DNA of 64,000 nucleotides, from positions 51,972 to 115,971 of the forward strand of contig QCOH01000002.1 in assembly GCA_003209895.1 (NCBI GenBank), read 5' to 3'. The DNA comes from Pelagibacteraceae bacterium AG-430-I06. GTDB lineage: Bacteria; Pseudomonadota; Alphaproteobacteria; Pelagibacterales; Pelagibacteraceae. Both the position numbers and the translations under genes were made by a program. Below are positions 1 through 64,000 of the stretch, one piece after another. Under the pieces are notes generated by a model. It searched no databases and had not been told where the DNA came from. It saw only the letters and a list, made by a program, of their open reading frames with translations. Within the stretch, counting starts at the first letter, position 1. Every line of letters starts with the position of its first letter.

Positions 1-627
1 AAGATCCATTTCAACGTTTGTAATTTCTTTTAATAAATAAATAATCTCAACTAATTTGAGTCTTTTTGTTTTTTTAAAAATATTTTCGATTATATAAGTG
101 ATGAACATGAGTGCATCTAATTCTTCATTAACCATTTTATGTATATTTGGTCTTAAAACTTTTATTGCCAGCTCTTTTTCTTGGTCATCAATTTTAATTT
201 TTGCAAAGTGAACTTGAGCGATTGAAGCCGCTGCTATTGGCTCTTCCAAAGAAATTATTTTTGAAAAAGAATTTTGTCCTATTTGATTTTTTAATATTTT
301 CTTAGCTTCTAAAGTGCTAAATGCCGGTAATTTATCCTGTAATTTTTCTAATTCTTTTGCAATGTCCTCTCCGATGATATCTGGGCGAGTACCTAAAAAT
401 TGTCCCAGCTTAATAAACGTTGTACCCATACCTTGCAATGCAGCACAAAGCTTCTCTCCTGAAGACTTATTTAAGTTTTCTATAGTATTACGAGATCCAA
501 ATGAAAATATAAAAAAAACAAATTTTAAAAGTTTTGGCAAAGGCTTTATCTCATCAATAACTTCTATAGCGCCAGAAGTAGATAATTTTCTAAGTATTTT
601 TAATAAGTTTAAAATTTTAAGGAACAT
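1..627 (-). CDS. ubiB: UbiB/ABC1-family ubiquinone biosynthesis kinase-like protein (partial, runs off window start)
   Basis: Open reading on the minus strand from ATG (cat 625-627) to the window edge; translation includes ...ALQGMGTTFIKLGQFLGTRPDIIGEDIAKELEKLQDKLP..., the conserved UbiB KxGQ region; directly downstream of ubiE. Confidence 0.88.
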   Translation of the reverse strand, partial: MFLKILNLLKILRKLSTSGAIEVIDEIKPLPKLLKFVFFIFSFGSRNTIENLNKSSGEKLCAALQGMGTTFIKLGQFLGTRPDIIGEDIAKELEKLQDKLPAFSTLEAKKILKNQIGQNSFSKIISLEEPIAAASIAQVHFAKIKIDDQEKELAIKVLRPNIHKMVNEELDALMFITYIIENIFKKTKRLKLVEIIYLLKEITNVEMDL

Positions 628-629
628 AA

Positions 630-1334
630 TTAAATTTTCCAACCCGAATGAATTGCAACAATACCCCCTGAAAGATTTCTATATTCAACATTTTCAAAAC
701 CATTTTTTTTAAAAATCTCTAGAAGCTCATCCTGGCTATGAAACTTTTCAATACTATCTATGAGATACTCATAAGGCTCAGATTTTCCAGTAATATACTT
801 TCCTAATTGTGGAATAGATCTTGAATAAAATTTATAAATTGTATTTAACATTTCGTTTTCAACTTTCGAAAACTCTAGACATAATATTCTACCACCTCTT
901 TTAAGAACTCTTCTTGCTTCTTTTAAAGAATGATTAATATTTGAGAAATTTCTCATACCAAAGCTTACACAATAAAAATCAAACATCTCACTTTTTAAAG
1001 GCAATTTTTCTGCGGTAGAACAAACCCATTTAATTTCTTCCAAATGCTTCAAATTTTTTTTCCCAAGACTAAACATTTTTCTATTAGGCTCAACACATGT
1101 AACATCACCTTGAAACTGTATTGTTTCTAAATATAACTTTGCGATATCTCCAGTGCCAGAAGCGACATCAATAAGTCGGTCACCTTTTTTTGGATTCATC
1201 CAATTGACTAGTCTTTTTTTCCACACCCTATGTATTCCCAGTGACATAAGGTCGTTCATCAGATCATATTTGTTTGAAACTGTATTAAATACCTCATCTA
1301 CTTGTTTATTTTTTGATTGATTTATATTCTTCAT
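630..1334 (-). CDS. ubiE: Demethylmenaquinone/ubiquinone methyltransferase UbiE
   Basis: 234 aa; SAM-binding DVASGTGDIA, VSFGMRNFSN and RGGRILCLEFSKV motifs; neighbour of ubiB. Confidence 0.95.
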   Translation of the reverse strand: MKNINQSKNKQVDEVFNTVSNKYDLMNDLMSLGIHRVWKKRLVNWMNPKKGDRLIDVASGTGDIAKLYLETIQFQGDVTCVEPNRKMFSLGKKNLKHLEEIKWVCSTAEKLPLKSEMFDFYCVSFGMRNFSNINHSLKEARRVLKRGGRILCLEFSKVENEMLNTIYKFYSRSIPQLGKYITGKSEPYEYLIDSIEKFHSQDELLEIFKKNGFENVEYRNLSGGIVAIHSGWKI

Positions 1335-1349
1335 TTTTTATAAAGTTAT

Positions 1350-2213
1350 ATGCCAGAATTGCCTGAAGTTGAAGTTGTTAGAAGATCACTACAAAAATTT
1401 ATTATTGGTAAAAAGATTAAAAAAATAGAGATTTTAAACAAAAATTTAAGGTACAAAATCGATAAAAAGCTCAAAATTCTTGCTGAAAATCAAAAAGTAA
1501 TATCTACAAAAAGAAAATCAAAATATCTACTTTTAGAGCTAAGCAATCACCATGTAATTTTACTGCACCTTGGAATGACTGGTAAGATATTTATTTTTAA
1601 AAAAAATAGGGTTTTTAAAACAAGTTTTTATTACAACCAAAACTTTTACAAAAAACATAATCATTTTATTTTTAATTTTAACAAATCGGAAATACTAATA
1701 TATAACGATGTCAGAAAATTTGGTTTTGTAAAAATCTTTAAAAAAAGGAATTTATGGAACTGTGCGCATTTAAAAAATTTAGGTATCGACCCTCTAAGCA
1801 ATAGTTTTAATAAAGTCTACTTAAAAAAAATAATTCCAAAAGTTAAAAAAAACATAAAAAATTTCTTAATGGATCAAAAGTACATCTCTGGAATTGGAAA
1901 TATATACGCGAACGAGATAATTCATCTTAGTTCAATTAATCCGCGAAAAAAAATTTACAAGTTAAACGCTAAAAATATAAATTTAATTTCTGTCAGTATT
2001 AAAAAAATCTTAAAAGAAGCTATTAAATTTGGTGGTTCCAGTATAAGAGATTTTAAGGGAATAACAGGACATAAAGGCAGATTCCAGCAAAAATTCAGGG
2101 TTTACAACAGGGAGGGTTGTAAATGTAAAAAAAGAGGATGTAATGGGCTAATAAAAAAAATATATATTTCTAACCGCTCCTCATTTTTCTGCTCAATTTG
2201 CCAAAATAATTAA
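1350..2213 (+). CDS. mutM: Formamidopyrimidine-DNA glycosylase (Fpg/MutM)
   Basis: Starts MPELPEVE; DQKYISGIGNIYANE motif; C-terminal Cys-rich zinc finger. Confidence 0.95.
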   Translation: MPELPEVEVVRRSLQKFIIGKKIKKIEILNKNLRYKIDKKLKILAENQKVISTKRKSKYLLLELSNHHVILLHLGMTGKIFIFKKNRVFKTSFYYNQNFYKKHNHFIFNFNKSEILIYNDVRKFGFVKIFKKRNLWNCAHLKNLGIDPLSNSFNKVYLKKIIPKVKKNIKNFLMDQKYISGIGNIYANEIIHLSSINPRKKIYKLNAKNINLISVSIKKILKEAIKFGGSSIRDFKGITGHKGRFQQKFRVYNREGCKCKKRGCNGLIKKIYISNRSSFFCSICQNN

Positions 2214-2253
2214 ATATTGACCCAAATATTTCTAAGATATATATGTTGCTCTC

Positions 2254-2520
2254 ATGCCAAATACGAAATCAGCTATCAGAAAAGTAAAAAAGGTAAAAAA
2301 ACAAACTATTTTAAATAAATTCTGGAAGAGAAGATACAAGCTATCAGTGAAAAAAATGGAAGAGCTTCTTAAAAGGGGGGATAAAAAAGAAATCCTTACC
2401 TTTTATCCAAAGTTCCAGTCCGAACTGACGAAGGCATCTAAAAAAGGTTCAATCAAAAAGAAAAGTGCATCAAGAAAAATATCAAGAATCTCCAATAAAA
2501 TAAAAAATCTCAAGAAATAG
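2254..2520 (+). CDS. rpsT: 30S ribosomal protein S20
   Basis: 88 aa, Lys-rich, MPNTKSAIRKVKK...; located just upstream of dnaA. Confidence 0.92.
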   Translation: MPNTKSAIRKVKKVKKQTILNKFWKRRYKLSVKKMEELLKRGDKKEILTFYPKFQSELTKASKKGSIKKKSASRKISRISNKIKNLKK

Positions 2521-2730
2521 TTGTAATCAACAATTAAGAGTTGTTAAAAATAAAATTTTTTAATATCTAAATATAGATTAATTACATTCAAAGTTGAATT
2601 TCATTTTTTTCTATCTCAACGATTATTCTACAACCTAATTATTTTTTTTTATTTTTTTTTCAAATACAACCCACAGACATTGAATTAAAAAAAAATAAGA
2701 TATAAAAAAATCTCTCATTTAAGAAAAATC

Positions 2731-4119
2731 ATGGATAAAAAATCTTTAAAAATAAACACACAAAATTTATCTGAAGAAAATTTTTTAAAGTGGGAAAAAG
2801 TTCAAGAAAATTTAAAAGAGAATTTCGGATCGCAAATTTATTCAAGCTGGCTAAAAAATATAAAATTATTAAAAGAATATAACCACTACGTTATCTTAGG
2901 AGTACAAACAAGATTTTTTAGAGACTGGATTACTTCACGTTATGCAGATAAAATTCTCGATGAAATAAAAAAACACAAAATGAGTATTGATAGAATCGCG
3001 TTTGAAATTCAGGAAGATAAATCAGATAACAAAGCAATATTTTCAAAAACATTAGATAGCAATATTTCAGATATTAAAGACTCTGTACTTAATTATAATA
3101 GGCTTAACCCAAACTTGAATTTTGATAATTTTGTTTTAGGCGAAAGCAATAAACTTGCCTATGTGTCAGCACAGAAAATATGTACTCAATTGTCAAGGTA
3201 TAATCCACTATTTATTTATGGTGGTGTTGGTCTTGGGAAAACCCATCTAATAAATTCTATAGGTTTAAAGTTACAAGAAAATAATAATGTAATGTTTATT
3301 TCAGCCGAGAGATTTATGTATCAATTTATCAAGTCTATAAAAAAGAATGAAATGGTAAATTTTAAAGATTTTTTTAGGAAAGCTAATGTATTCATAATAG
3401 ATGATATTCAGTTCATAAGAGGAAAAGAGGGATTACAGGAAGAATTTTTTCATACATTCAATAGTTTATTTGATAAGAGTTCACAAATAATAATATCCTC
3501 TGACCGAGCACCTAATAAGTTGGACAGAGTTCAAGATAGAATTAAATCTAGACTGTCAGGAGGATTGGTAGTTGATATTGGTACTCCAGACTATGAATTA
3601 AAACTTAAAATTTTAAAAAAGAAAATAACTGAATTTGAAAATACTTTTAAAGAATATCCAAATTTAAATGAAGAAGTAATCGAGTATCTTGCCAAAGATT
3701 CTAACTCAAATATTAGAGAACTCATTGGTGTTTTTAATAGAATTGTAGCATTTAGTAAAATGAGTAAAAAGCAACTTAATGTAAATGATTGTAAAATAAT
3801 ATTAAAAGATGTTTACAGAAGTAGTAAAATTATAACTATTGAAAAAATACAAAATGTAACATCAAATTTTTACAGTATTAATTTACAAGAAATGCTCTCT
3901 CAAAGAAGATCTCGACCATTAGCTAGACCAAGGCAAATTGCCATGTTTTTAGCCAAGAAACTTACAACAAGATCTTTACCAGAGATCGGAAGAAAATTTG
4001 CAAACAGGGATCATACTACAGTTATACATGCAGTAAAAACCATAGATAGAATTTGTCAAAATAACGATGAAATTAGAAAGAATGTCGAGGAGATTAAATC
4101 GATCATTTTAAGTGATTAA
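2731..4119 (+). CDS. dnaA: Chromosomal replication initiator protein DnaA
   Basis: Walker A GGVGLGKTHL, FIIDDIQF, and C-terminal DNA-binding FANRDHTTVIHAVKTI signature. Confidence 0.97.
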   Translation: MDKKSLKINTQNLSEENFLKWEKVQENLKENFGSQIYSSWLKNIKLLKEYNHYVILGVQTRFFRDWITSRYADKILDEIKKHKMSIDRIAFEIQEDKSDNKAIFSKTLDSNISDIKDSVLNYNRLNPNLNFDNFVLGESNKLAYVSAQKICTQLSRYNPLFIYGGVGLGKTHLINSIGLKLQENNNVMFISAERFMYQFIKSIKKNEMVNFKDFFRKANVFIIDDIQFIRGKEGLQEEFFHTFNSLFDKSSQIIISSDRAPNKLDRVQDRIKSRLSGGLVVDIGTPDYELKLKILKKKITEFENTFKEYPNLNEEVIEYLAKDSNSNIRELIGVFNRIVAFSKMSKKQLNVNDCKIILKDVYRSSKIITIEKIQNVTSNFYSINLQEMLSQRRSRPLARPRQIAMFLAKKLTTRSLPEIGRKFANRDHTTVIHAVKTIDRICQNNDEIRKNVEEIKSIILSD

Positions 4120-4120
4120 A

Positions 4121-5236
4121 ATGCAATTCCAAATCAAAAGAGATACGCTTCTCAAATCATTAAATTTCGCGCACAACATAATTGAAAGAAAAAATACACT
4201 ACCGATCTTGTCTAATGTGCTTATAGAGGCGAAAGATAATAAATTAAGTATAGTCGCAACAGATCTTGATATTGTATTTTATGACGAAATCAGTGATTTA
4301 AAAATTATTCAAGACGGTAGTACAACAACATCTGCAACAGTTCTTCATGATTTATTAAGAAAACTTCCCTCAAATTTAGATGTAGTTTTTAATTTAAAGG
4401 ACCAAAATAAATTAAGTATTTCTGCTGAAAACTCCAAATTTAATTTATTGTGCTTACCAGTAAATAATTTTCCAAATTTTTCAGATAATTTTGAAACCCA
4501 ACCGATTAAGTTAGACAAAAAAAAGTTTTTATCATTGCTAAATAAAACAAGGATATCTATGTCAAGTGATGAAACCAGACATTATCTAAATGGAATTTTC
4601 TTACACATTACTGAGTCAAACGGAAAGTCATATATGACAGGAGTTGCGACTGATAGCCATAGATTGTCTTCATGTAGTATGGAAATAGAAAACTCAGCAA
4701 AATTTAAATCATTCATATTACCAAAAAAAACTGTTTTTCAGCTATGTAGTTTGCTAGAAAGCAGTTCAGAAAATATTTCACTTTTAACGGGCGATACAAA
4801 AATACAGTTTAAAATAGCTAACTCAAAAATAACTTCAAAAATTATCGATGGAAAATTTCCTGATTATCAAAAAGTAGTTCCAAAAAGTAATTCTAAGACT
4901 TTACAGGTAAATTCAAAAGACCTAATAAATTCTGTAGAAAGAGTTACGACCGTATCAATCGATAGAAAAGAAGGTGTAAAACTAACTTTAGAAAAAGATA
5001 ATATACAATTATTTGTTAATAGCTCCTCATCAGGAGAAGGCAAAGAAACTATTAAGGCCAATTACAACTCAGATCAACTTACTATAAGCTTTAATTCTAG
5101 ATATCTTTTAGATATCGTATCTGAAATAGAAGATGCAAGTATTACAATGAAGTTAAACGATGCAGTATCACCTGTTCTGATTTTAGATAAAACTGATAAT
5201 CAAAGCTATTTTGTAATAATGCCAATGAAAATTTGA
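4121..5236 (+). CDS. dnaN: DNA polymerase III subunit beta (sliding clamp)
   Basis: MQFQIKRDTLLKSL...; C-terminal SYFVIMPMKI; follows dnaA. ATG at 4121 preferred over the upstream start at 4112 inside the dnaA end. Confidence 0.96.
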   Translation: MQFQIKRDTLLKSLNFAHNIIERKNTLPILSNVLIEAKDNKLSIVATDLDIVFYDEISDLKIIQDGSTTTSATVLHDLLRKLPSNLDVVFNLKDQNKLSISAENSKFNLLCLPVNNFPNFSDNFETQPIKLDKKKFLSLLNKTRISMSSDETRHYLNGIFLHITESNGKSYMTGVATDSHRLSSCSMEIENSAKFKSFILPKKTVFQLCSLLESSSENISLLTGDTKIQFKIANSKITSKIIDGKFPDYQKVVPKSNSKTLQVNSKDLINSVERVTTVSIDRKEGVKLTLEKDNIQLFVNSSSSGEGKETIKANYNSDQLTISFNSRYLLDIVSEIEDASITMKLNDAVSPVLILDKTDNQSYFVIMPMKI

Positions 5237-5282
5237 AAAATCACGTTTCTTACAAAATTAATTTAATTTACTCAAAATTCTC

Positions 5283-5318
5283 CTTGTGTACCAATGGTAA
5301 TTTCCATTCTTGTACAAG
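5283..5318 (+). other. Imperfect inverted repeat / candidate RNA hairpin between dnaN and gyrB
   Basis: CTTGTGTACCAATGG-TAATTT-CCATTCTTGTACAAG: 13 of 15 positions pair (2 G-U) around one 2x2 mismatch, 6-nt loop. Confidence 0.6.
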
Positions 5319-5356
5319 TCACGTTTTATATAAATGATAAAAAATGATATGATTGA

Positions 5357-7438
<2,082 letters not shown>

Positions 7439-7443
7439 ATAAT

Positions 7444-8721
7444 ATGAAAATAAGCGAGCTTCTTAAATTTGAGGAGGACTTACGTTTAGAAAAAAAAACT
7501 GTAATTATATTGAGATGGATAGCTTTAATAGGCCAATTAATTACAATTTATTTTGTTCACTTCTTTTTAAAATTTGAACTACCAATATTACTTTGTACTA
7601 CTACGATTTTTTTCGGCGGACTTACAAATATTTTTATACAATTTAACTTAAGAAAGAATCAACTAAGTAACTTAGAATCAACAATATTATTATTTTACGA
7701 TGTGATTCAATTGACTTTGTTAATTTTTTTAACTGGGGGGATAACTAATCCTTTTGTAATTTTTTTAATAGTGCCTTCTATAGTTTCATCTACAATATTA
7801 AATTTAGCCAGCACATTTTTTTTATCATTTGCCACTATAATTTCTTTAATACTAATCACTTTCAATCATTATCCGTTACCGAGTAAAGGAAATCTTCATT
7901 TTCATGTGCCAGAGTATTATGTAAGTGCAATATTAAGTGCTTTAGTAGTAGTATTAATATTTTTAAATTATTTTGGTTTTCGTTTTGGTTTTGAGGCTAG
8001 AAAAAGAGGGAATGCTCTTTCCAAACTTGAGAGTGTATTAGCAAAGGAACAAGAACTAGACTCGATTGGCCACCAGGCAGCAGCGGCAGCACATTCTTTG
8101 GGAACGCCGCTATCAACTATTACTGTTATTGCCAAAGAGCTTAAAAAGGAAATTACGAGCGGCACTAACGTTGAAGATATTGATATGCTATTAGCTCAAG
8201 CAAAAAAATGTGGAGAGATATTAAAGAAATTGTCTAAAAGAGAAATAGTTGATGACGAATACGTTTCTAATGTTTCATTACAAGACCTGCTTTTTGAAAT
8301 TACGAAATCTTTCGAGTCAATCACTGAAAAAGAAATAATATTTAATTCAGAAAAAGCAAAAAAAAATTTACCAATAAAAAGATCAGCTGAAATCACATAT
8401 GGAATACGTAATTTTATTGGTAATGCAGTAAAATTCTCAAAGAAAAAAGTTAAAATTGATTTATTCTTGGATACAGAAGAAGTGAAAATTAAAATTTCTG
8501 ATGATGGGCCAGGTTTCCCAGATGACGTATATAAAATTATTGGAGAACCTTATATTAAATCAAGATATAAAAAATTTAAATCAAAGTCAGGATTGGGGCT
8601 CGGGACTTTCATAGGTAAAACTTTATTAGAGCGAAAAAAAGCTTTTATAGACTTTTTTAATAATCCAGATGGGGGAGCCGAAGTAGAAATAAAGTGGAAA
8701 GTTAAAGATATCAAAGCCTAG
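7444..8721 (+). CDS. regB: RegB/PrrB-type redox-responsive sensor histidine kinase
   Basis: Multi-TM N-terminus with GGITNPF (RegB GGXXNPF quinone box), H-box AAAAHSLGTPLSTI, Cys in AKKCGEIL, ATPase motifs DDGPGFP and GLGLGTFIGKTLLE. Confidence 0.9.
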   Translation: MKISELLKFEEDLRLEKKTVIILRWIALIGQLITIYFVHFFLKFELPILLCTTTIFFGGLTNIFIQFNLRKNQLSNLESTILLFYDVIQLTLLIFLTGGITNPFVIFLIVPSIVSSTILNLASTFFLSFATIISLILITFNHYPLPSKGNLHFHVPEYYVSAILSALVVVLIFLNYFGFRFGFEARKRGNALSKLESVLAKEQELDSIGHQAAAAAHSLGTPLSTITVIAKELKKEITSGTNVEDIDMLLAQAKKCGEILKKLSKREIVDDEYVSNVSLQDLLFEITKSFESITEKEIIFNSEKAKKNLPIKRSAEITYGIRNFIGNAVKFSKKKVKIDLFLDTEEVKIKISDDGPGFPDDVYKIIGEPYIKSRYKKFKSKSGLGLGTFIGKTLLERKKAFIDFFNNPDGGAEVEIKWKVKDIKA

Positions 8722-8733
8722 TTATTCCTAGGC
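8716..8733. terminator. Candidate bidirectional hairpin at the convergent regB/aguA ends
   Basis: GCCTAG-ttattc-CTAGGC perfect 6-bp stem; contains the stop codons of both genes. No long T-tract, so terminator function is uncertain. Confidence 0.45.
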
Positions 8734-9780
8734 AGGCTCTTGCTGAGTCAAACAGTGAATTGTTCCAAGACCCCACACTAAAACCGAACAATTAATTGGA
8801 ACTATTTTTCTATTTTTAAAATGTTTTTTAAATATTTTAATAACAACTCTATCATTCAAATCATCAAAAATAGGCACCAAAACCAATTTATTAGCTATAT
8901 AAAAATTTAAATAACTTGCCGGGACTCTAATACCATCAATAAATTTAGGTTTAGGCATTGGTAAATAAATTATTTTTAATTTTTCCTTGTTAACTTTTTT
9001 AAACTCTTTAATTATTTGAATGTTTTGGTTTAAATTTTTAAAATTTTTATCTTTTTTATTATTTTCTTTTGCAATAAAAATTTTACTTTTACTTACAAAT
9101 CTCGCAATATCATCTATATGTCCATGAGTATCATCTCCATAAATGCCCTTATTTAGCCAGATAACTCTTCTTACACCAAAAAATCTTTTAAAAATTTGAT
9201 GGTAATCATTAATTTTTAAACCTTTGTTTCTTTGTTGAACTTTACTAAGTAGACACTGCTTTGTAGTTAAAATAAGACCCGCACCATTTACATCAATAGA
9301 GCCACCCTCTAGAACAATTTTCTTTTTTAAATGTTTAGGCTTGATAACTTTAATTTTTTTGATTTTTTTAACCTTTAAATAAGCTCTATTATCATTTTTA
9401 AAATTTTTGTACTTGGCCCATCCATTAAATTCCCAATTAGATATAATATTTCTATTTTTCTTATCCTTTAAAAATATCGGTAAAAAATCTCTCGTCCATG
9501 ATCTATCTGTTTTGCAAATTATAAGTTTGATGTTTTTTAATTTAGCACCAAGAATATTTAAAAAAAAAACCACTTTTTTTTTGTCTGATTTATCTTTAAC
9601 TAAAATATTAACTGATTGTACTTTTGAAAGTATTGTAATTATTTTAGCAAAAACCCAAGGTATTTCATTAAACTTACCAGGCCAATCCTCTTTATTATGG
9701 GGCCAAGCAATCCAAGTTGAGTTCTGGGTCTCCCACTCAGCAGGCATCCTATAAATGCCATTTCTAGGCATCTCAGGCAT
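8728..9780 (-). CDS. aguA: Agmatine deiminase (PPAD/agmatine deiminase family)
   Basis: MPAEWETQNSTWIAWPHNKEDWPGKF, TDRSWTRDFLPIF, DDTHGHIDDIARFV, C-terminal GLGTIHCLTQQEPA catalytic Cys motif. Confidence 0.92.
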   Translation of the reverse strand: MPEMPRNGIYRMPAEWETQNSTWIAWPHNKEDWPGKFNEIPWVFAKIITILSKVQSVNILVKDKSDKKKVVFFLNILGAKLKNIKLIICKTDRSWTRDFLPIFLKDKKNRNIISNWEFNGWAKYKNFKNDNRAYLKVKKIKKIKVIKPKHLKKKIVLEGGSIDVNGAGLILTTKQCLLSKVQQRNKGLKINDYHQIFKRFFGVRRVIWLNKGIYGDDTHGHIDDIARFVSKSKIFIAKENNKKDKNFKNLNQNIQIIKEFKKVNKEKLKIIYLPMPKPKFIDGIRVPASYLNFYIANKLVLVPIFDDLNDRVVIKIFKKHFKNRKIVPINCSVLVWGLGTIHCLTQQEPA

Positions 9781-10648
9781 CCTTAGGGTTACTTAATATT
9801 CCCTTATAATAATCGATCCTTCTATCTCTGAAGAAGGGCCAGTGTCTTCTAACATTTTCAACTTTTTTAAAATCGATATCACAAATTAAAGTTTTCTCAT
9901 TTTTTTCTGCTTTAGCAACTATATTTCCACTTGGATCGAATACCATCGTATTGCCCCAAAACTCTAATTTTTTGGTGCCTTGTTTTTCTACTCCAACTCT
10001 ATTAACTGCTGCAACATACACACCATTAGCAATCGCATGCGATCTTTGGATAGATATCCATGAGTCTAGTTGAGACTTTCCATATTTTTTCTTTTCTTTT
10101 GGGTGCCATCCAATAGCAGTTGGATAAAAAAGTATCTCAGCCCCTTGCAAAGAGGTTAATCTTGCTGCTTCAGGAAACCATTGATCCCAACATATTAAGG
10201 TTCCGAGGTTTCCATAACTTGTTTTAAAAGATTTAAATCCAAGATCACCAGGTGTAAAGTAAAATTTTTCATAGAACTGTGGATCATCCGGTATATGCAT
10301 CTTTCTATATTTTCCAATTAATTTTCCATTTTCGTTAATAACCACACATGAATTGTGATAAATACCTGAGGTTTTTTTTTCAAAAATAGGGGCAATTATA
10401 ACAATCTTTAACTGCTTAGATAAAGTAGAAAAAATACTTGTTGTTTTTCCAGGTATTTTTTCTGCTAAATTAAAATTGGAATGTTTCTCCTCCTGGCAAA
10501 AATAATTTGACAAAAATAATTCTGGCAAGCAAACTATTTTAGCTTTTTTTTTACTTGCTTCTTTTATTTTTTTTACAGCGGTTTCCATATTTTTTTGTTG
10601 CTTAGCCGACATTTTCATCTGTATTAATGCTATTTTTATTTTGGACAT
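9773..10648 (-). CDS. aguB: N-carbamoylputrescine amidohydrolase (nitrilase superfamily)
   Basis: Glu in CLPELFLSNYF, Lys in YRKMHIPDDPQFYEKFYFTPGD, Cys in GTLICWDQWFPEAARL; adjacent to aguA. ATG at 10648 (MSKIKIALIQMK) preferred over the ORF-track start at 10723. Confidence 0.92.
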   Translation of the reverse strand: MSKIKIALIQMKMSAKQQKNMETAVKKIKEASKKKAKIVCLPELFLSNYFCQEEKHSNFNLAEKIPGKTTSIFSTLSKQLKIVIIAPIFEKKTSGIYHNSCVVINENGKLIGKYRKMHIPDDPQFYEKFYFTPGDLGFKSFKTSYGNLGTLICWDQWFPEAARLTSLQGAEILFYPTAIGWHPKEKKKYGKSQLDSWISIQRSHAIANGVYVAAVNRVGVEKQGTKKLEFWGNTMVFDPSGNIVAKAEKNEKTLICDIDFKKVENVRRHWPFFRDRRIDYYKGILSNPKDA

Positions 10649-10652
10649 TTTG

Positions 10653-11696
10653 TTAAAATAATTTCTGGAAATTTTTTCTTTCTCTATTTTTCCAATTTTG
10701 ACGATGATATACGTCACTTGCAATTAATGGAAGAACACTTGTTGCTTCTGCAAATACCATTTGCTCTTTTGAAGTATCAACCTTGCCCCATGAGCTCGCC
10801 TCCTTAAGTGTTGAGCTACTACACGCACCATCTCTAGTGTCCGCTACAGTTATTTGAACAGCATATTTATGCATATCAACTTTTTTTCCTAAAAGCTCTG
10901 CACACACAACTGTGTCTTGAACAAAATTCTTTGGAACTCCTCCTCCAATCATTAATAGCCCAGATACCTTTGATTTTAATTTGATTTCTGTTAATTCCCT
11001 AAATTCTTTAATTGAGTCTATAGTAATATGTTTTGACGGATTTTGTTCCTGGTGCATAACTAAACCAAAACCTGCCGAACTATCGGTAAATGCAGGGCAA
11101 AATATAGGAACATTATGTTCGTATGCCAATTCAATTAGCGACCCACTTTTTTTTGCATTACTTTTTAAGTATTTACCTATCTCTTTAATAAACTCTCTGG
11201 AAGTATAAGCTTTGGGAGGTAGTTTATTCGCTATATCACATATAGTTTTATCGCATGCTTGCAATTGTTCTTCATCAATATAGGTATCATAAATTCGGTC
11301 TATATAATTATCTCTCAAAACTTTATCGTCTTGGAATTGGTCTCCCTGGTAGTGCTTAAATCCTAATGCTTCAAAAAAATCCATATCTATAATAGATGCT
11401 CCAGTTGCAACGATAGCGTCAACCATATTATATTTAACTAAATCAGAGTATAATTTCATGCATCCAGCAGCAGAAGTTGAACCAGCAATTGTTAAAAATA
11501 TTGAACAATTTTTATCACTTATCATTTCGTTATAGATTTGAGCTGCCTTTGCGGTATCTCTGGATGTAAAAGACATTTTTTTCATCGAGTCGATAATTTT
11601 TCTAGAGTCAAAAGAAGTTATATCTATATGCTCTACTTCCGATTTTAATAGTGATTTTTTGTTGTGTCCTAGATTAGGACTATTTTTTTTGTTCAT
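10653..11696 (-). CDS. Deoxyhypusine synthase-family protein (bacterial DHS-like; possible homospermidine/spermidine-forming enzyme)
   Basis: TIAGSTSAAGCMK, DAIVATGASIIDMDFFEALG, MIGGGVPKNFVQD, and EASSWGKVD, which matches the DHS active-site Lys region (SWGK). Confidence 0.85.
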   Translation of the reverse strand: MNKKNSPNLGHNKKSLLKSEVEHIDITSFDSRKIIDSMKKMSFTSRDTAKAAQIYNEMISDKNCSIFLTIAGSTSAAGCMKLYSDLVKYNMVDAIVATGASIIDMDFFEALGFKHYQGDQFQDDKVLRDNYIDRIYDTYIDEEQLQACDKTICDIANKLPPKAYTSREFIKEIGKYLKSNAKKSGSLIELAYEHNVPIFCPAFTDSSAGFGLVMHQEQNPSKHITIDSIKEFRELTEIKLKSKVSGLLMIGGGVPKNFVQDTVVCAELLGKKVDMHKYAVQITVADTRDGACSSSTLKEASSWGKVDTSKEQMVFAEATSVLPLIASDVYHRQNWKNRERKNFQKLF

Positions 11697-12874
11697 TACG
11701 CAACCAAGTATTTAAACTTAACCTTTTCATCGTACATGGAAAGGATAGGCTTGTCATCTACTTGATAGATTGCGTCTGAATAAAAGCCATTAAATTTAGT
11801 TCTAAAAGTTGTTCCGTATGCCCCAAGTTGCCCAAGTTCAATATAGTCTCCTTCTTTAATATTATTTGGTAACAAAAAAGGACCTTTCATAAAATCAAGA
11901 CTGTCACAAGTTGGCCCATAAAAACTAAAAGGGGTTAACTTCTTAGAAATAACCCTACCATTTGTTATCATCTTAGATGGTAAAACAAAATTTGGAACTC
12001 CAGCATCAAATAATGAACCATATGTTCCATCATTTATATAGAGTTTTTGTTTTTTCTTTAATAATATCTTTACTATTGTTGAACCAGACTCTGCAACGAG
12101 TGCTCGGCCGGGTTCACAGAAAATTTCTGGCATTTTTTCTAGTTTAAGTTCGGCTAATCCTTTTTTTATTTCTTTCATATAGTTTTCCAGTGGCTCTGGA
12201 ATCAGATCTGGATAAATTGATGGAAAACCGCCTCCTATATTAATTACATCGGGAACAATTTTAGTTTTTTTAATTATATTACCTACTTCGACAATTCCTT
12301 TAGAGAACGATATTTTGTCCATACACTGAGAACCAACATGAAAACTTAAGCCAACCTTTTTACCATGTTCTTTTGATAATCTCAAAAGACCTAAAGCTTC
12401 ACTTGCTGAGGCCCCAAACTTTCTTGAAAGATCTATTTCAGCATGCTCATTCGAAATTGCAATTCGCACATATAAATTTATATCTTTCGCATTGTTTGTT
12501 GCTTCCAGAATTTTTAATAATTCTTCTTTTGTATCTAAAGCAAAATCCTTCACATTATATTTGTAATAAGCTTCCCTGATACTTTCTCTACTTTTTATTG
12601 TATGCATAAAATAAACTTTAACTCTATCATCAATTTTTTTGATTAACTTAATCTCATTAATTGAGGCGACGTCAAAGTTATTTACACCGCTGTTAATTAT
12701 AATCTTGATTATCTTCTCATTCGGATTGGTCTTTACGGCATAAAGAACCTTGCCTGGAAAATTTTTCTTAAAGAATTCTACTGAGTTTTTAACAGTTTTT
12801 GGCCTTATGCAATAAATTGGCTGCTCTGGTTTTAAAACATTAACCAACTGATCAACCGTGTCAAATTTTCGCAT
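11696..12874 (-). CDS. Ornithine/lysine/diaminopimelate-type PLP-dependent decarboxylase (probable ornithine decarboxylase)
   Basis: Fold-III PLP decarboxylase: YAVKTNPNEKI, SFHVGSQC, GGGFPSIYPD, CEPGRALVAESG, GPTCDSLDFM; polyamine gene context favours ODC. Confidence 0.88.
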   Translation of the reverse strand: MRKFDTVDQLVNVLKPEQPIYCIRPKTVKNSVEFFKKNFPGKVLYAVKTNPNEKIIKIIINSGVNNFDVASINEIKLIKKIDDRVKVYFMHTIKSRESIREAYYKYNVKDFALDTKEELLKILEATNNAKDINLYVRIAISNEHAEIDLSRKFGASASEALGLLRLSKEHGKKVGLSFHVGSQCMDKISFSKGIVEVGNIIKKTKIVPDVINIGGGFPSIYPDLIPEPLENYMKEIKKGLAELKLEKMPEIFCEPGRALVAESGSTIVKILLKKKQKLYINDGTYGSLFDAGVPNFVLPSKMITNGRVISKKLTPFSFYGPTCDSLDFMKGPFLLPNNIKEGDYIELGQLGAYGTTFRTKFNGFYSDAIYQVDDKPILSMYDEKVKFKYLVA

Positions 12875-13006
12875 TTATATATGTGTCCCCCATTTAAATT
12901 ACACAATAGCTTCACAAAAATTTATAAAAGAAGCTTATAAGTATTTTGACTTTTATGTAAAGCTAATAATTCTTGAAATTTTAAGAATGATGCTTACATA
13001 TCACTC

Positions 13007-13579
13007 ATGGCAAGACTAGACAAAACACCCTCAGGTTTTAAAATGTCTGACTTCGAAGACAAAAGTCTTCTGTTAGTTGATGACGACGACCCGTTTAGAG
13101 ATAGGCTTGCAAGAGCTATGGAGAAGAAGGGTTTTCAAGTAAATAGTGCAAAAACAATTGAAAATGCCATAAAAATGGTTCAAACCAAGGCTCCACAATT
13201 TGCTGCTGTAGACCTTCGGCTTGAGAACGGCAATGGACTGGATGTCGTTAAAGAGATCAATAAGATCAGAAATGACAGCAGAATCGTTATGCTGACAGGA
13301 TACGGGAACCTGCCCACAGCCGTGGCTGCAGTCAAAGCCGGAGCAATAGACTATTTGGCTAAACCTGTAGATGCTGACGATGTAGAGGCAGCTCTATTAG
13401 CAGATCGCAATACAAGAGCTAATCCACCAGAAAACCCGATGTCAGCTGACAGGGTCAAATGGGAGCATATAAATCGTGTTTTTGAACTTTGCAATAGAAA
13501 TGTGTCGGAAACTGCAAGACGGCTAAAAATGCACAGAAGGACCCTTCAAAGGATTTTATCTAAAAAGTCCCCACGCTAG
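13007..13579 (+). CDS. regA: RegA/PrrA/ActR-type response regulator
   Basis: Receiver domain LLVDDDDPFRDRLARAMEKKGF, VMLTGYGNLPTAVAAVKAGAIDYLAKPVDADDV, and Fis-like HTH NVSETARRLKMHRRTLQRIL. Confidence 0.95.
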   Translation: MARLDKTPSGFKMSDFEDKSLLLVDDDDPFRDRLARAMEKKGFQVNSAKTIENAIKMVQTKAPQFAAVDLRLENGNGLDVVKEINKIRNDSRIVMLTGYGNLPTAVAAVKAGAIDYLAKPVDADDVEAALLADRNTRANPPENPMSADRVKWEHINRVFELCNRNVSETARRLKMHRRTLQRILSKKSPR

Positions 13580-13581
13580 CT

Positions 13582-14127
13582 TTATATTTTTCTAAATTTA
13601 AGTAACTTTGGCAGAAGAAGAGTTAATAGCAAAATTTTAAATAATTCAGCGAGCAAAAATGGCTTAGCTCCAAGGGCAAATACCTTTTCCCATCCCACAA
13701 ATTTTGATAACCAAAGAATACCAAATAAATAAATTGTACTTACAGCTAAAGATAATTTTAAAAAATTTAAAACGTGATTATTACTAAAATTTAAAAATCC
13801 AGACAAAAAAACAGCTACTAAAAAACCCAAAAGATATCCCATAGTTGGACCGATTATATAAGATATTCCCAAACCTTTTTCTGGAGTTCCAGCAAAAACT
13901 GGAAGACCAATTACTCCTTCAAATATGTATAAGCATACTGTGAAAAGACCCAATCTCCATCCAAATGTAATACCTATTAATAAAACCACAAAAGTTTGCA
14001 TAGTCATTGGAACAGGATAAAAAGGAATTTTTATTTTTGCAGAGATCGCTAAGATAATTGTTGCAGAAATAGCTAAAAAGAGATTTTTTAAAAGGCTTAT
14101 ATCTTTTATATTTTTTATAATTTCCAT
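13582..14127 (-). CDS. bioY: Biotin transporter BioY (S component)
   Basis: IPFYPVPMTMQTFVVLLIG and GPTMGYLLGF motifs; ~180 aa hydrophobic protein. Confidence 0.9.
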   Translation of the reverse strand: MEIIKNIKDISLLKNLFLAISATIILAISAKIKIPFYPVPMTMQTFVVLLIGITFGWRLGLFTVCLYIFEGVIGLPVFAGTPEKGLGISYIIGPTMGYLLGFLVAVFLSGFLNFSNNHVLNFLKLSLAVSTIYLFGILWLSKFVGWEKVFALGAKPFLLAELFKILLLTLLLPKLLKFRKI

Positions 14128-14160
14128 ATTCTTATTCTTACTTTTATTTAAAGAAAAAAG

Positions 14161-15087
14161 CTAGTTGTTTGTAAGTTCCACAAATATATCCTCTAAATCT
14201 CCATCATCTGTCGAAATATCAATAATTTCCGCATTTTCTTTTACAATTTTTATAATCTCGTCAAATTTAAATTTATTTTTATCATAGACCGCAGTGACTG
14301 ACGAATCACCTTTTAAAAATTTCACACCTTTCATTTTGATGTTTTCAAAATCATTTAAGTTTTTAACTTTAAATTTAATTTTTTTACTCTCTATTCTTTG
14401 TAAAAGTTTCTCGGTTGTGTCTAAAGCTACAAGATTACCTTTGTTTATTATTGCTATACGATCACACATCAATTCTGCCTCATTTAGCTGATGGGTTGTG
14501 AGTATTATTGTTACTCCGAGCTTATTAAGTTCCCTTATATTCGAAAAAAGATTTTTTCTAAGTTCTACATCTACGCCAGCAGTAGGTTCATCCAAAATTA
14601 AAATTGGAGGTTGGTGAACCATTGCTTTTGCAATTAACAATCTTCTTTTCATTCCTCCAGATAAGGATCTCGCGTAAGAATCAGCCTGTTTGTTTAAAGA
14701 AACCATATTCAAAATTACATCTGTAATTCTATCAGCTTTTTTTACTCCATAAAGTCCGGCTTGTAACTCAAGCAATTTTTTTGGACTAAAAAAAGCATCT
14801 AAATTTACCTCTTGAGGAACAATTCCCAAAGAAGCTCTTACTTGTCTAGGATTATCATCTAAATCAAAGCCCCAAACATTAACCTTTCCCGAGGTCTTCA
14901 CTGTTAAGCCTGCCAAAATATTTATAAAAGTAGTTTTGCCAGCTCCATTTGGACCTAGAAGACCAAAAATTTCACCTTGTATGACATCTAGATTAAGTTT
15001 ATTTAGAGCTAAAGTAGAATTGTAAGTACCTTTGCTTTTTTGGTAAACTTTAATTAAATCTTTGGCACTTAATGCAATTTTATTCAT
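14161..15087 (-). CDS. ABC transporter ATP-binding protein (ABC-2/DrrA-YadG-like)
   Basis: GPNGAGKTTFINIL, LSGGMKRRLLIAKAMVHQPPILILDEPTAGVD. Confidence 0.92.
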   Translation of the reverse strand: MNKIALSAKDLIKVYQKSKGTYNSTLALNKLNLDVIQGEIFGLLGPNGAGKTTFINILAGLTVKTSGKVNVWGFDLDDNPRQVRASLGIVPQEVNLDAFFSPKKLLELQAGLYGVKKADRITDVILNMVSLNKQADSYARSLSGGMKRRLLIAKAMVHQPPILILDEPTAGVDVELRKNLFSNIRELNKLGVTIILTTHQLNEAELMCDRIAIINKGNLVALDTTEKLLQRIESKKIKFKVKNLNDFENIKMKGVKFLKGDSSVTAVYDKNKFKFDEIIKIVKENAEIIDISTDDGDLEDIFVELTNN

Positions 15088-15134
15088 AATCTAATATCAT
15101 ATTAGCATTAAAAAATTTAATATATCATTAATTA

Positions 15135-17903
15135 ATGAGTAAAATAAAAAAAACAGATCACTTTTATTTAGTTGACGGATCAGGATATATTTTTAGAGCT
15201 TATTATGCCTTGCCACCATTATCCAGAAAAAGCGATGGACTCCCTACGGGGGCAGTAATTGGTTTTTGCAACATGCTATTCAAACTATTGGAGGACTCAA
15301 GATCTGATGACAGCGAACAAAAGCCCACACATTTTGCTGTTATATTTGACTCTGCAAGAAAAAATTTTAGAAACGAAATTTATAAAGATTACAAAGCAAA
15401 TAGGTCCGAGGCTCCCGAGGATCTCGCTCCACAATTTGAATATATAAGAAAAGCAGTTAAGGCTTTTAATTTACCTTCTATTGAGCAGATTAATTATGAA
15501 GCGGACGATTTACTCGCTACTTATGCTAAACAAATAGTTAAACTTGGAGCTAAAGTAACAATTATTTCGTCAGACAAGGATCTTATGCAATTAGTATCTA
15601 AAGACATAAGACTTTTTGATCCAATGAAAAGCAAGGTAATTGGAAAAAAAGAAGTTGAAGAAAAATTTGGAGTCAAACCAGAACAGGTTGTTGATGTACA
15701 GTCACTCGCAGGTGATTCATCAGATAATATTCCTGGCGTTCCAGGTATCGGCATAAAAACTGCAGCCGAATTAATTAAAAAGTATAAAAATTTAGATAAT
15801 CTATTAAACAAAGCTGAAGAAATCTCTCAAAAAAAAAGAAGGGAAACATTAATAGAAAATAAAAAATCTGCCATATTAAGCAGAAAACTTGTTACTTTAA
15901 AAAGCGATGTTCCTGTTAAAGAGAAATTAGAAGAATTTTTAATTAAAAATGTAGAAAAAGATAAATTATATGATTTTCTAAGAGAGATGGAATTCAATAG
16001 GTTGCTTAGTCAGGCTATAAGTTTTTATGGTGACACAAATAAAAAAAATTTTCATCACAAAAAAAATAAAAAATTAAACAAAATAGATATTAGTAAATAT
16101 GAAACAATTATTGATGAAAAAAAACTAGATGAATGGGTAAATATCCTCAAAAGTAAAAAAATTATATCTGTTGATACAGAAACAAACTCACTTAACCCTA
16201 TTGATGCAGATTTAGTTGGTATATCATTTTGTTATTACGAAAATAGAGCGTGTTATATTCCTTTAAAAAATAGTAACGTAAAGTGCTTAGAAAAAAGTAT
16301 TGTTCTTAATAAACTTAAGAAAATTCTTGAAGATAAAAGTATAAAAAAAATTGGCCAAAATATTAAATTTGATCACATAATTCTTAAAAAAAATAATATA
16401 GATCTAGGCCCCTTAGAAGATACTATGCTTGTCTCTTATACTTTAGATGCTGGAATTAACAGACATAATCTAGATACTCTGGCCTCTTTACACTTAGACC
16501 ACAAAACAATTACTTTTAAAGACCTGGTAGGTACCGGAAAAAAGAAAGTTACATTTACAGATGTTGATTTAAAAAAAGCTACAGAATACGCAGGCGAAGA
16601 TGCAGATGTTACTTTTAGATTGTATGAGCTTCTTAAGCAAAGGTTGGACCAAGAAAAACTTAACAAAATTTATGATTTATTTGAAGTTCCATTGATAAAA
16701 ATACTTTCAGACATGGAAGTTAATGGAATCAAGGTCGACAAGATTTATTTGAAAAAACTCTCAAAAAAATTTGAGGATAAATTAAATGCAATTGAGAAAG
16801 ATATTTACAAACTAGCCAAAAAGAAATTTAATATTGCTTCAACCAAACAACTTGGGGATATTATTTACAATGAATTAAAAATTAGAAATCTTAAAAAAAC
16901 AAAAAAGGGAAGTTTAGCTACTAGCGCTTCAATATTAGAAGATCTAGCATTTAAGGGGCACAAATTTCCAAGTTTAGTTTTAGATTGGAGACAATTATCA
17001 AAACTTAAAAATACTTATACAGATGCATTGCAAGAACACATAAATTCTAAAACAAAGAGAGTACATACATCTTTTTTGTTAGCAGCTACAAATACTGGAA
17101 GATTAGCCTCAAGTGATCCAAATTTACAAAATATACCGATAAAAACTGAGGATGGTAGAGAAATTAGAAAAGCCTTTATTGCTGAAAAAAATAATATTTT
17201 AATTTCAGCTGACTACAACCAGATTGAGATGAGAATTTTAGCAGATATGGCAGATGTAAAAGCATTAAAAAAAGCTTTTATCAATAATGAGGATATTCAT
17301 AGTTTAACTGCAAGCCAGGTTTTTAACGTACCACTTGAAAAAGTAGATAAAAATTTAAGAAGAAAAGCAAAAACTATTAATTTTGGAATAATCTATGGAA
17401 TAACACAATATGGTCTTGCAAAACAAATAGCAGTTTCAAATGAGCAAGCACAAGAGTTTATAAATTCATACTTTAGAAAGTTTCCTGAAATAAAAAATTA
17501 TATGCAATCTACTATAAAATTTTGCAGGAAAAATGGTTACGTAAATAATATATTTGGAAGACGTATTCATTTAAGAGGTATTAACGATAAAAACTTTAGC
17601 GTAAGGAGCTTTCAAGAAAGAGCAGCAATTAACGCTCCTATACAAAGTTCGGCAGCGGATATTATAAGAATTGCAATGATAAAATTAAAAGAGATCGAAA
17701 AATCTAAAAAGGAGCTTGATGCAAAAATGCTTCTCCAAATTCATGACGAGTTAGTATTTGAGTGCCCAATAAACAATCAAATTAATGTCGAGAAAATTGT
17801 AAAAAAGACGATGGAGTCTATCTCAAGCTCAGAATACCACATGTTTTCAATCCCGTTGGATGTAAACGTTAAATCAGGTAATAATTGGGACGAAGCACAC
17901 TGA
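15135..17903 (+). CDS. polA: DNA polymerase I
   Basis: 5'-exo domain (DGSGYIFRAYYAL, GDSSDNIPGVPGIGIKTA), 3'-5' exo (VDTETNSL), polymerase (ADYNQIEMRILA, LLQIHDELVFE). Confidence 0.97.
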   Translation: MSKIKKTDHFYLVDGSGYIFRAYYALPPLSRKSDGLPTGAVIGFCNMLFKLLEDSRSDDSEQKPTHFAVIFDSARKNFRNEIYKDYKANRSEAPEDLAPQFEYIRKAVKAFNLPSIEQINYEADDLLATYAKQIVKLGAKVTIISSDKDLMQLVSKDIRLFDPMKSKVIGKKEVEEKFGVKPEQVVDVQSLAGDSSDNIPGVPGIGIKTAAELIKKYKNLDNLLNKAEEISQKKRRETLIENKKSAILSRKLVTLKSDVPVKEKLEEFLIKNVEKDKLYDFLREMEFNRLLSQAISFYGDTNKKNFHHKKNKKLNKIDISKYETIIDEKKLDEWVNILKSKKIISVDTETNSLNPIDADLVGISFCYYENRACYIPLKNSNVKCLEKSIVLNKLKKILEDKSIKKIGQNIKFDHIILKKNNIDLGPLEDTMLVSYTLDAGINRHNLDTLASLHLDHKTITFKDLVGTGKKKVTFTDVDLKKATEYAGEDADVTFRLYELLKQRLDQEKLNKIYDLFEVPLIKILSDMEVNGIKVDKIYLKKLSKKFEDKLNAIEKDIYKLAKKKFNIASTKQLGDIIYNELKIRNLKKTKKGSLATSASILEDLAFKGHKFPSLVLDWRQLSKLKNTYTDALQEHINSKTKRVHTSFLLAATNTGRLASSDPNLQNIPIKTEDGREIRKAFIAEKNNILISADYNQIEMRILADMADVKALKKAFINNEDIHSLTASQVFNVPLEKVDKNLRRKAKTINFGIIYGITQYGLAKQIAVSNEQAQEFINSYFRKFPEIKNYMQSTIKFCRKNGYVNNIFGRRIHLRGINDKNFSVRSFQERAAINAPIQSSAADIIRIAMIKLKEIEKSKKELDAKMLLQIHDELVFECPINNQINVEKIVKKTMESISSSEYHMFSIPLDVNVKSGNNWDEAH

Positions 17904-17957
17904 TGCCTAAATTTTGACAATTTATTTTAAACTATTATAAATTATCAGGAAGAAATT

Positions 17958-18656
17958 ATGTCAAAAACTATAGCACTCGTTGATGATGACAGGAATATTT
18001 TAACAAGCATAAGCATGGCTTTAGAACGCGAAGGATATAAAGTTCAAACCTATATTGATGGACAAAGTGCATTAGTGGGACTTACGAGAAATCCACCAGA
18101 CCTAGCAGTTGTGGATTTAAAAATGCCCAAACTAACTGGAGAAGAACTGCTTCAAAAAATAAGAAAAAAGATGTCAATACCAATTATTTTTTTAACATCC
18201 AAAGAAGAAGAAGTTGATGAACTTCTCGGTTTAAAACTAGGTGCTGATGATTATATTAAAAAATCAGGAGGGTTTTCAATAAAAGTTTTAATTGAAAGAA
18301 TCAGAGTTCAATTAAGAAAGAAAACTAATGCTCCAGACGAAACAAAGAGTCTTATTGTTCACGGAAAGCTAAAACTTGATCCTAATCAATTAGAGTGTGA
18401 ATGGAATGGAAAATCTTTGCCTGAAAAATTGACTACTACAGAGTTCTTAATTGTAAGAGAATTAGCAAAAAGGCCTGGAGTTATAAAAGAAAGAGCGCAT
18501 TTAATGGATATTGCTTATAAAGAAAATACGGACATAGAAGATAGAACAATCGACAGTCATATTAAAAGAATACGAAAAAAATTTAAGAAAGTTGATGAAA
18601 AATTTTCATCCATTGAAACTCGTTATGGTAGTGGTTATAGGTGGAATATTAATTGA
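17958..18656 (+). CDS. chvI: OmpR-family response regulator, ChvI-like
   Basis: Receiver + winged helix ([27 protein letters not shown]); adjacent sensor kinase and ahcY as in alphaproteobacterial chvI-chvG loci. Confidence 0.85.
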
Positions 18657-20200
18657 TGAAAATTAAAAAAAACTCTACCTCAATACTAAAAAAGTTTTTT
18701 GTATTTAACTTTTTTGTTTTTATAATTTTAGGCTTGTTTACAATTTTTTATCTAAAAGCTATTCAACCAAATCTTGTAAAACAACGAACCGAAAAACATA
18801 ATATAATAATTAATAATACTGCTAATCATATAGAAAGACTACAAATAAATTTTGAAAGAGAAACTCTCAAAGATTTTTTACTTGCCACAAGATTTCTATT
18901 TCAAAATTTAGAAAGAGTACAATTTTACAATCTAAAAGGCGAGTTAATTGCTGACACAAATGTTTTAGACTTAGACCAAAATGTTTTTTCAAAATCAGAT
19001 GAGGTTTTTCAAGAAAGTATAGGTAATAATACAACTTTTGAAAATAATAATGAAAATATGTTAACTAAAGAAACAATTAAAGAAAAAAGAAATGAAGAAA
19101 TAAAAAATATAATATCGAGAAAAAAACCCAAACAGGAAATTACAACTCAAATAGAAGAAAATAATAATTTTTACGTCAAGACACTAAATGATGTAATCAT
19201 TAATGGTGAAATATATGGCTATATAATGGTAACAGAGCAAGCGAATGAAATATTAGTAGCTGTAGACGAAAGAAAAAACTTTATTTTAAGGACTGTTTTG
19301 ATAATAGGTTTTGTAATAATTCTTTTTTCTATATTTCTCAATAGATATCTCTTAAAACCTATTGGAAAACTTGTCGAATATACTAAATCTATAAAAGCAA
19401 AAGATGAACCTTACGGGCGTATAGAAAAATTTTTAAACAGAAGTGATGAAGTAGGGCTGTTATCAAGATCCTTAAATGAAATGACAAAGAATTTACAAAA
19501 TAGAACAAAAAATGCAGAAGATTCTTCCGCTGATCTTGCTCATGAAATAAGAAATCCTTTAGCATCCCTTAAAGGTGCATCCGAACTTTTAGATAACACA
19601 AGCGATATACAAGAGCGAAAAAAATTAATTGGAATTTTAAGTCATGATGTTGAAAGAATTGATAGATTAATTACTGACTATTCAAAAATGTTGAAAGACG
19701 AAGCTTCTCTCTCTAGAGAAAAAATGAAAATTTTAAATCTAATTGAATTAGTTAAAGATGTAACTGAGGAATTTAATAATAATAAATCTGTCATAAAAAA
19801 GAATATAAAATTCAAGATTATTAAAGAAAAACCTAACGGTCACCCCTTCAGCGTGTTTGGGGCAAAAAGTAGACTAGAACAGGTGTTGGCAAATTTGATT
19901 GATAATGCAATTTCTTTTAGCCCTCAAGATAGCAATATTTTTATAAATCTTAAAAGTAACAAAGATACGGTGCATCTAACAATTAAAGATGAGGGTCCTG
20001 GCTTTAAAGAAACAAATACTGATAGGATTTTTAAAAGATTTTACAGTAATAGACCTGAAAAATTTGGTGAACACTCTGGATTAGGTTTGAATATTGTTAA
20101 AAATATTATAGAAATGCATGACGGTGAAATAAAAGCATCAAATAGACGCGACGCAAAAAAAGGTGCTCAAATTGAAGTTATTTTACCAATGAGAAATTAA
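18653..20200 (+). CDS. chvG: ChvG-like sensor histidine kinase
   Basis: Two TM segments, HAMP-like region, H-box [38 protein letters not shown]; overlaps the chvI stop by 4 bp. Confidence 0.85.
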
Positions 20201-20204
20201 TTTT

Positions 20205-21494
20205 ATGAGTGAAGATTATAAAGTAAAAGATATCAATCAGTCTGATTTTGGAAGAAAAGAAATTTCCTTAGCAGAAACTGAAATGCCTGGATTAATGGCC
20301 CTTAGAAAAGAATTTAATGGTAAAAAACCTTTAATGGGTGCAAGGATTTTAGGTTGTTTACATATGACAATACAAACTGCAGTTTTAATTGAAACTCTAG
20401 TTGATTTAGGAGCAGAATGCAGATGGTCCTCGTGCAATATATTTTCAACTCAAGATCATGCTGCCGCAGCAATTGCAAAAGCAGGTATACCAGTCTTTGC
20501 TTGGAAAGGTGAGACAGAAGAGGAATATTGGTGGTGTGTCAGACAAACAATTGAGGGAAAAAAAAGTTGGAAACCAAACATGATTCTAGATGATGGCGGA
20601 GATCTAACCGCACTGATGCATAAAGATTATAAAGAATTATTAAAAAATGTTAAAGGAGTTTCAGAAGAAACAACTACCGGTGTTCTGGCATTAAAAAAAA
20701 TGGAACACAATAAAGAATTATTAATTCCAGCAATAAATGTTAACGACTCAGTAACAAAATCAAAATTTGATAATTTATATGGTTGCAGAGAAAGTTTAGT
20801 TGATGGTATCAAAAGAGCGACTGATATAATGATGTCTGGAAAAGTAGCGATCGTAGCTGGTTTTGGCGATGTAGGAAAAGGTAGTGCGGCATCTCTAAGA
20901 CAGGCAGGTGCAAGGGTAATGGTTACAGAAACGGACCCGATATGCGCTTTACAAGCGGCAATGGAAGGTTACGAGGTGGTTTTAATGGACGATGCAATTA
21001 AAGATGCTGACATTGTTGTAACAGCCACAGGTAACAAAGATATAGTTACAGCAGATCATATGAGAGATATGAAAGATAGAGCAATATTATGTAACATAGG
21101 TCATTTTGATAATGAAATACAAGTAGATGCTTTAAAAAATTACAAATGGAATGAGATTAAACCTCAGGTTCATGAAATAGAATTACCAAGTAAAAAAAGA
21201 ATAATATTACTAGCTGAAGGTAGATTAGTAAACTTAGGCTGTGCAACAGGCCACCCAAGTTTTGTTATGAGCGCTTCTTTTACAAATCAAGTGATTGCTC
21301 AAATCGAATTATGGAATAATTCAGACAAATATGAAAAAAAGGTTTATGTTTTACCAAAACATTTAGATGAAAAAGTAGCAATGCTACACTTAAATAAAGT
21401 CGGGGCAAAATTAACTAAAATGTCAAAAGAACAGGCAGACTATATAAGCGTTAAACAATCAGGACCGTTCAAACCAGATACTTATCGCTACTAA
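20205..21494 (+). CDS. ahcY: Adenosylhomocysteinase
   Basis: [62 protein letters not shown]-terminal KPDTYRY. Confidence 0.98.
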
Positions 21495-21505
21495 ACTAGT
21501 AGCCA

Positions 21506-21961
21506 ATGATAAAATATAATTTATCACAAATTGACAGTATTTCTAAAAAAGTTTTAATTAATTTATCAAAACCAGATTGTATACTTTTATTTGGAGAACT
21601 GGGATCTGGAAAAACAACTTTTGCCAGAAGTTTGATACATCAACTCCAAAAAAAAAATAAAATAAGCAAAACAGATGTCCTTAGTCCGACATATAATATT
21701 CTTTATGAATATGAAATGAGATCATTAAAGGTTATGCACTATGATCTCTATAGAATAAAAAAAAAAGAAGAACTGAAACAACTGGGTATTTTTGAAGAAC
21801 ACAGAAATATTATTCGAATAATTGAATGGCCAGAAAAAATGAAAAAAAATATAAAAAATAGGTTAGAAATAACATTCTATTATCTTACAGAAAGTCAGAG
21901 TAGAAAAATAAAAATTAAAGGTTTTGGAAAGTGGAAAAAATTTAAATTAAATGCAATTTAA
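21506..21961 (+). CDS. tsaE: tRNA threonylcarbamoyladenosine biosynthesis ATPase TsaE
   Basis: GELGSGKTTFARSL, SPTYNILYEYE, HYDLYRIKKKEEL, IIEWPEKM. Confidence 0.93.
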   Translation: MIKYNLSQIDSISKKVLINLSKPDCILLFGELGSGKTTFARSLIHQLQKKNKISKTDVLSPTYNILYEYEMRSLKVMHYDLYRIKKKEELKQLGIFEEHRNIIRIIEWPEKMKKNIKNRLEITFYYLTESQSRKIKIKGFGKWKKFKLNAI

Positions 21962-22916
21962 ACTTAAAAAAATTACGAGCGATGCATCTTTTAGAGAGTT
22001 TTTTAGACTTTACAAAGGAAAAAAAACATCAATTATTGTGACTGCTAAAAAGGAAAAATTTAAGAATCTTATTGCTTATTCTGCAGTTAATAAGTTTTTG
22101 AAAAAAAATGGCATTCATGCACCTAAGTTGATAAGTCAACATTTCAAAGAAGGAATTATGGAAATCGAAGATTTTGGGGACAAAACTCTTTTATATAATT
22201 TTAAAAAATCCAAAAATAAACTCTCACTTTACAAGAAATGTGTAGACGTAATATTAAAAATCCAAAAAATAAAGCCAGTAAAAAAAATTAAATTTGGTTC
22301 AAATAAATTTTTAAATCTGAAAAGTTATAATAGGGCTAGTTTACATAGAGAATCTAATTTATTTTTAAATTGGTATCTCCCAGGCGTTATAGGTAAAAAA
22401 AAATCTATAAAGTATAAAAAAATAATTAAAGGTGAGTTAGATAAAATTTACAAAAAAATATTTTATAAAAATAAATTTTTGGTTCATAGAGATTTTCATG
22501 TATCGAATATAATACAAAATAAAAAAAAATTAGGCGTTATTGACACCCAAGATGTAATTTTAGGAAATCCTATGTATGACCTTGCATCTTTATTAGATGA
22601 TGTGAGAGTAAAAGTTCCTGCCAAAATAAAAAATAAAATATTCGAATATTATTTAAATAAAAGCTCCGTTAAAAAAAAACAAATATCTTTTTTAAAAAAT
22701 GATTTTCACATTCTTTCGATTCAAAGAAATTTAAAAATTTTAGGAATTTTTTATAGACTTTTTAAAAGAGATAATAAGTCACAATATTTAAAATATTTGC
22801 CTTATACTTGGTCTTTAATTGAGTTAAGAATGAAAAATAGAATTTTTGAAAATTTAGAAATATTTCTTAAAAAAGCTATAAATACTAAAACGAGAAAAAA
22901 AATAAGTTTTAAATGA
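21951..22916 (+). CDS. Aminoglycoside phosphotransferase-family sugar kinase (AmgK-like)
   Basis: ASFREFFRLY, LVHRDFHVSNII, GVIDTQDVILGNPMYDLASLLDD; between tsaE and a MurU-like gene. Confidence 0.8.
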   Translation: MQFKLKKITSDASFREFFRLYKGKKTSIIVTAKKEKFKNLIAYSAVNKFLKKNGIHAPKLISQHFKEGIMEIEDFGDKTLLYNFKKSKNKLSLYKKCVDVILKIQKIKPVKKIKFGSNKFLNLKSYNRASLHRESNLFLNWYLPGVIGKKKSIKYKKIIKGELDKIYKKIFYKNKFLVHRDFHVSNIIQNKKKLGVIDTQDVILGNPMYDLASLLDDVRVKVPAKIKNKIFEYYLNKSSVKKKQISFLKNDFHILSIQRNLKILGIFYRLFKRDNKSQYLKYLPYTWSLIELRMKNRIFENLEIFLKKAINTKTRKKISFK

Positions 22917-23611
22917 GAGTTAAAAAGGCAATAATTTTAGGAGCAGGTTTTGGAAAAAGAATGCGTCCAATTACAAAAAAAATACCAAAACCACTAGTTA
23001 AAATTAATGGAATAACTTTATTAGAAAATAGCATAAAATTTTTAAGTTCTTTAGGCATTAAAGATATTGTGATCAACGCACATCATCTTCATAAAGAAAT
23101 GACCAATTTTGTAAAAAGAAAAAAATTTTCCTCTAAAATAAGAGTAGTTGTGGAAAAAAGAAAAATACTAGACACAGGTGGAGGAATTTTAAATGCTTCT
23201 AGGAAATTTAAAAAACAAATATTTTTTGTTTTAAATCCGGATACTCTTTGGAGAAAAGGATATAAAAAAGAATTTAGGAAACTCGAGAAAGTTTATATAA
23301 AAAATAAAAAACCAACAATACTAATAGTTTCAAAAAATAAAAGCTTTGATCGTTCATTTAAAGGCGATTTTAATTTAAATTTTAAAAGCGAAGTTTTAAG
23401 ACAAAAAAATAATAAGTTCATTTATACTGGAGCCCAAATTATGAATAGATCAGTTTTCAAAAAAACAAAAATTAAACCTTTCTCAATAAATAAAGTTTGG
23501 GATGAGCTGATTAAAAATAAAGAACTTATGGGAGTTACAAGTAGACAAAAATTTTTTCATATCAACAGTTATAAAATTTATAAAAAACTAAATAAAAAAC
23601 TTATTGATTAG
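22913..23611 (+). CDS. Sugar-1-phosphate nucleotidyltransferase (MurU-like)
   Basis: AIILGAGFGKRMRPITKKIPKPLVKINGITLLE and GGGILNASRKF; overlaps the amgK-like ORF by 4 bp. Confidence 0.85.
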   Translation: MRVKKAIILGAGFGKRMRPITKKIPKPLVKINGITLLENSIKFLSSLGIKDIVINAHHLHKEMTNFVKRKKFSSKIRVVVEKRKILDTGGGILNASRKFKKQIFFVLNPDTLWRKGYKKEFRKLEKVYIKNKKPTILIVSKNKSFDRSFKGDFNLNFKSEVLRQKNNKFIYTGAQIMNRSVFKKTKIKPFSINKVWDELIKNKELMGVTSRQKFFHINSYKIYKKLNKKLID

Positions 23612-24314
23612 ATATTATTTCAGTCTTTCTAGTTTCATCTAAATATTTTGAGCTTAAAATTTTACCTGATTTATCAAAGTCAATTACCAAGGGATTTCCG
23701 GTGGGTATTTCTAGCAAATTAATACTTTCATTAGATATATTAAAAATTTTTTTACCCAAAGCCCTTATCGTATTTCCATGAGCTGAGAGTATAATGTTTT
23801 TATTTTCAATAAGATGTTTTTCTATATTTTTCTCAAAATAAGGAATTACACGATCATACGTATCCTTTAAAGACTCAGCATTAGGTATATTTTTTAGACT
23901 TTTGTACAAAGGGTCGTTGTGTGAACTGTATTCAGAATCTTTTTTTAAGTTTGGTGGTGGAATATTCCAGGACCTCCTGTATTTTCTAAATTGATCTTCA
24001 CCTAACTTTTTTTTTGTTTCAGCTTTATTTAAACCTGTTAAAGCCCCATAATGCCTCTCGTTAAGCTCCCAAGCTTTTGTATATTCCGGACTCTTTCCAA
24101 GAATTCCTAATATTATTTCCAGCGTATTTATTGCCCGTTTAAGATAAGAGGTAAAACAAATGTCAAAATCTATTTTTAAATCCTGTAACAATTTTCCAGA
24201 TTTTTTGGCTTCCAGTATACCTTTTTCTGATAGATCTACATCGACCCAACCAGTAAAACGGTTTTCAGCGTTCCAGGTGCTTTGTCCATGTCTGATTGCT
24301 ATGAGTTTACCCAT
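23601..24314 (-). CDS. gpmA: 2,3-bisphosphoglycerate-dependent phosphoglycerate mutase
   Basis: IAIRHGQSTWNAENRFTGWVDVDLSEKG, LNERHYGALTGLNKAET, LSAHGNTIRAL. Confidence 0.95.
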   Translation of the reverse strand: MGKLIAIRHGQSTWNAENRFTGWVDVDLSEKGILEAKKSGKLLQDLKIDFDICFTSYLKRAINTLEIILGILGKSPEYTKAWELNERHYGALTGLNKAETKKKLGEDQFRKYRRSWNIPPPNLKKDSEYSSHNDPLYKSLKNIPNAESLKDTYDRVIPYFEKNIEKHLIENKNIILSAHGNTIRALGKKIFNISNESINLLEIPTGNPLVIDFDKSGKILSSKYLDETRKTEIISNQ

Positions 24315-24349
24315 TGAATATAATATATTTAATATATTAAATTATTAGT

Positions 24350-24664
24350 ATGAAGGGTATAAAATTCTTTTACATTACTTGTTCAAAAAAAAGTGAAGCA
24401 TACAAAATAGCAACATTTCTAGTTAAAAATAAACTGGTTGCATGTGCAAATATTATTAACAATGTTGATTCCGTATTTACCTGGAAAGACAAAGTAAAAA
24501 AAACAAAAGAAATAATGATTGTAGGTAAGACAATGAACAAAAATGTTCAAAAAATTATAAAAAATGTAAAAAAATTACACAGCTATGAAATTCCTTGTGT
24601 TATTTTTTTTGATATAAAAAATGGAAATACAGATTTTTTAAAATGGATTATAAAATCCGTATAG
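24350..24664 (+). CDS. cutA: CutA1 divalent-cation tolerance family protein
   Basis: LVACANIINNVDSVFTWKDKV, LHSYEIPCVIFFDI; ~105 aa. Confidence 0.85.
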   Translation: MKGIKFFYITCSKKSEAYKIATFLVKNKLVACANIINNVDSVFTWKDKVKKTKEIMIVGKTMNKNVQKIIKNVKKLHSYEIPCVIFFDIKNGNTDFLKWIIKSV

Positions 24665-25041
24665 TCCGGTATTTATACTATTTCTCTCTTTTGGGTTTGT
24701 TGATCATGTACCTTTTTCCAGGGAGTCTGATTGGATATTTTTTTTACGGAGATTTCAAAAAAGAGCTTGATTTTATACCCAATCCATTGGGTACATCTAT
24801 AAATCATTCTTTTGCATTCTTCTATTTGACAATCTTAGGTTTGATGAGTTATTTGAATGATAAAATTTTTTCAAAAAACCTAATTTTTCTGATTACTTTA
24901 TCATTATTTTTAGAACTATCTCACTTGATAATCCCCAGCAGATCTTTCCAATATTTGGATCTTTTTGCAAATTTACTTGGAACATTAATGGCTATTGTTA
25001 TAATATTTTTATATAAAAAATTAAAATATGGAAAAATTTGA
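24643..25041 (+). CDS. VanZ-like small integral membrane protein
   Basis: Four hydrophobic segments and LELSHLIIPSRSFQYLDLFANLLGTLM, resembling VanZ-family segments; overlaps cutA by 22 bp. Confidence 0.6.
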   Translation: MDYKIRIVRYLYYFSLLGLLIMYLFPGSLIGYFFYGDFKKELDFIPNPLGTSINHSFAFFYLTILGLMSYLNDKIFSKNLIFLITLSLFLELSHLIIPSRSFQYLDLFANLLGTLMAIVIIFLYKKLKYGKI

Positions 25042-25336
25042 CGAAAGAAAAAAATCCTTTGAAAAAAAATTTGCTCATGATGAGGAATTGAAATTTAAAG
25101 TTTCATCAAGAAGAAATAAATACCTAGGTCAATGGGTATCCCATAAACTTGGTTATGATGAATTGAAGGAAAAAGATTATATACAGTCAGTTATTAAAGC
25201 TGATTTTCAAGAAGCCGGTGATGAAGATGTTTTTAAAAAAATAAAAGAAGACTTAAAAAATCAAAATGTTTCAGATGAAGATATTAGAAATAAAATGAAA
25301 GAGTTTGATGAAAAAGCTAAGTCTGACTTTGTATAG
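25028..25336 (+). CDS. DUF1476 / F1-ATPase inhibitor zeta-subunit family protein
   Basis: FDERKKSFEKKFAHDEELKFKVSSRRNKYLGQWVSHKLG typical of the alphaproteobacterial DUF1476/zeta family. Confidence 0.9.
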   Translation: MEKFDERKKSFEKKFAHDEELKFKVSSRRNKYLGQWVSHKLGYDELKEKDYIQSVIKADFQEAGDEDVFKKIKEDLKNQNVSDEDIRNKMKEFDEKAKSDFV

Positions 25337-25820
25337 TATAATAATTATTTTTTTTTTAAATAATGATATTTTTGCAAAAGAAGAGCAAATATCCGGAAAA
25401 GCAAATATCATCGATGGAGATACAATTAGAATCAACTCGAAAAAAATAAGACTTTTTGGCATTGATGCACCTGAAAAAAAACAAACATGTAAAAAACCAT
25501 TTATTAATTTTAATTTTTTAAGTTTCCAAAAAAATTATAATTGTGGTCGCATTGCCTCATTATCTTTGAAAAAAAAAATTGGAAATATGCCCATTAAATG
25601 TATTTCAAAATCAAGAGACAGATACAAAAGATATTTGGGAGTATGTTTTTTAGATGATCTAGATTTAAATAAATGGATGGTTAAAAATGGTCATGCTATA
25701 GCTTACAAAAAATATTCAAGAAAATACGAATTACAAGAGCAATATGCCAAAGAAAATAAACTTGGTGTTTGGCAAGGGTCTTTTATAGAACCTAAAGAAT
25801 GGAGAAGAATTCAGAATTAA
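25305..25820 (+). CDS. Secreted thermonuclease/SNase-like nuclease
   Basis: Signal peptide, then IDGDTIRINSKKIRLFGIDAPEKKQTC and DRYKRYLGVCFLDDLDLNKWMVKNGHAIAY. Confidence 0.88.
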   Translation: MMKKLSLTLYSIIIIFFLNNDIFAKEEQISGKANIIDGDTIRINSKKIRLFGIDAPEKKQTCKKPFINFNFLSFQKNYNCGRIASLSLKKKIGNMPIKCISKSRDRYKRYLGVCFLDDLDLNKWMVKNGHAIAYKKYSRKYELQEQYAKENKLGVWQGSFIEPKEWRRIQN

Positions 25821-25840
25821 ATTCTTATATATAATACAAA

Positions 25841-26446
25841 GTGATTCATTTTAATAAAATAAGCAAGTATCTTTTTGTTCTTTTATTTTTTCTAATTTCA
25901 TGCTCATCTATTCCTAAAAATACGAAAAATAGTTGTGCAATTTTTGAAGAACGCTATTTATGGTACAAGCATACAAAAAATGTTCAAAAGAAATGGGGAG
26001 TTCCAGTTTATATTCAGTTAGCATTTGTAAAAAAAGAAAGTGATTTTAATTGGCTAGCAAAACCACCACGTCACAAACTTTTCAAGATTATTCCATATAA
26101 GCGTAAATCTAGTTCATTTGGATATTCCCAGGCTGTGAAAGGTACTTGGGAACAATATAAAAACGAAACAGGGAACAAATTAGCTACTAGAGCAAGATTT
26201 AAAGACTCTGTCGATTTTATTGGATGGTATGTAAATAAATCACACAAACTACTCAAGATACCTAAGAAAGATGTTTACCGACAATATTTGGCTTATTATA
26301 AAGGATGGGGAGACTATAAGAATTACTCTAAGGATAGAAAAGCAATTATATACGCTAGATCTACAAGAGATATAGCTAATAATTATAGAAAACAGCTCAC
26401 AAGATGTGAAAATAAACTTAATAAGAAAAAATATATTATTTATTAA
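25841..26446 (+). CDS. Lipoprotein with lysozyme-like (transglycosylase SLT-type) fold
   Basis: Lipobox-like FFLISCSS; VKKESDFNW catalytic Glu-like context; SSSFGYSQAVKGTWEQYKNETG. Confidence 0.72.
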   Translation: MIHFNKISKYLFVLLFFLISCSSIPKNTKNSCAIFEERYLWYKHTKNVQKKWGVPVYIQLAFVKKESDFNWLAKPPRHKLFKIIPYKRKSSSFGYSQAVKGTWEQYKNETGNKLATRARFKDSVDFIGWYVNKSHKLLKIPKKDVYRQYLAYYKGWGDYKNYSKDRKAIIYARSTRDIANNYRKQLTRCENKLNKKKYIIY

Positions 26447-29400
26447 ACTCTTTTTTTAATTGGATATCGACAGCATCAATTCTTTTTGAATTCTTACAAA
26501 GTAATAAATAAAACACTGGTGTTGTAAATAGAGTTAAAAACGTACTTATTAGCATTCCTCCAAAAATTGTGCATCCAACAGCTAATCTTATACCTTCCCC
26601 AGCTCCTGGACCTATATTCCCTATTATTAGTGGAACCATTGCAATAAGTGTCGATAAACTCGTCATCATTATAGGTCTAAATCTTCTAAGACATGATTCA
26701 ACTATAGCATCCTCTACATTCTTTCCAGCCACTCTTAGTTGATTTGCCCAGTCGACTATCAAAATACTATTTTTCGTTGCTATACCTATTAAAACTATTA
26801 ATGCTATTTGTGAAAAAATATTAATTGTACTATTAAATAAAAGGATAAAAATTAAACCACCTAAAGCTGCCAACGGGACCGTTAACATCACAACTAATGG
26901 CTGTCGCCAAGCATTAAAAGTGCCTGCCATAACTAAATAAGCACTAATTAGTGCTAAGGCAAAAATTATAACTAATTCACTGGAAGCTTCCTTGAGATCT
27001 AAAGATTTACCCTTATAATAAATACCTGCTTTTGGCGTTTCTTCATCAATTGTTTTTTCAATAAAATTTAAAGCTTCATTCAAAGTATAACCACCTACTA
27101 AACGCGCTGTTAATGTTACAGATTTAGATCTTTGGTAACGTGTCAATAATTTTGGAGAACCTCTCTCTTCAAAACTTACCACGTTAGCTAAAGAAATTAA
27201 TTTATTCGTAGTTTCCGATCTAACAAATATTTTGCTCAAACTCTCAGTTTTTCTTCTGTCTTTAAGATCTGCTTGCAAAATTATTGGATACTCTTTGCCA
27301 TTTTCATTCAAGGTTGTTACATTTTTACCAGAAAATAATGTTTCTATTGATTTGCCTATAGCTTGAATGGACAGACCTAAGTCCTTTGCTTTATTTTCGT
27401 CTATAATAAGTTGGACCTCTGGTTTGTTTTTTGTATAATCAGATGTAATATCTGCAAGTCCTTTATTTTTTCTAAGTTCTCTTACTATTGAATTTTGCCA
27501 TTTAAATAGATTTTCATAAGATGGCCCAGTTATGGTTACAACAACTGGCTTTTGATAATTACTTACTCGAACAGAATTTGGGGTAAGCGGAAAGGCCATA
27601 GTACCTGGTACAGTCACAATTTTTCCTATTGCTTTTCTAACAATTTTTTGTGCGCTATCTTTTCTATCTTTCCAATTATCAAGAAGAGCAATTATTATAA
27701 AGCTATTATAAGACTGAGAAGATCTTCCAAATCCAGGTACTCTCATAATTAATTTTTGATAAGACTCATTTTCATTTTGTAAAAGTGGTAAAAGTCTTTT
27801 TTCAACTTTTTCAGCTTTATCTACAGTATATTCAAAAGAGGATGACTCATCTGTTTTTCCAAAAACTAAGTAAACGCCTCTGTCTGGATTTCTTTCAAGC
27901 AATGTTTTCGGAGTAATTTTAAAAAGCAATGTAGCTAAGGCTACAACAAAAACCATAAACCAAATAATTGTTTTAGGTTTCTTGATCCAATAGTTTAAAG
28001 TTTCGTAATAAAATTGTCCAAAAGTATCAAACATTTTTTCAAACTTTAAAATTATTTTTTGTTTTGATTTTTTTTTGTTGAGAAATTTTGATGCTAACAT
28101 TGGCGCAATAGATAATGCAGTAAAAGTGCTTATCACAATTGTGATTGAAAGAGTTATTGCCATCTCACGAAATAGGGTTCCACTAATCCCACCAATAAAC
28201 AACAATGGAGCAAATGTTGCTAGCAAAATTATACTAGTCGATATAATTGCAAAAATAACATTTTTAGATCCAGTAACTGCTGCAGTTAGTGAGGCATCTC
28301 CTTTTTCTACTCTGTGGTAAATTGATTCCGTCATTACAACACTATCATCCGTCACTATTGCAACACTTAATATTATTGCAAGAAGAGTAAAAACATTAAT
28401 CGTTAAACCGAACAACCATAAACCAAGACACGCACCAATTAAACTTACAGGCAATGTTACAGCCGGAACAACGGTTGCTCTAATATTACCTAAAAACAAG
28501 TAAATGATTCCAACAACCAAAAGTAAAGCTAAAATTATTGACTGATAACACATTTGAATAGCTTCTTTTATATATGTAGCTCTATCAAAGCTTACTGATA
28601 ATTTTAGTCCATCTGGCAAAGTTTTTTTTACTTCTTTAATTTTTTCACGAATATTAGTCGATAGCGTAACTGTACTTTCATTAGTACGGGCATATATTCC
28701 AATACCGACAGTATTCTCATTTAATGCATCAGGGCTTTGACTTTTAAAAAGTGTTTTTTCTGAAACGGGTCCATATTCAATTTTACCTAAATCACCTAAT
28801 GTTATAGTTTTGCCTTTTATTTTTTTAATAGGTAATTTTTTAATTGAACTAATGTCAGTATAGGTTTTTCCAAGATCTAATGTTAAATCTACATTATTAG
28901 CTTCTATTGTGCCCGCAGGTACTGCAATATTATTTCTTCTTATAGCACTCTCAACTTCACTTATATCTAAGTCATTAGCACTCAGTTTTATAGGGTTTAA
29001 ATACGCTCTTACGGCTTTTTCATTTATTCCACCGACAATAACTCTTCCAGTTCCAGAAACAGAACTAAAGGCATCGATTAAATTTCTTTTTACATAATCT
29101 CCAATATCCAGTGAACTCCAAGACGTACTACTAACCGATAACCACATACTTGTAGAAAAACCTGCCGATGCTTTTCTAACTTCAGGTGCTTTGCTATCCT
29201 CAGGTAAATTATCTATAATCCTGGCAATTCGCTCACGTATATCGTTTGCGGCATCATCAATATCGATACTAGTAAAAAATTCAATTTTAATTGTACTTCT
29301 TCCAACCTCAGAAAGAGTATCAATAGATTTTATACCCTCTGCCCCACCAATTGCTAATTCGATTGGCTCAGATATTTCTGACGCAATTATAGATGGACTT

Positions 29401-29567
29401 GCACCAGTATAATTTGTTGATACAACAACTTCTGGAGGTTGAAGATCTTTAGGTAATTCTCTAGTGCTAAGTTCAAAAAAAGTGTAAAGACCAAAAACAA
29501 TTAGTAAAAGTGAAAAGACAGCACTTAGCACTGGTCTTTTAATATTCAGTAAACAAAAATTATGCAT
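26436..29567 (-). CDS. RND-family efflux transporter permease (AcrB/MexB-like)
   Basis: 1043 aa; SVAIVTDDSVVMTESIYHRVEKG, repeated TM blocks, MTSLSTLIAMVPLIIGNIGPGAGEGIR. Confidence 0.95.
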   Translation of the reverse strand: MHNFCLLNIKRPVLSAVFSLLLIVFGLYTFFELSTRELPKDLQPPEVVVSTNYTGASPSIIASEISEPIELAIGGAEGIKSIDTLSEVGRSTIKIEFFTSIDIDDAANDIRERIARIIDNLPEDSKAPEVRKASAGFSTSMWLSVSSTSWSSLDIGDYVKRNLIDAFSSVSGTGRVIVGGINEKAVRAYLNPIKLSANDLDISEVESAIRRNNIAVPAGTIEANNVDLTLDLGKTYTDISSIKKLPIKKIKGKTITLGDLGKIEYGPVSEKTLFKSQSPDALNENTVGIGIYARTNESTVTLSTNIREKIKEVKKTLPDGLKLSVSFDRATYIKEAIQMCYQSIILALLLVVGIIYLFLGNIRATVVPAVTLPVSLIGACLGLWLFGLTINVFTLLAIILSVAIVTDDSVVMTESIYHRVEKGDASLTAAVTGSKNVIFAIISTSIILLATFAPLLFIGGISGTLFREMAITLSITIVISTFTALSIAPMLASKFLNKKKSKQKIILKFEKMFDTFGQFYYETLNYWIKKPKTIIWFMVFVVALATLLFKITPKTLLERNPDRGVYLVFGKTDESSSFEYTVDKAEKVEKRLLPLLQNENESYQKLIMRVPGFGRSSQSYNSFIIIALLDNWKDRKDSAQKIVRKAIGKIVTVPGTMAFPLTPNSVRVSNYQKPVVVTITGPSYENLFKWQNSIVRELRKNKGLADITSDYTKNKPEVQLIIDENKAKDLGLSIQAIGKSIETLFSGKNVTTLNENGKEYPIILQADLKDRRKTESLSKIFVRSETTNKLISLANVVSFEERGSPKLLTRYQRSKSVTLTARLVGGYTLNEALNFIEKTIDEETPKAGIYYKGKSLDLKEASSELVIIFALALISAYLVMAGTFNAWRQPLVVMLTVPLAALGGLIFILLFNSTINIFSQIALIVLIGIATKNSILIVDWANQLRVAGKNVEDAIVESCLRRFRPIMMTSLSTLIAMVPLIIGNIGPGAGEGIRLAVGCTIFGGMLISTFLTLFTTPVFYLLLCKNSKRIDAVDIQLKKEFNK

Positions 29568-29568
29568 T

Positions 29569-30432
29569 TTATTGTTTCAAAGGCCTTACAACCATACCAT
29601 CTGCAAGTCTTGCTAAGCCTTCCTTAACAATCCTATCATTTACACTTAAACCATCTATAATTTCTAAGTTTCCAGCTTTTCTAATCCCCGTTTCAACTTC
29701 AGTTTTTTTAATTGTGTTATTATTTAATATTTTATAAACAAATTTTTTTTCATCTTCAAAAATAATACTTGTATCTGCTACCGACAATGCATCTTTTTCA
29801 TTATATAAAACCTCAATATCTAGTAATGAACCTGGTAAAATTTCAAGATCATCGTTGTTAATTTGGGCCCTTGCTAGAATACTTCTAGTTTGAGCATCTA
29901 CTCTTGAAGCATGAGAAATTACATTTCCAGAGTACAATTTATTTTTATATGCTAAAAATTTAGCTTTAACTTTCAAATCTTTCTTTAAAATTGATGCGAA
30001 AACCTCTGGAATTTGAAGATCACAAAGTACTTTTTTAGAATCATCAAGTGTCACAATAATCGAGTCTGTTCCCAAAATTGAGGAACTAATACCTCTTGTG
30101 CCAACAATACCTGAAAAAGGGGCAGTTATTGTTTTAGTAGGAAGTTTAGCAATAATTTCACCGGTTTTAACTGATTTAAACTTTATTGGTTCCAGTAATT
30201 CGCTTTTCTTTATTTTAAAAGATTTAGTTTTACTACTTAGTGCTGTGCAATAACTTTCAATAGTTTTATTAAATTTTTTTTGCGAAACTACTTCAACTAC
30301 TACACCTGGCGGCGGCCTCTTTCCAAATTTCTTTTTAAAATATACTCCCATCGCAGTTCTGCCGCCTATAACGGTTGCGATGATCACAAAAAATATAATT
30401 ATTCCAATTGTTACCTTTTTAGATCTTTTCAT
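29569..30432 (-). CDS. RND efflux periplasmic adaptor (membrane fusion protein), short form
   Basis: N-terminal TM anchor, ITAPFSGIVGTRGISSSILGTDSIIVTLDD half-lipoyl region, beta-barrel RSILARAQINN, upstream of and co-oriented with the RND permease. Confidence 0.85.
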   Translation of the reverse strand: MKRSKKVTIGIIIFFVIIATVIGGRTAMGVYFKKKFGKRPPPGVVVEVVSQKKFNKTIESYCTALSSKTKSFKIKKSELLEPIKFKSVKTGEIIAKLPTKTITAPFSGIVGTRGISSSILGTDSIIVTLDDSKKVLCDLQIPEVFASILKKDLKVKAKFLAYKNKLYSGNVISHASRVDAQTRSILARAQINNDDLEILPGSLLDIEVLYNEKDALSVADTSIIFEDEKKFVYKILNNNTIKKTEVETGIRKAGNLEIIDGLSVNDRIVKEGLARLADGMVVRPLKQ

Positions 30433-31244
30433 TTTTTTAAATACTCACAAGCAGAGCCATCATAAATCATTACACTTTTACCACTTATGATAGAATATGC
30501 CATACCTAAAACACAGGCAGTCATACCACTGCCGCATGTAAAAACTATGGGCTTAGACACATCAACCTTATTTTCATCAAAAATTTTGTTTAATTCATCC
30601 TTTTTTTTGAATGTGTTTGTTTCAGAGTCAATGCAATCTTTAAAAGGAATATTTTTGGACCCAGGTATACATCCTCTTTTTAATCCTGGACGAGGTTCAT
30701 CCACTTTGCCCTCAAACCTTTCACGATTTCTAGCATCGACCGTTTGAAAAGAAAATGTTTTTATATTTTCTTCAATTTCTTTTTTGTCTTTTATCCATTC
30801 TGTATTTTCATTAACAATATAACTACTTTTTAAATTTGATTTTATTTCATCCAATTCCTTAACTGTTGGTCTTTTCTCACTTAACCACTTTTTCATACCA
30901 CCATCTAAAACAGAAACTTTCATATGACCAAAATATTTTAATGCAAACCACAATCTACATGAGCTATATGTATCGCTAAAATCGTATACAACAATATGAT
31001 CATCATTTTCAATTCCAAAAGAACTGAGCATTTGTGTCCAATAATCTGAGTTGCTCATCATATGTGGAAAGGGTGAGTCTTTATCACTATGTTCATCTAC
31101 ATCCCAAAACATGGCCCCTTTAATATGTTTTTCATCATATTCTTTTTTTGAATTTCTATTTGAGGATGGCATGTGCCAACTAGCATCAAAAATTTTAACC
31201 TTATCTATATTTTTATTAAGCCAATCTGTTGTTACTAAGTTCAT
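30429..31244 (-). CDS. sseA: 3-mercaptopyruvate/thiosulfate sulfurtransferase (tandem rhodanese)
   Basis: FDASWHMPSSNRN, DARNRERFEG, VFTCGSGMTACVLG (CGSGxTA active site). Confidence 0.93.
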   Translation of the reverse strand: MNLVTTDWLNKNIDKVKIFDASWHMPSSNRNSKKEYDEKHIKGAMFWDVDEHSDKDSPFPHMMSNSDYWTQMLSSFGIENDDHIVVYDFSDTYSSCRLWFALKYFGHMKVSVLDGGMKKWLSEKRPTVKELDEIKSNLKSSYIVNENTEWIKDKKEIEENIKTFSFQTVDARNRERFEGKVDEPRPGLKRGCIPGSKNIPFKDCIDSETNTFKKKDELNKIFDENKVDVSKPIVFTCGSGMTACVLGMAYSIISGKSVMIYDGSACEYLKK

Positions 31245-31693
31245 ATTGTAAATTTTCTTTTAAGATAGTACTGATGGTATTCTTCTGCGGTTTGATAGAG
31301 TTTTTCTTCTGAAATATTAGTAACTATCTTTCCGTTTAACTTTTCATTGAATTCTCTTTTTATTTTTTCTGCAACTTCTTTTTGAAATTTATCTTTGTAA
31401 AAAATTTCTGATCTGTATTGTGTTCCAATATCTGGACCTTGCCTATTTAATTGTGTTGGATCGTGAATTTTAAAAAAAACTTTAACTAATTCCTCGTATG
31501 AAACTACATTTTCATCAAAATCTACTTTTACAGTTTCCGCATGATTTGTTGATCCAGAGCAAACTTTTTCATAGGTTGTATTCGGATCATTGCCACCACA
31601 ATATCCTACCTCGGCCTTAACGACCCCTTTAATTTTTTCAAATTCTAATTGGGGAGACCAAAAACATCCTAAACTGAAATAAGCAGTTTTCAT
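31241..31693 (-). CDS. msrA: Peptide methionine sulfoxide reductase MsrA
   Basis: FSLGCFWSPQLEF, VGYCGG, NHAETVKVDFD, DIGTQYRSEIF, AEEYHQYYL. Confidence 0.93.
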   Translation of the reverse strand: MKTAYFSLGCFWSPQLEFEKIKGVVKAEVGYCGGNDPNTTYEKVCSGSTNHAETVKVDFDENVVSYEELVKVFFKIHDPTQLNRQGPDIGTQYRSEIFYKDKFQKEVAEKIKREFNEKLNGKIVTNISEEKLYQTAEEYHQYYLKRKFTI

Positions 31694-31740
31694 TTTTTCA
31701 AAATTCTAATATGTTATTTCAATTAATAAAAGGTGGTAAA

Positions 31741-32625
31741 ATGCTCTCTAAATCTCAATTAGCAATTCTTTATATGGTAGCTAGCGTCGCTTGCTTCAGT
31801 ATTATGGATATTATCGTTAAATATTTGAAGGATGTACCTTTTGGGCAAGTTCTTTTCATGAGATTTGCGTTTGGGATGATTCCAATATTTTTACTAATTC
31901 CTAGAAAAAAAATTTTAACTTTTTATAAAACAAAAAGACCATTACTTCACGCTTGGAGAGCTGGCTGGGGAGCAATTGCAATAATTGCTTTATTTATTGG
32001 TCTCAGAAATGTTGAACTTGCAGATTGTATATCTTTAACTTTTTTGGGTCCTGTATTCGTTACTATTTTATCTGCTCTTTTCTTAGGTGAAAAAATAAGA
32101 ATTACAAGAATTTCGGCTATCATACTTGGTATAATTGGAGGACTGATTATTATAAAACCATCATTTGATGAGTTTAATTTATTTTATTTTATGCCCTTAA
32201 TTTTTGCATTTGGATTTGCTCAAGTAGCTTTGTCTATTAAATCTTTATCTAAAACTGAACCAAATTATTTAATAGCTTTCTACTTTTCTCTTGTTTCTAT
32301 GTTAATTGGTCTAGCAACAATAGTTAATGGTTGGATATGGCCAACACTTTACGAAGCTATATTATTCGTTGTATTGGGTCTAGCAGGAGGATACGCTAAT
32401 ATTTTGCTTACACAGTCTTTACGCATGGCAGATACTGGTCTTGTTACTCCAATAAAATATTTATCACTAGTTTTTGCTGCAACAGCAGGCTATTTCATAT
32501 TTGGAGAAGCTCTCAAACTAACAACTTTAATTGGCGCAGCATTTATAGTAGCTGGTTCGTATATTATATTTAGAAGAGAAGAAACTTTAAAAAAACAAGT
32601 GGTACCCCCAAGATATGAAACCTAA
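31741..32625 (+). CDS. DMT-superfamily (EamA) transporter
   Basis: Two EamA repeats with ~10 TM helices; FLGPVFVTILSALFLGEKI, AATAGYFIFGEALKLTTLIGAAFIVAGSY. ORF track starts at 31711; ATG at 31741 looks more likely. Confidence 0.88.
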   Translation: MLSKSQLAILYMVASVACFSIMDIIVKYLKDVPFGQVLFMRFAFGMIPIFLLIPRKKILTFYKTKRPLLHAWRAGWGAIAIIALFIGLRNVELADCISLTFLGPVFVTILSALFLGEKIRITRISAIILGIIGGLIIIKPSFDEFNLFYFMPLIFAFGFAQVALSIKSLSKTEPNYLIAFYFSLVSMLIGLATIVNGWIWPTLYEAILFVVLGLAGGYANILLTQSLRMADTGLVTPIKYLSLVFAATAGYFIFGEALKLTTLIGAAFIVAGSYIIFRREETLKKQVVPPRYET

Positions 32626-33232
32626 ATGGTGGAATAAAGGTAAAATATATCTCCTGAAACGAGATAAAGTAATGGGTAAACTTTTAAAAGCCTATGATGG
32701 CCATCTTATTACGAGAAACAATTTTTTTTATTCGCTTACTCGATCAATTATTTCTCAACAAATTTCAGTATTGGCAGCAGACTCTGTTTTTTCAAAGTTT
32801 GAAAAAAAATGCAAAGGTAAAATAAAACCAAAAATTGTATCAAAATTATCAATAACCGATCTGAGAAGATGCGGATTAAGCAGAATGAAGGCTTTGGGCA
32901 TAAAAAGTTTAGCTGACAAAATATTAAATAAATCATTTAATCCAAAATTAATAAAAAAGATGTCGGATGAAGATGCAATTAATTACTTATGTTCATTAAG
33001 ACAAATCGGCAGATGGTCAAGCGAGATGGTATTAATCTTTTTCTATAACAGGCCAAATATATGGCCTGTGCAAGACATAGGTTTGTTAAGAGCGATTTCA
33101 AATAATTATAAAAAAAAATACCTACCGCCAAAATCTTTTGTTAATAAACTGCAAAAAAAGTTTTCACCATATTGCACTCTAGCAGTAATGGCGTTGTGGT
33201 ATTCAGTGGACAATGAACCGGTACAGTATTAG
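32615..33232 (+). CDS. DNA-3-methyladenine glycosylase II (AlkA-like HhH-GPD)
   Basis: SIISQQISVLAADSVFSKF, LRQIGRWSSEMVLIF, WPVQDIGLLRAI. Confidence 0.88.
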   Translation: MKPKWWNKGKIYLLKRDKVMGKLLKAYDGHLITRNNFFYSLTRSIISQQISVLAADSVFSKFEKKCKGKIKPKIVSKLSITDLRRCGLSRMKALGIKSLADKILNKSFNPKLIKKMSDEDAINYLCSLRQIGRWSSEMVLIFFYNRPNIWPVQDIGLLRAISNNYKKKYLPPKSFVNKLQKKFSPYCTLAVMALWYSVDNEPVQY

Positions 33233-33241
33233 ATTTAAGTT

Positions 33242-33766
33242 ATGTCAGAAAAGTTATTAGTTTCTTGGGACGATTACAATAATACAGTAGAAAAACTTGC
33301 TATAATGGTACACCAGAGCGGCTATAAACCTAGTCTTCTAGTTGGTATAATGCGAGGCGGAGCTCCAATAATTGATGTATTAAGCCGGGTATTTAAATTA
33401 AAATGTGCATATTTAGCTGTGGAATCTTATTCTGGTAAAGGAATAGAAGATCAACAAGGAAAATTAACCTTTTCAAGAGAAATGAGCTCTACAGTTCAAA
33501 ACTTGGGAGGCAATTTACTTTTGTGCGACGACCTTTCTGATACTGGCATTACGCTCAACAGAAGTATAGATTGGTTAAAAAAATACCCGCCATTAAAAGG
33601 AAAAATTAAATCTATTAAAACTGCAGTTTTATGGAAAAAAGCTAAATCAACTTTCAACCCTGATTTTTGTGCCGTTAAATTAAAAGATAACCCATGGATA
33701 GTGCAACCTTTTGAGAGATACGAGGAAATTAGAATAGAAGAATTAAAAAAAAAGCACAAAAAATAA
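33242..33766 (+). CDS. Purine (xanthine/guanine-type) phosphoribosyltransferase
   Basis: LVGIMRGGAPIIDVLSR and PRPP motif LLCDDLSDTGITL; next to an NCS2 purine permease. Confidence 0.82.
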   Translation: MSEKLLVSWDDYNNTVEKLAIMVHQSGYKPSLLVGIMRGGAPIIDVLSRVFKLKCAYLAVESYSGKGIEDQQGKLTFSREMSSTVQNLGGNLLLCDDLSDTGITLNRSIDWLKKYPPLKGKIKSIKTAVLWKKAKSTFNPDFCAVKLKDNPWIVQPFERYEEIRIEELKKKHKK

Positions 33767-33792
33767 GGGCCTGAGAAACAATCAGGCCCTTA
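33764..33792. terminator. Bidirectional intrinsic terminator-like hairpin between convergent genes
   Basis: TAAGGGCCTGA-gaaacaa-TCAGGCCCTTA: perfect 11-bp stem, 7-nt loop; minus-strand continuation TTTTTTG gives a T-run for the minus-strand permease gene. Confidence 0.9.
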
Positions 33793-33808
33793 ATATTGAA
33801 TATAAAAT

Positions 33809-35179
33809 TTAAATTGTAAAACTTACTACACTTAGTATAGCCACCAACCAAATAGCCGGTGACGTATTGCTAGCTTTACCACTAAATATTTTAATTAAGG
33901 CATAAGCTATAAAAGCTAAAGCGATACCATTAGATATACTGTAAGTTAGTGGCATTGCTATCATAGCTAGAACTGCTGGTGCAGATTCAGCTATATCTTT
34001 CCATTCAATATCAACAATATTTCTAACAAATAATATGGCAACATAAAGTAATGCAGCACCATCTATTTCTTTGGGTAGGCTTGTTGCCAATGGTGCAAAA
34101 CCTAAGCATAAAAGAAACAGTATACCTATAACAAGTGAAGTCATTCCTGTTCGTCCACCCGCTTTTACACCTGCACCTGACTCTACATAACTTGTAACAG
34201 TTGTAGTTCCTAGAAGACTTCCAGCAACTGTTCCTACACTGTCAGAAAGCATAGCCTTTTCAATATCTTGCACTCTACCCTTGCTATCAACTTTTCCAGA
34301 TACGTTTGCAACTGATGTTAAAGTTCCTGCCGTATCAAAAAAATCTATAAAGAAAAGTGTAAATATAACTGTTATTCCACTTGCAGTAAAAACTTTCCCA
34401 GTACTGAAACCTTGAACAGCATCGAAAAGATAAGTCATAGTTGGAGGTGCTGATAAAATACCATTGAATTTTGCTAAACCAGCTCCACCTTCAATACTTG
34501 CACCAGTCCAACCCCAAATTGGCAACCATGCTAAAATACTAAAAGCTAATATTCCAATAATAATATTTGCTTTACTTATGAAACCAGCATTTAATTTTTC
34601 TAAAACGATCATAGTTACAAATGCAAGACATCCTAGAAAAACTATTGGTTCCTTTAAGTTTCCTAAAGTAACTAAAGTAACAGGATGATCAACCACTACA
34701 CCCATTATCTCAAGACCAATGATTGCCAGAAAGAGACCAATTCCTGCTCCAATTCCGAATTTTAGACTTTTTGGAATTGAATTTATTATCCATGCTCTAA
34801 TAGGAGTTAGTGAGACAAGTAAAAAAAGTATACCTGAGAGCAGTACTGCAGATAAAGCTTCAGCTGGCGTATATTTCATGCCTCCAACAACTCCAAAGGC
34901 CACGAAAGCATTTATACCCATCCCGGGAGCCAATCCTACCGGCCAAGACCGGCCTGCAAAAGCCATTATAAAGCAAGCTATCGCTGTAGCTATAATTGTA
35001 GCTGTATAAACTCCACCAAAATCAAAGAATCCTTTTTCTGGCCCTGCAAATTCACCAGACAAAATGAAAGGATTTAAGAACATTATGTATGCCATAGTTA
35101 AAAAAGTAGTGACTCCGGCAACTATCTCAGTTTTAAAATTAGTTTTGTGTTTTTTGTATTCAAAATATTTTTCCATCAT
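33809..35179 (-). CDS. NCS2-family nucleobase permease (AzgA-like)
   Basis: FLTMAYIMFLNPFILS, GLAPGMGINAFVAF, FFIDFFDTAGTLTSVAN, TTTVTSYVESGAGVKAGGRTGMTSLV. Confidence 0.93.
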   Translation of the reverse strand: MMEKYFEYKKHKTNFKTEIVAGVTTFLTMAYIMFLNPFILSGEFAGPEKGFFDFGGVYTATIIATAIACFIMAFAGRSWPVGLAPGMGINAFVAFGVVGGMKYTPAEALSAVLLSGILFLLVSLTPIRAWIINSIPKSLKFGIGAGIGLFLAIIGLEIMGVVVDHPVTLVTLGNLKEPIVFLGCLAFVTMIVLEKLNAGFISKANIIIGILAFSILAWLPIWGWTGASIEGGAGLAKFNGILSAPPTMTYLFDAVQGFSTGKVFTASGITVIFTLFFIDFFDTAGTLTSVANVSGKVDSKGRVQDIEKAMLSDSVGTVAGSLLGTTTVTSYVESGAGVKAGGRTGMTSLVIGILFLLCLGFAPLATSLPKEIDGAALLYVAILFVRNIVDIEWKDIAESAPAVLAMIAMPLTYSISNGIALAFIAYALIKIFSGKASNTSPAIWLVAILSVVSFTI

Positions 35180-35316
35180 GACGATTTATCTCCTATTAAT
35201 AATAATGATAGTTTGAATATATATTTATCCATAAATTTAAAAAGTTCAAAGTGGGCTAGTAAGTCAATTTAAAGTTGTATTTCTGTTTATAACTTTATCT
35301 AATATGATTAAAAATT

Positions 35317-35613
35317 ATGAAATCTTTTTTAAAATTATTATTATTATTTTTTTTCCTGAATAATTGCGAAACAATAAGTAAAAAAGTTGATATTGCGACC
35401 CAAAAAGAGGAGGAAAAATTAAGTAAGTTTCTAAAAAAAAGAGAATCAGATCTTAAAATAGAATTTGGTAAACCTGATAAAATTGAATTAAGTAACAAAC
35501 AAAATAAAATTCTAGTTTATTATGATACCAAGCTAACAATCAAATGCGAGAGAAGATTTGAATTAAATCAAAATAATGTGGTTGTAGGTTTTAGCAGTAA
35601 AAATTGTTTCTAA
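35317..35613 (+). CDS. Small putative lipoprotein
   Basis: Signal sequence LLLLFFFLNNC (lipobox-like) and a soluble 75-aa domain ending in a conserved-looking Cys-containing tail. Confidence 0.65.
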   Translation: MKSFLKLLLLFFFLNNCETISKKVDIATQKEEEKLSKFLKKRESDLKIEFGKPDKIELSNKQNKILVYYDTKLTIKCERRFELNQNNVVVGFSSKNCF

Positions 35614-37683
35614 TTAATTAATTTTATTAGCTATTTTCAAAGCAAAGGCATAATCAAATGCAGTTTCTTCGATCGCAGATGATCTTCCTGACTTACCTGA
35701 ATGACCAGCATCCATTTCACACTTAAGAAGAAGTAAATTTCTATCAGTTTTAAAATCCCTTAGTTTTGCACAGTATTTTGTAGGCTCATCAAACAAAACT
35801 CTCGAGTCTGCAAGCGAGGTCGTTATTAAAATATGAGGATAATCTTTCTTTTCTAAATTATCATAAGGAGCATACGATCTTATATATTTAAAATGCTCTT
35901 TATTATTTTTTGCGTCACCAAACTCAAGAAGTTCTCCTTTTGTTAGAGGCAATGAATGATCTAAATTAGTTGTTAAGTTGTCAACAAATGGTACAGCCAT
36001 TATAGCCCCCAAAAATAAATCAGGACTCTGATTAATTACATTTCCAATCAACAATCCTCCTGCGCTTCCACCTAAAGCAATTATTTTTTTTTCTTTTGTA
36101 TAATTTTTATTAATTAAAAATTTAGCGCAACTTATAAAGTCCGAAAATGTATTTTTCTTGTTTAAAAGTTTTCCTTCTCGCCACCAATGAAAACCTCTTT
36201 CCAAACCTCCTCGAATATGACAGGTCGCCCAAATTATATCTCTGTTTATTAAAGACAATCTAGACGTGGAAAAAGATGGAAACATTGAGCTTCCGTAACT
36301 TCCATATCCATATAATAACAAATGTGAATTTCCATCTAATTTTGTATTTTTGTGATAAGTAATTGTTATAGGAATTTGTCGGCCGTCATCACTAGGACAA
36401 TTCAAGCGCTCTACTATATAGTCATCTCTATTATGTCCTGATGGAATTTCTTGTTCTTTAACAAGTTTTTTGGATTTAGTTTTTAAATTATATTGAAAAA
36501 CTCTATTTGGGGTTTTAGGCGATTCATATGCCAACCTAACCGAGTCAGTATTTTTATCTTTTTGCATGAGTGAAATGCTTGGAGATATTACTATTTCGTC
36601 TGCAAATTTTATTTGTTCTTCTCGATTTGTTTTTATATTTCTTGCAAAAACTCTGCTAAGAGCATCTGAAACTTCTGTTCTAATTATCCAATCTTTCAGA
36701 AATGTTAAACCACCAATTAAAATTCCTTTTTTAGGTGGAATATATTCTTGCCAATCATCCATTTTAATATGCTGAGATCTTAAAATTTTAAAATCTTCAG
36801 CATCTTTATTCGTGTGCATGTACCAATAGTCTTGGAAACTATCTATATTATAAATAATTCCCTGCTCTCTCTTTTTGAGTAATTTCGGCTTAAACGATTT
36901 TTCATCTTTATGAAAATAATAAACCTCACTAGTTGTATGTTCACTTGTTTCAATTAAATAAAACTGCTCACATGATGTTGTGTCAATAGAACAAGTAAAT
37001 CTCTCATCCTTTTCTTCAAATATTAATTCATCCTCTTTGTTAGGCCTACTCAAAAAATGTTGAAAAATTTGACGAGGTCTTTTCTGGGAGTCATATTTTC
37101 TATAAAAGAATGATTTATCATCATAAGCCCAGAGAATACCTCCGGCAGTTTTCTCAATTTTTTCAATAATTTTATTATCAGAAATCCTTCTTACAAAAAT
37201 TGTAAAATATTCACCACCTTTGTCATCAATCGAGTATGCTAAAAACTCATCATTGTATGAAACAGTAAGATCACCGGTGCTGAAAAACTTTTTACCCTTA
37301 GCTTCAGAGTCTCCATCAAAATAACATTCTACCTTATCATCACCAATTTTTCTTCTTAGCTTTTTAAAGTAGTTTCCCTCTTTAGTAGTTTTAGTCCAAT
37401 ACTCATAATTTTTATCTTTAAAAGGTAAACTCTCATCGTCTAGCTTTATCCTTCCCTCTATTTCATCGAAAAGTCTCTTTTGTAAGTTTTTTGTATCTTT
37501 CATATTTTCTTGAGTAAAAGAATTCTCATCTTCAAGATATTTTTTGACTTCCGAATTTAATTTATTTGTATCAGTCAATATTTCTAAACAATTATTTTGA
37601 TGTATCCACGAATATTCGTCTATCCAGCTAAAACCATGACATCTTTTCCTCTCAGGTTGTTTACGCAGTTGTGGTATCTTCAT
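35614..37683 (-). CDS. ptrB: S9 family prolyl oligopeptidase (oligopeptidase B-like)
   Basis: LYGYGSYGSSMFPSFS, ATCHIRGGLERGFHWWREGKLLNKKNTFSDFISCA, catalytic ALGGSAGGLLIG, DAGHSG. Confidence 0.93.
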   Translation of the reverse strand: MKIPQLRKQPERKRCHGFSWIDEYSWIHQNNCLEILTDTNKLNSEVKKYLEDENSFTQENMKDTKNLQKRLFDEIEGRIKLDDESLPFKDKNYEYWTKTTKEGNYFKKLRRKIGDDKVECYFDGDSEAKGKKFFSTGDLTVSYNDEFLAYSIDDKGGEYFTIFVRRISDNKIIEKIEKTAGGILWAYDDKSFFYRKYDSQKRPRQIFQHFLSRPNKEDELIFEEKDERFTCSIDTTSCEQFYLIETSEHTTSEVYYFHKDEKSFKPKLLKKREQGIIYNIDSFQDYWYMHTNKDAEDFKILRSQHIKMDDWQEYIPPKKGILIGGLTFLKDWIIRTEVSDALSRVFARNIKTNREEQIKFADEIVISPSISLMQKDKNTDSVRLAYESPKTPNRVFQYNLKTKSKKLVKEQEIPSGHNRDDYIVERLNCPSDDGRQIPITITYHKNTKLDGNSHLLLYGYGSYGSSMFPSFSTSRLSLINRDIIWATCHIRGGLERGFHWWREGKLLNKKNTFSDFISCAKFLINKNYTKEKKIIALGGSAGGLLIGNVINQSPDLFLGAIMAVPFVDNLTTNLDHSLPLTKGELLEFGDAKNNKEHFKYIRSYAPYDNLEKKDYPHILITTSLADSRVLFDEPTKYCAKLRDFKTDRNLLLLKCEMDAGHSGKSGRSSAIEETAFDYAFALKIANKIN

Positions 37684-37695
37684 TCTAAAAAAATT

Positions 37696-38208
37696 ATGAA
37701 ATTATTTTTACTCATTGGAATTTTATTAGTAATAGTATATCTTTTATTGAATTTTTTCGTCAAAGCAAGTAGCAAAAAAATCGCAAAAGGTATTAGATAT
37801 CTGGTTTTTATAACAGGAATTCTTTTAGCTTTAATACTTTTTTTGGTAGGTCGTTATGCATTTAGTATCCCTATATTAATTTTCCTATTACCTCTTTTAA
37901 AATTAAAAGGTGGTATTGGTCTATTTCAACTTTTTCAGCTTTGGAGACTTATAAGTTATCTACGTCAAACGGGAAGATACTCGTTTAGATCTGGAACAAA
38001 TTATTCAAAAGCTTCTTCAAACATCTCATTAGATGATGCTTATAATATTTTAGGATGTAAAAAGGGCTGTTCAAAATCTGAAGTAGTTTCAAAATATAAA
38101 AAAATAATGTCAAAACTACACCCAGACAGAAATGATACTGATACAACTAAACTTGCTCAAATTGTTTCTGAGGCAAAAGAAACTATTTTAAAAAATGATT
38201 TTAGCTAA
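37696..38208 (+). CDS. Membrane-anchored DnaJ-domain protein
   Basis: N-terminal TM segments; C-terminal J domain with HPD (KLHPDRNDTD). ORF-track start at 37597 overlaps ptrB; ATG at 37696 preferred. Confidence 0.85.
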   Translation: MKLFLLIGILLVIVYLLLNFFVKASSKKIAKGIRYLVFITGILLALILFLVGRYAFSIPILIFLLPLLKLKGGIGLFQLFQLWRLISYLRQTGRYSFRSGTNYSKASSNISLDDAYNILGCKKGCSKSEVVSKYKKIMSKLHPDRNDTDTTKLAQIVSEAKETILKNDFS

Positions 38209-39125
38209 TTTAATAATTCTTTGGCTTTAAACAAAACTTCATCAAAAGATATTCTATCTTTCCCCAACGTATTATGAGTAGTGCTATTATTTTCACCTTC
38301 TGGCTCAATAATTTTTATTTTTGATGAATATTTTCCATATGCCATCACCGGGCTATCCATAAATAGAGCCAAAGATTTGACTCCAAGGGAAACGCTAAGG
38401 TGTAAAAAACCTGTATCATTTCCAATATAACAATCGCAATTTTTTATTATAGGCAAAGTTTCTTTAATATTCATTCTTTCAAAAGATTTACAATTTACTC
38501 CAACTTTTGATTTTTTTAATTTATTTATTAGTTCTTTATCCTTTTCTCCTCCCGCTATATAAAAATTACATTTCCTAATCTTCGATAGTTCTTCGCAAAG
38601 TTTAATATAGTTATTAATATCCCATCTTTTTGTTATTCCAGAAGCGGATATACCAAGACAAATATTTGTAAAATTCTTATCCATTGTATTTTCAACATCT
38701 TTAATTTTGAGATGAGGTTCGGTTGAAACAATCTCCCCAAGAATTTTTTCTGTAAAAATCTTTGCGCTATTTACCAGATTATCTTTTGATCTAAATAATG
38801 GATATTGGTAAATTTTTTTTATTCCTGAAATCCTGCTTACTAGGTTATACCTTAAAGAAGAATTAAAAATAAAAGCTTTATCAAAATTTTTATTTTTTAA
38901 TTTTTTGTATAGTTTAAAAAATCCTCTCGTTCCATCCATTTCTTTTTCTATAAAAATTATATCTTCTATATGGTGGTCTTCTGCAAATATATCCGATGCT
39001 TTTGAGCTTTTTTTAACTAAGAGACTTACCTTTGTATTATACTTTTTAGAAATTGCATGAATATAGGGAAGAAAGATCACCATATCACCAATTCCGTATC
39101 TTTGTTGAATAATAAGAATTTTCAT
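38205..39125 (-). CDS. Glycosyltransferase family 9 (heptosyltransferase-like)
   Basis: GIGDMVIFLPYIHAI N-terminus; CDCYIGNDTGFLHLSVSLGVKSLALF. Confidence 0.85.
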   Translation of the reverse strand: MKILIIQQRYGIGDMVIFLPYIHAISKKYNTKVSLLVKKSSKASDIFAEDHHIEDIIFIEKEMDGTRGFFKLYKKLKNKNFDKAFIFNSSLRYNLVSRISGIKKIYQYPLFRSKDNLVNSAKIFTEKILGEIVSTEPHLKIKDVENTMDKNFTNICLGISASGITKRWDINNYIKLCEELSKIRKCNFYIAGGEKDKELINKLKKSKVGVNCKSFERMNIKETLPIIKNCDCYIGNDTGFLHLSVSLGVKSLALFMDSPVMAYGKYSSKIKIIEPEGENNSTTHNTLGKDRISFDEVLFKAKELLN

Positions 39126-39170
39126 TCTTTTTTAATTTATAGTACGCTTATATATAAATTAGGTAAAAAA

Positions 39171-40061
39171 ATGTCAGAAATTTTAAGAGGTGTATTTGCA
39201 GCTTCGATGTCGGTTTTAAGACCAGATTTAAGCTTAGATATTGAAGAAACACTTAATCATGCAAAGATTAGTCTTGATAACAAAGGCGTAGGTTCAGCAT
39301 TTTTTGGCAGCACAGGTTGCGGACAATTAATTTCTATCGCTGAAAAGAAAAATTTTATCACAGCACTATCAAAAGAAAATTTTAAAGAACAAATTTTAAT
39401 AGGTACCTCATGCAATAGTTTAAGAGACACTGTAGACGTTATGCAACACTCAATTAAATTAGGTTTCAAAAATTTTCTCATTATGAATGTAGCTTATTAT
39501 AAAAATGAAGATGAAGGTGTTTACAACTTTTATAAAAATATTATTCAACATGTATCAGAATCTAAAATTATACTTTATAATTTTTCTAAATTAAGCGGAT
39601 ACGCTTTTACACGTAACTTAACAGAGAGATTGGTGAAAGATTTTCCTAAAAATATAGTTGGGATGAAGGATAGCACTGGAAATCTTTGGGATAATTTTAA
39701 AGCCAAAAATTTTTCGATGTTCGTTGGAAGTGAAAAAAAATTACTAAGTGGACTAAAACAAGGTGCGGCTGGGTGTATATCAGCTACAACAAATGTTACA
39801 GGCTCGATAGCAAAGAAAGTTTTTGATGATTTCTATAAAAGCGGTAATTCTAGTGATGACGAAAAACTTAAGGCCATCAGAACAGTTTTTGATGAGACAG
39901 GAAATCTAGTTTCTGCTCTTCATACTTTAAAAAGTATTGAAAATATAGCTTATGCAAATATGCTACCGCCTTTAGAAATATTTAGCGAGGAGAAAAAAAA
40001 AGAAATGTTAAATAGACTAAAAGAAATTAACTTTATAACCGATAAAAATATTGCTGCTTAG
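39171..40061 (+). CDS. Dihydrodipicolinate synthase-family protein (DapA/NanA superfamily)
   Basis: GVFAASMSVLRPDLSLDIEETLNHA, ILYNFSKLSGYAF, IVGMKDSTGNL Schiff-base Lys. Start adjusted from 39057 to ATG 39171. Confidence 0.85.
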   Translation: MSEILRGVFAASMSVLRPDLSLDIEETLNHAKISLDNKGVGSAFFGSTGCGQLISIAEKKNFITALSKENFKEQILIGTSCNSLRDTVDVMQHSIKLGFKNFLIMNVAYYKNEDEGVYNFYKNIIQHVSESKIILYNFSKLSGYAFTRNLTERLVKDFPKNIVGMKDSTGNLWDNFKAKNFSMFVGSEKKLLSGLKQGAAGCISATTNVTGSIAKKVFDDFYKSGNSSDDEKLKAIRTVFDETGNLVSALHTLKSIENIAYANMLPPLEIFSEEKKKEMLNRLKEINFITDKNIAA

Positions 40062-40063
40062 AA

Positions 40064-41254
40064 ATGTTGCTTGTTAAATTTTTAAATAATTTATTTAAAA
40101 AAGATGGTTTCCTAATGGTAGACGCCAATGACAATGAATATACTATTGGAAAACCAAAATCAGCAAATCCAATTAAAATGAAAATACATGATAAAAAATT
40201 GCATCTTAAATTACTCTTATATCCCGACCTTTATTTTGGAGAGGCATACACAGACGGAAAGATTTCATTTGAAAATGGAAATATAAGTGAGTTTTTAGAA
40301 TTGGCACTTCAAAATATTGGACGAGAAAAAACAAATAGAATAAGTGAATTTATAAATTCAATAAGAGGATCTTACAGATATTTAACAAATTTTAATTTTA
40401 TAAAAAAATCAAAAATGAATGTTGCTCATCATTACGATATATCAGATGAACTTTATTTTCTTTTTCTGGATTCCATGAAGCAATATTCTTGTGCATACTT
40501 TAAAAATCCAAGCGACTCATTGGAAGAGGCCCAAAAAAATAAAATTAATCACATTATAAAAAAACTCAATATTAAAGAAAACTCAAAAGTTTTAGACATT
40601 GGAAGTGGATGGGGTCATCTCTCTATGGAAATTGCAAAACAGGCCAAGTGTCAAGTAACTGGAGTAACCTTATCAGAAAATCAATATAAATATAGTAATG
40701 CAAAAGCAAAGGAACTTAATTTAGGAAATCAGGTTCACTTCAAACTAATGGACTATAGGGAAGTCAAAGAAAAATATGATCGAATTGTATCCGTGGGAAT
40801 GTTTGAGCATGTAGGAAGGAAGTTTTATAAAACCTTTTTTAAAAAAGTTTTTGAAATTATGAAAGATGATGGAATTACACTTTTACACACTATAGGATCA
40901 GTAAATTCTCCAAGGAACCCTCAACCATGGATAACTAAGTATATTTTTCCAGGTGGTTATACCCCTAGCCTAAGCGAAATTGCAGGGCCTATCGAAAAAT
41001 CAGGTCTTATTTTGTCAGATTTAGAAGTTCTGAGAATGCACTATGCTCACACTTTAAGAAATTGGAACGAAAGGTTTATGAAGAATAAAGATAAAGTATT
41101 AAAAATGTTTGATGAAAGGTTTTACCGAATGTTCAATTTTTATTTAAAATCATGTGAAATGTCTTTTTTACACGGCGATCAGGTTGTATATCAGCTTCAA
41201 CTTACAAAAAAATTAAACACAGCCCCATCAACGAGAGACTATATTTATTCTTAA
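40064..41254 (+). CDS. cfa: Cyclopropane-fatty-acyl-phospholipid synthase family
   Basis: NVAHHYDISDELYFLFLDSMKQYSCAYF, VLDIGSGWGHLSMEIA, GVTLSENQ, VSVGMFEHVG. Confidence 0.94.
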   Translation: MLLVKFLNNLFKKDGFLMVDANDNEYTIGKPKSANPIKMKIHDKKLHLKLLLYPDLYFGEAYTDGKISFENGNISEFLELALQNIGREKTNRISEFINSIRGSYRYLTNFNFIKKSKMNVAHHYDISDELYFLFLDSMKQYSCAYFKNPSDSLEEAQKNKINHIIKKLNIKENSKVLDIGSGWGHLSMEIAKQAKCQVTGVTLSENQYKYSNAKAKELNLGNQVHFKLMDYREVKEKYDRIVSVGMFEHVGRKFYKTFFKKVFEIMKDDGITLLHTIGSVNSPRNPQPWITKYIFPGGYTPSLSEIAGPIEKSGLILSDLEVLRMHYAHTLRNWNERFMKNKDKVLKMFDERFYRMFNFYLKSCEMSFLHGDQVVYQLQLTKKLNTAPSTRDYIYS

Positions 41255-41279
41255 GTAACTGTTATTAATAAAATAGCTG

Positions 41280-42425
41280 ATGAAAAAGAAGAAAAAATTA
41301 AAAAAAGCTGTAAGAAAAAAATATAAGAAAAATTCTCCTAAAAAGAGAAAAAAACCAAAAAAAACTAAAAAAAGGCGTTTTAAAAAAGTCTTTAAAAAAT
41401 CAATCAAAAGAAAAAAAATTAAATTAAAAGATAAAAAGTCAAAAAAAACAAAACTTATTTCTTTTGAGTTTTTTGAAAATATTAAACCACCAAGTTTAAC
41501 AAGAATTTTTTCTTATGTAAGTCGACCAATCTTTGAAGCATATTATAATTATCAAAGAGAAAGAAAAAGAAAACTTTTAAAAATTCAAGAAGCTAAGGAA
41601 AAAAAACTGGAAAGAATTAAAAGGGAAAAATTTGAACTTGTTAGAAAGATGAAAGAAGAACAGTTAAAAGAAGAAGCTTATTATTCAAAAGAGCTTAAAA
41701 AAGATATGAGAATTTTTTTAAGAGAGCAGGAAAGAGAGACTCGCAAAGAAAAAGCGAAACAACAACAAGAGATAATTAATAATCTAAAACTTAGAAAGCA
41801 AATAGCTGCATTTGAGGATAGACAGAACAAAGAGATAAATGAACTTGAGAAGACTGCTTTTAAAGCTGAAAAAGAAGATTATCAAGATGTACTAGACCGG
41901 ATCGCTTTAATTAGAGAAAAGTATAAAAACTTACGTTTAGAAAGTTATAGGAAGAAGTTACAAGATCTTGGAATTGAAGTTAAAGGCAACGAAGATAAGT
42001 CAGCACTTCTTGAGAAAGAAAAAATACTCCTATTACAAAAATCCGAAATTGAAAATACTTTAATGCCTTTTACAAGATCACTAAGATCGATAGCTTTTTT
42101 TTGTAATCGTTCACATATATTAGGCAAACATTTGTCACCACTTAAAATTGTGGACTTTTCTCATGATACTGGAGAGGTTTATCTAAAGTGGCTTGATTTA
42201 ATGGACTCAGAAGACTTTCTTTTACTTTGTTATCTTAAAGATAATTCTATAGAGAGCAAAAAAATAGTTTTAGAAATGAAAACAAATCCAGATAAGCATT
42301 TAAGTGTTGAATTCGATATAAAGTCTGTCTTTCAATTTCAAGAAACGGCAATTGATAATGTGGTTAAAATGATTGAAAGAGAGAGAAATTCAAAAAAAAC
42401 CTCTGAACAAAAACAGGCTAGTTAA
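41280..42425 (+). CDS. Uncharacterised protein: Lys/Arg-rich N-terminal tail, long charged coiled coil, small C-terminal domain
   Basis: 38 of the first 59 residues are K/R with one acidic residue; central ERKRKLLKIQEAKEKKLERIKREKFELVRKMKEEQ... heptad-like region; C-terminal ~110 aa folded-looking domain. Confidence 0.75.
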   Translation: MKKKKKLKKAVRKKYKKNSPKKRKKPKKTKKRRFKKVFKKSIKRKKIKLKDKKSKKTKLISFEFFENIKPPSLTRIFSYVSRPIFEAYYNYQRERKRKLLKIQEAKEKKLERIKREKFELVRKMKEEQLKEEAYYSKELKKDMRIFLREQERETRKEKAKQQQEIINNLKLRKQIAAFEDRQNKEINELEKTAFKAEKEDYQDVLDRIALIREKYKNLRLESYRKKLQDLGIEVKGNEDKSALLEKEKILLLQKSEIENTLMPFTRSLRSIAFFCNRSHILGKHLSPLKIVDFSHDTGEVYLKWLDLMDSEDFLLLCYLKDNSIESKKIVLEMKTNPDKHLSVEFDIKSVFQFQETAIDNVVKMIERERNSKKTSEQKQAS

Positions 42426-43494
42426 TAAGATCGCTCAACTTTTTAATTTCACCAATTTTAAATAGAACCGCGTCATTTTCATTATATCCAAATTTTTTAG
42501 CGTTTACTTTAAACCTTTTTGGAGGCTCCCAAATAGGTTCCAAACTTAATATTGCTGTTCCCCAGTGCATTCCAACAACTTTTTTAACTTTTAAATCTCG
42601 CATTAAAGACAGAAGTTCTTCGGGATTTGTATGAAAAATCGACTTATCTTTTATAGGAATAATTGGATAAAAATTATAAGCACCAATATTTCCAAAAGCT
42701 AAATCTATTGGACCATATTTTTCACCTAATTCTTTATAAAATGGTGCAGGACCCGTATCGCATGCAAATAATATTTTCTTTCCCTTAAATTCTATAAGAA
42801 AACTACCCCAAAGACTCCTGTTTGTATTTCCACTGCCCCATATCCAACGCTTACTCCAATGTTGAGCAGGTAACATTGTTACAGTTATTTCATCGTTAAT
42901 TTTAATTTTTTCATACCAGTCCATTTCCTTCACTTTATCCTTTTTATATCCATTTCTTGTAAAATATTTTCCAAGTTTCAAAGGAACAAGAACTTTAGTA
43001 TTTTTATAAGGAAAGTTTTTTATCGTACGTATACTCATATGATCGTAATGGTTATGTGTAAGTAAAAATAAATCTGTCTTGGGAAGCTCTTTTAATTTAA
43101 GTGGAGAGTCCACATATTTTTTGGGACCAAACCACAAAGGTCCATAATTCTTTTCAAAAACTGGATCAGTAATAATTGTAGTTTCTCCAAGTTTAATAAT
43201 AAAACTCGCGTGATCAAGCCACATTACATAGGAGTCCGATTTGTAAATCTGAAGGTTCTTTAAAACTATCTGTCTATCTATTATATGCTCGGGGGGATAA
43301 TTAATCTTGAGTTTCTTTTTTTCTTCGCTAAAAACTTTCCATTTCCACTTAAAGTTAGGATCTCTTTTCGGACCACCCTCTGGGTTTCTAAAAGAAAATA
43401 GTTTTCCATCTTTGTGTATATGATGATATGGTTTTTCCATTGCACACACAGTACTAAAAGAAAAAAGGAAAATTATAAATAGGAAAAACTTCAT
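42418..43494 (-). CDS. MBL-fold metallohydrolase (NAPE-PLD/RomA-like), probably exported
   Basis: Signal peptide; LLTHNHYDHMSI (HxHxDH), WKWKVFSEEKKK, ILFACDTGPAPFY, VVGMHWGT. Confidence 0.88.
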   Translation of the reverse strand: MKFFLFIIFLFSFSTVCAMEKPYHHIHKDGKLFSFRNPEGGPKRDPNFKWKWKVFSEEKKKLKINYPPEHIIDRQIVLKNLQIYKSDSYVMWLDHASFIIKLGETTIITDPVFEKNYGPLWFGPKKYVDSPLKLKELPKTDLFLLTHNHYDHMSIRTIKNFPYKNTKVLVPLKLGKYFTRNGYKKDKVKEMDWYEKIKINDEITVTMLPAQHWSKRWIWGSGNTNRSLWGSFLIEFKGKKILFACDTGPAPFYKELGEKYGPIDLAFGNIGAYNFYPIIPIKDKSIFHTNPEELLSLMRDLKVKKVVGMHWGTAILSLEPIWEPPKRFKVNAKKFGYNENDAVLFKIGEIKKLSDLIN

Positions 43495-43592
43495 TCACTG
43501 TCTTTTTTATCGCTTTTGCAATCATAATTCATGATTATTTTTGCGACAAAAAAGGCAGCTAGAGCAATTAAAGAGATACCAATCAAAGCCAT
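43491..43592 (-). CDS. Putative 33-aa single-TM microprotein (not in ORF track)
   Basis: Minus-strand ATG (cat 43590-43592) to TGA (tca 43491-43493): MALIGISLIALAAFFVAKIIMNYDCKSDKKDSE; TGA overlaps the ATG of the MBL hydrolase (ATGA). Confidence 0.55.
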   Translation of the reverse strand: MALIGISLIALAAFFVAKIIMNYDCKSDKKDSE

Positions 43593-43602
43593 AATCTAAA
43601 AA

Positions 43603-43812
43603 TTAAGATTTTTTAGCTTTTTTAGGACAGTAATCTGCAGAAACTCTATCTTTAAATTCTTTATCGGATATTAAGCTAGATTTAAGCCATATGTAGCTTT
43701 TTTCGTAACTACCAGCATCACTTACTTTCGTGCATTTAGGTCCCAATGTTACCTTGCTTGTACAGTTCACTAAAATAAGTGAACTCATAACAATTATTAA
43801 AATATTTTTCAT
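43603..43812 (-). CDS. Small putative lipoprotein
   Basis: MKNILIIVMSSLILVNCTSK lipobox; 69 aa. Confidence 0.65.
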   Translation of the reverse strand: MKNILIIVMSSLILVNCTSKVTLGPKCTKVSDAGSYEKSYIWLKSSLISDKEFKDRVSADYCPKKAKKS

Positions 43813-43865
43813 ATTTGAAATGTATTTTTTATTTTTGTTTTAAGAGGGGCTGAAATTTGTTTTTT

Positions 43866-44663
43866 TTATGCGTCCAAAATAATTCTATGCATTACTCTCC
43901 TCCCCTGAAAGGGAGTTGCAGAATGAATGACTGAGTGGTTATCCCAAATAACTATAGTATTTTTTTCCCAAAAAAAGCTTTTTTGAAACTCTTTTTTCGT
44001 TTGATGGTTGAATAAAAAATTTAAAAGATTTTTAGAATTTTCTCCACTTAAATTTTTTATGGCAATTGTGTGACCTGGACTTAAATAAAGTGTTTTTCTA
44101 TTTCCAACCTTTTTCACAATTGGATGTTCTGCTATAAAATCTTTTGATTTTCCAGTTCCTCTTTCAGCCTCTCTCTCAAGCCTTGTGACTGATATTGGCC
44201 CCGCTGAACTAAAAATACCAACTAGATTTTCAATTCTATTTTTGGTTTTTTGATCTAAAGCCTCATATGATGCCAATTGCGAGGCAAACAATGTTTGACC
44301 CTGATCTTTTCTAACTATTTTGCCCATTAGACAAGTATATTTCGGTGTTTTACTTAAATAACTACTATCTGTATGCCATCCTTCGCCGTAAGATTTTCCT
44401 TTATCATTTTCTTTTCTTTCAACAACAGTGATGCCTTTAAAGTTTTCAAGGTCTTTTAACATTGGATACTCTTTAATTTTTCCTAATTGTTCTGCAAATT
44501 TTAAATATTCGCCTGGTTCTAAATTCTGACCTCTAAAGCAAACGAAACCATAATTATTTAGCGTTTCTTTAATCTGATCAATAATTTTTGGCTTTGCTAA
44601 ACTAAGATCGTAAGAAATTGAAGCACCAATGTTGTTTTTAAATGGCTCTACTTTTATATTCAT
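43866..44663 (-). CDS. TauD/TfdA-family Fe(II)/2-oxoglutarate dioxygenase
   Basis: NYGFVCFRGQNLEPGEYLKFAEQLG, GEGWHTDSSY (HxD), IWDNHSVIHSATPFQGRRVMHR. Confidence 0.88.
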   Translation of the reverse strand: MNIKVEPFKNNIGASISYDLSLAKPKIIDQIKETLNNYGFVCFRGQNLEPGEYLKFAEQLGKIKEYPMLKDLENFKGITVVERKENDKGKSYGEGWHTDSSYLSKTPKYTCLMGKIVRKDQGQTLFASQLASYEALDQKTKNRIENLVGIFSSAGPISVTRLEREAERGTGKSKDFIAEHPIVKKVGNRKTLYLSPGHTIAIKNLSGENSKNLLNFLFNHQTKKEFQKSFFWEKNTIVIWDNHSVIHSATPFQGRRVMHRIILDA

Positions 44664-45289
44664 TACTCACTACTAAAATAGATATCTCGGTAATATGCAA
44701 TAATTTTTTGTTTAGAGTTATTTGAGTCAGAAAATATTGCAATAAAATTTGTAAAGGAAATTCCATGAGTTTTTTCCAGCAATTCCCTCACATTTATCTT
44801 TCGAGTATGCCACTTCCCACTTTTATCATTTGAGATAACATAATCTCTACTTCCTTTTGTCCAAGGGCTCTGTTGTAAATACCCTTCCTCTAAAAATGAA
44901 GAATGAGCCAGGCTAACTAGTTTTGCCCCTATTTTTTTTCCATGACCAACCATAATTCTTGCCGTCCAATCATGTCCATCTTTCGTTTTTTGATCAATAT
45001 TTATAAAATCTTTTTCAATTTTAAAAGTAATATTTAAAAAAGGCATCTCATTGAGAAGCTCTTTACTAATTTCCATACCAAGACCCGTAGCACTTTTTTC
45101 TGCTTCCGCTTTTAAATACCAGCCTTTATCGTCCTTATTATTTGTATATACAGTTTTTTTTCCAAACCCCCTTTTTTCTAAAAGCTTCATACCTTCATCG
45201 CTAAAATCGATTCGGAATTCTTTTGAATTTGCGGTTGCAAAAATAAATACTACATACAAAAAAGTTGCAAAAAATCTCATGAATAACAT
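44663..45289 (-). CDS. DUF3047-like exported protein
   Basis: Signal peptide; KLVSLAHSSFLEEGYLQQSPWTKGSRDYVISNDKSGKWHTRKINVRE resembles DUF3047 family segments. Confidence 0.55.
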   Translation of the reverse strand: MLFMRFFATFLYVVFIFATANSKEFRIDFSDEGMKLLEKRGFGKKTVYTNNKDDKGWYLKAEAEKSATGLGMEISKELLNEMPFLNITFKIEKDFINIDQKTKDGHDWTARIMVGHGKKIGAKLVSLAHSSFLEEGYLQQSPWTKGSRDYVISNDKSGKWHTRKINVRELLEKTHGISFTNFIAIFSDSNNSKQKIIAYYRDIYFSSE

Positions 45290-45339
45290 TATTTAAATTA
45301 AAATTTGTAATTTGGCAAATACACCGTATATATAAATCA

Positions 45340-46371
45340 ATGGATATATTACTTATTATACTTGCAGTTGTTTTGTTAGCTTTAAATATTGCTGTAATAT
45401 TTTTTTTATTACGTAATAAACAACAAAAAACTGAGGATCCAACCCAATCCTTTAAAGATGAGTTTAATTCTTTCAAAGAGTCTTTCAGCCAATCTTTTGG
45501 ACACATGTCCAAAGATATCGCAAAAGATATGACGGGCGCCTTAACAAGAGTTGATGAAAAAGTAGGAGTATTTAATAAACAGGTAGAGGCCTTAAATAAA
45601 AGCCAAGATAATTTTAGTAGAATTCTTGCAGGTGTAAAACAATACGGAATTTTAGCAGAATTTTCTCTAGCCGCACTCTTAAAAGATTTATTACCTGCAT
45701 CGCAATATATAGAAAACTTAAAAATGAAACCTGAAGAAACAGGAGATACTGTTGAATTTGCTATTAAACTACAAGACGTTCTTGTTCCGGTAGATAGTCA
45801 TTGGCCAATTGAAAAATTTAAAGAAATAGACAATGCTTACCAAGCTAAAGACAAAGATGCTTTAAATAATGCGAGAAAAGATTTAGCTTCAGCTTTTAGA
45901 AATAAAGCTAAATCTGTAAGTTCAAAATATATTGCGCCCCCAAAAACAACGGATTTTGCAATTGTTTATGCTCCGACCGAAGGATTGTTTGCAGAGCTCT
46001 CGAGTTATCGTGATCCAAAAACTAAAGAACTTTTACTGGAGGAATTAAGAACAAAATATAAAATTACAATTGCTGGTCCAAATACTTTATCCGCTCTTTT
46101 ACAGTCATATCACTTAGGCTTTCAAACTCTTAAAGTTCAAAAGCATGCAACTCAAATTTATAATGACCTTAAACTTATCTCCAGAAGATTTGAAAAGCAT
46201 TTTGATGGTATAGTAGACTTGAGAAAAAAATTGGAACAAGCTATGACTACGACTGATAATTTTGGTAGAGATGCTCGCTCTATAATGAATACCTTGAATA
46301 ATATTAAAGATCCCGAAACAGTCAAAGAGACAGTTGAGGAAAATTCTGATAAAATTAAAGCTTTTAAATAA
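45340..46371 (+). CDS. rmuC: DNA recombination protein RmuC
   Basis: N-terminal TM; VEFAIKLQDVLVPVDSHWPIEKF, FAIVYAPTEGLFAEL, ITIAGPNTLSALLQSYHLGFQTL. Confidence 0.9.
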   Translation: MDILLIILAVVLLALNIAVIFFLLRNKQQKTEDPTQSFKDEFNSFKESFSQSFGHMSKDIAKDMTGALTRVDEKVGVFNKQVEALNKSQDNFSRILAGVKQYGILAEFSLAALLKDLLPASQYIENLKMKPEETGDTVEFAIKLQDVLVPVDSHWPIEKFKEIDNAYQAKDKDALNNARKDLASAFRNKAKSVSSKYIAPPKTTDFAIVYAPTEGLFAELSSYRDPKTKELLLEELRTKYKITIAGPNTLSALLQSYHLGFQTLKVQKHATQIYNDLKLISRRFEKHFDGIVDLRKKLEQAMTTTDNFGRDARSIMNTLNNIKDPETVKETVEENSDKIKAFK

Positions 46372-46384
46372 GTAAATTTCCCAA

Positions 46385-47803
46385 ATGTCAAATTTTGTAT
46401 TTTACGATTTCGAAACCAGTTCATCCAATAAACAATGGGGTCAAATTATTGAGGTAGGAGCGATATTGGTTGATGATCAATTAAATGAATTAGACAGATT
46501 TGAGTCTAGATCCAGGCTGTCACCAGGAATTATTCCCGAGGCAATGTCATTGATTGTAACTAAAACCTCACCCAAAAAATTAAAAGAAACTAATCTATCA
46601 CACTATGAAATGGTTAAACAGTTTGTAGATAAACTTAAAACTTGGGGCAAGGTTACTTTTATTGGCTGGAATAATATTGAGTTTGATCAAATTTTTTGGA
46701 GGAATACTTTATTTCAGAATTTGCAATATCCTTTTACTTCAACAACCAACGGAAATAAAGAGGGTGATCTACTCAATCTAGCCAGAGCTGCAAATCTCTA
46801 CTATCCAAATACACTTAAGAATGCGATTAATAAAAAAGGAAATTTAGAATATAAACTTGACACTATGGCGCCTCTAAATGGAATTAAACATGCTGCTCAT
46901 ACAGCAATAGGAGATTGTGGCGCTACATTAGAGATTGCTAAAATTATAAAAAAAAAAGCGGCAAGTGTTTGGGACAGTAGTCTTTTAACTTCGAACAAAG
47001 ATGAGAGTCTAAAGATAATCAAGAGTGAAAAGCTTTTTTGTGCTAATGAGTTTTATTACGGTAAAGTTGTTCCTTTCGTTCAGACATTTGTTTGTCAACA
47101 TCCAATTTATCAATGGCCAAAAACTTTTGATTTAAAGCATGATCCAGCTATTTATATGGATATGCCAGTTCAGACATTAAAAGAAGAGTTAAAAAAAGCA
47201 CCAAAGGTTTTGAGAACTTGTCGTCACAATAAACATCCTATTGTAATGAATCCTTCATACATAGATCAATTTGAAGAATATAAATTGATTGGAATAAATA
47301 AATTAACAAAAAGGGCAGAAATAGTAAGAAAAAATAAAAAATTTGCTGAAAAGGTTGAATTAATTTTAAGAGACGAAGCTCAAGAAAAAGCTGAAACCCA
47401 ATCACAGGAAGATATTTGTGAGGAGGAAAGTTTATATAATTTTCCCCCACCAGAGGACAATAAAGCTTTGGCTGGTTTTCACGATACAGAATGGGACAAA
47501 AAGCTTTTATACTTACAAAAATTTAAAGATAAAAGATTCCATTATTTTGGAAAGAAATTACTTTATCAAGAAAAACCCGATCTTTTACCGAAAGAAGATT
47601 ATGATGAAATACACAATACAATTAAAAAAAGGGTTCTTTCTACATCTGAAAATAAAAAATGGAATACTATTCCTAGAACTTACAAAGAAATTGATGACCT
47701 TAGAATAAAATTTGAAAAGAACAAAGAAACAGAGAAGCTAAAAATGCTTGAAGAAATTAACGTATACGTTGAAGAATTAGAAAAAGCATATTCTAGGGCA
47801 TAG
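46385..47803 (+). CDS. sbcB: Exodeoxyribonuclease I (ExoI)
   Basis: DEDDh motifs FVFYDFETSSSNKQWGQIIEVGAILVDD, FIGWNNIEFDQIFWRNTLFQNL, HTAIGDCGATLEI, plus an ExoI C-terminal region. Confidence 0.88.
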   Translation: MSNFVFYDFETSSSNKQWGQIIEVGAILVDDQLNELDRFESRSRLSPGIIPEAMSLIVTKTSPKKLKETNLSHYEMVKQFVDKLKTWGKVTFIGWNNIEFDQIFWRNTLFQNLQYPFTSTTNGNKEGDLLNLARAANLYYPNTLKNAINKKGNLEYKLDTMAPLNGIKHAAHTAIGDCGATLEIAKIIKKKAASVWDSSLLTSNKDESLKIIKSEKLFCANEFYYGKVVPFVQTFVCQHPIYQWPKTFDLKHDPAIYMDMPVQTLKEELKKAPKVLRTCRHNKHPIVMNPSYIDQFEEYKLIGINKLTKRAEIVRKNKKFAEKVELILRDEAQEKAETQSQEDICEEESLYNFPPPEDNKALAGFHDTEWDKKLLYLQKFKDKRFHYFGKKLLYQEKPDLLPKEDYDEIHNTIKKRVLSTSENKKWNTIPRTYKEIDDLRIKFEKNKETEKLKMLEEINVYVEELEKAYSRA

Positions 47804-47838
47804 TTGACATTTTTGAAAAAAACTTTATTTATAATTTT

Positions 47839-48159
47839 ATGGCCACAAAAAAAGTAACTGATGAAAATTTTGAAACTGAAGTTATAAAATCTCAGAAGCC
47901 GACCATTGTGGACTTTTGGGCAGAATGGTGTGGTCCATGTAAACAAATCGGACCAATACTTGAGGAAATCTCCAACGAAATGTCTAATGATGTTGTGATA
48001 GCTAAACATAATATTGATCAAGAGCCCAATATACCAACGAAGTATGGGATAAGAGGAATTCCAACTATGCTTTTGTTTAAATCAGGAGAGCTCAAAGCAA
48101 CAAAAGTTGGAGCAACTACAAAATCAAATATTGTATCTTGGATAAAAGAAAACATTTAA
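47839..48159 (+). CDS. trxA: Thioredoxin
   Basis: VDFWAEWCGPCKQIGPILEEIS, YGIRGIPTMLLFKSGE. Confidence 0.96.
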   Translation: MATKKVTDENFETEVIKSQKPTIVDFWAEWCGPCKQIGPILEEISNEMSNDVVIAKHNIDQEPNIPTKYGIRGIPTMLLFKSGELKATKVGATTKSNIVSWIKENI

Positions 48160-49418
48160 TTTAAACTTAAAGCGTGGCCTACGAGATATAAACTACCAAA
48201 TATAACAATTATTTTCTTATTTTTTTTTGGAATTTTTTTTATTGCATCTCTTATGTCTTTTGATGCAATTGTCTCAAATCCATTTTTCTTTGCGATCTGT
48301 ACTAGTTCAGACTCACTCATAGCGTTAGGTTCATTTGGTATTTTCACAGTTACAACTTTTTTGAAAATACCTTTGAAATTTTTTATAAGCAAATCTGGAT
48401 TTTTATTTTTGAGACTTCCCCATACAGCATAAATAGGCTCTTCAAACCTTTTTAAAAATCTTGCTAAATTTTTGGTAGACTCATCACTATGACAACCATC
48501 CACTAAAATTCTTGTTTTATTAAGTTTTTTTGTGAGTTTCCCTCTTATAAATTGAACCCTTCCTTCAAATTGTATTTTTGGAATAGTTTTTTTAATTATT
48601 TTTTTTTTAACACCTAAATCTAGGGCAATTTTTATAGCTAATCCTACATTATCCAACAAACCTACAGAATGAACCTTTTTTGAATTAAGATAAATCAAAT
48701 TTTTATTATCTTTGTAAAACATTTTCTTATTTTTATTTATTATCTTCCAAGATCCATATTTTATTTTTATACTATTATTTTTATTTAAAATTTTTTTTAT
48801 TAACTTTGTTGTTTTAGGCTTTTGTTTGCCTATGTAAATTCTTGTATTTTCACTTAAATAACCAACTTTTTGTTTACAAATTTCCTCCAAGGTCTTAGGG
48901 CGGACCCATTCTTGATGTTGATAATTTATATTTGTAACTATTTGAGCTAAAGGATTGGACCATAGATTTGTACTATCTTTTCTAAACAAAAGTCCACTCT
49001 CAATAAGGTTAAATGAGTTTGAGTTTGTTTTGACTGCTGCTAAAATATAAATACAGGTCAGCAACTCAAACAAAGTAAGTTTTTGTTGAGTTTGCTCTAT
49101 AATTTTCTTATATTTTTTGATCTCATTTAAAGTAATAAATCTATTTCCCAACCAAAATCTTTGTCGAATATCATATAAATGGGGACTGGTGAAAGTATTT
49201 ACTTTCTGGCGGTTTGCCTCGAGAAAGTATTTTAATGAAGTTAAAACGCTGTTTTTACCGTCACTTCCAATAATATTTATTATTTTTTTAAGGCTTTCTT
49301 CTGGATTGTTAAGTTTTTTTAAAACTTTTTTTATTCTTTTGAGATCAAGATTAATACGACTGCTATACTGCTTTTGAAGTTTTCTGTAAAGATTCTTTGA
49401 AATTTGTGACATTATCAT
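48156..49418 (-). CDS. folC: Folylpolyglutamate synthase/dihydrofolate synthase
   Basis: RINLDLKRIKKVLKKLNNPEESLKKIINIIGSDGKNSV, TSPHLYDIRQRF, FEGRVQFI, ILVDGCHSDEST; adjacent to accD. Confidence 0.85.
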   Translation of the reverse strand: MIMSQISKNLYRKLQKQYSSRINLDLKRIKKVLKKLNNPEESLKKIINIIGSDGKNSVLTSLKYFLEANRQKVNTFTSPHLYDIRQRFWLGNRFITLNEIKKYKKIIEQTQQKLTLFELLTCIYILAAVKTNSNSFNLIESGLLFRKDSTNLWSNPLAQIVTNINYQHQEWVRPKTLEEICKQKVGYLSENTRIYIGKQKPKTTKLIKKILNKNNSIKIKYGSWKIINKNKKMFYKDNKNLIYLNSKKVHSVGLLDNVGLAIKIALDLGVKKKIIKKTIPKIQFEGRVQFIRGKLTKKLNKTRILVDGCHSDESTKNLARFLKRFEEPIYAVWGSLKNKNPDLLIKNFKGIFKKVVTVKIPNEPNAMSESELVQIAKKNGFETIASKDIRDAIKKIPKKNKKIIVIFGSLYLVGHALSLN

Positions 49419-50292
49419 TTTCAGATATAAACTGAGCTTGCTTTTTCTTCAATAAAATTGATAAGAGAGTTGAAACTGTAGATCTTAAAAACTTTCTTTC
49501 AATAACCATATCTATACCACCATGTTCTTTAACAAATTCTGCTGTTTGAAAATTTTCTGGTAACTCTTCTTTTACGGTGCTTTCAATTACTCTTCTACCT
49601 GCAAAGGCTACAATTGCTTTTGGTTCTGCAATTAAAACATCGCCTAATGAGGCAAAACTTCCTGTAACACCTCCTGCTGTTGGGTTACACATTACAATTA
49701 TATAAGGTAAGTTCTTACTTTTTAATTCATTTACAGCAAGAACGGTTTTACTCATCATCATTAGTGATATAGCTGATTCCATCATTCTTTGGCCACCACT
49801 GGAACTAAAAAAAATAAATGGAGTTTTTTTATCAATTGCATTCTGAACACCATGAACAAACGCTTCACCAGAAGCTGCACCGACAGAGCCTCCAATAAAA
49901 TTGAAATTCTGCGCACCAGCTGTTACAGTAATATTATTTACTTTTCCCTCCGCTATAAGTATTGCGTCTGATTGTTTAGTTTTTTCACGAGCAATTTTAA
50001 GTCTTTCAGTATATTTTTTGGTATCGACAAATTTTAATGGATCATCTTTTGGAACTGGAGTGTCAATAATACTAAATTCTTTATTATCAAAGAATACTTT
50101 AAATCTATCCTCACAACTTAATTTATGATGGAAACCACATGTTGGGCAAACACTTAAGTTTTTGAAAAGATCATCTTTATAAATTAAATTCTTACATTCA
50201 CAGGTCGTCCAAAGGGCTTCTTTGCTTGTAGAAGTTCTTTTTGCAAAAAGAGACTTAATTTTTGGTTTTATAAATTTTGTAATCCAGTTCAT
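49363..50292 (-). CDS. accD: Acetyl-CoA carboxylase carboxyltransferase subunit beta
   Basis: N-terminal C4 zinc ribbon (CECKN...CPTCGFH), GGSVGAASGEAF, SSSGGQRMMESAISLMMMSKT, NPTAGGVTGSFASLGDV. Confidence 0.96.
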   Translation of the reverse strand: MNWITKFIKPKIKSLFAKRTSTSKEALWTTCECKNLIYKDDLFKNLSVCPTCGFHHKLSCEDRFKVFFDNKEFSIIDTPVPKDDPLKFVDTKKYTERLKIAREKTKQSDAILIAEGKVNNITVTAGAQNFNFIGGSVGAASGEAFVHGVQNAIDKKTPFIFFSSSGGQRMMESAISLMMMSKTVLAVNELKSKNLPYIIVMCNPTAGGVTGSFASLGDVLIAEPKAIVAFAGRRVIESTVKEELPENFQTAEFVKEHGGIDMVIERKFLRSTVSTLLSILLKKKQAQFISENDNVTNFKESLQKTSKAV

Positions 50293-51089
50293 TTGATTTT
50301 ATTTCTTAAGCTTTTTACCATTTTATTTAATTTTATGACAGGATTTTGACGATTTTTTAAAGACCTGGTTATTTCTTTACATAATTCACTTCCTACGACT
50401 AAACCATCGGAGTTTTTTAGAGACCTAATAGTTTTTGTGGTTATTCCAAAACCAATTACCAAATTTTTAGACTTGTTAATTTTTTTAATCTTAATGTAAT
50501 TTTTTAGAATTTTTTTAGGCGAAACTTTTAATTTGCCACCTGTGGTTGATAGCATACTTATATAATAAATCATGTCATGTGAATTGAATATAATCTTTCT
50601 CATTCTATCTTTTGAGGTTGTGGGTGACAACAGTTGAACAAAAGTAATAGAATTTTTTTTACACAATCTTGCAAATTCTTTGTTATCAGGCCAAGGAAGA
50701 TCTACTATTATTAATCCATTAACACCTACCTGCCTACATTTTTTAATAAATTTTTTTTCACCATAACGATATACCATTTGATAGTAGCCCATTAAAATAC
50801 ATGGTTTTGCATTTTTAATTTTTTTATAACTTTTAACTAACTGGAAAACGTCTTTAAGTTTTATTCCGTTTCTTAAGGCTCTGTAAGAACTATTTTGTAT
50901 TTGAGGACCATCTGCAGTTGGAGCATTATGTGGAAAACCAATTTCTAGAATATCAACGTACTCAGAGATTGATTTTAAAATTTCTAGTGATTTTTTTTTG
51001 GTGTTGTCCCCAGCCACAATATAAGTAAGGAGTGCGGGTCTATTTTCTTTTTTACATTTTTGAAAAGCTAAAGAAATTTGTGATTTCAT
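50289..51089 (-). CDS. trpA: Tryptophan synthase alpha subunit
   Basis: ILEIGFPHNAPTADGPQIQNSSYRAL, NGLIIVDLPWPD, GFGITT. Confidence 0.95.
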   Translation of the reverse strand: MKSQISLAFQKCKKENRPALLTYIVAGDNTKKKSLEILKSISEYVDILEIGFPHNAPTADGPQIQNSSYRALRNGIKLKDVFQLVKSYKKIKNAKPCILMGYYQMVYRYGEKKFIKKCRQVGVNGLIIVDLPWPDNKEFARLCKKNSITFVQLLSPTTSKDRMRKIIFNSHDMIYYISMLSTTGGKLKVSPKKILKNYIKIKKINKSKNLVIGFGITTKTIRSLKNSDGLVVGSELCKEITRSLKNRQNPVIKLNKMVKSLRNKIK

Positions 51090-52315
51090 CTTGAGTAACT
51101 TCCCAAATATTTTTTAATTATACTCGCGTCTTTAATACTGTCTCCACATGAGTCTACACAAATTATTGTTGACTCATCAAGCTTAGGGGCGATCTTGATT
51201 GCTTCTGCAAAAGCATGAGCTGGTTCTAAACTTGGGGAAATCTCCTCAAGTTTAGTTACAAGTTTAAAAGCATCAAGAGACTCCTCATCGCTAGCAGAAG
51301 TATATCTAGCTCTTCTAGTATCTTTTAAAAGACAGTGTATAGGGCTTACAGACGGGTAGTCTAAACCACTACTAATGGACTCAGTTTCATTAATTTGACC
51401 ATCCGAATTTTGTATACAATAGGCAGCTGCACCATGAAGTACTCCAATTCTAGAATTTTTACTTAGTGGAGCAGCATGAAGTTTACTTTTTTTTGGTCCA
51501 CCTGCTTCTACACCGATTAATTCAACCTGATTTTTATTATAATCAATAAATTCACTCCAGAATCCATAAGCACTTGAGCCTCCACCAACACAATTTACTA
51601 GTTTTAATTTATTTGGTATTTCTCCAAATTCATCTTCTAACTGAATTTTAAGCTCCCTTGAAATTTGAGCAGTGCTCCATCCGCATATCTTTACAAAGAT
51701 ATTTGGACCAACGAGACTACCTATTCCCATGTGGACTTTATCACAATTAGATACCCAGTACCTAATACATTCGCTAACAGCATCCACAAGAGTTTTACTT
51801 CCAGAATTTACAGGAATTATTTCAGCACCATTTTTTTTTATTTCATCACAGTTTGGCTTTTGTCTTTCGATATCTCGGGTTCCCATAAAAACTTTACACC
51901 CAAGGCCAAACTTTTTTGCAACCATAGAAAACATTTTTCCATTATACCCGGCACCAGTATCTGTGCAGATATACTTCTTTTTTGCTCTTTTACATAACAT
52001 TGCGTGGGTAATAGCATTATATATTTTGTGCGCTCCACCATTAGCATCTGAAACCATTTTTGCGTAAATCTGCGCACCACCTAAATAATCTGTAAGGTTT
52101 TGAAGCTTGATAAATCTAGTTGGTTTTCCAACATAGTTTTCGTAGAGATCATCTCTTTCTTTTATAAAATTTTTATCATTTCTTGATTTTAAAAATAATT
52201 TAGTTAAGTCATCAATAGGTTTTTTAAGTGTTTCAGCGATATAATTGCCGCCAAATTTACCATAAAAACCATTAACATCTTGATCAATTAAAGGTATTCC
52301 TTTTTTAATTTTCAT
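51086..52315 (-). CDS. trpB: Tryptophan synthase beta subunit
   Basis: GKFGGNYIAETL, NGGAHKIYNAITHAMLCKR (PLP Lys), CVGGGSSAYGFWSEF, YPSVSPIHCLL. Confidence 0.95.
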   Translation of the reverse strand: MKIKKGIPLIDQDVNGFYGKFGGNYIAETLKKPIDDLTKLFLKSRNDKNFIKERDDLYENYVGKPTRFIKLQNLTDYLGGAQIYAKMVSDANGGAHKIYNAITHAMLCKRAKKKYICTDTGAGYNGKMFSMVAKKFGLGCKVFMGTRDIERQKPNCDEIKKNGAEIIPVNSGSKTLVDAVSECIRYWVSNCDKVHMGIGSLVGPNIFVKICGWSTAQISRELKIQLEDEFGEIPNKLKLVNCVGGGSSAYGFWSEFIDYNKNQVELIGVEAGGPKKSKLHAAPLSKNSRIGVLHGAAAYCIQNSDGQINETESISSGLDYPSVSPIHCLLKDTRRARYTSASDEESLDAFKLVTKLEEISPSLEPAHAFAEAIKIAPKLDESTIICVDSCGDSIKDASIIKKYLGSYSR

Positions 52316-52338
52316 TTTTTTAAATAAGACTAATTTTG

Positions 52339-53010
52339 CTACTGTGAGGACTGTATAATTTTTTTAATGTTTTGAACAGAGTCACCTTGGATGATAGGTC
52401 TTCCTATTACCGCAAAACATTTTTCATCAGCAATTCTTGAGAAATCAGCGTAACTCATTACTCTTTTTTGGTCCTGTTTATCTTCTTTGCCTCTTATTCC
52501 TGGACAAAAAATCTTAAGTTTTTTTGATAAGGTTCTTATAAGTGGAATATCTTGGGCAGATGCAATTACGCCAGCAATGTTTGATCTGATAGCTAAGTTA
52601 ACCAAAAGCTTAATCTGGTTTTGTACTGAATTTTTTATACCTATTCCCTCAAGATCTGATTGTGAAGTAAGAACAGTAACTCCCAGTAGATCAGTTTCAC
52701 CAGAAACCTCTTGTGCAGCATTAAGCATCTCATAGTCTCCACTGGTGTGAATAGTCAAATATTTTACCGTTCTTAAATTAGCAATTGCAGCTACAGTTTT
52801 TTTAACTTGATTTGGAATATCATGAAGCTTCAAGTCTAGAAATATTTCTGTACCCAGATCCTTAAACAGTTCTAAGCCTTTGGCGCCACAAATTGTATAA
52901 AGCTCAGTACCTATCTTGAAACCAGCAACATGATCTTTAACGTTCTTTGCTACATCCAGAGCTTTTTCCAGAGAGTTAAAATCTAAGGCAACAAAAATAT
53001 TTTTTTTCAA
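52339..53010 (-). CDS. pyrF: Orotidine 5'-phosphate decarboxylase
   Basis: FVALDFNSLEKAL, FKIGTELY, IFLDLKLHDIPNQVKK, GRPIIQ; apparent TTG start overlapping the ihfB TGA. Confidence 0.93.
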   Translation of the reverse strand: MKKNIFVALDFNSLEKALDVAKNVKDHVAGFKIGTELYTICGAKGLELFKDLGTEIFLDLKLHDIPNQVKKTVAAIANLRTVKYLTIHTSGDYEMLNAAQEVSGETDLLGVTVLTSQSDLEGIGIKNSVQNQIKLLVNLAIRSNIAGVIASAQDIPLIRTLSKKLKIFCPGIRGKEDKQDQKRVMSYADFSRIADEKCFAVIGRPIIQGDSVQNIKKIIQSSQ

Positions 53011-53306
53011 TTTAAATTTCCTAAATTATTAATTCTTTTTTTTAAATCTTTTGACATTTTAAATATTATTGATATTTTTTCTTTAGAGTGAACTTTTTCC
53101 CCAGTTCGTGGGTTTCTAGCATTAACCTTTTCTTTAATTTTTTTTTGGGAAAATCTTCCAAATTGTCTGATCTCGGTTGCCCTATGGTACTTCACTTGAT
53201 TAACAATTGAGTCAGTAATTACTTGAAGTATTTTTTCTATTTCAGATTTTTTTAATTTTCGGTGAATTTTTTCTGATAACTTTGAAATTATCTCAGATTT
53301 CACCAT
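53007..53306 (-). CDS. ihfB: Integration host factor beta / HU-family protein
   Basis: REIRQFG-like EIRQFGRFSQKKIKEKVNARNPRTGEKV; position directly downstream of rpsA. Confidence 0.88.
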   Translation of the reverse strand: MVKSEIISKLSEKIHRKLKKSEIEKILQVITDSIVNQVKYHRATEIRQFGRFSQKKIKEKVNARNPRTGEKVHSKEKISIIFKMSKDLKKRINNLGNLN

Positions 53307-53312
53307 ATTAAG

Positions 53313-55037
53313 TTATTTCTTTGTTTTTTTTGGTTTTTTCTTAGAACTAAATACTTTACCAAGAATATCTCCCAAAATAGCCCCGCTTGTAGATCCAGAT
53401 TTACCATATTTTTCAATAGCTATTTTTTCGTTTTGTATCTCTAATTCTTTTATTGATAAGTTTACTTTACGTTTATTTTTGTCTAAATCAATAATCATAC
53501 AATCTATTCTATTTCCAACACTATAAACATCTATTCTCCCATCTTTTGCTAGCTGATTTTTTTTGATTACCAATTGAAATTTTTCTTCGTTTACTGGCGC
53601 AACCTTTATTCCGTTTTTCAATACATTTTGTACTTTGACTGTTATTACTTCTCCATTTTTCTTATCTGCAAAATAGTCAAAAGGATCTTTTTCAAGCTGT
53701 TTGACCCCAAACCTTATTTTTTCTTTTTCCCTGTCAATCTCTACAATTTTAACTTTAATAATATCGTTTTTTTTATATTTTTTTAAATCTTCCTCTTTTT
53801 CTTCCCACGAAATATCTTTGTAATGTAGCAAACCACTTAAATTTGAATTTTCTATATCAAGAAAAATTCCAAAGTCAGTTATATTAACTACTTTTGCCTT
53901 TACTACTGATCCTACAGGGTTATCTTTTAGAAGTTTATCCCAAGGATTTTCCAAAGTTGATTTATAACTAAGTGAAATCCTTCTTTTTTCTGGGTCTATC
54001 TCAATTATTTTAACTTTTACCTCCTGAGATGGCGATAAAACTTTGCTTGGGTTAGCATTTTTTTTTGTCCAATCAAGCTCTGAGGAATGACACAAGCCTT
54101 CAAGACCTTCTCCTATACGGATAAAAGCACCGTATTCAACACACTTTGTTACTTGTCCAGTTACAATATCTCCAACCTTTATTTTCTTTTCTAGGTTTTC
54201 ATAAGGATCAGGATGCATTTGTTTAACACCAACGCTTATTCGTTTTGTGGCCTCATCGATTTTAATAATCTTTACAGAAATCTTTTCTCCAACAGATAAT
54301 AGATCTGATGGTTTTTTTACTCTTGAATAACTGAGATCTGTTACATGCAACAAACTATCGACACCTTGTAGGTCAATAAAAGCACCCCAGTCGGTTAAAC
54401 TTTTTACTGTTCCCTCTACTATTTGCCCTACTTTTATTTTTGATAAAATATTTTTTAGATCTTTATTTCTTGTTTTTTCTAAAACAGCTCTTCTTGATAC
54501 AACAATATTTCCTCTTACCTTGTCTAGCTTTACACATAGAAATTTTAGAGGAACATTCATCAACTCATCGATTTCATAATTTTTTAAAGGTTTTGAATCG
54601 ATTTGAGAGCCAGGAAGAAAACATAAGCAAGAATCTACATTCACTATCATCCCACCTTTACACCTATTAGAAATTATACCTTCAACTTCCTCTTCGTCCT
54701 TAAATGCTTTTTCCATTCTTTTCCAAGACCCCATTCTTTTTGCTTTTTCGCGACTAATTACAATACCGTTAGGCCCTTCAATTCTCTCTAAATAAACTTC
54801 AATTTCTGAATTTACTTTAAGACTATCAAGTTCTTTTGTGATTTTGAATTCTTCAACAGGAATGACACCGTCAGACTTACCGTTAACGTCTAAGACACAA
54901 AACTTTTTTCCAATCTCTACAATTTTAGCTTTTACTAAAGTATTTTCTTTTAGGTCTCTCTTTTTGAAATCTTCTTTTAATAAATTTTCAAATTCTTTAA
55001 TACTGTTTTTATTTTCTACGTTACTTTCTAAAGCCAT
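53313..55037 (-). CDS. rpsA: 30S ribosomal protein S1
   Basis: Multiple S1 domains (VGQIVEGTVKSLTDWGAFIDLQGVDSLLHVTDLSY, VGDIVTGQVTKCVEYGAFIRI, ...); between cmk and ihfB. Confidence 0.97.
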   Translation of the reverse strand: MALESNVENKNSIKEFENLLKEDFKKRDLKENTLVKAKIVEIGKKFCVLDVNGKSDGVIPVEEFKITKELDSLKVNSEIEVYLERIEGPNGIVISREKAKRMGSWKRMEKAFKDEEEVEGIISNRCKGGMIVNVDSCLCFLPGSQIDSKPLKNYEIDELMNVPLKFLCVKLDKVRGNIVVSRRAVLEKTRNKDLKNILSKIKVGQIVEGTVKSLTDWGAFIDLQGVDSLLHVTDLSYSRVKKPSDLLSVGEKISVKIIKIDEATKRISVGVKQMHPDPYENLEKKIKVGDIVTGQVTKCVEYGAFIRIGEGLEGLCHSSELDWTKKNANPSKVLSPSQEVKVKIIEIDPEKRRISLSYKSTLENPWDKLLKDNPVGSVVKAKVVNITDFGIFLDIENSNLSGLLHYKDISWEEKEEDLKKYKKNDIIKVKIVEIDREKEKIRFGVKQLEKDPFDYFADKKNGEVITVKVQNVLKNGIKVAPVNEEKFQLVIKKNQLAKDGRIDVYSVGNRIDCMIIDLDKNKRKVNLSIKELEIQNEKIAIEKYGKSGSTSGAILGDILGKVFSSKKKPKKTKK

Positions 55038-55668
55038 ATTTTTGTTTTAACTTTTTTTCCACTTCTATCGACATTTTTTCAACCATTTTTGATTTATTTA
55101 AAACGTCGGTCCGTATTACTATCGAATCTGATGATTTAATCAAGGGATTATGTTTTCTATTTTTGTCATTAAAGTCCCTTATTTTGATTGATTTTCTCAC
55201 TTCATTTAATTTAATTTTATTATTTCTCTTCTTTAATTCCTTCCAACGTCTTTTAGAGGCAGTATTAATATTACATTTAAAGAAAAATTTTATGTCCGCA
55301 TTTGGCAAAATCGCATAAGATATATCTCTACCCTCAATACAAATTCTTTTGTGCTTTTTAGCAAAAATTAATTGATATTTTTTAAGTATATTTCTAACCT
55401 TTTTTTCTTTTGCTATTATAGAAACATAAAAGCTATTCTTTTCAGAATGTAGTTTTTTCCCTGAAATTTTTCTATAATCTAAATTATTAAATTTTTTTTT
55501 TAAATAATTGATTTTGTTTTTAGGTTTTTTATTTAATAATGAATAGCTTGCGTATCTATACAACAACCCCGAAGATAAAAATTTTAGGTTATATTTTTTT
55601 GCAATTAATTTTGCCCCAGTCGTTTTTCCACTTGCTGCACCACCATCGCAGCTTATTGAGAATCTCAT
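55021..55668 (-). CDS. cmk: Cytidylate kinase
   Basis: FSISCDGGAASGKTTGAKLIAKKYNLKFLSSGLLYR, ICIEGRDISYAILPNADIKFFF, RDFNDKNRKHNPLIKSSDSIVI. Confidence 0.93.
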   Translation of the reverse strand: MRFSISCDGGAASGKTTGAKLIAKKYNLKFLSSGLLYRYASYSLLNKKPKNKINYLKKKFNNLDYRKISGKKLHSEKNSFYVSIIAKEKKVRNILKKYQLIFAKKHKRICIEGRDISYAILPNADIKFFFKCNINTASKRRWKELKKRNNKIKLNEVRKSIKIRDFNDKNRKHNPLIKSSDSIVIRTDVLNKSKMVEKMSIEVEKKLKQKYGFRK

Positions 55669-55669
55669 A

Positions 55670-57010
55670 TTATTTTTTAATTTCATATTGTCCACCAAGT
55701 GATTTTATTATTTTCAGGAATGAAGGTGAAGAGGTATCTACCGTTTCAAAATTTTTAATATTGCTTTTAATACCAGTTATCAAAGATAAACACATGGTTG
55801 CCATACAAATTCTATGATCATTAAGTTTTTTTACTTTAATAACTGTATTAATATTTTTAGTTTTTTTCATACCATAAATTTTCATTTCATTAAGCTTCAC
55901 ATTACATTTAATACCTACTTGATTTAATATTTTTTTCATCTCAAATGCCCTAGAACTCTCTTTATTTGAAAGTTCAGATATTCCTCTGAATACTGAAATT
56001 CCAGAAATCATAGATGCACACACAAATAAAATTACATACTCATCTGTTGTCGAGGGGTAGTATTTTGCACTAGCATTTATAGGTTTTAAATTACTGCTAC
56101 TAACAAAAATATCACCGACAATCTCATTGTTAATTATTCTTTTATTTTTAAAATTAATTTTTGCACCGTGCTTTTTTAATAAAATGTAAAAACCTATTCT
56201 CCTTGGATTCAAACAAACGTTCTTAATTCTTATTTTTGAGTTTTTTGAGAATAATGTAATAGCAGTAAAAAAAGCTGCCGAGGAAGGGTCTCCTGGAACA
56301 AAAACTTTTAAAGGGTTTAAAATATTTTTTCCAATTATCTTAATTTCATTTTTTTTGCGCTTTAAAACCTCAGGACTCGTAATTAATAAATTTTCAGTAT
56401 GGTTTCTACTTCGATTTTCTTTTTTCTCTAATATGGTTGTTAAACCAAATGAGTTTAATCCAGCAAGTATAACGGCACTTTTTAGTTGAGCAGAAAACCC
56501 TGATTCGTAATTTATTCCTAAGGGTATTGATGAAGAAATCATTTTCAGCGGAAAATAATTTTTATTTTTATCAAAGCTTGCACCAAATCTGCACATTAGA
56601 TCAATTAATTTTGACATATTTCTTTTTTTAAGGGATTTATCCCCGGTAATTGTTACTTTTATATCTGGCGTTGACGACAAAATTCCTATGAGCAACCTAG
56701 CCAAAGTTCCTGAATTTCCACAATCTAGCAAAGTATTATTTTTTGTATAAAGAGAACCCAGTCCCTTACCAAATATTTTATATTCATTTCTTTTAATTTT
56801 TTTTATTTTTACTCCTAACTTTTTCAAACATTTAATTGTTGAAAAAACATCCTCGGATTCAAGTACATTATTTATTTGGGAAATACCTTGGCTTATCGAA
56901 GAAATTAAAAAAGCCCTAATAGAAATTGATTTGTCACTATCAACCTTTATTGTTTTATCAAAACTCCCTATTTTATTTTTTGAAATAACAGAATAACTTT
57001 GATTTGGCAT
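55670..57010 (-). CDS. aroA: 5-enolpyruvylshikimate-3-phosphate synthase
   Basis: DKSISIRAFLISS, LDCGNSGTLARLLIGIL, VPGDPSSAAFF, LNDHRICMATMCLSL. Confidence 0.95.
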   Translation of the reverse strand: MPNQSYSVISKNKIGSFDKTIKVDSDKSISIRAFLISSISQGISQINNVLESEDVFSTIKCLKKLGVKIKKIKRNEYKIFGKGLGSLYTKNNTLLDCGNSGTLARLLIGILSSTPDIKVTITGDKSLKKRNMSKLIDLMCRFGASFDKNKNYFPLKMISSSIPLGINYESGFSAQLKSAVILAGLNSFGLTTILEKKENRSRNHTENLLITSPEVLKRKKNEIKIIGKNILNPLKVFVPGDPSSAAFFTAITLFSKNSKIRIKNVCLNPRRIGFYILLKKHGAKINFKNKRIINNEIVGDIFVSSSNLKPINASAKYYPSTTDEYVILFVCASMISGISVFRGISELSNKESSRAFEMKKILNQVGIKCNVKLNEMKIYGMKKTKNINTVIKVKKLNDHRICMATMCLSLITGIKSNIKNFETVDTSSPSFLKIIKSLGGQYEIKK

Positions 57011-57016
57011 ACACTT

Positions 57017-57769
57017 CTACTCGTAAGAACCAAAATATAATTCTCTAGCTTTTGCTGATTGTAAAATTTCTTTTGGTTTGCCTTCTGCTATTATAGTTTG
57101 TTCACCAATCACTATGCATTTGTCAACAACCTGTAAAAGATTCTGGATGTTGTGATCTGTAACAATTACTCCAGTACCATAAGATTGTAGTTTAAGAATA
57201 TATTTTTGTATGTCTTGTACGACAATAGGATCAAGGGCTGCCATTGGTTCATCTAATAAGATTACCTTAGGGTTATTTATAAGAGTTCTCGCTATTTGTA
57301 ATCTTCGAACTTCTCCTCCAGACAACAGATTAGCGTTGATATTTCTTAGATGCTGTAAATTGAACTCTGTTAAAAGTTGTTCCACCATTGATCTTTGTTT
57401 CTCAGGTTTTTTTTCTGTTAATTGAACAACTGCAAGTAAATTGTCATAAGTAGACATTGAAAAAACAGATCGATATTGACTTAAATATCCAATTCCAAGC
57501 TTAGCTCTATCGTGTATCGGTAAAGAAGTGATATCTTTTTGATTAAGAAAGATTTTACCACTATCTACTTTGTACCTACCCAAGACACACCCGTACAAGC
57601 TTGTTTTGCCACAACCATTGGGACCTAATAAACCTAATATTTCTCCACTGTATAAGTCTAAACTAATTTTTTTTAATATTGGACGACCCTCAAAACTTTT
57701 TGACATTGCTTTGATTTGAAGTATTGGTTTGTTTTTTTTGAATTTAATTATTCTGAATTTTTTTCTCAT
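57017..57769 (-). CDS. lptB: LPS export ABC transporter ATPase LptB
   Basis: GPNGCGKTSLYGCVLG, IGYLSQYRSVFSMSTYDNLLAV, LSGGEVRRLQIARTLINNPKVILLDEPMAALDPI, VTDHNIQNLLQVVDK. Confidence 0.95.
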   Translation of the reverse strand: MRKKFRIIKFKKNKPILQIKAMSKSFEGRPILKKISLDLYSGEILGLLGPNGCGKTSLYGCVLGRYKVDSGKIFLNQKDITSLPIHDRAKLGIGYLSQYRSVFSMSTYDNLLAVVQLTEKKPEKQRSMVEQLLTEFNLQHLRNINANLLSGGEVRRLQIARTLINNPKVILLDEPMAALDPIVVQDIQKYILKLQSYGTGVIVTDHNIQNLLQVVDKCIVIGEQTIIAEGKPKEILQSAKARELYFGSYE

Positions 57770-58359
57770 CTTAATTTTGTTTTAATATTTACTCTATCTT
57801 CATTATACATCGAAACTTTTAATTTTTTATCAAGAAAATCAAAATTTAACCTATCTGCCATTAAATCACCATTTGGACCTATTGTTTTAACATTTCCTTC
57901 AACATGTAGTGAACTACTAGAATTATTAAACTCAGCTAAATCTGAGAACAAAGATCTTTCTTTATAAAACATATTTACATTTTCAGCAAATTTTATATCA
58001 AGACTAACATTATTATAGGTTCCTTTTTGACTTCTAATTTCCAAAACAGTTTCATCTTTGAAATAAAAATAACACAATACATTTTCCATATTTATAATTT
58101 CGGGCTTATCAGTCTCAAAATCGGAGTATTCAGTAAATATAACAAATTTATTCCCATTGTTATCAGTTCCTTTATATTCTAAATTTTCAAAAATATCTCT
58201 ATTTTCTAAACTTTTATCTTTCTTTTCTATGTCAGAAATATTTGAACTAGTTATTGTTTCAGAATCTTTATTTGAGCCATAGAAATATATAAAAAAAACT
58301 AAAAGAATTCCCACTAATATTAAAGTTAATTGAAGAATGGTTTTTTTATTTAATTCCAT
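57766..58359 (-). CDS. lptC: LptC-like LPS-export periplasmic/anchored protein
   Basis: N-terminal TM anchor, beta-jelly-roll-like repeats (NVLCYFYFKDETVLEIRSQKGTYNN..., LHVEGNVKTIGPNGDLMADRLNFDFLDKKLKV); between kdsD and lptB. Confidence 0.82.
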   Translation of the reverse strand: MELNKKTILQLTLILVGILLVFFIYFYGSNKDSETITSSNISDIEKKDKSLENRDIFENLEYKGTDNNGNKFVIFTEYSDFETDKPEIINMENVLCYFYFKDETVLEIRSQKGTYNNVSLDIKFAENVNMFYKERSLFSDLAEFNNSSSSLHVEGNVKTIGPNGDLMADRLNFDFLDKKLKVSMYNEDRVNIKTKLR

Positions 58360-59305
58360 GAGAGAGGAGATTGTGTATGTGACAAATACCTTTTATTTTT
58401 CCATTACCAGAATATACAACTAGTGATGTTATTTTTTTTTGATTCATAATTGAGAGGGCTTTGTGGGCTGTAATATCCTCATCAACTTTAAACGGATTTT
58501 TATTTGCAATTCTCTCAACTTTATCTTTTTTAGAATATTTTCCCAAGCCTCTTCTGGCATCTCCATCTGTACATATAGAAAGTACTTTCCCTTTTTTAGT
58601 TACAAGAACTAATCCTAATTTTTTTGCACTGATAATTTTAGCCGCCTGTTCAATTGTTTTATTTCTATCAACAATAGGAATTTTTTTTCCGGTAACCATC
58701 ACATCTTTCACTAAAAGCAAAGTTCTACCGAGGCTGCCGCCTTTGTGGTATCGTTTAAATATTTCTTTAGAAAAATTTTTCTTATATTGAATTGCTGCAC
58801 AAAGCGCATCACCAAGCACTAATGTAATTGTTGTGCTTGAGGTCGGCACAATTGATGTAATATCTGCTTCTTTAACTTTTGGAAGTAATAATTTTATATC
58901 ACTTGCTTTTATCAACACACTGTTTTTCGAACTAGCCACACCAATAATTCGAATTCCGAATCTATTAGCAAAATTAAGCATATCATTAAGTTCTTCTGAG
59001 TTTCCAGAATATGAAAATATTAGAAGCACATCTTTTTTTTGTATTTGGCCCATGTCGCCATGTCTAGCTGTTCCTGGGTCGCAAAAGAAACTCGAAACTC
59101 CAATGCTCGAAAGTGTTGCAGAAACTTTCCTGGCTATTAATCCTGATTTACCAACACCAGCACAAATAACTTTGCCTTTACAACTTGCAAGGGTCTCAAC
59201 TGCTTTAGAAAAAGACTTATTAAAAACCTTGTTAATCTTCTTTAGTTCTGAAATCTGTATGTTCGCAGATTTTTTTGCAATTTTTATAAAATTTTTTTTA
59301 GACAT
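58346..59305 (-). CDS. kdsD: Arabinose-5-phosphate isomerase (KdsD/KpsF family)
   Basis: VICAGVGKSGLIARKVSATLSSIGVSSFFCDPGTARHGDMG, SYSGNSEEL, C-terminal CBS pair. Confidence 0.94.
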   Translation of the reverse strand: MSKKNFIKIAKKSANIQISELKKINKVFNKSFSKAVETLASCKGKVICAGVGKSGLIARKVSATLSSIGVSSFFCDPGTARHGDMGQIQKKDVLLIFSYSGNSEELNDMLNFANRFGIRIIGVASSKNSVLIKASDIKLLLPKVKEADITSIVPTSSTTITLVLGDALCAAIQYKKNFSKEIFKRYHKGGSLGRTLLLVKDVMVTGKKIPIVDRNKTIEQAAKIISAKKLGLVLVTKKGKVLSICTDGDARRGLGKYSKKDKVERIANKNPFKVDEDITAHKALSIMNQKKITSLVVYSGNGKIKGICHIHNLLSHGIK

Positions 59306-59709
59306 TAGTGTTCAAACACATCAAATTTAAAACCAGATTGATCCAACTTTATTCTTGTATCTAAAAATGTAATACAACTTTTATATAGATCCATACGTCC
59401 TTCTCTCTTTAACTTCTTTTCTCCAAATTTTTTTTTTGCACTATTATTGAAAAATTTGATATTTTTAAATTTATCTACAATTAAAATTAGATCATCGATT
59501 TGATTTATAATCTTTACTTGCTCATTAGTTTTTTCAATATTTTCATTGGTGATGTCTTCTATCCCCTCTTCTTTATCACCTGATTTTAGTTTGTCTTTTT
59601 GTCTATTTATTTCTGATTTTGCGGCTATACCTGCTCCGATGCTTTTAAAAGATACGAATATAACAAATATAGCAAGACCTGCGCCTATTAATATAAATAG
59701 TAAATCCAT
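59305..59709 (-). CDS. Small membrane-anchored protein with possible truncated PAS-like segment
   Basis: N-terminal TM LLFILIGAGLAIFVIFVSF; DDLILIVDKFKNIKFFNNSAKKKFG resembles the start of a PAS fold; TAATG junction with kdsD. Confidence 0.55.
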   Translation of the reverse strand: MDLLFILIGAGLAIFVIFVSFKSIGAGIAAKSEINRQKDKLKSGDKEEGIEDITNENIEKTNEQVKIINQIDDLILIVDKFKNIKFFNNSAKKKFGEKKLKREGRMDLYKSCITFLDTRIKLDQSGFKFDVFEH

Positions 59710-59756
59710 TAATTAATTATAGTTGAAGTAAGGTTAATTTAAAGGGGAGATATGTC

Positions 59757-60791
59757 CTAGTTTACTGCAGTGTTATTGATAAATATCTCTGCACATCTCT
59801 TCCAAGTAAATTGTTTAGCAAATTCTTTACAGTTGTCTCTATCTGCTTTTAAAGCTGTCAAAGCCGCTTTTTTTAAATCTTTATCAAGACAACCAATTGA
59901 TTTTCCATTAGCTAATTTAAAAATATCCATTGTACCTGGGCAATCAGCGTAACCTGCTACGGGTGTTCCTGCCATCAAAGACTCTATACATACAATTCCA
60001 AATGTTTCCGTTTTTGATGGAAAAACAAAAACGTCAGCTGATGCAAAATAAGAAGCTAATTCACCGTTCGTTTTTTGACCAACAAACTTAGCATCGGGAT
60101 ACTCTTTTGTGAGTTTTTTTAAATGGGGGCCTGTACCAACTAATATTTTTTTACCTGGTAAATCAAGGTCTAAAAAATCTTTAATATTTTTTTCCAATGC
60201 GATCCTTCCTACATAAACAAAAATTGGTTTGTTGTAATTTAATGTCATTTTCTTTGGTTCTCCTAAATGATCTGCCCCTCTTGTCCAAACAACCATTTTG
60301 TCATTAATTACCCCTATATCGCTTAGTTCTTTTTTCATCGACTCTGTAGTGACTAATACCCTTTCAGCTTTGTTGTGAAAGTTACTTAAAAATTTTTGGG
60401 ATATTTTTTCGGGTATTATAGGGAGATATAATTTTAGATATTTATCAAATCTAGTGTGAAAACTTGTAGTAAATTTTATCTTATTCCTAACTAAATATCT
60501 TCTAGCTGATAGTCCTATAGGTCCCTCTGTAGCAATATGTATTCTAAACTGTTCATTATTATTTTGTGCTTCGATCATTTCTTTTTTAATTAATTTACCA
60601 ACCCTCCATACATTTATGGCTAATTTGATTTCATTATATTTGGGCATTGGAACTGTGAAAAATTGAGTAGGTTTAATGTAGCTAACTTTGTGACCCATTT
60701 TTTTTAATTCAATTTCTAATCTTGAATAAGATCTGGTCACACCATTTAAAACATGTTCCGGACAAGCATCCGTAACAATTAATATTCTCAT
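59757..60791 (-). CDS. GT4-family glycosyltransferase (Agt/lipid glycosyltransferase-like)
   Basis: TDACPEHVLNGVTRSYSRLEIELKKMGH, FTTSFHTRFDKYLKLYLPI, VYVGRIALEKNIKDFL, FVFPSKTETFGIVCIESLMAGTPVAGY. Confidence 0.88.
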   Translation of the reverse strand: MRILIVTDACPEHVLNGVTRSYSRLEIELKKMGHKVSYIKPTQFFTVPMPKYNEIKLAINVWRVGKLIKKEMIEAQNNNEQFRIHIATEGPIGLSARRYLVRNKIKFTTSFHTRFDKYLKLYLPIIPEKISQKFLSNFHNKAERVLVTTESMKKELSDIGVINDKMVVWTRGADHLGEPKKMTLNYNKPIFVYVGRIALEKNIKDFLDLDLPGKKILVGTGPHLKKLTKEYPDAKFVGQKTNGELASYFASADVFVFPSKTETFGIVCIESLMAGTPVAGYADCPGTMDIFKLANGKSIGCLDKDLKKAALTALKADRDNCKEFAKQFTWKRCAEIFINNTAVN

Positions 60792-60796
60792 AAATG

Positions 60797-61609
60797 TTAA
60801 ACTACCTCTTTAAGCTGAGTTCTGTAATTTACCACTTCTTGTCTAATTTCATCCCACTTAATAATTTCCATTTTTCCATCTAGATGCTCTACAAGAGCAG
60901 TGCAGTTCTCTACCCAATCACCACAATTTAAATAGTTCACTCCATCATAATTTTGATTTGAAGCTTTATGAATATGTCCACAAATAATTCCGTCGACATT
61001 TTTCTTTTTACCGTAGCTAGATACAGTTTTTTCATAATCACCTATATATTTAACTACATTCTTTACTTTATTTTTTAAAAATTTTGCAAGCGACCACTTC
61101 TCCTTGCCAAAAATGTTTCTAATAAAATTTACTAAATTATTTAATCTTAATAATAAATTATAAGCGTTGGCACCCACTTTAGATAACCAGGGTGCATATT
61201 TCATAACACCATCCCACTGGTCTCCATGAATTACCACATATTTTTTTTTATCAACTGTTTCATGTATACATTTGTTTATTAACTCAACATCGCCAAAATC
61301 TATTGGAACAAACTTTCTAAAAATCTCATCGTGGTTTCCTATAATATATTTTACTTTTGTACCGTGTCTTGCCTTTCTAAGAGTTTTTTGAATGACATCA
61401 TTGTGTTCTTGTGGCCAAAAAAAACTTTTTTTGAGAGCCCAAATATCGAAGATGTCTCCCACCAAATAAAGATTTTCTGATCTTGTGTGTTTATAAAATT
61501 CTAAGAGTTTATTTGCTTGGCAACCAACTGTTCCTAGATGAACATCTGAGATGAATATACTTTTAAATGTAAGTATTTTTCCTTCGGCGCTAGATTTTAT
61601 TTGTTTCAT
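60797..61609 (-). CDS. plcP: PlcP-like metallophosphoesterase (UDP-2,3-diacylglucosamine hydrolase superfamily)
   Basis: SIFISDVHLGTVGCQANKLLEFYKH, LVGDIFDIWALKKSFFWPQEHNDVIQKTLRKARHGTKVKYIIGNHDE, VVIHGDQWDGVM, DGIICGHIHKAS, NCGDWVENCTALVEHLDG; adjacent glycosyltransferase. Confidence 0.85.
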   Translation of the reverse strand: MKQIKSSAEGKILTFKSIFISDVHLGTVGCQANKLLEFYKHTRSENLYLVGDIFDIWALKKSFFWPQEHNDVIQKTLRKARHGTKVKYIIGNHDEIFRKFVPIDFGDVELINKCIHETVDKKKYVVIHGDQWDGVMKYAPWLSKVGANAYNLLLRLNNLVNFIRNIFGKEKWSLAKFLKNKVKNVVKYIGDYEKTVSSYGKKKNVDGIICGHIHKASNQNYDGVNYLNCGDWVENCTALVEHLDGKMEIIKWDEIRQEVVNYRTQLKEVV

Positions 61610-61637
61610 TTTATAAAACGAATCTCTTCTTTTAGTT

Positions 61638-61666
61638 GAATCATAAATATGTTACAGAAATGTTAA
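61638..61666 (+). promoter_or_regulatory. Possible Pho-box-like 11-bp-spaced direct repeats in the plcP / lipid-kinase divergent region
   Basis: GAATCAT-AAAT-ATGTTAC-AGAA-ATGTTAA: three 7-mers with 4-bp spacers; each matches only 4/7 of CTGTCAT, so weak. Confidence 0.25.
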
Positions 61667-61668
61667 AA

Positions 61669-62568
61669 ATGATTAAAAAATTAAAATTTTCCATCATTTT
61701 TAATGCTAACGCAGCAGGTGGAAGAAAATTAAAGCTTATCAACAAAGTAATAGAGCTTCTTAAAATAGATCATTCGGTAGAGTTATTTAAAACCAGCTCT
61801 GAAAAAGATGCTGAAAAAGTTTTTAGTGAATTATCAAAAAATAACACAGATAGAGTCGTAATTGCAGGTGGTGATGGTTCAGTATGTTTTGGAATAAATC
61901 AGATCATAAATAAGTATAAAGACATTGATAAGCCTATTATCGGTTACATACCTGCAGGAACAGCAAATATACTTCAGATTGAAACACAAATAGAAAAAAA
62001 AGCTAAAGAAATTTATAAAGTACTTGTTTCAGAAAACACCAAAAAAATTAATCTTGCAAAAATTAATGATAAATATTTCTTTCTTATGGCTGGAATTGGT
62101 TTTGACTCAGAGATTGTGCATTCAATAGACTCTCAAATTAAAAAATATTTAGGTAAGATAATTTTTGCGCTTAAAGGTCTGCAACATTTTATATTTCTAA
62201 AAAATAAAAAGATGAAAGTTAATGTCGATGGAAAAATAATTAAAGCCGATTGGGTACTTGTAACAAATTCAAAATATTATGCAGGACCACACTCTATTAC
62301 GAAAAAAACAAATATTTTTGATAATAAAGTTATTGCTTATATATTTGAAGATCTTTCAAGAATTAAAATTTTATATTACCTTTGGCTAATATTATCAAAA
62401 GGAGATTTAAGTAGAGCAAAAAGTATTATTACTAAAGAGCTTGATAAGTTAGAAATTGATAAACTTGAAAATAAAGTTCTCTCACAAATAGATGGTGAGG
62501 ACTTTGGTTTTGAAGACAAATTAATAATTAGAAAAAGTGATAAATCTTTTAACTTGTTAGTACCCTAG
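61669..62568 (+). CDS. Diacylglycerol kinase-family lipid kinase
   Basis: FNANAAGGRKLKL, VVIAGGDGSVCFGINQII, GYIPAGTANILQIET, MAGIGFDSEIV. ORF track starts at TTG 61636; ATG 61669 (MIKKLKFSIIFNANAAGG) preferred. Confidence 0.9.
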   Translation: MIKKLKFSIIFNANAAGGRKLKLINKVIELLKIDHSVELFKTSSEKDAEKVFSELSKNNTDRVVIAGGDGSVCFGINQIINKYKDIDKPIIGYIPAGTANILQIETQIEKKAKEIYKVLVSENTKKINLAKINDKYFFLMAGIGFDSEIVHSIDSQIKKYLGKIIFALKGLQHFIFLKNKKMKVNVDGKIIKADWVLVTNSKYYAGPHSITKKTNIFDNKVIAYIFEDLSRIKILYYLWLILSKGDLSRAKSIITKELDKLEIDKLENKVLSQIDGEDFGFEDKLIIRKSDKSFNLLVP

Positions 62569-63509
62569 ACTTTTGCGAATTCTCCACCTGATCGGTAACG
62601 CCACAGCCACTTTTCCATTTCTTTTTCAATATCTGTCGGTTTGATATTTAAATCTTTTAAAGTTAAGTGATCGCCAGATACCACATTATCTTTTTCAGAA
62701 AGTATTAGACATTGATCTTTTGTTATAATTGGATCAATCGGTAAAAGACCCAAAAGCGAACTTTGAATTTTAGCTAAAGTCATCGGCACATCAGCAACAA
62801 ATCTTTTTTTTCCAATTGTGCTTAAAATTAGTTTTATCATATCCCCAAAACTAATCACTCTGCCGCCACCTAGTTCATAAATTTTACCTTCATTATTTTT
62901 AGTTTCGATAGCTTTTAAAATTGCTCTTGCAACATCATTTACGAAAATAGGCTCAAATTTATAATTTACATTCACTACGGGAATTATTGGCGAAAGGCTT
63001 AATTTTGCAAATAAATTTGTAAAATTATCTTCATTACCAATTACAACGCTTGGTCTTATAATCACAGTTTTATCAAAATTACTTAAAGCTTTTTCTTCCC
63101 CTAAAAATTTAGATTGCTGGTATTTTGATTTAGAATCTTTACTAGCACCAATAGCAGAAACATGAATAAACTTTTTTACTTTTGATTGTGCGCAAAGTTT
63201 TGCGATGCTTTCAGGAATATCTCCGTGAATACTATTAAATTTTTGTTTTCTATTTTCAAATAATATTCCACAAAGATTAATAACTACATCTGAATTTTCT
63301 ACAGCGTTTTTAATTTCTTCAAAATTATTTTGACCAAATTTTATAATTTCTATTGCCCCCGTGGGTGCTTGTGTTTTTAAGTAAACCTTCGAAAAAGGAC
63401 TTCTTGTCGGAATAATGCATCTATAGTTCTTCTTGGTCAAATTTCTGACAAGATAACGTCCTATAAAACCTCCACCACCTAGAATTGTTGCTATCGGGTA
63501 ATTATTCAT
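62565..63509 (-). CDS. Complex I NDUFA9-family NAD(P)-binding protein
   Basis: ATILGGGGFIGRYLVRNLTKKNYRC, VVINLCGILFENRKQKF, VSAIGASKDSKSKYQQSKFLGEE, IIRPSVVIGNEDNFTNLFA. ATG at 63509 (MNNYPIATILGGGGFIG) preferred over 63533. Confidence 0.9.
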   Translation of the reverse strand: MNNYPIATILGGGGFIGRYLVRNLTKKNYRCIIPTRSPFSKVYLKTQAPTGAIEIIKFGQNNFEEIKNAVENSDVVINLCGILFENRKQKFNSIHGDIPESIAKLCAQSKVKKFIHVSAIGASKDSKSKYQQSKFLGEEKALSNFDKTVIIRPSVVIGNEDNFTNLFAKLSLSPIIPVVNVNYKFEPIFVNDVARAILKAIETKNNEGKIYELGGGRVISFGDMIKLILSTIGKKRFVADVPMTLAKIQSSLLGLLPIDPIITKDQCLILSEKDNVVSGDHLTLKDLNIKPTDIEKEMEKWLWRYRSGGEFAKV

Positions 63510-63526
63510 GGTATTACGGAATAGGT

Positions 63527-64000
63527 ATGGCAAAAATACATAAATTTCAAGGAGACATAACAGAAGAGGTAGTTAAATCATTTAAAGATTCTATTGCTAT
63601 TGATACCGAAGCTACAGGTTTGCAGATCCCAGAAAGAGATAAATTAAGCCTCATTCAAATTTGTGATCAGAATGGTGTTGTCTATATTATACAGCCAGAT
63701 CGAAAAAGTTATAAAGCTCCCAATCTAGTTTCTGTTTTAGAAAACGAGAAAATACTTAAAATTGGGCATTTTCTAAGATTTGATAAGAACGCGTTGGAGT
63801 TTTTTTTGAAATGTAAGGTAAAAAATATTTTTGATACCAAAATTGCAAGCAAAGTTGTAAGAACCTACACAGACCAACATGGTCTTAAAAATTTAGTTTT
63901 TGAATTTTGCAATAAAAATCTTGATAAAAGAGTGAGCAGTAGCGACTGGAATAAAGACATAAATGAATTGAGCGATAAACAGTTAGAGTACGCTTCCAAC
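63527..64000 (+). CDS. rnd: Ribonuclease D (partial, runs off window end)
   Basis: ATG at 63527; MAKIHKFQGDITEEVVKSFKDSIAIDTEATGLQIPERDKLSLIQICD..., GHFLRFDKNALEFF, DTKIASKVVRTYTDQHGLKNL: DEDD exonuclease motifs. Confidence 0.88.
   Translation, partial: MAKIHKFQGDITEEVVKSFKDSIAIDTEATGLQIPERDKLSLIQICDQNGVVYIIQPDRKSYKAPNLVSVLENEKILKIGHFLRFDKNALEFFLKCKVKNIFDTKIASKVVRTYTDQHGLKNLVFEFCNKNLDKRVSSSDWNKDINELSDKQLEYASN

Follow-up and report, generated by a model that had tools for sequence, protein, structure and literature searches.

Three adjacent genes in a genome of the Pelagibacterales order (SAR11) most likely constitute a phosphate-responsive cassette for membrane lipid remodelling, in which phosphate would be stripped from lipids and a sugar substituted. 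We assign this reading a probability of about 0.88, with the regulation in this strain and the sugar specificity being predicted. The trio consists of a GT4 glycosyltransferase gene (agt, positions 59757–60791, minus strand), a metallophosphoesterase gene (plcP, 60797–61609, minus strand) and a divergently transcribed gene for a lipid kinase of the DAGK/YegS family (61669–62568, plus strand). It is located in a window of 64,000 nucleotides, the whole stretch of DNA that was analysed, from a 925-kb genome that is 78% complete and whose named relatives are Pelagibacteraceae single-cell genomes. All three ORFs were found as described in an earlier note on this DNA, including the 5 bp that separate the glycosyltransferase and phosphoesterase ORFs. 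PlcP–Agt remodelling in SAR11 is established (PMC4796936, PMC8231724); in E. coli, the agt gene of strain HTCC7211 makes MGDG/GADG, and plcP of the same strain complements a plcP mutant of Phaeobacter (PMC4796936). The system itself is thus already known; what is new is the triad, the way it spreads as a cassette and an Asp-to-Glu change in the glycosyltransferase.

The phosphoesterase belongs to the Metallophos family in Pfam. In an alignment with the PlcP of S. meliloti, the PlcP homologue of P. aeruginosa and LpxH of E. coli, the metal-ligand positions D22, H24, D52, N92, H128, H212 and H214 are invariant. The protein is 41% identical to the S. meliloti protein and 44% identical to a plasmid-borne P. 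aeruginosa homologue of PA3219. The S. meliloti comparison protein, which we take to be PlcP (SMc00171), has sinI/sinR-like genes close to its coding sequence, the genomic setting of PlcP. Against the LpxH model TIGR01854 the phosphoesterase scores 41 bits (cut-off 190), and against PRK05340, a model of the same LpxH name, 51 bits (cut-off 134). The motif GNRD marks LpxH, and at its position the window protein has GNHDE. In a phylogeny with LpxH and PlcP, proposed as a check in the earlier note, the phosphoesterase forms one family with the S. meliloti and P. aeruginosa PlcP proteins, at a great distance from LpxH of E. coli; several outgroup rows are very long-branched, and we rely on this broad split alone. 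The clading with LpxH that the earlier note named as a refutation was not observed. LpxI was detected in 46 of the 61 relatives and in 16 of the 17 that are at least 90% complete, and this near universal presence implies that their lipid A synthesis needs neither LpxH nor the gene in question. No LpxI match was found in the window's own genome, which may be explained by its incompleteness. Sequence comparison thus supports the assignment of the phosphoesterase as PlcP, a predicted intracellular phospholipase C. PlcP enzymes are Mn-dependent and act on PE, PC and PG, an activity that for SAR11 is supported by the complementation with the HTCC7211 gene (PMC4796936). The concern that annotation would hide this function proved justified, as public records name such genes 'UDP-2,3-diacylglucosamine diphosphatase'. 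The second Metallophos gene of the genome (L001) was considered as a PlcP paralogue and rejected; it is YmdB-like by eye and adjoins 5-formyltetrahydrofolate cyclo-ligase-like and YebC-like genes.

The glycosyltransferase, encoded directly downstream of plcP, contains the Pfam domains Glyco_transf_4 and Glycos_transf_1. It is 58–62% identical to the plcP-adjacent glycosyltransferases in most SAR11 single-cell genomes and 39% identical to the one adjoining plcP in P. aeruginosa (plasmid-borne homologue). Thirteen of the 14 compared residues of GTcp (residue set from PMC8231724) are kept, including DAG and UDP-sugar residues, the kept equivalents being G16, G82, G85, H104, T162, R163, R190, K195, T257, F258, G259, E264 and W320. 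The remaining position is the catalytic Asp256 of GTcp, which corresponds to Glu262 in the window protein, so the catalytic Asp is lacking. Glu occupies this position in all 18 sampled genomes of the genus, whereas Asp is found in 95 of 97 other homologues. In GTcp, the D256E substitution cost more than 90% of the activity, yet another GT4 enzyme, MshA, naturally has Glu at the catalytic position (PMC8231724). Since the same change crippled GTcp, sugar transfer by the window protein may be altered or weak. On the other hand, agt has accumulated few replacement changes (dN 0.002 vs dS 0.024 against one relative), which is not the look of a decaying gene. Descent and context support filing the protein as Agt-like, with a predicted activity.

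The kinase has the Pfam domains DAGK_cat (E-value 5e-21) and YegS_C, and it carries the DAGK_cat domain, GGDG, PxGTAN and C-terminal DGE features of bacterial DAG kinases (DgkB/BmrU/YegS, PF00781). Among proteins of solved structure, bacterial DAG kinases, BmrU and DgkB are the closest by sequence (E-values 4e-18 to 1.4e-16). The listed ORF begins at TTG 61636, which is probably too early; near-identical relatives start at ATG 61669 (299 aa), the likelier start. We read the plcP neighbourhoods of alphaproteobacteria by six-frame profile search in a sample of 190 genomes. A PF00781 gene was located within 0.7 kb of plcP in 33 of 67 loci, and in all 33, which represent many families, it is upstream and divergent. 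The plcP–agt–kinase association is beyond chance, because plcP and agt keep this order at most plcP loci of alphaproteobacteria, and about one plcP locus in two has the divergent kinase. Among 14 named Pelagibacteraceae single-cell loci (L066–L079), 13 have the order kinase (−), plcP (+), agt (+); the remaining one is truncated by a contig end. In the kinase tree, all plcP-linked members fall into one group (SH-aLRT 96) along with 12 unlinked ones. Another 18 kinases fall outside it, among them E. coli YegS and many paralogues encoded in the same genomes. Among the SAR11 relatives, a kinase above the family cut-off was found only beside plcP. The linked kinases of most Pelagibacterales carry GGDGS-x-(C/S)-F instead of the GGDGT-x-N-E of other linked members; the Glu of GGDGTxNE is mostly lost in this order and present in all other linked proteins. 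For kinases of the same subfamily located away from plcP, no common partner emerged among the neighbourhoods examined. Some Pelagibacterales of other families possess plcP–agt with no PF00781 gene detected, and the many plcP–agt loci without an adjacent kinase indicate that it is not essential to the system. The proposal that the kinase is part of the block is nevertheless borne out by its conserved linkage to plcP. It is a conserved third gene, and its predicted role is plausible.

The phosphate context of the trio cannot be seen in the window, as the contig carries a truncated phoR. Three relatives with long contigs show the gene order kdsD, RNase D-like, epimerase, kinase, plcP, agt, phoR, pstSCAB, phoU and phoB, followed in two of the three by sixA, ppk and ppx; the ppk, ppx and glpF genes are found near the trio in some relatives. 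In relatives the trio is directly upstream of phoR-pstSCAB-phoU-phoB. In the window, approximately 100 codons of the 5' part of phoR, normally the gene directly downstream of agt, remain at 59404–59709 (minus strand) and are 95% identical to residues 1–102 of a relative's intact PhoR (401 aa); the remainder of this PhoR was not found in the assembly. Positions 59305–59709 form a fusion ORF, in which the phoR 5' part runs into the inverted 3' end of an RNase D-like gene, with the junction at 59408–59422. At 63485–64000 the contig runs out inside the RNase D-like gene, its end at 64000 being within about 50 bp of the break that matches the join at ~59415. This junction most likely arose as a chimera during amplification or assembly, although a real inversion is possible. 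Gene order across ~59415 is hence unreliable, and the adjacency of agt to kdsD and lptCB is no evidence for an LPS role.

The 59-bp gap between plcP and the kinase (61610–61668) contains a Pho-box-like repeat, TTTTAAC-N4-CTGTAAC-N4-TTATGAT (61640–61668, minus strand), and this site has in common with SAR11 pstS promoters the exact two-half-site pattern. A matrix of 29 columns, built from pstS promoters of other SAR11 loci only, gave its best score in the whole 64-kb window (~128,000 positions) at this site. The chance of a 59-bp target ranking first is approximately 1 in 1000, while shuffled 64-kb sequences sometimes reach an equal absolute score. The E. coli-type Pho-box consensus scores at chance level at SAR11 sites, including the plcP/kinase gap. 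The trio is present in 19 of the 31 genomes of the genus, and phoU was found in 17 of these 19 vs three of the 12 others (Fisher p 0.0005), these counts being noisy because of MAG/SAG incompleteness. PhoU and intact PhoR are absent from the window's own assembly (78% complete). Both enzyme assignments made in the earlier note, PlcP and Agt, are thus upheld by family scores, trees, residues, the phoR-pstSCAB-phoU-phoB synteny and the common promoter motif.

The trio appears to spread between species. Compared with 17 other species of the genus, DNA identity is 99.1–99.6% for the glycosyltransferase gene, 98.8–99.1% for plcP, 100% for the gap and 99.6–99.8% for the kinase gene, whereas the adjoining NAD-dependent epimerase/dehydratase-family gene (62565–63533, minus strand; assigned by Pfam) shows 82–98%. 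Tiling of one species pair demonstrated ~100% identity from the epimerase stop to ~250 bp into phoR, with 73–85% on either side. Three species have empty sites, where the epimerase gene is followed directly by phoR. This combination of ~99% identity in the trio, a divergent flank and empty sites elsewhere points to a cassette that spreads, and homologous recombination in the flanking sequence would be the natural way of transfer. In one species that lacks both the trio and pst, the epimerase gene is followed by a phoR remnant of ~150 bp (L207, 7660–7808), probably left behind when a phosphate island was lost. Over its first ~200 bp, phoR is 95–99% identical even between species in which the rest of the gene is ~74% identical (L199, 5518–5750); this segment is a likely recombination anchor.

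In the proposed mechanism, PhoB would bind the candidate box in the 59-bp gap under phosphate limitation and switch on plcP–agt. PlcP would cleave the head group of phosphatidylglycerol or phosphatidylethanolamine, leaving diacylglycerol (DAG) and releasing a phosphorylated alcohol that would serve as the source of recovered phosphate. Agt would add glucose and/or glucuronate from UDP-sugars to DAG, giving phosphorus-free glycolipids, and the divergent kinase would phosphorylate DAG, so that any surplus re-enters phospholipid synthesis as phosphatidic acid. The substrate of the kinase and its direction, i.e., DAG to phosphatidic acid and hence DAG recycling, are what we infer. As the box abuts the kinase start, opposite control, with the kinase switched on as phosphate returns, is possible; co-induction with plcP–agt is equally open. 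A more elaborate version, in which the three enzymes form a reversible switch, the PhoB box holds back the kinase until phosphate returns, and the whole passes from one SAR11 species to another as a 2.8-kb cassette with sharp boundaries, inserted upstream of phoR, can be offered only tentatively.

Alternative readings concern the individual members of the trio. That the PlcP–Agt pair works as proposed while the kinase acts on ceramide, phosphatidylglycerol or the glycolipid product, so that the trio is no DAG branch point, seems unlikely: PF00781 kinases are promiscuous, the Caulobacter CpgB phosphorylating both ceramide and DAG (PMC10331486), and the GGDGTxNE motif is changed in Pelagibacterales, but the nearest solved structures are DAG kinases and the linkage to DAG-making and DAG-using enzymes is kept across the class. 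We consider it distinctly improbable that the kinase is a mere neighbour, with an intergenic region kept by inertia of gene order and no role in lipid remodelling. The plcP loci that have no kinase (half of them) and the subfamily members away from plcP in other genomes would fit such a view; it is countered by the identical divergent arrangement in every nearby case across many families, by the restriction of kinases above the family cut-off, among SAR11 relatives, to places with plcP, with which the kinase moves at ~99% identity between species, and by an ocean distribution equal to that of the metallophosphoesterase and glycosyltransferase clusters (PMC3686209).

The catalytic substitution raises the possibility that the Glu-bearing enzyme of this genus has lost the ability to form Agt products, and that the cassette merely frees phosphate and recycles DAG via the kinase. 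The activity lost by GTcp D256E and the Glu in all sampled genomes of the genus, against Asp in 95 of 97 other homologues, speak for it, whereas the natural Glu of GT4 enzymes such as MshA, the retention of all remaining compared active-site residues and the few replacement changes in the gene make it very unlikely. Least credible is a role in the cell envelope, with the phosphoesterase being the lipid A enzyme LpxH and the glycosyltransferase an LPS enzyme. This would agree with the automatic annotation and with the LPS genes kdsD, lptC and lptB beside both in the window, but the phosphoesterase falls 149 bits short of the LpxH cut-off, groups with PlcP, has GNHD instead of GNRD and is patchily distributed among relatives in which LpxI is near universal, while the agt–kdsD adjacency is a product of the join at ~59415, where relatives carry phoR-pst. 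Lipid remodelling therefore remains the preferred reading of the trio.

Among known systems, 'Ca. Pelagibacter' HTCC7211 (PB7211_983/PB7211_960; GTcp WP_008545403) resembles the window in gene order, families and SAR11 host, and differs in the catalytic Asp of its Agt. It also has a DAGK-domain gene cluster labelled 'HTCC7211 only' (PMC3686209). In metagenomes from four seas, the HTCC7211-only SAR11 clusters 'diacylglycerol kinase', 'metallophosphoesterase' and 'glycosyl transferase group 1' were over-represented at BATS, most of what remained being Mediterranean. All three reach their maximum in the Sargasso Sea, with the Mediterranean next; none is present at HOT, and in the Red Sea they are low or missing (PMC3686209). 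This independently indicates that the three genes travel together. The P. aeruginosa plcP-agt1 pair (PA3219-PA3218) shares the two-gene order, its plasmid-borne homologues being those compared above, but has no adjacent kinase and an E. coli-type Pho box (PMC8528852). The plasmid segment that carries these homologues (L064, 4956–6820) apparently also contains chromosome-like genes. The S. meliloti PlcP is like that of the window in metal ligands, GNHDE and identity, whereas its gene has no adjacent agt or kinase in the record examined, and PlcP there feeds DGTS synthesis. That Ak57 record (L063), labelled pSymB (3.7 Mb), bears the sinI/sinR-like genes and plcP, which are chromosomal in other S. 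meliloti; the label may be wrong or the replicons fused. Rhodobacterales/Stappiaceae plasmids carry another lipid-glycosylation pairing, a PlcP/LpxH-like gene directly followed by a 'ceramide glucosyltransferase' gene (L263, 3905–5871; L264, 3872–5913).

A 2023 study of HIMB59 phosphate islands reported DGK, 'LpxH' and 'RfaG' beside pst/phoBR, with lipid remodelling unrecognised; islands fGIp-C/D/E, which we liken to our locus by gene names, combine these three with PhoRB, PstSCAB, ppk, ppx, sixA and glpF, and the authors gave the glycosyltransferase and DGK no direct phosphorus role and read the phosphoesterase as LpxH (PMC10734472). In Pseudomonas, DagK is among the PHO-dependent lipid remodelling proteins (PMC5082522). 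The openly accessible PlcP–Agt literature yielded no mention of a PF00781 kinase as a genomic partner, and its membership of this system seems not to have been reported before.

The LpxH misannotation hides a lipid-remodelling trait in public genomes and has already misled one island study past it (PMC10734472). If the kinase is a third component, one-way models of DAG conversion to glycolipids miss a return path. For SAR11, PlcP–Agt remodelling means phosphorus saving in phosphate-poor seas, and the cross-species identity of the cassette provides a specific example of gene flow carrying a nutrient trait from one SAR11 species to another.
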